Of a DNA stretch of 27,224 bases, positions 1-27,224 are shown in pieces. The notes under the pieces are model-generated. The model had not been told where the DNA came from, ran no database searches, and saw only the letters and a program-made list of their open reading frames with translations. The stretch is taken from the IMG/VR virus record IMGVR_UViG_3300046653_000026, positions 1 to 27,224 of that record. One strand, given 5' to 3'. The number at the start of each line of letters is the position of its first letter. Position 1 is the first letter of the stretch. The stretch is from a virus. The position numbers and the translations under genes were made by a program.

Positions 1-494
1 GCGGGCATCTTGTGAGCACGCCCTAATTGCTGCTGCGTAACTTCAAAACCTCTACGCCGCTTACCGTAGAGAATACGTTTGTGAACTCTCATACACACTA
101 CGTCAACATATTCGTAGTGTCCATCAGAGCTAAAAGGAAGTGGAATCTTAAAAGAAGGATGTACGTGCTCCTTCTTCAGATACTCATACCCTTCCGCAAT
201 CAATTGCCCAATTCTACGATTATCCTTTGAAGCCCACACTACTTCGTACTCAGTGTCTTTAAGCCTCATGTTCATGTAATCAGGAATATCATGCTCAATC
301 GTAGGAATGTAAATAGAAGCCTTGTAAGCATCCTGCTCGGTGAGATTCGCCCAGTCAGGTTCTTTTGGCTGCGCGTCTGCAATCTTCTGCGTGTGCAACT
401 TCTTCAATGCTGCTGCAACAGCAGCTTCAAGATCAGGAGTAGCTACTGCTGCTAAGACTGGTGCTACTGTCTTTGCCACGGTATCATTAGACAT
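1..494 (-). CDS. Hypothetical protein, partial (runs off the left edge)
   Basis: An open minus-strand frame starts at an ATG at 494 and has no stop before base 1, giving at least 164 residues. Its start overlaps the stop of the scaffold-like gene by 8 bases, and a GAGGAGG run lies about 14 bases upstream, so it is translated with that gene. The N-terminus is rich in Ala, Val and Lys; the rest is mixed and charged, with a basic run GKRRRG near the visible end. I do not recognise the family. Its place downstream of portal and scaffold-like genes suggests a head-assembly role or a gene just before the major capsid gene; that is inference from position only. Confidence 0.8.
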   Translation of the reverse strand, partial: MSNDTVAKTVAPVLAAVATPDLEAAVAAALKKLHTQKIADAQPKEPDWANLTEQDAYKASIYIPTIEHDIPDYMNMRLKDTEYEVVWASKDNRRIGQLIAEGYEYLKKEHVHPSFKIPLPFSSDGHYEYVDVVCMRVHKRILYGKRRRGFEVTQQQLGRAHKMP

Positions 495-1227
495 ATGCAA
501 CACCATCCTCCTCTAGCATTTTCGCGTATTCTACAACAGGAATACCACACTGACGCGCCGCACGAATTACTTCTGGATCAGCTGCTATACCAGCAACCCT
601 AGACTCTTTACCGTCCGAAGCACCTGTGTTACCTGCGGAGCCGGTTGAGGTACCACCGCCACTACCACCAGAAGCAAATCGAGTCTTCAGCTTACCCTCG
701 ACAATTTCCTTGGTGTGTTTACCGAGAACAGTGTGGTAACAGTTCTCAATATTCGAGGGGTTGGTCCTAAAATCAATAGCTTGATTAGCGATCAAAGCGT
801 CTACTTCACGCTTAATGTCACCAGAATAATACTGAAACTTATCTGGATCATTGTCAAACAGTTCTTTTCGAACTTGCTCCGCATGAATAGCTTTGATAGC
901 CTGAGTCTGACCTTGAGTAGCAAGTGAAATAGCCTCTCTCGTTTTACCCTCAAGCATAAGAGCTTCGATACGCTCCTCAAGCTCCTGCGCCGTTTCCACA
1001 TTGTTTTGCTGCTGCTGTTGACGAGTTGCAGTCTCTTCACGCTTCTTCTGTGAAGAGACTTGCTCCTGTACCAGACTGTTTAATCCAGCAAGCATCTCGG
1101 TAATCTTTGGAAGTTGCGCTGCCGCATCAGCACCATCCTTAATCTGCTTCTGCAACTCATCAGGAAGAGTGAACTCCGCCGTACCATCTGCCGCCGATTC
1201 CGCTTTTTGCCATGGGAATCTTGCCAT
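487..1227 (-). CDS. Putative capsid scaffolding-like protein
   Basis: A 246-residue protein with the composition of a phage scaffold: a charged, Gln-rich helical middle (a QQQQQ run near residue 70, then many Glu, Lys and Ala), a flexible Gly/Ser linker near residues 186-204 and a short C-terminal tail. No enzymatic motif is visible. The ATG at 1227 shares bases with the upstream stop (TAATG) and has a strong GAAGGAGGTG ribosome site. Scaffold genes commonly lie between portal and major capsid, which matches this position. The assignment rests on composition and context, so a different minor head protein is possible. Confidence 0.6.
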   Translation of the reverse strand: MARFPWQKAESAADGTAEFTLPDELQKQIKDGADAAAQLPKITEMLAGLNSLVQEQVSSQKKREETATRQQQQQNNVETAQELEERIEALMLEGKTREAISLATQGQTQAIKAIHAEQVRKELFDNDPDKFQYYSGDIKREVDALIANQAIDFRTNPSNIENCYHTVLGKHTKEIVEGKLKTRFASGGSGGGTSTGSAGNTGASDGKESRVAGIAADPEVIRAARQCGIPVVEYAKMLEEDGVAYV

Positions 1228-1544
1228 TAGAGTTCACCTCCTTCTTGTGAGTTTCTCATCTGTACAATCTTCGCTGCACGCTGCTCGTCAGTGTACTCAA
1301 GCTGTTTAAGAAGTTCTGGAAGTTGCGCCATAGTTGAAAAACTCTTCAACTGCATCACATACATTGCAGCTTGTGTTTTGACTTCCTCCGCTGATTTGGT
1401 AAAGTCAATAGCTACAAAGCTATCAAACGCCTCCTGCCGCATCCTGCTGAGATAAGCTAGTACCGGCTGGAACTCCTCCCGCGCCCACAGCTCCTGAAGG
1501 AACTTGCGATGTGGGATTAAGTCTGCTACCTTGGTTATTTCCAT
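1227..1544 (-). CDS. Hypothetical 105-aa protein overlapping the portal gene
   Basis: A 105-residue, mostly helical, charged protein of unknown function. The ATG at 1544 is preferred over an upstream GTG at 1685 because GGAGCAGGAG lies just upstream and because the extra N-terminal residues read like the shadow of the portal frame. With this start the first 122 bases lie inside the portal gene in another frame. It ends in a TAATG overlap with the scaffold-like gene. An internal ATG at 1439 would cut the overlap to 17 bases, but the AGCAGG there touches the start codon and is a poor ribosome site. Confidence 0.7.
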   Translation of the reverse strand: MEITKVADLIPHRKFLQELWAREEFQPVLAYLSRMRQEAFDSFVAIDFTKSAEEVKTQAAMYVMQLKSFSTMAQLPELLKQLEYTDEQRAAKIVQMRNSQEGGEL

Positions 1545-3390
1545 TGCCTGCTCCTGCTCCTTGCACGCTCCGAAGAGCGGTTTCGATAATCTTGCTAACA
1601 TCTGGTAAGATGGTGTCAGGATTATCCTTATTAAAATTACGCAACAACGTCTGCTGTACTGCACGTGTCGCAAGAAGTTGATCACAGTAGTAGTTCATCA
1701 ACTCTGGATTGATACCAGGAGTTGTAATAGCTTGAATCATCTGAGCTTGACTCATGTAATAACGATCAAGTCTATCACTAAGAAGAATATCATTCTGACG
1801 CTCAAGCTCTTTATTTGCGCTGGCGCTGGAAGGACGAAGTTTCAATCCCAAGGTACCATCCTTATACATCGCAAGAGCTTTCTTCAACTTATCGGCATCG
1901 TTGCCATACTTCCGTAGCTTATCACCGATACCGAAATTAGCGTACATCGTCAAGAACTTCAATCCAAGTTTAACGTGGGCCGAGCGCATATCTGAAGTAC
2001 GAAGATTATTCCTGTTATTCTGCTGCGCCATGACCATCGAAGTACCAGCGGCGCTGTAGATCCCACGCTTCGGATTTACAATTCCCCCACCTGTACCACC
2101 AGAGGCCGGATCAACTCCCGTACGCTCCTTAGCAATCGCCATGTGAAACTGATCAGGACCATTATCGTATCCTACATCTACACCAGCTTTGATATATTCA
2201 ATCTCGTTCTGTCTAGCGGGCAAACACACACCAGGAAAAATATCAAGCATTGAACTGAGCTTTGCTTCTGGATCAGCACGCCATACTCCAAGCATCGCCA
2301 TGTTACGATTATTTGTACGCCAGTTGTTATTGTTCGATAATTCCTTCTGCACCATGTGAATCATCTCAGCAAAACCTGTGCCAAGATAAGACTCATCGTC
2401 GTAAGCTAATTTCATGTCCTGATATGGTAGCATGTTCTTTGGATAATTATTAAAAGCTATCCATAGAACCTTCTCATCACGTTTATGGTACTTTGCCTGG
2501 AAAGAATACTCCTGCCCTGCTAACACAAACTTGAACCAGAGATTATATATGTACCACCGAGCGGCACCGGTATCGCAGCCAGAATCACTGATAGAAAACT
2601 GCTCATTTACCTCACGCTCCATCTCTGTCTCCTGCACCGCATCAGGATTACTAAGAAGATGTTCAATATCAGCAGCTTTATAATATGGACTTTTCGTCCT
2701 GAGATCGGTAACATCCCACATATCCAGTGATTCAATGTGGCCCATCAACTTCATATCTTCAATCTTCGTAACAGACGGATCAAAGATAAAGCGATTTAAC
2801 GGTACAAGACTCGGTGTCGGGCCATCACGTTTTGTATATTCCTGATCCACCGAAACAACGGGATCATCATCTCCCGTGCCACCACTTTGGTATACACGTT
2901 CAACACCACGTTCGTATACATAAGGATCATAGATGATACCCGTACCATACTTAATAGCACTGTGGTCAGCAGATTGTTCAACCCTGTATAAATCAAGCTC
3001 ATCAGGATCATACGCCATGTCCATAAGAAAGTTTTGTATGATCTGCTTCAATTCTTCAGAATCTTTTGTCGGTAATTCTCCACTCGTAGTCGCTGTCCAA
3101 AGTGGATCATACATCCAAATACCACCCATGACGCGAGATAACAACTCATCACAAGCAGTACCGATGACGGGAATTACAAGGTTTGCGGCTCCTGGCCACG
3201 GCCAATTGGCTTCTGTATTTTTCGGGCGAGCCTTGTACAACCGCACATACTCAGGCAACTTCTCAGTACGAAAAGTATGAAGGCGCCGATCAAGATGTGC
3301 AACCTTATCCTTGATAAAATCACACAGCTCCCTGTAATTATCAGGGCCAATCAACTTCTCGGTCACTTCAGTAGGTGGCTGGTATGGCAT
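1423..3390 (-). CDS. Portal protein
   Basis: A 655-residue protein with the size and character of a podovirus-type portal (head-tail connector), which forms the dodecameric ring through which DNA enters the capsid and on which the terminase docks. Visible traits are an N-terminal WPWPGAANLVIPVI segment typical of these portals, many aromatic and acidic residues, a long central region and a helical region from about residue 520. The C-terminal 50 residues are Gly/Ala/Ser-rich and probably disordered; this is where the downstream gene overlaps. The ATG at 3390 has AAGGA upstream. The order terminase, two small membrane proteins, portal, scaffold-like gene supports the call. Confidence 0.88.
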   Translation of the reverse strand: MPYQPPTEVTEKLIGPDNYRELCDFIKDKVAHLDRRLHTFRTEKLPEYVRLYKARPKNTEANWPWPGAANLVIPVIGTACDELLSRVMGGIWMYDPLWTATTSGELPTKDSEELKQIIQNFLMDMAYDPDELDLYRVEQSADHSAIKYGTGIIYDPYVYERGVERVYQSGGTGDDDPVVSVDQEYTKRDGPTPSLVPLNRFIFDPSVTKIEDMKLMGHIESLDMWDVTDLRTKSPYYKAADIEHLLSNPDAVQETEMEREVNEQFSISDSGCDTGAARWYIYNLWFKFVLAGQEYSFQAKYHKRDEKVLWIAFNNYPKNMLPYQDMKLAYDDESYLGTGFAEMIHMVQKELSNNNNWRTNNRNMAMLGVWRADPEAKLSSMLDIFPGVCLPARQNEIEYIKAGVDVGYDNGPDQFHMAIAKERTGVDPASGGTGGGIVNPKRGIYSAAGTSMVMAQQNNRNNLRTSDMRSAHVKLGLKFLTMYANFGIGDKLRKYGNDADKLKKALAMYKDGTLGLKLRPSSASANKELERQNDILLSDRLDRYYMSQAQMIQAITTPGINPELMNYYCDQLLATRAVQQTLLRNFNKDNPDTILPDVSKIIETALRSVQGAGAGNGNNQGSRLNPTSQVPSGAVGAGGVPAGTSLSQQDAAGGV

Positions 3391-3397
3391 CGTGTCC

Positions 3398-3634
3398 TTA
3401 CTTCTGCACAGGTACTTCTGTTGTTACGATCTTACCAGCGGAGGTAGTAACCACTGGCACGGGTTGTGGGATAGACGCTGCATAGCTTTTGAAATCTGAA
3501 ATCAGAATACTCAAAAACTTATACAGCGTATCATACCACGGATTCCCATTTGGTGCAGGTAAAGCCTGCACCAAAGCAGATACGATGGTATAGACAACGT
3601 AGAAAACTGCAACTTGTTCAACTGTAAAGTGCAT
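3398..3634 (-). CDS. Small one-TM protein, holin-like candidate
   Basis: A 78-residue protein with one hydrophobic segment near residues 7-25, then a PAPNGNPWYDTLYKFL stretch and a Val/Thr/Pro-rich tail. The ATG at 3634 has a strong AGGAGG site. It lies between the terminase and portal genes beside another one-TM protein. Pairs of small membrane proteins in phage late operons are often holins or spanins, so a role in lysis is plausible. There is no endolysin in this window to support that, and sequence alone does not separate a holin from another membrane protein. Confidence 0.75.
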   Translation of the reverse strand: MHFTVEQVAVFYVVYTIVSALVQALPAPNGNPWYDTLYKFLSILISDFKSYAASIPQPVPVVTTSAGKIVTTEVPVQK

Positions 3635-3643
3635 CTACGCCTC

Positions 3644-3877
3644 CTAACTTTTCGGCTTCTCGTAACTTGCTTTTCCAGCGGCATAGCCTTCTTGAAAGGC
3701 TTTTAGTACTGCTATTGCAACAGAATGTGATGTGATGTCCCTGGTGTGCTCTTCAAGTTGCTTATCATGCTCCATTAAATGTGTGGCATGATTGTTTTGA
3801 TTAGAGTACAAGACACCAGCAAAAAAGATACAAGTAATAATTGATACAACTGTCGGTCCCCAAGCTGCCCAATCCAT
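3644..3877 (-). CDS. Small N-anchored membrane protein (spanin- or holin-like candidate)
   Basis: A 77-residue protein with one transmembrane segment near residues 9-24 (VVSIITCIFFAGVLY), followed by a polar, probably helical tail of about 50 residues. This N-anchored layout resembles inner-membrane spanins but is shorter than a typical Rz. The ATG at 3877, 8 bases after the terminase stop, is chosen over an upstream frame extension because TTAGGAG precedes it directly; the extension lies entirely in the terminase gene. Function is inferred from topology and neighbourhood only. Confidence 0.75.
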   Translation of the reverse strand: MDWAAWGPTVVSIITCIFFAGVLYSNQNNHATHLMEHDKQLEEHTRDITSHSVAIAVLKAFQEGYAAGKASYEKPKS

Positions 3878-3884
3878 ATAGCTC

Positions 3885-5753
3885 CTAAGCTGCCGCTGCC
3901 ATGCGACGAGCAAATGCTGCACGCTGTTGTGCCATGAAGTCATTAACCTTCTCCACGGAGCGAGTGTCAAACTTCCATACTTGGGGACCGTATGAGAGAA
4001 CATCAAGAAGGTCAATCAATCCTTTACGCTGTCCAAATTGCTCCGCCTCTTCCTTAAATTCTGTGCAGTTGTTTGTATCAATCCATAACTCATGCGCTTC
4101 AATAGAGGGGATAAAGTTTTCGATACGTTCCATCTTTGCACCAGCATTCTGCGGCGTTTTCAAAGGAAGGAATTGGATACCGGCAATCTCTGGTCGTGTC
4201 GCCTTGTAATCCTCTACAAACTGATTCAAGTGATATAGTAAATACTTCTGCGCACCTACTGCTTCAACGTAAACAGAACGTAACTTCCACTTCACAGCCA
4301 TAAAGAAGACCATCTTCACAAATTCTTTAATATCAATAGCTTTTGCCCACTGGTCAAGAAGATAGATGCGGCGTGGCTCCCTGCTGATACCAGTCACCGC
4401 GATAGCATGACGGCAACGACCATCTTTGCCCGCTTCTTGTCCCATATGGGAACCACCGTGATTGGGATCTACAATCATATAGCGGTCAATGTTACGAGGA
4501 AACACGTCCTTAATAACATCTCCCTCGGCGACGTGGTGGCGAATCACAACACGATACTGTTGAGGTTGTGTAGTCTCAAAGAGGCGAAGCATTGTAGGAG
4601 ATTCTTTTGGTATGGCAAGAGCGCCTGTTACCTTCTCGAAATGAAAGTAACGAAGGTCCGCCATGTTTATCTTAGTCTTGGATGGATCAATAGGGTAATT
4701 AAGGAACTGGCAGCTAAAATGATAAGAGCCAAGACGACGCTTCCACCTTAAAAGCTTTTCAGCAGTAAATGCCTCAGAGAATATAGGCTGTCCAAAAGGA
4801 TGTAGAGAACAGCAGCCACCGAGAGCAGAATGAGTAGTCCACGAGAAGTAAGGCTCTTCCTTGCGTATGTGCGAATTGAGGTCATCGTGGCTCCATCTAT
4901 TACCTACTACGATTTCATCAAAGTCTCTGCCTGGATTATCAGGATCGCTGTCTGTAGCCCCCACTAAAATCTGGTGGTAATCAATGGTGTCCGCCATAAC
5001 GATCGGACTTTTGCGCGCCTCTCTTCCAACGAGATCGTCTTGGACCACAACATTGTAGTGTCTTGATTGGAGCGCAGCACCGACACCGATAAGATCAAAT
5101 GTTCCTTCACCCTGACCTCTTCCGGCAGCAGTTCTACGTTGATGTAAACTCTCACGTGTCCACGTATCCTTTTCTGTTGGAAGTATCTCTGGAAAGAGAT
5201 AACGGAAAAAAGTATTATTCTCGTAGTGATTTGCGAGACGTATACCTAGTTTAATCGCATTGGTAATCGTTTCGGAAACAAGGAGGATTCTGATATCCTG
5301 TGAGTGTGTACGGTGCATCCACTCAATGTACAAGTCGGAGTACCCAATACTGCTAAAGAAATCTTCTTCCCGTTTACCAAATGGTAATGCTCGCCAGATG
5401 GGGAAACACTCGGAGTAAACAGTGCTTTTAAAATGGTCACGAGGTATCTCGATTCCTTCTTTTAGACCATCCTTCATCACTGTAAGGCACATCTGGTAAT
5501 GAAGGTTTTTTGTCTTATCAGGATTCTTGGAGAAGCGATTCTTTCCCATTACCACGGTGGCGAAGTAGTACAAATCCATCAGCGCATTCGCACGATAAAT
5601 CTGCTTCTTCTCCGCTGATGTTTTTGCAATCTCTGTAGGAATTAGATTATATCCCAGCACTGTCGAACGCGGCACAAACGTGTCACCCGTCTCCCCTACT
5701 TCGAGGAGACGGAGTGTGTCACGTACCCGCTGTTCGTACTCGCGTTGGCTCAA
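3885..5753 (-). CDS. terL: Terminase large subunit (DNA packaging ATPase/nuclease)
   Basis: A 622-residue packaging motor. The N-terminal ATPase shows a Walker A-like loop PRDHFKST near residues 104-111 and a Walker B segment VVVQDD near 235-240. The C-terminal RNase H-fold nuclease shows its acidic residues in YMIVDPNHGG, VYVEAVG and LIDLLDVLSYG. The protein would cut concatemeric DNA and pump it through the portal. No in-frame ATG exists before residue 58, after which Walker A and the whole ATPase follow, but a TTG at 5753 sits 7 bases after an AGAGG site and the frame upstream stays conserved in character. TTG is therefore taken as the start. Codon use resembles the neighbouring genes. Confidence 0.93.
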   Translation of the reverse strand: MSQREYEQRVRDTLRLLEVGETGDTFVPRSTVLGYNLIPTEIAKTSAEKKQIYRANALMDLYYFATVVMGKNRFSKNPDKTKNLHYQMCLTVMKDGLKEGIEIPRDHFKSTVYSECFPIWRALPFGKREEDFFSSIGYSDLYIEWMHRTHSQDIRILLVSETITNAIKLGIRLANHYENNTFFRYLFPEILPTEKDTWTRESLHQRRTAAGRGQGEGTFDLIGVGAALQSRHYNVVVQDDLVGREARKSPIVMADTIDYHQILVGATDSDPDNPGRDFDEIVVGNRWSHDDLNSHIRKEEPYFSWTTHSALGGCCSLHPFGQPIFSEAFTAEKLLRWKRRLGSYHFSCQFLNYPIDPSKTKINMADLRYFHFEKVTGALAIPKESPTMLRLFETTQPQQYRVVIRHHVAEGDVIKDVFPRNIDRYMIVDPNHGGSHMGQEAGKDGRCRHAIAVTGISREPRRIYLLDQWAKAIDIKEFVKMVFFMAVKWKLRSVYVEAVGAQKYLLYHLNQFVEDYKATRPEIAGIQFLPLKTPQNAGAKMERIENFIPSIEAHELWIDTNNCTEFKEEAEQFGQRKGLIDLLDVLSYGPQVWKFDTRSVEKVNDFMAQQRAAFARRMAAAA

Positions 5754-5767
5754 TTCTTATCCTCTTG

Positions 5768-6187
5768 CTACGGCAGTTGTGTCGCAGTTGCAGTGGTCGT
5801 TGCTGCCGGGGCGGGGACCGCTGCACCACCAAGCGCATTCAAGAATGCAACCAACGCATCGTTAGCAGCCTGAAGCTGCGTACTGTTCGCCGGCGCCAAT
5901 CCCTGCGTCTTCAGAAACGCCGACACTTGCGGCGTAACCGCATTAAGCACAAGGGCGGACTTCTGTGTTGACCCCGTGGTGCCACAGGCACCGGCAGCGT
6001 TAGCAAGTGCCTGCGCCTTGTAGATCTCCTGCACCCACGTATTCGTAAGTGTGATCACACCATCAAGAGAAGGATCGATAGCCTCTACCACAGCTTCCCC
6101 CGTTCTTATGATAGCCTGTCCTTTTGGAGAACCAAGCCAGCCAAAAACCTTCTTCACGTCATTACCAAATGCTGAGAGAAAACTCAT
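5768..6187 (-). CDS. Hypothetical 139-aa protein
   Basis: A 139-residue protein with a helical N-terminus (MSFLSAFGNDVKKVFGWL), an Ala-rich middle and a low-complexity Ala/Pro/Thr C-terminus. The ATG at 6187 follows ACAGGAGCAGCAA, a good ribosome site; longer in-frame starts lie inside the upstream gene and are not used here. It sits just before the large terminase gene. No motif ties it to a known function; amphipathic helices would fit a structural or membrane-associated protein, but this is weak. Confidence 0.8.
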   Translation of the reverse strand: MSFLSAFGNDVKKVFGWLGSPKGQAIIRTGEAVVEAIDPSLDGVITLTNTWVQEIYKAQALANAAGACGTTGSTQKSALVLNAVTPQVSAFLKTQGLAPANSTQLQAANDALVAFLNALGGAAVPAPAATTTATATQLP

Positions 6188-6200
6188 TTGCTGCTCCTGT

Positions 6201-6602
6201 TCAAAGTGCGTAGACTGCTTTGTCGTAAGCATCCCAGTCAACTCCCAGTTCTGTAGCGAGTTGTCGCTCAATGCCGGTAGCAAATTGGTGCCCTTTCTGA
6301 TACGGAGCCTCTGGGGAATCCCCAGGCTCATCTTCATTACCTTCTGCGCGAGCTGCTTCAAAAGCTGTATCAAAAGCAGTAATCGCCTCCTCTTTGATAC
6401 CACGTTTACGACACAGATGAGCTTCGATAAGTTCGTGAATCATAACCAGAAACTCATAGTCCGCATTTTCCATACGTGATACACGGACTTCTTGTGTATG
6501 CTCTGTAGGATACCAATAATCACCCACAGTCTCATAACGATGTTCACTATGCGGTATACACGTATAGTGCATTTCACGGATTGATGGAAATTCTACTGAC
6601 AC
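6201..6602 (-). CDS. Putative metal-binding protein with HELIEAH motif
   Basis: A 133-residue protein whose centre reads MIHELIEAHLCRKRG. HELIEAH resembles the helix of zincin-type metal-binding proteins, but the spacing is HExxExH rather than the classical HExxH, so peptidase activity is not assured. A C-terminal GVDWDAYD segment follows. The start is a GTG at 6602 that directly follows the stop of the terminase small-subunit-like gene; the ribosome site is weak, consistent with translational coupling. Small proteins of this kind are often found between terminase genes in phages, but their role is not known to me. Confidence 0.8.
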   Translation of the reverse strand: MSVEFPSIREMHYTCIPHSEHRYETVGDYWYPTEHTQEVRVSRMENADYEFLVMIHELIEAHLCRKRGIKEEAITAFDTAFEAARAEGNEDEPGDSPEAPYQKGHQFATGIERQLATELGVDWDAYDKAVYAL

Positions 6603-7319
6603 TTAGTTAACCAACCCTTCTGTGGGAAGCATCTCAAGGTACGTAGCCTCCAGTGTATCAAGTGCCGCTTGCTGATCTACCGCACTCAATGTGTGTGAGT
6701 TTGAAAACTCCTTATTCGCGGCGACAGATGCGTGAGAATGTTCTCCCTGTGTCGGCGGCGCGATACCACGAATCGCATTGATGATACTGCGAGAAGCCTG
6801 ATCTGCTTTCTCAAAGTCAAAAGCATCTACCGGCTTAATCTCCGCACGAGATACCTTGGCGAATGTACCTTCACGATCCAGAAGTTCAAGAGCGACGGCA
6901 GTTTTATGCTTGCGCTCCATGAGTGTGGTGGCCGGCTGTAGGAGTTCATTCGCCAAGACTTGCAGCGCGGCGGGGAGTTGCTGCGCGAGAACTTCTTTAC
7001 GCTGTTCACGAATCAGGGCAAGATCACCTGTGGTATCAAGGATGATACCCTTCGTGATACGCATACGTGCGTTTAGATAATCTTGAGAGCGTTTCAAATA
7101 ACGAAGACGAGGAACTGAAATAGAGAGCATCGCAGCGATCTGTGCTTCTGGGAGCATAGCTGCTTCCATACGAACCATTGTCTCAAAGCGAAGATGCTTC
7201 TTATAAGTTGCGCCAGCACTCGGCTTTGGTCCTTGCATACCAGTACGTGCGTTTACGCTGCCACCATAATGTAGGTGTGCGTTGACGATAATCGGACTTG
7301 TAGTGGGTGTCGTTGCCAT
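6603..7319 (-). CDS. Terminase small subunit-like DNA-binding protein
   Basis: A 238-residue protein with a helix-turn-helix-like segment near residues 55-80 (LPEAQIAAMLSISVPRLRYL), followed by charged helices and a polar tail. Small terminase subunits have an N-terminal HTH that recognises the packaging site and a helical region that forms a ring and recruits the large subunit. Position in the packaging operon, four genes from its start and two before the large subunit, supports the call. The ATG at 7319 directly follows the upstream TAG and has GGGGGATGA in front. A plain DNA-binding regulator is the main alternative. Confidence 0.65.
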   Translation of the reverse strand: MATTPTTSPIIVNAHLHYGGSVNARTGMQGPKPSAGATYKKHLRFETMVRMEAAMLPEAQIAAMLSISVPRLRYLKRSQDYLNARMRITKGIILDTTGDLALIREQRKEVLAQQLPAALQVLANELLQPATTLMERKHKTAVALELLDREGTFAKVSRAEIKPVDAFDFEKADQASRSIINAIRGIAPPTQGEHSHASVAANKEFSNSHTLSAVDQQAALDTLEATYLEMLPTEGLVN

Positions 7320-7502
7320 CTACAGATCATCCCCCTGCGGTCCAACCCGCGCCGCTGTGACATTTGGATACCGCGATAAATACTCCCTAAGCGCAGTACG
7401 AAGCGGCGACGTGTCCGCACGCCTCTGCTTATCCAACGCCGCTGTCATACGTGCTTCCGCACATTCGCCTATACTACACGTGTTTTGAGCGGCGTTGTCC
7501 AT
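7320..7502 (-). CDS. Hypothetical 60-aa protein, first gene of the leftward operon
   Basis: The ATG at 7502 gives a 60-residue protein with two Cys near the start (residues 9 and 14) and a basic, helical C-terminus. No Shine-Dalgarno sequence precedes this ATG, but a promoter (7509-7538) would start transcription at or within a base or two of it, suggesting leaderless translation. Longer in-frame starts run into the promoter and are unlikely. Its stop touches the start of the small-terminase-like gene. Function unknown; a small regulator is possible. Confidence 0.6.
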   Translation of the reverse strand: MDNAAQNTCSIGECAEARMTAALDKQRRADTSPLRTALREYLSRYPNVTAARVGPQGDDL

Positions 7503-7508
7503 ACTTCG

Positions 7509-7538
7509 AGGATACACCCCTCGGAGAGGTGGAGTCAA
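7509..7538 (-). promoter_or_regulatory. Sigma-70-like promoter of the packaging operon, leaderless geometry
   Basis: Read on the minus strand, TTGACT (7538-7533) is followed by an 18-base spacer and TATCCT (7514-7509). Six bases later comes the ATG at 7502, so the transcript should begin at or very near the start codon. The same -35, spacer and -10-to-ATG geometry appears at 18016-18053. The spacer holds a CCTC...GAGG half-palindrome that could be an operator. Confidence 0.55.
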
Positions 7539-7632
7539 TAGGGTATAGGGTATTTTGACGACTGAAAATAGCCCGCATACACGCCACCCCGCGCGGAGTC
7601 GCCGCTTCTCGGAAAGTAAATACTGCAAATCA

Positions 7633-7666
7633 TCCTATAGTATATTCCTATCATAGCAGTATAGGA
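7633..7666. repeat. Inverted repeat, operator candidate
   Basis: TCCTATA at 7633-7639 is mirrored by TATAGGA at 7660-7666, with a further TCCTAT inside at 7646-7651. It lies upstream of the leftward promoter in an AT-rich stretch, where a regulator could bind. This is pattern only. Confidence 0.4.
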
Positions 7667-7749
7667 AATACGTTTGAAAAAGTACAAAAATTTTATAGCA
7701 GAGTCCCCCCAACATTCTTTACACCTTTGCATTTTTTGAGGAGGAGGTT

Positions 7750-7842
7750 GTGTTTACTGTTTGGTTAATAGTAGCGAGGGTAATGGCGCTGAAGACAACA
7801 GTAGTGACGTGGTGTTTAGTAAATAGTAAACACCATATATAG
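7750..7842 (+). CDS. Possible 30-aa hydrophobic peptide (low confidence)
   Basis: A GTG at 7750 is preceded by GAGGAGGAGG and opens a 30-codon frame with a hydrophobic first half (FTVWLIVARVMAL). The spacing is short unless the more distal GAGGAG is used, and the frame runs through the first operator-like repeat. It could be a small membrane peptide, or the purine run may have another role. Confidence 0.22.
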   Translation: MFTVWLIVARVMALKTTVVTWCLVNSKHHI

Positions 7843-7843
7843 T
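7811..7843. promoter_or_regulatory. Operator-like palindrome plus first copy of a 19-bp direct repeat
   Basis: GGTGTTTA at 7811-7818 and TAAACACC at 7827-7834 form a perfect 8-bp inverted repeat. The right half begins a 19-base segment (7825-7843) that recurs with 16 of 19 identities at about 7936-7953. A TATAGT at 7838-7843, 17 bases after TTTAGT at 7815, could be part of a rightward promoter covered by the operator. Confidence 0.5.
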
Positions 7844-7863
7844 ATAAGCTATGCGAATTGAGT

Positions 7864-7924
7864 GTGTACACGTGTATACAGTGTGGAGTGTGGAGTATAC
7901 AGGAGTGTATACGAGCGTGTACAG
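7864..7924. repeat. Cluster of five GTATAC/TGTACA palindromic motifs
   Basis: Within about 60 bases there are five related short palindromes: GTGTACAC (7864), TGTATACA (7873), AGTATACA (7894), TGTATACG (7906) and TGTACA (7918), most preceded by GTG or GAG. The regular repetition suggests iterons or a multi-site operator rather than coding sequence. Confidence 0.5.
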
Positions 7925-7932
7925 GTTACTAC

Positions 7933-7953
7933 ATGGTGAACACCATATGTAGT
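7933..7953. promoter_or_regulatory. Second operator-like palindrome (ATGGTG-AA-CACCAT)
   Basis: ATGGTG at 7933-7938 and CACCAT at 7941-7946 form a perfect inverted repeat with a 2-base centre. Together with the following ATGTAGT it is the second copy of the 19-mer at 7825, with centres about 111 bases apart, close to a whole number of helical turns plus a half. A related GAACACCAA occurs at 8199-8207. Confidence 0.5.
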
Positions 7954-7955
7954 GG

Positions 7956-7982
7956 TTGAGTTATGCACAGGCGCTATATAAT
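7956..7982 (+). promoter_or_regulatory. Possible rightward promoter
   Basis: A perfect TATAAT at 7977-7982 is preceded by TTGAGT at 7956-7961 with a short 15-base spacer, or by GGTTGA with 17. It lies just after the second operator-like palindrome. It would give a leader of about 440 bases to the first rightward gene, containing all the hairpins from 8219 onward. Confidence 0.35.
7961..7969 (+). promoter_or_regulatory. DnaA-box match (TTATGCACA)
   Basis: TTATGCACA matches the TTATNCACA consensus for DnaA. One such match per window this size is expected by chance; its interest comes from sitting beside the motif cluster at 7864-7924 and an AT-rich stretch. Confidence 0.3.
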
Positions 7983-8218
7983 GTATAGGTTGATTGGTAG
8001 TTATGGCAAGTCTATTGCTACTATATAGACGTGAGGCAATAGCCAAGCAAGGCCAAGAGCCAACCGTAGCACAAGCAAAAGGTATAGTTCATTGACAATC
8101 TAAACCATTCACGCCGATGTGCTTTGCGGCCATGCTTGAAGGATAGCATACCGATACCTGCTACCTGACAGTACACCGTAGTTAGCCTAGTGAATGATGA
8201 ACACCAAACTGAACAGGA

Positions 8219-8287
8219 ATACAGATTACCTGTATGAGTGGTAACACACGCTGTTAGTTTGGTTCACAGTATGGCACTGTACGTGCC
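8219..8287 (+). other. Three consecutive hairpins in the early leader
   Basis: ATACAG/CTGTAT (8219-8235), TAACA/TGTTA (8242-8256) and GGCAC/GTGCC (8273-8287) are each perfect stems with 5-base loops, following one another before the large structure at 8291. Even spacing without coding potential suggests a folded RNA leader. Confidence 0.55.
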
Positions 8288-8290
8288 GAG

Positions 8291-8405
8291 TGCTGTGAAG
8301 AGGGGAATAGAAGAAAGCCTGTACAGGCAACCCGTCACGGTGTTGGAGTAACAGACGTTCACACACGTCAGTGTTATTCATCCAACGCTTCCCCTCTTTA
8401 CAGCA
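8291..8405 (+). ncRNA. Structured leader RNA element, long closing stem with two internal hairpins
   Basis: Bases 8291-8307 pair with 8389-8405 over 17 consecutive positions, the only irregularity being one G-U pair (8297/8399). Enclosed are a perfect GCCT-GTAC-AGGC hairpin (8317-8328) and a second arm: GTTGGA/TCCAAC (8342-8347/8381-8386), TAACA/TGTTA (8349-8353/8372-8376) and GACGT/ACGTC (8354-8358/8365-8369), with a two-base bulge. The result is a three-way junction of 115 nt ending 25 bases before the first early gene. The last bases of the closing stem are shared with the hairpin at 8401-8416, so the two folds exclude each other. It does not match a riboswitch family I know. Confidence 0.6.
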
Positions 8406-8416
8406 TTTTAATGCTG
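8401..8416 (+). promoter_or_regulatory. Alternative hairpin before the ribosome site
   Basis: CAGCATT and AATGCTG form a perfect 7-bp stem with a TT centre (in practice a smaller stem with a 4-base loop), 4 bases before the GGAG of the 8431 gene. Its 5' strand is also the 3' end of the 8291-8405 closing stem, so opening one allows the other. Confidence 0.5.
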
Positions 8417-8430
8417 TACGGAGAAACGAT

Positions 8431-8985
8431 ATGTCTAACAACTTGAGAGAACAGCTTGCAGACGTGCAAGCTACTGCGACTTCCACCACGGTGGAAACTT
8501 CGCACGCGAAACCGATTGACTCTTACTTCACAGTAGAGCACCAAGGGATGATTGCCGCGAAGTATCGCGCAAAGTATTCGGATGCTGATCAGCAGATACA
8601 CAAGGCGGCATGGCCGGAGTTCGCCGGAAACCACTTCACAATGTATGTACTTGCAGAGACACTGAGTGAGGCGCGGAAAGCGGTATTTAGTGCGAACCGT
8701 GCGATTTTTCTCAATAATCTAACCGGCGCAATGGTGAACTACACGCCAGCGGTCCCCGGCGCTACACTCACAGAGCTGATGATGACGTTCAACAAGACAG
8801 CGGATTTGCAGTTACAAGCGCTGTATGAGCAAATACCGGATGAATCACAGCGCGCAGAACTTCTCAAGGCTTTTGCGAAGTCGCTGAAGCAAGCAACCCG
8901 CACCGGCAAGGATACAGATACCGCACGCGGGAAGTTCTTCCACGCATCTGCTACCCTAGGGATAACGCCTAACACCATTTGGTAG
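8431..8985 (+). CDS. Hypothetical early protein, 184 aa
   Basis: First rightward gene. The ATG at 8431 follows GGAG by 7 bases; an in-frame upstream start at 8371 lies inside the folded leader and is rejected. The protein begins with about 45 polar residues, then a charged helical body with ARKAVFSANRAIFLNN and a basic C-terminal part (KSLKQATRTGKD). No recognised domain. Being first behind a folded leader, it may be a host-takeover or regulatory protein; this is inference from position. Confidence 0.82.
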   Translation: MSNNLREQLADVQATATSTTVETSHAKPIDSYFTVEHQGMIAAKYRAKYSDADQQIHKAAWPEFAGNHFTMYVLAETLSEARKAVFSANRAIFLNNLTGAMVNYTPAVPGATLTELMMTFNKTADLQLQALYEQIPDESQRAELLKAFAKSLKQATRTGKDTDTARGKFFHASATLGITPNTIW

Positions 8986-8991
8986 CCAATA

Positions 8992-9035
8992 GGTACAGGC
9001 CGCTTCTACCCTTAATAGGTGAGGCGGCCTGTACC
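8992..9035 (+). terminator. Strong hairpin after the first early gene (no U-tract)
   Basis: GGTACAGGCCGC at 8992-9003 pairs perfectly with GCGGCCTGTACC at 9024-9035, starting 7 bases after the stop of the 8431 gene. A run of T does not follow, so it is either a weak terminator, a processing site or a 3'-end stabiliser. Confidence 0.45.
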
Positions 9036-9056
9036 GCACAAGATAGGGACAGGAAA

Positions 9057-9110
9057 GCTGTATCTGCTTGGATAGGGATACAGCGCCTATTTCTGTATGT
9101 GTGGAGGCGC
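9057..9110 (+). other. Two touching hairpins
   Basis: GCTGTATC/GATACAGC (9057-9064/9077-9084) is a perfect 8-bp stem. GCGCC/GGCGC (9083-9087/9106-9110) follows and shares two bases with it, so the two compete at the junction. Confidence 0.45.
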
Positions 9111-9112
9111 GT

Positions 9113-9128
9113 TCTCTCTCTCTCTCTC
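9113..9128. repeat. TC dinucleotide repeat, eight units
   Basis: Eight tandem TC units, followed by two GAGGGTAT segments (9137 and 9154). A pyrimidine tract of this kind in non-coding phage DNA can mutate by slippage; no function is evident. Confidence 0.8.
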
Positions 9129-9183
9129 ACTATAAGAGGGTATAACCGAGGAGAGGGTATTCTGCCGCTTCCCCCTAAGTCAT

Positions 9184-9485
9184 TGAAAACGCGCGGCTTG
9201 GGTATGTCTCCCTAGGTTATCTGTTTTTTGTTTTGGCCGATGGGGGCCTTAAGCCCTTTAGAAAGAACCGCCCTTAGTAGAGTTTGTGCTGTAAGAAGTT
9301 GAGTAAAGAGAGAAAAAGAAAAATAATTTCAAAAATATATATAGTATAAACACTTTACAACTTGCGCTTTGCGCTTTTAGCAGGTTCTATGAAAATGGTC
9401 ATCGCCTTGACGGCTTGACCAGCCCCCATCGGGTAAAAAGAAAATCAGATACCCAAGGGAGACACCCTTAAAGGCTTTGTTTTCA
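9184..9485. repeat. Large imperfect inverted repeat around an AT-rich core
   Basis: Left arm 9184-9255 and right arm 9412-9485 are imperfect reverse complements over about 72 bases. Best blocks: 9237-9247 with 9422-9432 (11 of 11, CCGATGGGGGC), 9200-9223 with 9446-9467, and TGAAAAC with GTTTTCA at the outer ends. The 156-base core is AT-rich, above all 9318-9360 (long A runs, ATATATATAG). Each arm has a T-rich tract toward the core on the strand entering it, so both arms could stop incoming transcription. It could be an origin, a non-autonomous mobile element or a long double-stranded RNA. Confidence 0.6.
9197..9234 (+). terminator. Possible rho-independent terminator
   Basis: CTTGGG and CCCTAG form a short stem with one mismatch (9198-9216), followed within 8 bases by TTTTTTGTTTT (9224-9234). 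The stem is weak but the T-tract is the best in the window. It lies in the left arm of the large inverted repeat. Confidence 0.4.
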
Positions 9486-9497
9486 GCGCCTTAAGGG
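9465..9497 (+). promoter_or_regulatory. CCCTTAA hairpin upstream of the 9510 promoter
   Basis: CCCTTAA-A-GGC pairs with GCC-TTAAGGG with one bulged A. Similar CCTTAAAG/CTTTAAGG arms stand in front of the 18016 promoter, so the hairpin-then-TTGACA order is used twice. GACACCCTTA occurs here (9461-9470) and again at 9525-9534 over the -10 box, 64 bases apart. Confidence 0.4.
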
Positions 9498-9509
9498 GAA
9501 CCCAAGGAG

Positions 9510-9545
9510 TTGACATTCCCCGGTGACACCCTTATAATGTAAGGG
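9510..9545 (+). promoter_or_regulatory. Perfect consensus sigma-70 promoter with operator-like palindrome
   Basis: TTGACA (9510-9515), a 17-base spacer and TATAAT (9533-9538) match the sigma-70 consensus exactly. The palindrome CCCTTA-TAATG-TAAGGG (9529-9545) covers the -10 box and the likely start, where a bound repressor would block RNA polymerase. Transcription should start near 9545 and reach the 9561 gene after a leader of about 15 bases. Confidence 0.85.
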
Positions 9546-9560
9546 AAGGAGTTAAACCGG

Positions 9561-10037
9561 ATGGCTTTTCCTAAAGCAGCACAAGCACAGAATAGCGAAG
9601 CAATAGCGGAGTTCTCGCTAGCTTCCAGCGCGTATAAGAATGCGTGTAAAAGGTTAAGTGTGATGCGTCTCTCTTTAGATAGGGAAGATGCGAGTGATCT
9701 TGAGTTGGCTCAGTATCACAGAGCGAAGAAGATTTTCAAAGAAGCGTGTAAGGTATATAACACGGCGCGGCAGAAATATGTGTCTGCTGTACGCTCGTGT
9801 GTGGTAAACGTACCTGATCCTTCTAATGAAGACTTGTATCAGACAATCATCGCAACGGATGATGCTTCTGTAACAACGGCGATACGTAAGGATGCGATAT
9901 TACGTAACACGTCAGCAGAAGAGTTTGAAACCATTCTACAAAGCGTAAGAGAACGTGGATTTAATACTGGCCACGCTACTCCTCGCTTCTCACCAACAAC
10001 TGATGACCCTACGTGTGGGGATTTTAGCCCACTCTAA
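9561..10037 (+). CDS. Hypothetical early protein, 158 aa
   Basis: Transcribed from the strong promoter just upstream, with GGAAGGAG before the ATG. The protein is helical: Ala/Lys/Glu-rich residues 1-75 look like coiled-coil helices, and a polar Thr/Pro/Asp tail ends it. No known domain. A consensus promoter with an operator suggests high expression soon after infection, as for host-takeover proteins; the function itself is unknown. Confidence 0.82.
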   Translation: MAFPKAAQAQNSEAIAEFSLASSAYKNACKRLSVMRLSLDREDASDLELAQYHRAKKIFKEACKVYNTARQKYVSAVRSCVVNVPDPSNEDLYQTIIATDDASVTTAIRKDAILRNTSAEEFETILQSVRERGFNTGHATPRFSPTTDDPTCGDFSPL

Positions 10038-10081
10038 ACAGCACGCAGTGCCGCGCGGAGTGGTGTAGCAAGGAGATTAAC

Positions 10082-10294
10082 ATGAGTTTTGACTATCCTG
10101 TACCTCATATTCACGATCATGAGGTATTACTTGAATGGTTGAATGCGAGAGATAGGCTCGGTGAAACTCATGCTATTATATACGCGGCGGAGAGGTTACC
10201 TGTGCTGCTTGCAATGTCTTCATTGTCTGTAGAAGCTGTGTTTCGTGGTATTGCCTTAAGAGATACCAGCATAAGAACAGCAGCTTCTCAATAA
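10082..10294 (+). CDS. Hypothetical 70-aa protein
   Basis: ATG preceded by CAAGGAGATTAAC, a good ribosome site. A small mixed protein with a His/Asp-rich N-terminus (PHIHDHE) and two predicted helices. Follows the 9561 gene by 44 bases, so probably in the same transcript. Not recognised. A short ACAAC/GTTGT hairpin and CTGGC-GTA-GCCAG hairpin follow its stop. Confidence 0.75.
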   Translation: MSFDYPVPHIHDHEVLLEWLNARDRLGETHAIIYAAERLPVLLAMSSLSVEAVFRGIALRDTSIRTAASQ

Positions 10295-10387
10295 CAACAA
10301 TGTTGTATAACCACTGGCGTAGCCAGCCCGGAGTTGGAGTATTAAGAAGATTACCACATTTTCACAACTTCACAGAAGGAGAAGAAA

Positions 10388-10624
10388 ATGCCAAACAAAG
10401 GTTTTACGCGTTGTAGGTTTTGTAATAAGGTGATTGTGCGTGATCCAATGAATAAAGAAGCCTGGATTCACGCGGCGACGAGAACTGTACCTACTCAGTA
10501 TTACGGTTGCAACTTCTACTTGTCAGATGCTAAGAAACTTGGTCTTGTAATGCGCTCGTATGGTATAATGGACAGAGCGCACGCAGAGCCAAAAACCATA
10601 ATCACACCAGAGAACGCTTCATAA
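10388..10624 (+). CDS. Hypothetical 78-aa protein with a CxxC motif
   Basis: ATG after AGAAGGAGAAGAAA. It begins with a basic stretch and CRFC, with a later His and Cys (HAATR, YYGCNFY) that could complete a metal site of the C-x2-C...H...C type. Small zinc-ribbon proteins are frequent in phages and often bind nucleic acid or host polymerase; that would be inference here. Its TAA directly precedes the long stem at 10625. Confidence 0.78.
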   Translation: MPNKGFTRCRFCNKVIVRDPMNKEAWIHAATRTVPTQYYGCNFYLSDAKKLGLVMRSYGIMDRAHAEPKTIITPENAS

Positions 10625-10747
10625 GTTCTCTTCCCTGTAGAATAGGTACTCTTTAGTATCACTCAATACTGAGTAATTCCTGAAATCATGGTTTCGGTAA
10701 AGTGAGAATATGCGAATACGGGAACGTGTTCCTACAGGGAAGAGAGT
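10625..10747 (+). ncRNA. Structured intergenic element, 16-bp closing stem
   Basis: Bases 10625-10640 pair with 10732-10747 over 16 positions, two of them G-U. Inside are an AGTAT/ATACT hairpin extended by ACTC/GAGT (10648-10674), a GAAA/TTTC hairpin (10682-10695) and GGAA-CGTG-TTCC (10721-10732). The first paired base follows directly after the stop of the preceding gene, and the next start lies 43 bases beyond the stem. Confidence 0.55.
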
Positions 10748-10789
10748 GTATGTAGCTCTACTACGTAGTAACAAAGAAGGAGGAAGAGA

Positions 10790-10957
10790 ATGCACAAATT
10801 CCCGCACGCTGATGGTATACGTATCGGTGTTCAACGTCCATACGCAGGGCGGCATAATAACGGTGTCTCTGCTGTAGTATACGGTTTTGCTATTGAAGCC
10901 GTACTTTTGCTAGGTATACTGGCTGTAGTATGGTCAGTATATAAGTTTAACTGGTAG
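10790..10957 (+). CDS. Small membrane protein, 55 aa
   Basis: A short gene with an excellent ribosome site (AAGGAGGAAGAGA before the ATG). The first 25 residues are polar and basic; residues 28-50 form one transmembrane helix (VVYGFAIEAVLLLGILAVVW), ending in a short YKFNW tail. It would sit in the inner membrane, function unknown. Small early membrane proteins of phages sometimes serve superinfection exclusion or host membrane changes; nothing here shows which. Confidence 0.78.
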   Translation: MHKFPHADGIRIGVQRPYAGRHNNGVSAVVYGFAIEAVLLLGILAVVWSVYKFNW

Positions 10958-10966
10958 TAAAAAATC

Positions 10967-11054
10967 GGCAGACTTGCTCTGCCGCCTACCCTTTGCTCTT
11001 TGAGTCCGAGGAGGGCAAGTCGCAAAACATTGCGACAGACCGAAGGGTAGGCGG
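10967..11054 (+). ncRNA. Structured intergenic element with competing folds
   Basis: A perfect 12-bp closing stem (10982-10993 with 11043-11054, CCGCCTACCCTT) encloses GTCGCAA-AACA-TTGCGAC (11019-11036), a perfect 7-bp stem with a 4-base loop. Just upstream, GGCAGA/TCTGCC (10967-10972/10978-10983) shares two bases with the closing stem. GACTTGC (10971) can also pair with GCAAGTC (11015-11021), which would break the inner hairpin. The set of exclusive pairings resembles a switch. Confidence 0.55.
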
Positions 11055-11104
11055 GAGCGCATCGTTCGCCCCCACAAGTAACAACGTAGTACAAAGGAGA
11101 ATAC

Positions 11105-11329
11105 ATGAACACATCTTCACTGGTACACGCAGTAGCACCGACGCCAGACGTAACCTATAACTCACCGCGTCGTCGTTCTCTCTCACCCTTTGCACGTCCT
11201 GCAAACACCGAGGACTACTACACGAGCCACAGTACTCTCTATCGCAACGACCCAAAAACCTCCAAGCGTGCGCGTAAAACTGCCTCTATCCGTGCAGCGA
11301 GATTGGAGGCGTGTAGTGCTTCGAAGTGA
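11105..11329 (+). CDS. Hypothetical basic 74-aa protein
   Basis: ATG after AAAGGAGAATAC. A Ser/Arg/Thr-rich, basic protein (PRRRS near residue 21, KTSKRARKTASIRAARLE near the end) that looks disordered with a helical basic C-terminus, which fits nucleic-acid binding. No domain recognised. Its last 14 bases overlap the next gene. Confidence 0.75.
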   Translation: MNTSSLVHAVAPTPDVTYNSPRRRSLSPFARPANTEDYYTSHSTLYRNDPKTSKRARKTASIRAARLEACSASK

Positions 11330-11573
11330 TGATCCTATCGTTAACACCTTCGTCGCCACTGCCAGAGCGCCTGTAAAACCAGTCTTCCAATACCAAACAA
11401 ACCGCATACTCGTAGAAACACGCGATGTTTTTGTTTGTATCATGTCACGTAATTGCTACGAGCCTAAGGATGCTGATAGGCTGGACGCGTTGTTAGACCA
11501 AGCATACAGAAGCGGTAAAATCGCAGGCATTGAATATGCTCTCGACAGGGTGAAAAACAGTCTAACAGACTGA
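11316..11573 (+). CDS. Hypothetical 85-aa protein, GTG start
   Basis: The GTG at 11316 stands 6 bases after a perfect GGAGG (11305-11309), which decides the start; the in-frame ATG at 11190 lies deep in the preceding gene, and that at 11442 lacks a ribosome site. The N-terminal half is beta-like and the C-terminal half helical (DADRLDALLDQAYRSGKIAG). Translationally coupled to the previous gene. Function unknown. Confidence 0.72.
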   Translation: MLRSDDPIVNTFVATARAPVKPVFQYQTNRILVETRDVFVCIMSRNCYEPKDADRLDALLDQAYRSGKIAGIEYALDRVKNSLTD

Positions 11574-11592
11574 AAAACCAAGCATTTAGGGC

Positions 11593-11622
11593 TTGACAAC
11601 CCGCCTTTCGGCGGCGTAAAAT
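11593..11622 (+). promoter_or_regulatory. Sigma-70-like promoter with hairpin spacer
   Basis: TTGACA (11593-11598), an 18-base spacer and TAAAAT (11617-11622). The spacer holds CCGCC-TTTC-GGCGG, an inverted repeat that could bind a regulator or, in RNA made from upstream, act as a terminator stem. The 11643 gene starts about 14 bases after the expected start point. Confidence 0.65.
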
Positions 11623-11642
11623 CAAAGAATGGAGAACGCCTC

Positions 11643-11903
11643 ATGGCAACACCTGCTACACCACTCACGTCTGTTCCTGTAGTGACTTTTCCTACAGAAA
11701 TCGAATTTTCTCTCAAATTCCGCGTCGCAGTAGAAGATGCTGAGCAACTCTCGTATTTCCAGAATCCAGACGGCAACGTAAGCAACAAGACAGTCGCTGA
11801 CTTGTTTGATGCGCTTGATCAGTACTGGACAATTACAACGATAAACAACGAGACGCTACAAGATGTGCATTCTGCACTTTGTGCAGAAGCGGGCGTCTCC
11901 TAA
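11643..11903 (+). CDS. Hypothetical 86-aa protein
   Basis: ATG with GGAG 8 bases upstream, directly behind the 11593 promoter. Acidic protein; Thr/Pro/Val-rich N-terminus, then helical segments (VADLFDALDQYW, LQDVHSALCAEAG). No similarity recognised. It has its own promoter and is followed by a 370-base non-coding stretch, so it may form a single-gene transcript. Confidence 0.75.
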   Translation: MATPATPLTSVPVVTFPTEIEFSLKFRVAVEDAEQLSYFQNPDGNVSNKTVADLFDALDQYWTITTINNETLQDVHSALCAEAGVS

Positions 11904-12002
11904 GCTTCCCGCCGTATACGTATAAGTATGCGATTTCGAACTCTGGCCCGGAGTGGGAAAAGGGTGCAGAATACTACCGTGACGAATGAAAAAGCGGCGC
12001 GG

Positions 12003-12105
12003 GTGTATTCTGTAGGAAGCAAGATCGACAGAGGCTCTTTTCCTGTAATTGGGGCGCCTTTGTACAGGGATTCTCCCCTCTTCTCTTGCTTCCTACAGAG
12101 TACAC
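12003..12105 (+). ncRNA. Structured intergenic element, 22-bp closing stem
   Basis: Bases 12003-12024 pair with 12084-12105 over 22 uninterrupted positions with one G-U (12008/12100), the longest stem of this kind in the window. The loop holds CCTGTA/TACAGG (12042-12047/12063-12068) around a GC-rich GGGGCGCC. At 22 bp it is about two helical turns, the length RNase III prefers. Confidence 0.6.
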
Positions 12106-12121
12106 GCTCCCTTCGGGGAGC
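12106..12121 (+). terminator. UUCG tetraloop hairpin
   Basis: GCTCCC-TTCG-GGGAGC, a perfect 6-bp stem closed by the very stable C(UUCG)G loop, starting on the base after the 12003-12105 stem so the two could stack end to end. No T-tract follows, so intrinsic termination is doubtful. Confidence 0.5.
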
Positions 12122-12273
12122 TACTCTATAGTTGGTGGGTGTGGTACAGGACGTAAAAAACTCCAAGGCCACTTAAATGAGCGCATACGACTCGACCCGC
12201 CAATAATCTCCACCAAAAACGGAGAACACGCAGTAAACACAACCGCTCCACCGGAGCAGAAAAGAGTACCAAA

Positions 12274-12930
12274 ATGGCAGAAGTTAGCGCAATCTCACAG
12301 CAGAAGCAAACCGCCCGTCAGTACGTGGAACTCGGTTCCACCACCAACTCCGACGGCAACACCACCTCCGTCATCAAGAGCCGCAGTATTCTCGTTGAAA
12401 GTGAGAAGAAGGAACCGGAGAAGTTGAAAGACGGTACCCCCAATCCTCTCTCCGGCGTTGCTGTCAACTGGGCAAATGCCGAGCGTGCTGGACTCACTCA
12501 ATTCAGCGAGAACGAGTTTGTCACGTATGACATCAACTCTTTGGAAGGCTTCACGTTGCTGTATCCCGATCCCAAGCAGCAACTCTATGTCATCCAGAAG
12601 GGCCACAGCGCGTTCCAGACGCAGCTCATTCAGGCTGCTACCAAGGCTCTCAAGGAAGATACCGCCGAGCCTACACCTGAGTTAGATGGCCAGACTGTTG
12701 ACCTCCGCGTTGGTACGGATGAAGCCGGCACCTTCAGCCTTAACAACCTCCCGTCGAAGCAGAAGGTTTCTACCCTTGATAAGTTCATCAAGCAGGCGAA
12801 TGCTCTTCTGGATTCTCTGGGTATTCCCGAAGACGGTCGTCCGGCTCTTATCGCTGGCATCGTTGCCAATCTCCAGGCGGCTGCGACTCCTGCAACCACC
12901 GAGGATGCCGAGGAAGTTTCGGCGGAGTAG
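12274..12930 (+). CDS. Hypothetical 218-aa protein
   Basis: ATG at 12274 with a weak AAAAGAG site; a hairpin containing GGAG (12245-12257) lies just upstream and may modulate translation. The protein has polar Thr/Ser/Gln-rich ends, an acidic centre and a helical region near residues 165-205 (LDKFIKQANALLDSLG). It uses more C-ending codons than its neighbours, which may mean high expression. No known domain; an abundant early or structural protein is possible. Confidence 0.8.
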   Translation: MAEVSAISQQKQTARQYVELGSTTNSDGNTTSVIKSRSILVESEKKEPEKLKDGTPNPLSGVAVNWANAERAGLTQFSENEFVTYDINSLEGFTLLYPDPKQQLYVIQKGHSAFQTQLIQAATKALKEDTAEPTPELDGQTVDLRVGTDEAGTFSLNNLPSKQKVSTLDKFIKQANALLDSLGIPEDGRPALIAGIVANLQAAATPATTEDAEEVSAE

Positions 12931-12967
12931 TTTTCTCATGTGTTAGTGGTACGGTAAATACGTACTC

Positions 12968-13002
12968 CACGGTAGCGTAGCCTGTTCTGCCGCGCTACCG
13001 TG
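12968..13002 (+). terminator. 10-bp hairpin just before the tRNA (no U-tract)
   Basis: CACGGTAGCG (12968-12977) and CGCTACCGTG (12993-13002) pair perfectly, ending 6 bases before the tRNA. It may end the preceding transcript or guide 5' processing of the tRNA. There is no T-run. Confidence 0.5.
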
Positions 13003-13007
13003 ACTTT

Positions 13008-13079
13008 GACAAGGTCAGCTAACTGGTAGGCTCTCTCCTTTATAAGGAGAGAATGTGAGTTCGAATCTCACCCTTGTCC
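13008..13079 (+). tRNA. tRNA, anticodon loop TTTATAA (UAU, reads AUA isoleucine)
   Basis: A full cloverleaf can be drawn: acceptor GACAAGG/CCTTGTC (7 of 7), D arm AGCT-AACTGGTA-GGCT with the conserved A14, GG and A21, anticodon stem TCTCC/GGAGA with loop TTTATAA, a short variable loop, and T arm GTGAG-TTCGAAT-CTCAC. Positions 34-36 are TAT, so it should decode AUA. Oddities: CCA follows the acceptor stem directly (13079-13081) with no separate discriminator base unless the first pair is open, and position 9 is C. The phage proteins contain many AUA codons, so a supply for this codon would make sense. Confidence 0.78.
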
Positions 13080-13080
13080 C

Positions 13081-13241
13081 ACGCTCCCACAGACAAGCCT
13101 TCTCGTGGCGGGAGTGTTAAGTCCGTACACAAAGTACGGTAACTAATTGTCTGCGGCGGTTACTAAGGAAATACCGCCTATTGACGTTCGGCGCTCGTCG
13201 CGCAGCGCGAACCAACTAATGTCAGTGGTGTGCAATCACTG
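13081..13241 (+). other. Run of five hairpins after the tRNA
   Basis: ACGCTCCC/GGGAGTGT (13081-13088/13110-13117, one G-U), CCGTAC/GTACGG (13123-13139), GGCGGT/ACCGCC (13155-13178), GTTCG-CGC/GCG-CGAAC with one bulge (13186-13212) and CAGTG/CACTG (13223-13241). In addition CAGACAA can pair with TTGTCTG around the second. It reads as one folded RNA, perhaps part of the tRNA precursor. Confidence 0.5.
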
Positions 13242-13255
13242 AGGGAGGTAATAAG

Positions 13256-13303
13256 ATGCGACTGTCCATTGTGCCAGCAGCCCAGCGTGGCAATACAGCG
13301 TGA
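13256..13303 (+). CDS. Possible 15-aa leader peptide
   Basis: An ATG with a strong GAGGGAGG site 7 bases upstream opens a 15-codon frame (MRLSIVPAAQRGNTA) ending in TGA, right after a hairpin and before more structured RNA. The ribosome site is as good as those of real genes here, so translation is likely even though the peptide is tiny. It could be a leader peptide that couples ribosome movement to the downstream fold. Confidence 0.4.
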   Translation: MRLSIVPAAQRGNTA

Positions 13304-13385
13304 CTGGCCCTGTGTAATACTAAAATCATCTAACATGAATCTCATTCTATGAGATAGCGCACAGGCAATGAGTCACCGCGCAAAC

Positions 13386-13468
13386 TGTATTTACAGTATA
13401 GGGCAAGACACAACAAGAGTTGTATTGCTTAAATTGCCAGCGATGCTGGAGCCTATACTGTGAGTATA
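13386..13468 (+). ncRNA. Structured intergenic element, 17-bp closing stem with two hairpins
   Basis: Bases 13386-13402 pair with 13452-13468 over 17 positions, three of them G-U. Inside are ACAAC-AAGA-GTTGT (13410-13423) and CCAGC-GAT-GCTGG (13437-13449), both perfect. The next gene starts 60 bases later. Confidence 0.58.
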
Positions 13469-13528
13469 ACCCTTACACCTGTAATACAAACCTCTTAGCG
13501 TCCTCGACGCGGGAAGGATGGCGAAGCC

Positions 13529-13723
13529 ATGCCTATGACCAAAGAAGAAGCTACGCAAATGCTTTTGCACGGGGCAGAAAATGGCGTACCAAATTGCTAT
13601 TTTCCACAAGGCACTCTTTATCCAGATAAAATAAGAGATGCTATGCTTGAACGTATGTACCCTACCAAGAGACAACCACGAATTAAGAAAGAGTTGGTAC
13701 TTGTAGATGGGAGTGGTATCTAA
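13529..13723 (+). CDS. Hypothetical 64-aa protein
   Basis: First gene of the 13.5-17.9 kb operon. The ATG at 13529 has GGGAAGGA about 10 bases upstream; an ATG two codons later (13535) is also possible. Helical N-terminus, basic C-terminal part (TKRQPRIKKEL). Its stop TAA shares its last base with the next ATG (TAATG). Function unknown. Confidence 0.72.
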   Translation: MPMTKEEATQMLLHGAENGVPNCYFPQGTLYPDKIRDAMLERMYPTKRQPRIKKELVLVDGSGI

Positions 13724-14286
13724 TGTACCTCTACTACGAGCACCACAAAAATGCAGACGGACGTATCCTCCTTACGGAGATGCGACTCTCCTCTTACGGC
13801 AATGGCAAACTTGCTATCATGCCAAAAAACGATCTTGAACAGATGCTTAAAAAACTCTGTCTTGTTTCCTTGAAGTGGCCACCACTCGATAAACGTTCCT
13901 ACGATGAGAAAATCTACGTATGGAGCTTTTTTGACGCATGGGGCGTACAGGTAATGGACCGCATACGTGAGACTACGCGGGTTTTCAAAGAAGTTGACTG
14001 TATCGCAGTAGAAAACCTTGCCTCTCAAGCGGTGAACCATTACATCAACCTCAATCCACGCAAGGGAAGTATACGCCCAGAGGATTTCTTTTACAACACC
14101 GCTCCTGCTGCTACTCCCGCCTTGACGAAAGAAACCGTCGCGGAGAAGCTCAAGCAGCTTATCGGTGATACTCTCGACAAGAGTGCCTATCGTCGTGCGG
14201 CGTTGAAGTTTCACCCTGATCGTAACAATGGGGATGGCTCGAAAATGAGTGAGTTAAACTCACTCTGGAGTGTGTATAATGGGTAA
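13723..14286 (+). CDS. J-domain (DnaJ-like) protein
   Basis: A 187-residue protein whose C-terminus carries a J-domain signature: YRRAALKFHPDRNNGDG with the HPD tripeptide near residues 164-166 and a following helix (MSELNSLWSVYNG). J-domains stimulate the ATPase of host DnaK, so the protein could steer the host chaperone to a phage complex. The first 130 residues have no recognised domain and may choose the client. A J-domain at the very end, shortened to its core helices, is unusual; most have it at the N-terminus. Coupled to genes on both sides. Confidence 0.8.
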   Translation: MYLYYEHHKNADGRILLTEMRLSSYGNGKLAIMPKNDLEQMLKKLCLVSLKWPPLDKRSYDEKIYVWSFFDAWGVQVMDRIRETTRVFKEVDCIAVENLASQAVNHYINLNPRKGSIRPEDFFYNTAPAATPALTKETVAEKLKQLIGDTLDKSAYRRAALKFHPDRNNGDGSKMSELNSLWSVYNG

Positions 14287-14497
14287 GCTTGAAGCAAAGT
14301 ATATTGCTTATGTACTTGAGCGCTATCCACACGCTCTGCTGCACGCCACTCGTGTTATTCAGTTCGGCGCGGAAATACCACAGTTTAGAATTGAAGCTGA
14401 TGGTCTGGAGTTAAGCGTTGCTGGTTTAACATCTTTTATCGCATGGCAAAATGCAGCAGATAAAATCTTTTTACAGGAGAACAAAAATGCCCTTTGA
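14279..14497 (+). CDS. Hypothetical 72-aa protein
   Basis: ATG at 14279 after GGAG with 8-base spacing, overlapping the end of the J-domain gene by 8 bases; a start three codons earlier is less likely. Helical N-terminus (LEAKYIAYVLERYPHALLHA) and a short beta-like middle. Overlaps the VWA gene by 11 bases. Function unknown. Confidence 0.75.
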   Translation: MGKLEAKYIAYVLERYPHALLHATRVIQFGAEIPQFRIEADGLELSVAGLTSFIAWQNAADKIFLQENKNAL

Positions 14498-15263
14498 CAT
14501 AGGAGCACCACGCAACTACAACGACGCAAAGCGGGCGGCGCTTGAAGCAGCCAAAGCAGCGTCAGCAACGTCCACCGGGAAAAAGGATGCCCTCATACGA
14601 TACATCCTCCCCGCCGATTGTCCTGATCGTATTCGCATTGTCTTTGACGACAGTGGAAGTATGAGTGGGCAGGTAACGAATGCAAAGAGTGGAGTAGTTG
14701 AGTTTCTCCGTAACTGCATTCCCAACCAAACCTCCGTTGCGGTACATCCCATGTGTACAACCACATGGGACACTTCACTGCGTAGCGATCTTCCGCAGCT
14801 TGGAAGGGATGTGGAAGAATGCCGGTTTTATCTTGGTGGAACACCATTCTTTAACACCCTCAAGAAAGCTCTCGAAGCTACTCCCACTCTCACACGTCTT
14901 GTAGCTTTTACGGATGGCTCTCCTACCGATTATCTAAGAGCTGAGCAGGAGAATGAGCTTGATACGTACTGGCGCAATAAAGATGAGTGGCACTCCAGTG
15001 CCGGTATTATCATCAAAATCGCCAAAAATACAGGCGCTGGTATTCCAATCGACACGGTGTTTTTTGGTGTGGCGAACGAATGGACTAAGCGAGAGCGTGT
15101 TCTCCTCAAGTATCTCAGCGATTCCACCGGCGGTTTCTTCATGGTATTTGACCCGACGAAAGTAAACTTCCGTACCGCATTCAAATACCTCGCACCTGTC
15201 AATCGCCTCCAACTTACAAGCGGTAGCTTCCGCGCTGCCATTGAGAGGGGTGAGCAGAAATGA
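14487..15263 (+). CDS. VWA-domain protein with complete MIDAS metal site
   Basis: A 258-residue protein almost wholly made of a von Willebrand factor A domain. The metal-ion-dependent adhesion site is complete: DDSGS near residues 52-56, the Thr of GGTPFFNT and the Asp of AFTDGSP. VWA domains bind protein partners through a metal ion and often work with AAA+ or motor ATPases (for example the MoxR and cobalt/magnesium chelatase systems). Here an FtsK-like ATPase and a J-domain protein are in the same operon, which suggests a multi-protein machine. ATG after ACAGGAGAAC. Its stop overlaps the next start (ATGA). Confidence 0.85.
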   Translation: MPFDIGAPRNYNDAKRAALEAAKAASATSTGKKDALIRYILPADCPDRIRIVFDDSGSMSGQVTNAKSGVVEFLRNCIPNQTSVAVHPMCTTTWDTSLRSDLPQLGRDVEECRFYLGGTPFFNTLKKALEATPTLTRLVAFTDGSPTDYLRAEQENELDTYWRNKDEWHSSAGIIIKIAKNTGAGIPIDTVFFGVANEWTKRERVLLKYLSDSTGGFFMVFDPTKVNFRTAFKYLAPVNRLQLTSGSFRAAIERGEQK

Positions 15264-15484
15264 GTAAAGACCAAGGCGCAGCACATCCTGGACAGAAGAA
15301 ACGTGGTCCTTCTGGTCTAAACGCTGTCACCACGTACAAGCAAATAGCAGAACGTACTGGTTGGAGTGAACGTACTGTCTTTAGCCTGTACAAAAGTGCA
15401 ATCAACAAACTTCGAAATGCTCCCGGAGCATTTGAAGGATTACTTTTTTGTGTGCAGGCAGTAGCCAAAAAGGAGAAGCTATGA
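15260..15484 (+). CDS. HTH protein resembling sigma-factor region 4
   Basis: A 74-residue basic protein with a helix-turn-helix (TTYKQIAERTGWSERTVFSL followed by YKSAINKLR) of the type found in sigma-70 region 4, which contacts the -35 element. It lacks region 2 and so is not a full sigma factor; it could be an anti- or co-factor that redirects host polymerase, or a plain DNA-binding regulator. ATG overlaps the previous stop. Confidence 0.72.
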   Translation: MSKDQGAAHPGQKKRGPSGLNAVTTYKQIAERTGWSERTVFSLYKSAINKLRNAPGAFEGLLFCVQAVAKKEKL

Positions 15485-15678
15485 CTCAACGTGAGTTGAT
15501 ACGAGAAGCGCGAAAGATAATACCTATTACCACAGTTACCTTTGACGTAGATTGCAGGAAGAAGGTTCCTGCTGTGCGTGCTATCTATATTCACACTGGT
15601 CCAAATCAGTGTGTGCTTGGCCACAATGCAGAAGAGGCTCTTCAAGCCTTGAAGGATAGATGCGATGCTCCCAAGTGA
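15481..15678 (+). CDS. Hypothetical 65-aa protein
   Basis: ATG at 15481 after AAAAAGGAGAAGCT, overlapping the previous gene by 4 bases. Small mixed alpha/beta protein: an N-terminal helix (TQRELIREARK), a strand-rich middle and a closing helix (EEALQALKDRC). Not recognised. Overlaps the FtsK-like gene by 14 bases, so the two are translationally coupled. Confidence 0.75.
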   Translation: MTQRELIREARKIIPITTVTFDVDCRKKVPAVRAIYIHTGPNQCVLGHNAEEALQALKDRCDAPK

Positions 15679-16855
15679 ACACGCAGCAGTCATGGCGGCG
15701 GTACAAGCAGAACTCCTCTCACAATATCCTCTCCACGTCACGGCGCAAGTAAACATCCTGACGAAGAAGATGTATGTGCTAGGTTTCACTGCCGCTTTCA
15801 CCCGCATGGTAGAAGGTCCGGTTGTACGCACCTTCTACTTCAAACCAGCAGGAGAGCCAAAATTCTCCTGCATCCTCAACCAAGCAGAAGAACTTGCAGG
15901 CTCTCTCGCCGTGGAGAGTGTACGCATCGAGCGTCAACTAGGTGAACTCTCTATCTCCGTACCACGAGAAGATAGAAAAACCATTCACTTCGACGATTGC
16001 CTCCACAACATGATGACCTCACCTGCTACCGCAAACATGGCCCTTCCACTTCTAATGGGCCAATCCACTACAGGAGAACACCTCTATGCGGATCTATCAA
16101 ATCAACCTCACCTTCTCATTGCAGGCGCAACAAACAGTGGTAAGTCTGTCTACACGGCCCAGCTTATTTGTTCGCTCGCTCTGTTTCGTAGCAGCGAAGA
16201 GCTTGAGTTTATTCTTGTGGACACAAAAAATCTTGACCTTGTATTATTCAGAGAACTGGGTCACGTTAAATACGTCCTCAACAACGTCAAAGACCTCAGA
16301 GCAAGTCTCACGGAGTTACTTGCAGACGTTAGATTGAGGAATGCGGAAATGAGTGGGCTAGCGCGGAATATCCATGAGTGGAACATGATGCAGGTACGGG
16401 AAAGTGATAAGATGAAGTACAAGGTTCTTATCATCGATGAACTTGCGGATGTATTTGACCAGGATGCGGGTATTCTACAAGGAATGCCCCCGAAACTGCG
16501 TCCACCGTCAATTCATTCCCTTCTCAAGCAGATAGCCCAAATCAGTCGTGCAGCAGGAGTACACCTTATCCTCGCTACGCAGCGTCCTTCTGTGAAAATT
16601 CTTGGTGGTGACGTAAAAGCCAACTTCCCAGCCCGCGTATGTTTTAAGTTGCCATCCTCATCCGACAGTCGCGTGGTGATCGATGAGAACGGTGCGGAGA
16701 ATCTTCTCGGTATGGGGGATTACCTGTACAAAATCGCAGGCAGTGATACCGTGAAACGTGCGCACGGCGCATTTGTTTCTATGACGAGCATCGCAACCAC
16801 CATCACACAGTGTGATGAGATAAGGAGACAGTATGCCTTACAAATTAAGATGTAA
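15665..16855 (+). CDS. FtsK/SpoIIIE-like DNA translocase ATPase
   Basis: A 396-residue ATPase with the FtsK motor signature: PHLLIAGATNSGKSV (Walker A), DTKNLDLVLFRELGHV, VLIIDELAD (Walker B), HLILATQRPS, NFPARVCFKL and SSDSRVVIDENGAENLLGMGDYL. There is no N-terminal membrane domain and no C-terminal winged-helix gamma domain, so it is a soluble motor core with about 120 extra N-terminal residues. Such proteins pump double-stranded DNA. Possible jobs are segregation of a plasmid-like prophage, DNA transfer or remodelling. It is not the packaging motor, which is encoded on the other strand. Operon partners include the VWA and J-domain proteins. Confidence 0.88.
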   Translation: MLPSEHAAVMAAVQAELLSQYPLHVTAQVNILTKKMYVLGFTAAFTRMVEGPVVRTFYFKPAGEPKFSCILNQAEELAGSLAVESVRIERQLGELSISVPREDRKTIHFDDCLHNMMTSPATANMALPLLMGQSTTGEHLYADLSNQPHLLIAGATNSGKSVYTAQLICSLALFRSSEELEFILVDTKNLDLVLFRELGHVKYVLNNVKDLRASLTELLADVRLRNAEMSGLARNIHEWNMMQVRESDKMKYKVLIIDELADVFDQDAGILQGMPPKLRPPSIHSLLKQIAQISRAAGVHLILATQRPSVKILGGDVKANFPARVCFKLPSSSDSRVVIDENGAENLLGMGDYLYKIAGSDTVKRAHGAFVSMTSIATTITQCDEIRRQYALQIKM

Positions 16856-17075
16856 GACTTGTAATCAACCTATTGTGTTGGTTACAAAAAGAACATTGCG
16901 AAATTTGAATGCGTCTTTTCTTGGTGATTTTATTCACGCACGTAAGTGTAATAAAGGACACAGCTTGTTTGGTTGTTTCGTAAACGCCACTACGAAACAA
17001 CGTGAAGCTCATCCTGAGTGGCAAGGCTCTAATGCAGAACCAAAGGAGGATTCCAGTGTCCAAAGCAGCAAGTAG
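16833..17075 (+). CDS. Small zinc-finger-like protein, 80 aa
   Basis: ATG after ATAAGGAGACAGT, overlapping the FtsK-like gene by 23 bases. An N-terminal CKTC pair and a later KCNKGHSLFGC segment give enough Cys/His for one zinc site. The C-terminus is polar and probably unstructured. Its last bases overlap the next gene by 20. Role unknown; likely nucleic-acid or protein binding. Confidence 0.75.
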   Translation: MPYKLRCKTCNQPIVLVTKRTLRNLNASFLGDFIHARKCNKGHSLFGCFVNATTKQREAHPEWQGSNAEPKEDSSVQSSK

Positions 17076-17292
17076 TACGCAACCTCGGCGTCGTGTCAAT
17101 AACAACAAACCTACCCTTATTAAGGTAGGTGACCACTACGTATCAATCGACAACGTAGCGGGATTCAAGCAAGCCAAAAAAGGCTTGTATATTCTTCAAC
17201 TCAAGTCAGCTCCAGAGGCAGAATATCCGCTCTGGGTATCCGAAAAAGAAATGGAAGCGGCTCTTCCATACTTCAACGTCATAGGAGCATAA
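17056..17292 (+). CDS. Hypothetical 78-aa protein, GTG start
   Basis: The GTG at 17056 stands behind AAAGGAGG at 6-base spacing, which fixes the start; longer in-frame starts fall in the previous gene. Basic, flexible first 20 residues (PRRRVNNNKP), then a compact beta-like domain. Unknown function. Confidence 0.72.
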   Translation: MSKAASSTQPRRRVNNNKPTLIKVGDHYVSIDNVAGFKQAKKGLYILQLKSAPEAEYPLWVSEKEMEAALPYFNVIGA

Positions 17293-17293
17293 A

Positions 17294-17545
17294 ATGCCAC
17301 AATCAGCGGCAGAAGCTAACAGCCTTATGGAAGGGCAGCATGGGTTTAACTCCTCAAACGGTGATCCAGAAGAATGGACGCCTACCGCAACCACTGAAGG
17401 TGAGGACGATGATCTATATGATGATAATGATTACTGCGATGACTGCGGTGATTTCCTTGGTGACGACGCAGTAGATGGTCTGTGCCCAACTTGTAACGAA
17501 GAGCGTCTCTCAGTAGACGACCATTCCAACGGAGTATCCGTATGA
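17294..17545 (+). CDS. Acidic zinc-ribbon protein, 83 aa
   Basis: ATG one base after the previous stop, with AGGAG upstream. A strongly acidic stretch (EGEDDDLYDDNDY) runs into a zinc ribbon CDDC-x11-CPTC near residues 48-66. Acidic zinc-ribbon proteins can mimic nucleic acid or bind basic partners; no specific role can be given. Confidence 0.75.
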   Translation: MPQSAAEANSLMEGQHGFNSSNGDPEEWTPTATTEGEDDDLYDDNDYCDDCGDFLGDDAVDGLCPTCNEERLSVDDHSNGVSV

Positions 17546-17736
17546 CAAACCAAGCAATAGCAGAAACAATCTTCGAGAAGGTTTTCGCAAACGTAATTCC
17601 CACCGCAAAACCCACCTTTGAGGAATCCATCGCACAGGCGAAGATGTTGTACGAGCTTTTTCGCTACGACAAAGTAAAGGAAATACGAGAGGTACTTGAA
17701 AGTGCGGGAAATACCCGTGCTATGGAGCATCAATGA
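17542..17736 (+). CDS. Hypothetical 64-aa protein
   Basis: ATGA overlap with the previous gene, GGAG upstream. Helical (IAQAKMLYELFRYDKVKEIREVLE). Not recognised. Overlaps the next gene by 4 bases. Confidence 0.72.
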   Translation: MTNQAIAETIFEKVFANVIPTAKPTFEESIAQAKMLYELFRYDKVKEIREVLESAGNTRAMEHQ

Positions 17737-17924
17737 AAATGCGTGTATACCGCTTGTGCGTAGAGGTTGAAGAGCAGGCTTTAACTGGTAAACTGTTCTA
17801 CAACAAGAAACAGCTAAGGGATCGCATTAAGAGATTACGCCTACCCCACATAGCTGTTACGAAAGTTGAACTTCCTATGCTCCTAGTAAGAGAGTTTGGC
17901 ACTGATGAAAGAGTTGGGTTGTAG
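17733..17924 (+). CDS. Hypothetical basic 63-aa protein, last gene of the operon
   Basis: ATGA overlap with the previous gene and GGAG upstream. Beta-helix-like pattern with a basic helix (KKQLRDRIKRLRLPH), compatible with nucleic-acid binding. Closes the run of coupled genes that began at 13529; the attenuator-like structure follows 17 bases after its stop. Confidence 0.72.
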   Translation: MKMRVYRLCVEVEEQALTGKLFYNKKQLRDRIKRLRLPHIAVTKVELPMLLVREFGTDERVGL

Positions 17925-17941
17925 TAGGAGCGGGCGCTAAG

Positions 17942-18004
17942 CCGCCTTTCCCAAGGGGCGGGTCAGCCCGCCTTAAAGCCTTTTGAATGAGGACTTTAAG
18001 GCGG
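17942..18004 (+). terminator. Attenuator-like set of mutually exclusive hairpins
   Basis: Four segments can pair in series: 1 CCGCC (17942-17946), 2 GGCGGG (17957-17962), 3 CCCGCCTTAAAG (17967-17978) and 4 CTTTAAGGCGG (17994-18004). 1:2 gives a short stem, 2:3 a perfect 6-bp stem with TCAG loop, 3:4 a perfect 11-bp stem followed by TTT. This matches the classic 1:2/2:3/3:4 layout of attenuators, though with a short T-tract. At least it is a good operon terminator. Confidence 0.55.
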
Positions 18005-18015
18005 TTTGATGGGAC

Positions 18016-18045
18016 TTGACAAGGGCTTGTATACAGGTCTATCAT
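18016..18045 (+). promoter_or_regulatory. Sigma-70-like promoter giving a leaderless transcript
   Basis: TTGACA (18016-18021), an 18-base spacer and TATCAT (18040-18045). The ATG of the next gene is at 18053, 7 bases after the -10 box, so the transcript should begin at or next to the start codon. There is no ribosome site there. The spacer contains TTGTATACAG, an instance of the GTATAC motif seen at 7864-7924. Confidence 0.65.
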
Positions 18046-18052
18046 TGACTTT

Positions 18053-18286
18053 ATGAGCCGAAAGAGCGACCTGACAACCGCGATGACCGTTCGTATCCTC
18101 CACTCCCAAAAAGAGGGCTTAGAACGGCTGCCACTTACTATGAGTGCATCTTCCCTAGTAAGGGCACTCCTCAAACTGTACTTCGGACATAAAGGAGTAC
18201 AGGAATTAGCTGAGAAGCTCGCGGTGAAAGAGACTACGCGAGCTTATGATGCTATGATGAGTCACGGTGTTAAGGGAAGAGTTTAA
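18053..18286 (+). CDS. Ribbon-helix-helix-like DNA-binding protein
   Basis: A 77-residue protein with the ribbon-helix-helix pattern: a polar strand (DLTTAMTVRIL), a helix, a turn with MSASS and a second helix (LVRALLKLYFG). RHH dimers place the strand in the DNA major groove and usually act as repressors, often of their own gene. The ATG has no Shine-Dalgarno but sits at the predicted transcription start. The TTGTATACAG in its promoter is palindromic, and related motifs are clustered at 7864-7924; this protein is the best candidate in the window to bind them. Confidence 0.7.
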   Translation: MSRKSDLTTAMTVRILHSQKEGLERLPLTMSASSLVRALLKLYFGHKGVQELAEKLAVKETTRAYDAMMSHGVKGRV

Positions 18287-18318
18287 GAGCAGTCCACGCT
18301 ACGGCGTAAGGAGCTACA

Positions 18319-19059
18319 ATGCAGGATGAAATGCCTGATCTTGAGGAAGAAGCTATTTTTGGTACCTCTATCGAAGAGGAAGAGCTTCTAGTACCCACCG
18401 ATGAACCAGAGGAAATCACGCTGGAAGAAGCGGCGACTACTGATATTCCTCTCCCCACAGAACCAGAAGAATCCCACCTAACCGCCACAGTCTGTGACGT
18501 GTGTCTTGAGCTAAATCTAACACATCCTACTAGTATAATCAACTGTGAACGTTGTGGACAGGCTTTCTGTTTCCACTTCGCGTCCACAATAGATGCGCAG
18601 TACTGTGTAAATTGTCTTTCGGATATTACTGTACAAAGTAGTATCATAACAAAAACATACGAGCATAAGAATGATGAGACGGGTACGCAAACGTTTTATC
18701 GTCGTAAGGCTCGTGAGATTAAGATTAGTGGTCTTGATTGGTTATTTGCACAGCGCAAAATCAACGTGCTAACTGATTTTGAGCTTGATCTTGCGATTGA
18801 ATATCATCGTAATATCTTGTCGCTAATGACAACCGAGTATGAGACACGGCGCAATGCAAAAACACACCGTTATGCAGGTGTTAAGGTTGTGTTCCCTACA
18901 AAATCTCCGTCGGATAGTACTAGTACAACCACAACAGTGAAGAAAACTCGCACTATCTCAAAAACAAAAGCGCAGGAGCAACTTGCCGCACTTGTAGCAC
19001 AGATGCTTGCTAAAGGCATGACACCTGATATGCTTGCGGCGTTGGGAGGGAAGAAATGA
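18319..19059 (+). CDS. Zinc-finger protein with acidic N-terminus, 246 aa
   Basis: ATG after TAAGGAGCTACA. Residues 1-55 are highly acidic; residues 59-100 hold a Cys/His-rich module (CDVC, CERC, CFHF, CVNC) resembling a FYVE/RING-type two-zinc fold. The rest is basic and helical with a Ser/Thr linker and a KKTRTISKTKAQEQL segment. Such modules bind proteins or nucleic acids; the pairing of an acidic head with a basic tail suggests interaction or self-assembly. Overlaps the DUF3310 gene by 4 bases. No exact family named. Confidence 0.78.
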   Translation: MQDEMPDLEEEAIFGTSIEEEELLVPTDEPEEITLEEAATTDIPLPTEPEESHLTATVCDVCLELNLTHPTSIINCERCGQAFCFHFASTIDAQYCVNCLSDITVQSSIITKTYEHKNDETGTQTFYRRKAREIKISGLDWLFAQRKINVLTDFELDLAIEYHRNILSLMTTEYETRRNAKTHRYAGVKVVFPTKSPSDSTSTTTTVKKTRTISKTKAQEQLAALVAQMLAKGMTPDMLAALGGKK

Positions 19060-19355
19060 GTGTGAACACGGTATCAGGAGATCATGTACCACTAGATTGC
19101 ACTTGCCCTCCAGGAAAAGTTTCACGAACTGGGGGTTGCTTGGTACACGCACTTGATTTCGTAAATCATCCTGCTCACTACACCTTCGGAAAGTACGAAG
19201 TAATTGAGGTACTACAGGATTGGTTCTCTGCTACACCTTTGCTATGGCAAGTCGGAAAGTACATAGCGCGTGCGCAGCATAAAGGTAATATGCTGCAAGA
19301 CTTGAAGAAGGCGCAATTCTACCTTAACAGGCAGATTGAAGAATTGGAGAAGTGA
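19056..19355 (+). CDS. DUF3310 family protein
   Basis: A 99-residue protein; residues 37-95 match DUF3310 (NHPAHYTFGKYEVIEVL, then LWQVGKYIARA and DLKKAQFYLNRQIEEL). The family is common in phages, often beside nucleotide-metabolism genes, and has been called nucleotide-kinase-like, though its reaction is not settled. The N-terminal 36 residues contain Cys and precede the domain. Its stop overlaps the ThyX start (TGATG). Confidence 0.85.
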   Translation: MSVNTVSGDHVPLDCTCPPGKVSRTGGCLVHALDFVNHPAHYTFGKYEVIEVLQDWFSATPLLWQVGKYIARAQHKGNMLQDLKKAQFYLNRQIEELEK

Positions 19356-20005
19356 TGAGAATCGTACAACCTTACGCAATAATAATGGAGCCGGAGTTAT
19401 TGGTTGGCGCATTGAAGCGTATCGAGTATGCTGCGCGTGTGAGTCACCGCACAGAGGAGAACGCAAGCGACTCTCCTGAAAAATTCATTCGCGCAGTAGT
19501 GTTAGATCATGGCGATTGGTCAGTAACTGAACACGTATCAGCAAGTGTCGAGTTCTTAGTTGATCGTGGTATTACTCACGAGATAGTCAGGCACCGGCTG
19601 GCGGCTTACACGCAAGAGTCAACACGGTTCGTGAACTATGCCAAGAAGATGCCACCAACGTTCATCTATCCAATTCCAGGTGTCATTGAAGAAGATTACT
19701 CACCCTTATGGATAACGGCGATTGAAAATGCTGAACGGGCATACAAGGAGCTTCTTGCCGCTGGTTGGCGTCCGCAGGAAGCACGTTCTGTATTTCCTAA
19801 CGCGTTGTCCAGCAAGATTATCGTCACTTATAATCTCAGAGTATGGCGGCACTTCTTCTGCATGAGAACTAGCAAAGAGGCGCATCCTCAAATGAGGCAG
19901 GTTGTTATTCCTTTGTTGGAGGAGTTTAAGAAGCTGGTGCCTGTCTTGTATGAGGACATTATACCAGAATCACGTCAAATTGATAACATCTGCAAAGGAC
20001 AATAA
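19355..20005 (+). CDS. thyX: Flavin-dependent thymidylate synthase
   Basis: A 216-residue ThyX that makes dTMP from dUMP with methylenetetrahydrofolate and FAD/NADPH. The family signature RHRx7S is present as RHRLAAYTQES near residue 79. Other conserved parts are SVTEHVSASVEF and the C-terminal WRHFFCMRTSKEAHPQMR. Length is normal. The ATG at 19355 has GGAG 6 bases upstream; a GTG directly before it at 19352 is also in frame. It would raise the thymidine supply for replication and follows DUF3310, which supports a nucleotide module. Confidence 0.93.
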   Translation: MRIVQPYAIIMEPELLVGALKRIEYAARVSHRTEENASDSPEKFIRAVVLDHGDWSVTEHVSASVEFLVDRGITHEIVRHRLAAYTQESTRFVNYAKKMPPTFIYPIPGVIEEDYSPLWITAIENAERAYKELLAAGWRPQEARSVFPNALSSKIIVTYNLRVWRHFFCMRTSKEAHPQMRQVVIPLLEEFKKLVPVLYEDIIPESRQIDNICKGQ

Positions 20006-20006
20006 T

Positions 20007-21062
20007 ATGAACCCTAGTGGTCAGTTACTCGCATTTCTTGAGCGTACTCCGCTTCCGTGGATACGATGGGATGAGCAGAAGCAGAAGCTCATTGTTATTG
20101 TGGACAATCACTTGTTAAGTACGTACAGAAATTGTCCGCAACACTTCTTCTTTTCAAACGTAGAAGGGTATCAGAAAAAGAGTGATGCACGCGACGGTGG
20201 TAAGCAGCGTGCGTGGTATCTTGATTTTGGTATTCTTTTGCATAAAATGTTGGAGGTATACTACCAACACTTCCGTGAACCAGACTTCGACCGTATCCAA
20301 TGGGCTACCGTTCGTGCAAAAGCAGAGTGGCTTGAAGCGGAAATGGACGTACACGCGGAGCATAAAGAGTACAAATCCATTGGTGGTATGATGGGATTTT
20401 GTACTTTGCTTCTTCAGTACGCACAAGTCATGGGACCAGAAAATGAGAAGCTCCGTGTAATAGGGACGGAAGTTTCTTTTGGCCGTAATTGTGAAGTACC
20501 ATTGCTTATCAGCGAGTCCTTAGAAATCTACCTTGCTGGTCGTATGGACATTATCGTAGACGACGGTTACTTCATCTGCCCAATGGATCATAAGACGAAG
20601 GGGTATTTTCGTAGTGATCCAGGGCTTGAGTACGAAACAGACGAAGGTCCGACTGGATACGTATACGCACTCACAAAGATTCTACCTACCATTGTACCAG
20701 AAGAGCTTGCTCTGAAGCGTGACTGTTCAAAGATACTGATGAACCTTATCAGTAAAAAGCCAAACGAAGATTCCTCGGCGCGGTTTAAGCGTATTCCGAT
20801 ACGGAAATCAACTTACCAGCTTGAAGCATATCGACATAGGATGATGACCACAGTCGATAACCTTATCAGTGATTTGGATAGGTACATTTGTGGCAGGGCT
20901 GTCCCACGCAACACAACCGCTTGTACAAACTGGCACATGGGAGTTTGTGCTTACCGTGATGTATGTCGTCAAGCCTCTAAAGAAGCGGAGCTTGCAACCC
21001 TTAACAACGGTTTCCTTAAGTTACCCATCTGGAACACAGAGGAAATCGCACCGAATACATAG
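20007..21062 (+). CDS. PD-(D/E)XK nuclease, RecB/Cas4-like with Fe-S-type cysteines
   Basis: A 351-residue nuclease. STYRNCPQHFFF near residues 36-47 and FGILLHKMLEVYY give the family's first motif; RMDIIVDDGYFICPMDHKTKG supplies the catalytic Asp and Lys. A C-terminal C...MGVC...VC set together with the N-terminal Cys matches the 4Fe-4S ring of Cas4/AddB-type nucleases. Such enzymes trim or unwind-cut DNA ends. It lies in the recombination/replication run with Sak4-like and ssDNA-binding genes, so it probably prepares single-stranded ends for annealing. ATG with AAAGGA upstream; a longer frame extends into thyX and is not used. Confidence 0.87.
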   Translation: MNPSGQLLAFLERTPLPWIRWDEQKQKLIVIVDNHLLSTYRNCPQHFFFSNVEGYQKKSDARDGGKQRAWYLDFGILLHKMLEVYYQHFREPDFDRIQWATVRAKAEWLEAEMDVHAEHKEYKSIGGMMGFCTLLLQYAQVMGPENEKLRVIGTEVSFGRNCEVPLLISESLEIYLAGRMDIIVDDGYFICPMDHKTKGYFRSDPGLEYETDEGPTGYVYALTKILPTIVPEELALKRDCSKILMNLISKKPNEDSSARFKRIPIRKSTYQLEAYRHRMMTTVDNLISDLDRYICGRAVPRNTTACTNWHMGVCAYRDVCRQASKEAELATLNNGFLKLPIWNTEEIAPNT

Positions 21063-21070
21063 GAGTAATC

Positions 21071-21187
21071 ATGGAAAAATTTGTAATCGATGCAGGTCTT
21101 GTTATTCTGCTGCTAGCTGACCTTGGCTGCACTTTACTAGTCTGGGCAGTCGCAATTAGCCTGTGGCGAGACATTTGGAATTATTAG
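21071..21187 (+). CDS. Small membrane protein, 38 aa
   Basis: A tiny gene with AGGAGTAATC before the ATG. Residues 9-31 form one hydrophobic helix (GLVILLLADLGCTLLVWAVA), flanked by a short polar start and a WRDIWNY end. Likely an inner-membrane peptide; no family known. The good ribosome site and snug fit between two genes argue that it is real. Confidence 0.68.
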   Translation: MEKFVIDAGLVILLLADLGCTLLVWAVAISLWRDIWNY

Positions 21188-21221
21188 CAATTCAACACGC
21201 GAGCAGGAGAAAGTAGGAACA

Positions 21222-21542
21222 ATGCCAACGTCAAAAACATTCACCGCATTTAACACACTTCCCGGAGTAGCAATTGGAAAGTGCAGTGAGATTCTTCCTG
21301 ATAACCGCCTCCAATGCTGGAAAGCGGCGGATTTTCAAATCACTCTCCCTGACGGTACATCGTACCAGAAGTGCCGTCGTCATGCACAAGCTGAGTTGCA
21401 GGCTGAGATAGCTGCTGCGGCCTCTACTGAGGGAGTAAGTGAGCCAGCTCCTGAGGTAGCGCCAGAGTCTGAGCCAAAAGCGCCGGTGGCACCATCACAA
21501 ATACCAATCATCAAGCCACCTGTACCCACCGTAACAAAGTAG
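21222..21542 (+). CDS. Hypothetical 106-aa protein with Pro-rich tail
   Basis: ATG after GGAGAAAGTAGGAACA. Residues 1-60 contain three Cys and one His (GKCSEI, LQCWKA, KCRRHA) that could hold a zinc ion; residues 65-106 are Ala/Pro/Glu/Val-rich and disordered. Unknown role; a C-terminal tail of this kind often recruits partners. Confidence 0.75.
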   Translation: MPTSKTFTAFNTLPGVAIGKCSEILPDNRLQCWKAADFQITLPDGTSYQKCRRHAQAELQAEIAAAASTEGVSEPAPEVAPESEPKAPVAPSQIPIIKPPVPTVTK

Positions 21543-21566
21543 CATTCTAACAGAAGGAGCAGGAGA

Positions 21567-22361
21567 ATGTCAACAACACCAAACCCGTTTGCGAATATGC
21601 AGGGTATGCGTTCCGAGGAGATTAAAGCGGAAACTAAGCTACGTATCGCTATTCTGGGAGAACCGAAGAGTGGTAAAAGCTGGTTCGCTGCTACGGCGCC
21701 GGGTCCAGTGCGATACTATGACTTCGATAATCGCACTGAGTCACTTGAAGGGAAACCGAACCTCTACGTTTCTGCTAACACTACGATGGCAACGGTGGAA
21801 TCCGACTTGTCTATAATGAAAGCGAATAAGGTCAAGAAGCTGGTTCTTCCAACTACCATAGTATTCGACTCCGTAACCTACATGGTGAAGGCGATGGAGG
21901 ACGAGCTTCGTAGACAGGCGCCAGGACTCTTCAAAGGTATACGTGTTGGTAATAGTACAACCGTATACAAAGGAAAAGATTGGGATGTAGTGGTAGGTAT
22001 TCAACGGTATGTTGAGTATCTTGTTGCAGAGCTAACAGCTCTCGATGTTAACTTTATCTTTGTCTTTCACGAAAAAGACGAGAAAGACAATGCTGAATCA
22101 ACTACGGATCGTACTGCGTATACTGGTAAGGTAGTGACTAGTCCGCAATATCTCCAGAATTGCCTTAGCCTTTTTAACGAAGTCTATCGTATTAAAGTTG
22201 ACGGTAATCGTAATTATCAGGTAGCCTGCCGTCCTAATTTTGATGTAAATGCCTCCACCACGATGCTTCTTGATCCAATGGAAAAGCCTAACATCATGGA
22301 GATGATCGCAAAGCATAAGAAGAAGAGAGCGGAGCTGCTGCTTTCTCAAGGAGTGAAATGA
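21567..22361 (+). CDS. RecA-like ATPase of the Sak4 type
   Basis: A 264-residue ATPase: Walker A GEPKSGKSW near residues 31-39, Walker B TTIVFDSVT near 95-103 and a sensor-like VNFIFVFHEKD. Sak4-like proteins are single-strand-annealing or strand-exchange ATPases that work with a phage ssDNA-binding protein, here the gene at 22627. ATG after AGAAGGAGCAGGAGA. The C-terminus is basic and helical. The next gene overlaps by 4 bases. Confidence 0.85.
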   Translation: MSTTPNPFANMQGMRSEEIKAETKLRIAILGEPKSGKSWFAATAPGPVRYYDFDNRTESLEGKPNLYVSANTTMATVESDLSIMKANKVKKLVLPTTIVFDSVTYMVKAMEDELRRQAPGLFKGIRVGNSTTVYKGKDWDVVVGIQRYVEYLVAELTALDVNFIFVFHEKDEKDNAESTTDRTAYTGKVVTSPQYLQNCLSLFNEVYRIKVDGNRNYQVACRPNFDVNASTTMLLDPMEKPNIMEMIAKHKKKRAELLLSQGVK

Positions 22362-22573
22362 CAGACAAGTTGATTTTACAAGGTCGTTGTTCTGATCCTA
22401 TATGGGTTCAAGTTGATGGTGAGGAGCCTTTTTCAATAGGTATCCGTATGGATTGTGGCGATGCGGGCGTAGTTTATCTAACGCGGGATCAGGTTTATGA
22501 ACTATTGAAACAGCTTGATGAGACTGTTACTGCTTTGGATGAAGAGTCGTCCATAAGCGGAGCGCAGAAATAA
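22358..22573 (+). CDS. Hypothetical 71-aa protein
   Basis: ATGA overlap with the ATPase gene. Beta-rich first 45 residues and a closing helix (QVYELLKQLDETVTAL). Acidic. Not recognised. Two hairpins, GGTTGG-GCCT-CCAACC (22575-22590) and TCTCC-GTA-GGAGA (22599-22611), separate it from the next gene. Confidence 0.75.
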   Translation: MTDKLILQGRCSDPIWVQVDGEEPFSIGIRMDCGDAGVVYLTRDQVYELLKQLDETVTALDEESSISGAQK

Positions 22574-22626
22574 CGGTTGGGCCTCCAACCCATAACAATC
22601 TCCGTAGGAGAGAAGGAGCAGTAAAC

Positions 22627-23136
22627 ATGGCATTTCAAATGGGTTTTGACAGGACTGAACTTTCCGGCGCATCCCCAGTACCAGCCGGTTGGTATACCGT
22701 GCAAATCAAGAATTTCAAACCCCGCGCTGCGAAGAACAAGGAATCAGTTTCGTTCAACGCGGAGCTTGCTATCATCGGTCATGCTGAGTATGATGGGCGG
22801 CGTGTTTTCGTAGGTTTGAACACAAAGATGGCCTTTATGTGGCCTGATTTCGTTCACGCCGCTGGCCTGGAGATGGAAGTTATCATCGACGGCAATGAAG
22901 GTACGGAGAAGGAGAAGTATACGCTTCCTGGCGTGTGGGATGGTTACGACGCGAATCCTGAAGATCCTTCGCAGTGGAAGTATCTGGGACCGATGCTCAA
23001 TCGCACGATGGAAGTTGAGCTTGCGGAGATTCCTGCAACCGCTGATTACAAGGCGAAGAACGAGGTGCGGCAATTCAAGTGCGCTCTTGCTGGTTGTACG
23101 GAGAAGCATTCTACGAACTTGATCCGTAACAATTAA
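22627..23136 (+). CDS. Putative ssDNA-binding protein (DUF669-like)
   Basis: A 169-residue beta-rich protein with the features of DUF669 phage proteins: a start like MAFQMGFDRTEL, then PVPAGWYTVQI and repeated strand-type segments, later VRQFKCALAG. These proteins bind single-stranded DNA beside Sak-type recombinases, as seen here two genes after the RecA-like ATPase. The codon choice is more G/C-ending than in neighbours, which fits high expression. ATG after AGAAGGAGCAGTAAAC. Confidence 0.75.
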   Translation: MAFQMGFDRTELSGASPVPAGWYTVQIKNFKPRAAKNKESVSFNAELAIIGHAEYDGRRVFVGLNTKMAFMWPDFVHAAGLEMEVIIDGNEGTEKEKYTLPGVWDGYDANPEDPSQWKYLGPMLNRTMEVELAEIPATADYKAKNEVRQFKCALAGCTEKHSTNLIRNN

Positions 23137-23148
23137 CAAAGCAGGTGG

Positions 23149-23204
23149 GACGGGTGGCACAGCACCCGTCAAATGCTAGAAGTCGGTCCATACTCCGGCT
23201 AGCA
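23149..23204 (+). other. Double hairpin between two genes
   Basis: GACGGGTG-GCACAG-CACCCGTC (23149-23170) is a perfect 8-bp stem, followed by TGCTAG/CTAGCA (23174-23179/23199-23204). No T-tract. The next gene's GGAG stands just after the second stem. Confidence 0.5.
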
Positions 23205-23215
23205 GGGAGAATTGA

Positions 23216-23752
23216 ATGGCAAATGAAGTGAAGATCACAGATGAGATGGTGCAGAGGGCATTTGATGTGTGTCAACGTGAGCATGGCTGCGTGAATCTAC
23301 GTACAATTCTTGGCAGAATACTTAAAGACTATGAGGCCAACCGTCCCGCAACAGTTGAGTCGGGTGTATCATGGCTGGAATCAGTAGCAAGCTCTATCAG
23401 GCTGTATCCGAACGGTGGCGGTGACATTCGCATTATGGAGGCACTGGACGATCTAGTAGTTCGTGAAAAAGCTAAAATCCTTACGCAGAAGCCGTTCACG
23501 CTGGAAGATATCGTGAAAGTGATTTTTGATATGAGCGCGAAAGGAATAAGCTATAACCAGGCGCAGCTTGTTGTGTGCCAGCTTTACGCCAAGTTCGCCC
23601 CCAAGCCCAAGACGCCGGAGTGGATTCTTGCCGAAAAGATCGTTAAGCAACTGACGTGCGTCGATCTGACGAATGAAAGCTACCGGGTTGCCGCGCTGCA
23701 TGATATATCGTGCATGATCGCCGCGCTGCGCAAGGAGGATAATCATGGGTGA
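23216..23752 (+). CDS. Hypothetical 178-aa protein
   Basis: ATG after CAGGGAGAATTGA. Mixed alpha/beta with helices such as ITDEMVQRAFDVCQRE and YNQAQLVVCQLYAKFA. The middle of the gene changes to more G/C-ending codons. No family recognised. Its end overlaps the small gene at 23745. Confidence 0.8.
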   Translation: MANEVKITDEMVQRAFDVCQREHGCVNLRTILGRILKDYEANRPATVESGVSWLESVASSIRLYPNGGGDIRIMEALDDLVVREKAKILTQKPFTLEDIVKVIFDMSAKGISYNQAQLVVCQLYAKFAPKPKTPEWILAEKIVKQLTCVDLTNESYRVAALHDISCMIAALRKEDNHG

Positions 23753-23828
23753 GTTACGGATACCAGATAAATGGCGTGGGACGAGTACTCAGCCTAAATC
23801 TAGTGGCCGCGCTCAAAGCGAAACTTAG
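23745..23828 (+). CDS. Possible 27-aa peptide
   Basis: A short frame (MGELRIPDKWRGTSTQPKSS...) with a strong AAGGAGGATAATC ribosome site, overlapping the previous stop by 8 bases. Polar and basic. Too short for a family call; the ribosome site makes translation likely. Confidence 0.5.
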   Translation: MGELRIPDKWRGTSTQPKSSGRAQSET

Positions 23829-23852
23829 GTGTACACAGAAAGGACCAAAGAA

Positions 23853-24056
23853 ATGAGTAACTTTAGCACTGTCGGTTCAACTTGCGACGTTGCAGAGCGC
23901 CAAGAAGAGGCGCTCCGCATCTGTAAGATGCTTGATGATTATCAGGACGAACTTCGCAGTAACGAGGTTGATATGATCTCACGAGTTCTCGACAACGCTC
24001 CCGTAAGTGTGAAAATGCTTTTATGGCTTCGGGATATTAAGGACAGGGTGATGTGA
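23853..24056 (+). CDS. Hypothetical 67-aa protein
   Basis: ATG at 23853 with AAAGGAC upstream; a GTG at 23829 would add eight residues but lacks its own ribosome site. Helical, acidic-to-neutral (AERQEEALRICKMLDDYQDEL). Its stop shares a base with the next ATG. Unknown function. Confidence 0.7.
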   Translation: MSNFSTVGSTCDVAERQEEALRICKMLDDYQDELRSNEVDMISRVLDNAPVSVKMLLWLRDIKDRVM

Positions 24057-24214
24057 TGGAATATCCAGATAATAAGCATGATTTCACAACGAAGGAATTT
24101 CTTGAGGCGATGAGAACTCTTGAGACAGAAATGTTTAGAGCGAAGGAGTTTCGTATAATCTGCCATCCGGACGATAAAGAGTTTGTTGAAAGCCTCTTAC
24201 GAGGAGAACTATAG
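24056..24214 (+). CDS. Hypothetical 52-aa protein
   Basis: An ATG starting on the last base of the previous stop opens 52 codons ending in TAG, whose G is the first base of the next gene's GTG. Translation would be coupled from the gene before. Charged, helical (TTKEFLEAMRTLETEMFRAKEF). Not recognised. Confidence 0.68.
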   Translation: MEYPDNKHDFTTKEFLEAMRTLETEMFRAKEFRIICHPDDKEFVESLLRGEL

Positions 24215-25302
24215 TGCCTTTCATCTCACCACGCGGTAATCCGCTTGCACGTCTTTGGGTTATAGTAGAGAAGCCATTCTCTTCTGATAAGGGTGTGCTT
24301 TTTAGCGGCGGTCTTGGGCACGTTTTCGAGAAGATGCTGATGGAAGCGGGGTTGCGTATGAGTGATTGCTACATTACCGCTCGTGCGCCAAATACTGACG
24401 ATGCCCATGCTTTTCAGAATCTTGAAAGTATGCTCAATCAAGTAAAGCCGCCGCTTGTTCTTGTACTTGGAGATGTAGCTGGCTATTTTCTACCAGAACT
24501 ACGCGAGCCTAGAAGTCATGGTACAAGCGCTGGCCAACTCCAGAAGTACGCCGGCTCTCTTCTACACTGTGACATGCTTCAGTATCCACACTACATGATT
24601 CCAATGTACGATCCAATGCGGTGTGTGCAGGATTGGACAGAGCGAAATGTTAGCACGTACATTGATCTTGGTAAGGTGAAAGATGAGCTTGAGTTCTACA
24701 ACAAGAATAACGCATTAAAGCCACTCCCAGAAAGGATTCTAAAGTATGGAAATCTTGAGCTTGCGGAAATACTGCAATATTTCGAGTCCTTCAAAAAAGC
24801 GCCACTCTTATCTGTTGATATTGAAACAGTATATCCTCGAAAAGGAAGTGCCTTTCTTCCGCATCCAGGATACCCGATTACAGTCGGAATTGCAGACTCT
24901 GCTAACTTCGGCATATCCTTTAACCTTTTTCGTGACAGTCCAAGTGAGAATAGGATTCTTTGGAGATCGTTGGATCGTTTGTTTACCGGAAGAGGAGTAC
25001 TGGGGCAGAACTTTTTCAATTTTGATGCGCTTTTTCTTAATGCTCTTGGATTCACCATCGACCTGGGTAAAGTACAAGACACGTTGCTCAGACACCATAT
25101 CCTCTGGCCTGAACTTTCGCATAAACTCCAATTCATGACACGGCAGTATACGCGGGAACCTTACTATAAGGATGAGGGGCATGGTTGGTCTATTAAGCAC
25201 ATGGATAAGCTCAGGCGTTATAACTGTCTTGATGTATGTGTGACGTATGAGATATGGGAAGCGCAAGAAGATGAGTTTAAGCAGAAACCGCAACTGCGGT
25301 AG
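24214..25302 (+). CDS. UDG-like domain fused to a DEDDy 3'-5' exonuclease
   Basis: A 362-residue protein. Residues 10-140 look like the uracil-DNA glycosylase superfamily (VIVEKPFSSDKGVLFSGGLG, then LVLVLGDVAGYFL and MIPMYDPMR). The GEAPG-type first motif reads VEKPF and the usual HPxx histidine is Asp, so glycosylase activity is doubtful. Residues 195-350 hold a proofreading exonuclease with all four acidic residues: VDIETVY, FNFDALF and YNCLDVC (Exo I, II and III), the last with its Tyr. It supplies the editing part missing from the polymerase at 25689. GTG start after GAGGAGAACTATA. Confidence 0.83.
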   Translation: MPFISPRGNPLARLWVIVEKPFSSDKGVLFSGGLGHVFEKMLMEAGLRMSDCYITARAPNTDDAHAFQNLESMLNQVKPPLVLVLGDVAGYFLPELREPRSHGTSAGQLQKYAGSLLHCDMLQYPHYMIPMYDPMRCVQDWTERNVSTYIDLGKVKDELEFYNKNNALKPLPERILKYGNLELAEILQYFESFKKAPLLSVDIETVYPRKGSAFLPHPGYPITVGIADSANFGISFNLFRDSPSENRILWRSLDRLFTGRGVLGQNFFNFDALFLNALGFTIDLGKVQDTLLRHHILWPELSHKLQFMTRQYTREPYYKDEGHGWSIKHMDKLRRYNCLDVCVTYEIWEAQEDEFKQKPQLR

Positions 25303-25310
25303 GAGAACCG

Positions 25311-25478
25311 ATGAAAGAGCATCTTGAGAACATCAAAGCAATAGCGCAGGAACTTCATGACGTACCGCCTGTTTGTTATCTACAGGCGATTCAGCACAGG
25401 CTTGAGCAGATTATTACAGAGGCAGACGCGGCGCTGCTCAAGAATGAGGCGGCGTGCAAGATGCTGGAGAAACTATGA
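25311..25478 (+). CDS. Hypothetical 55-aa protein
   Basis: ATG after TAGGAGAACCG, 8 bases past the exonuclease stop. Fully helical, with heptad-like Leu/Ile spacing (LQAIQHRLEQIITEADAALL) suggesting a coiled coil. Lies between the two halves of the polymerase; a small accessory subunit is possible but unproved. Confidence 0.72.
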   Translation: MKEHLENIKAIAQELHDVPPVCYLQAIQHRLEQIITEADAALLKNEAACKMLEKL

Positions 25479-25696
25479 ATTTCCACACTCCACGAATACC
25501 TAATGCTGAGCAGGAGGCTATTAAGATTGTAGCTTGGGTACTTGAACATCCCGACAGTGAGATTACCTGTTCAGGTGCTTCGGATGCTTATGCAAATGCC
25601 GTGCTTAACCGAGTACAAGCTATCATGCTAGGTTCACCTTTTAGGGTAGTTTTTGACGCTTCTAAATGGCATGGTATATGGGGAACAAATGGCTGA
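25475..25696 (+). CDS. Hypothetical 73-aa protein
   Basis: ATG at 25475 in an ATGA overlap, with GGAG upstream. Helix near residues 12-28, then beta-like segments with FRVVFDASKWHGIWG. Overlaps the polymerase start by 8 bases. Not recognised. Confidence 0.73.
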   Translation: MNFHTPRIPNAEQEAIKIVAWVLEHPDSEITCSGASDAYANAVLNRVQAIMLGSPFRVVFDASKWHGIWGTNG

Positions 25697-27170
25697 CCGC
25701 ATAACCAGCACCTACGAACACGCACTTCAAGCCGCCTACTACGATATAGGCAATAGGGGGATCTGTGTCAACACCGACCGTATCGCAGAAGCAAAAGTTA
25801 TCGTCAAAGCAGAGATCGCTCGTAATTTGTCGATCGCGGCAAACCAGTGGGGAACGAAAGTATTCGTTGGAGCTGCAAATGCTCCTGACGATCCTGCCCC
25901 AGGGGCTACCGGAGTCGGCGCTATCAATCTCAACGCGACTCAAGGTAAGTACGCACTTCTGACAGGGTTAAAGAATCTCGGCTACGATGTAGTAAAAATC
26001 ACCAAGAAAAACAGTGAAGGAGATTATGAGCAAAATTACAGTACCGGCGAACTCGCACTCCAGAAGATGCTCTCAAAAAATCAATTTAACTACCCCGGCG
26101 GTGATCCAGCTATTAAAGCTATTCTCAAAATCCGCGAACTTGGGAAACTCTACTCCTCCTATCTTAACGCTAGATTGCTCATCAGAGGAAACGGGAGCTT
26201 TTTCCTTACGAATTATAATGTCGCCGGTACGCTTACAGGGCGCAGAAGCTCTCGACGCCATACTTTTGGCTTCGGGAACAACGCACAGAATGTCCCCAAG
26301 CATTCCGACATCGCCCAACTCTATCGTAAATGCCTTACCTGCCGACCCGGTAATATCTTCCTAATGGTTGACCAGATAAGCGCTGAGGATTGGCCTGTAT
26401 CCGCGTTGTCTGGTAATACCAAAGCACTTGAGGAGCTGCGCGGCGGTATAGTAGATAGACACTCGAAACTTGCCAGCGCCATTTTCGGTATGCGCATTCC
26501 TGGTAAGAATGAGCCTGATTGGGATAGTAGCAAGTATGATGAGTACCGTTATCTCGGTAAGAAAGTACGTCATGCTACCAACTACGACATGAAGGGTAGT
26601 CGTATGACGGATGCGCTTGCGCAGGAGGGTAAGTCCTACTCCGAGGCGCAGTGTAATCTGCTTATTGCCGCTGCTGCCGCATCTGATCCTTCCATCCGCG
26701 GTGTCTTCCATAAGTACGTCCAAGACACTATCAACCGTACCCGTACCCTCGTAACTCCATTCGGTCGTGAACGTACTTTCCTAGGAGCGCGTCCCAATGA
26801 CAGCAACAGCACGTTATTCAAAGAAGCCTACGCTTACATCCCTCAGTCAACTGTCGGCGACAATACTGGCCTTGCACTCCTCACTCTCTGCACTTCATAC
26901 CCAGAAACTGCTGGATATATTGTGCAAGAAGGACACGACAGTATTGTGCAAGACATACCAGAAGATGTTGAAACAGTATACAAAATGTTGCTCCGAACGT
27001 GCAAGGCTTTTGACCGAATTATACGGTTCTACAACGGAATTGAAGTTAACATCCCAATAGAAGCGGAAGTGGGATTTGACTTTAATATAACGGTGAAGGT
27101 GAAAGAGTTTACCCGCGTTGGTGTCAAGGCGGCGATTGAGAAGTTGAAGGAAAAACTACTGAAAGGATAG
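25689..27170 (+). CDS. DNA polymerase, family A (polymerase domain only)
   Basis: A 493-residue polymerase with the family A palm and fingers motifs: motif A VDQISAEDWPV, with Asp and Glu spaced as in DYSQIE; motif B KKVRHATNYDMKG, the O-helix with its Tyr; motif C GHDSIV, where the usual HDE is HDS, keeping the catalytic Asp. No 5'-nuclease or 3'-5' exonuclease domain is attached; the exonuclease is in the gene at 24214. It would copy the phage genome together with that protein. ATG at 25689, with a modest GGGGAA site; a longer frame from 25653 lies within the previous gene. Confidence 0.9.
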   Translation: MADRITSTYEHALQAAYYDIGNRGICVNTDRIAEAKVIVKAEIARNLSIAANQWGTKVFVGAANAPDDPAPGATGVGAINLNATQGKYALLTGLKNLGYDVVKITKKNSEGDYEQNYSTGELALQKMLSKNQFNYPGGDPAIKAILKIRELGKLYSSYLNARLLIRGNGSFFLTNYNVAGTLTGRRSSRRHTFGFGNNAQNVPKHSDIAQLYRKCLTCRPGNIFLMVDQISAEDWPVSALSGNTKALEELRGGIVDRHSKLASAIFGMRIPGKNEPDWDSSKYDEYRYLGKKVRHATNYDMKGSRMTDALAQEGKSYSEAQCNLLIAAAAASDPSIRGVFHKYVQDTINRTRTLVTPFGRERTFLGARPNDSNSTLFKEAYAYIPQSTVGDNTGLALLTLCTSYPETAGYIVQEGHDSIVQDIPEDVETVYKMLLRTCKAFDRIIRFYNGIEVNIPIEAEVGFDFNITVKVKEFTRVGVKAAIEKLKEKLLKG

Positions 27171-27178
27171 GCTTCTTA

Positions 27179-27224
27179 ATGGCTCGTTTGTTGAAGAAAC
27201 CCTGGCATGAAGTATTTTTTGAGT
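27179..27224 (+). CDS. Partial gene at the right edge
   Basis: An ATG 9 bases after the polymerase stop, with GAAAGGATAG upstream, opens a frame (MARLLKKPWHEVFFE...) that stays open to the window's end. Only 15 residues are visible, so no function can be given. Confidence 0.6.
   Translation, partial: MARLLKKPWHEVFFE

Follow-up and report, generated by a model that had tools for sequence, protein, structure and literature searches.

In a group of uncultured phages, the first rightward gene is preceded by an RNA leader that can adopt either of two mutually exclusive folds, a long double-stranded rod or two hairpins that reuse its strands, and both are kept by compensatory changes in relatives. 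With a probability slightly better than even (about 0.52), this leader is an RNase III-type RNA-processing site at which cutting switches the fold; here we infer the transcription, the cleavage, the enzyme, and the stabilization of the mRNA. The window, that is, the whole 27,224-nt stretch of DNA analyzed (IMG/VR record IMGVR_UViG_3300046653_000026), is a 27 kb phage contig with late genes (terminase, portal-like, and neighbors) running leftward and early and replication genes running rightward from 8431. The leader occupies the control region between these divergent sets of genes, where inverted repeats are dense. An earlier reading of the window (hereafter the sequence-only reading) had proposed the exclusive folds together with a switch acting on translation or transcription; the folds were recovered, and the gating was not supported.

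Relatives were collected with two baits. The first was the terminase, which in the window is distantly similar (20-25% identity) to terminases of Leptolyngbya and Anabaena podoviruses; the best 80 of 112 loci matched in a scan of viral contigs came mostly from one large phage group. The second was the small-terminase-like neighbor gene at 6603-7319. About 20 related IMG/VR phages, a family from soil and peat, have this leader in front of their first gene. The first gene occupies the same place in more than 20 related phages, where it encodes a very variable protein of 155-200 aa (17-61% identity among phages) that is predicted to be all-helical (pLDDT 73), with no fold match to the predicted structure. 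Searches with this gene by tblastn recovered nothing in phages, and a scan with a peptide pattern likewise gave no relative, because the gene evolves fast. Megablast and blastn of the leader against GenBank phages returned no match. Rfam likewise gave nothing for the leader at gathering score (only matches with E > 3, the best at E 3.8), in agreement with the remark in the sequence-only reading that no riboswitch class could be named; across the window the only hit above threshold was a tRNA at 13008-13079.

The leader is dense in RNA structure, as had been supposed. The minimum free energy (MFE) of 8200-8440 is -93.2 kcal/mol, whereas 200 dinucleotide shuffles averaged -61.9 +/- 5.1 kcal/mol and never reached that stability (z -6.2). 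The + (coding) strand has a lower MFE than its complement in 20 of 20 leaders, and shuffle z-scores agree with this preference in most leaders, not in every one. Because of this asymmetry and of a GNRA loop that is kept in every aligned relative (GUAA, GUGA, GCGA, GCAA, or GAAA), selection most likely acts on this RNA rather than on DNA inverted repeats. A DNA-level element (a replication origin, cruciform, or packaging signal), of which the RNA fold would be a by-product, would suit a control region rich in inverted repeats; however, both the strand asymmetry and the loop disfavor it, as do the end of the module at a Shine-Dalgarno (SD) sequence and the similar modules before other early genes, and we regard it as very improbable. 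The features discussed are listed in Table 1.

Table 1. Features of the leader and of the early region, in window coordinates.
Feature	Position	Strand	Basis or remark
TTGACAAT motif upstream of leader	8092..8099	+	kept in most relatives
Module A, three-way junction	8203..8263	+	covariation; covariance-model match 8202-8263, 51.9 bits
Module A closing helix, two parts	8204-8209/8257-8262 and 8213-8216/8251-8254	+	covarying
Module A hairpin 1, AUACAG-AUUAC-CUGUAU	8219..8235	+	covarying stem
Module A hairpin 2, GUG-GUAA-CAC	8238..8247	+	GNRA loop
5' hairpin a:b, ACAGUAU (8266-8272) with GUGCUGU (8290-8296)	8266..8296	+	alternative to rod; hairpin-pair covariation
Rod, 20-bp contiguous helix 8288-8307/8389-8408, 81-nt inner loop	8288..8408	+	MFE
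V, 5' strand of 11-bp hypervariable helix	8297..8307	+	pairing by position in 19 phages
V', 3' strand of 11-bp hypervariable helix	8389..8399	+	pairing by position in 19 phages
3' hairpin a':b', ACAGCAU-UUUA-AUGCUGU	8400..8417	+	arms pair with b and a in rod
SD sequence GGAG, outside both folds	8420..8423	+	sequence; fold models
First rightward gene, 184 aa, no assigned function	8431..8985	+	fast-evolving relatives at same place in other phages
15-bp hairpin directly 3' of first-gene stop codon, without U-tract	8992..9035	+	folding
Second module of same design, before ATG 10790 with SD	10610..10759	+	GAGAAC/GUUCUC 5' hairpin; AGAG/CUCU 3' hairpin 10743-10759
V of second module, 10 bp	10631-10640/10732-10741	+	helix scan
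22-bp rod, 59-nt loop, intergenic	12003..12105 (12003-12024/12084-12105)	+	counterparts GUGUAUUCUNUAGG.. in relatives
17-bp rod, early region	13386..13468	+	helix scan

Module B (8266-8417) consists of six segments in the order a-b-V-V'-a'-b', which form the rod when a pairs with b', b with a', and V with V', and the hairpin fold when a pairs with b, V with V', and a' with b'. The rod is the MFE structure, with its outer pairs a:b' (8266-8272/8411-8417) below the central helix. The sequence-only reading had placed a 115-nt fold resembling a three-way junction here; a junction does exist, as the separate upstream module A, but the structure predicted in its stead is the long rod. The final hairpin, claimed at 8401-8416, is real and one base longer at either end, GGAG follows it where expected, and its 5' arm, ACAGCAU, serves as a 3' strand in the larger fold as well, as the postulated sharing of a strand demanded.

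Both folds are conserved. For the rod, 95.3% of cells across 18 phages are paired and 13 of 20 pairs carry compensatory changes; none of 500 shuffles scored as high on either the cells paired or the covariation score, and slid controls were also far lower. The corresponding values for the hairpin pairs are 96.1% and 14 of 20, again with 0 of 500 shuffles as high and slid controls far lower. Conserved pairing in relatives, the absence of which would have spoken against the original claim, is therefore present as covariation. The fourth pair is informative: in five phages a double change from G-C to A-U keeps a:b while turning the rod pair a:b' into A.C, which argues that hairpin a:b is directly selected in its own right. 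It should be noted that the segment alignments for module B were curated by hand and that related sequences are not independent, such that these counts are strong without being probabilities. Because the closing helix varies in length among relatives, RNAalifold did not recover it from the unedited MAFFT alignment, and segment alignments were therefore made by hand; these lean towards structure, with V positions 7-12 having played no part in the choice of segments.

Helix V is fixed in length and free in sequence. It measures 10-11 bp in 19 of 19 phages, with pairing in 18 or 19 of the 19 at each of positions 1-10, in 16 at position 11, and in one at position 12, the last being below the chance expectation of about 37%. 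The V sequences of different phages share only about half of their letters, and the inner loop that they enclose ranges from 5 to 276 nt. The constraint on length looks like the mark of a binder that measures double strands. Counted with b:a' and a few pairs below it, the central helix runs without interruption for 20-24 pairs in 19 of 20 leaders (the exception, L044, contains a single mismatch), and the same 19 of 20 thus offer an extended double-stranded RNA of about two turns, as at RNase III sites. In L006, L014, L041, and L059, a small ORF lies inside the inner loop with its SD within V (by reading), and in L014 and L041 the stop codon of this ORF falls just 5' of V'.

What the leader does was considered with respect to the SD and to termination. 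The unpaired probability of the SD is 0.20 in the rod, 0.29 in the hairpin fold, and 0.18 in the cut product, and no U-tract follows the last hairpin in the window or in any relative. Since the SD is about equally exposed in all models and no U-tract follows, masking of the SD and termination do not fit, and a switch or terminator of this kind is unlikely. These observations, together with the recurrence of rods elsewhere, are what set aside the riboswitch-like gating that had been suggested. Attenuators usually consist of alternative hairpins with a common strand, and module B has that anatomy. Nevertheless, a transcription attenuator or ligand riboswitch that works through terminator and antiterminator hairpins is the least credible of the explanations weighed: what follows the last hairpin resembles ACAGGAGAA and is never a U-run, Rfam has no match, and the design recurs before other early genes.

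A regulatory switch without cleavage merits more attention, yet remains rather unlikely. A protein (from the phage, from the host, or the product of the gene at 8431) or the elongating polymerase would select the fold and thereby tune ribosome loading or the life of the mRNA. Such a switch would account for the conservation of two exclusive folds; in the window the advantage of the full-length rod over the hairpin fold is only about 3 kcal/mol, and the edge of the 11-bp V could be the footprint of a protein that does not cleave. However, in most relatives the rod is favored by about 8-15 kcal/mol and would be hard to reverse, the exposure of the SD is nearly equal in the two folds, and one layout is common to first-gene proteins of different clades and precedes other early genes with different sequences.

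That recurrence was seen in the early regions of 14 phages, which hold 30 distinct contiguous helices of at least 16 bp on the early strand; in 18 of these an SD and start lie at most 75 nt away. Most of the 18 have at least one stump hairpin sharing a rod strand and 11 have both. In a separate scan, contiguous helices of at least 18 bp clustered at 20-22 bp, and V in the early-region rods was mostly 10-11 bp and up to 13 (by eye). Rods that recur before other early genes are more in keeping with a generic processing site than with a sensor of a ligand; some early-region rods lack one or both stump hairpins, and this counts against processing. In the family of the 12003-12105 rod the lower stem GUGUAUUCUNUAGG is common and the upper part variable, often without a nearby SD, and these rods may constitute a further kind of processing site. 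The spring-water podovirus L189 (MW202554), a distant relative, has a perfect 18-bp helix on the reverse complement (6119-6136/6238-6255).

RNase III cuts early T7 RNA, lambda leaders, and other RNAs, leaving 2-nt overhangs (PMC5371410; PMC4858673), and mapped E. coli sites match the consensus of proximal, middle, and distal boxes imperfectly (PMC5371410). Among the works cited in PMC3997798 are some in which 5'-terminal stem-loops stabilize mRNA in E. coli. In the processing reading, uncut module B would be a double-stranded rod in which the one-turn, 11-bp V stacks on a b/a' helix of about 9-11 bp, with a:b' underneath. The cut would be made by a double-strand endonuclease, presumably RNase III of the host (a phage-encoded RNase III was searched for and none was found), near the middle of this helix of about 22 bp, at about the V/b and V'/a' boundary. 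Once freed, a would pair with b and a' with b', giving the upstream leader RNA a 3'-terminal hairpin and the mRNA a new 5'-terminal one just a few nucleotides before the SD. The first gene would be left with an mRNA that is hairpin-capped, stable, and translatable; related rods before other early genes would be cut likewise, dividing the early transcript into further capped mRNAs. When cut products were modeled, the expected 5'-terminal hairpin adjoining the SD and 3'-terminal hairpin on the leader did fold. A mid-rod cut would jointly explain why V is constrained in length and free in sequence, why a:b and a':b' are conserved, why rods stand before SDs, and why they recur.

Processing by itself does not account for module A, which counts against that reading. 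Its three-way junction is present in about 17 distinct leaders; 95.3% of cells in trimmed segments are paired, double changes occur in 14 of 19 pairs, and none of 500 shuffles reached its covariation score. The stem of hairpin 1 is AUACAG/CUGUAU in the window and AUACGU/GCGUAU or GGCGC/GCGCC in other phages, and hairpin 2 has the form GUG-GNRA-CAC. A module A DNA pattern matched 25 viral contigs, nearly all already known as terminase, polymerase, or neighbor-gene relatives; a Doudnabacteria contig that also matched was not detected by the covariance model and is probably a chance hit. A search for PF00940 (single-subunit RNA polymerase) had no match in 12 records, and control genomes were equally silent. 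The covariance model finds one match per phage, only at the first-gene leader, and none in L027, L041, L042, L047, and L181; because these relatives retain module B, module A appears, by this model, to be separable.

The lambda N leader runs from a nut site through an RNase III hairpin to the SD, and the order of parts here is the same. Module A could by analogy recruit the polymerase or a phage factor, with RNase III removing the rod and so relieving translational repression of the first gene. The conservation of module A and its restriction to a single site per phage speak for such an element, as does the resemblance to put RNA, which comprises two stem-loops near early promoters (PMC9378689). 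We nonetheless consider it quite unlikely, given the five rod-bearing relatives in which module A goes undetected, that no boxA was identified, and that a sigma-70 promoter of the next gene with 12 of 12 matches (TTGACA-17-TATAAT), just downstream at 9510-9538, would spare the distal genes any need for antitermination from the leader. A 43-nt inverted repeat (9205-9247/9422-9464, 84% complementary) lies just before this promoter. A search of the + strand from 7600 up to the leader turned up no sigma-70 promoter, which counts against the processing reading. If TTGACAAT is taken as a -35 box, the window contains no corresponding -10 at a spacing of 16-18 nt; the motif may act as a regulated promoter or as an element of the RNA. 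Between it and module A, a 64-bp block (8122-8185) is about 88% identical in L005, L006, and L008.

These phages allow an RNA with two exclusive states, both under selection, to be compared across a large data set. If the processing reading is true, both new RNA ends would be protected at the moment of cutting, the fixed 11-bp helix of free sequence would provide a clean test of length measurement by a double-strand nuclease, and the module would serve as a compact genetic part with which to produce hairpin-capped mRNAs. Tentatively, and with more doubt than confidence, the leader may belong to a class of RNA modules not described before, in which a helix of exactly one turn, fixed in length and free in sequence, is measured by a protein, the arms are encoded twice to give either a rod or two capped ends, and the early transcript is repeatedly partitioned, with module A reserved for the first gene. 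A limited literature search found no description of stump refolding around such a helix, which is weak evidence of novelty.

The nearest known cases are T7 and the lambda N leader. The latter also has a small element with a GNRA-type hairpin, followed by a large duplex and the SD of a first early gene, whereas the leader described here has a three-way junction instead of boxA/boxB and a stump-refolding design. A paper on the lambda N leader RNA is among those cited in PMC5371410. The put RNA of HK022, compared by layout only, similarly places two adjacent stem-loops in an early leader (PMC9378689); here, in contrast, a third helix closes both stem-loops and a rod follows. The early RNase III sites of T7 (R0.3, R1.1, and others) are alike in that several stems stand before genes in the early region of a tailed phage and in that the products would be separate early mRNAs. 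However, the early intergenic regions of T7, when folded, gave short, interrupted stems with small loops and in no case a long perfect helix enclosing a large one, whereas the present family has a perfect rod of about 22 bp with an upper turn of fixed length and free sequence, loops reaching 276 nt, some of which contain ORFs, and stump hairpins that share the strands of the rod. Since the T7 stems are shorter and interrupted, module B would be at least a variant of such sites.
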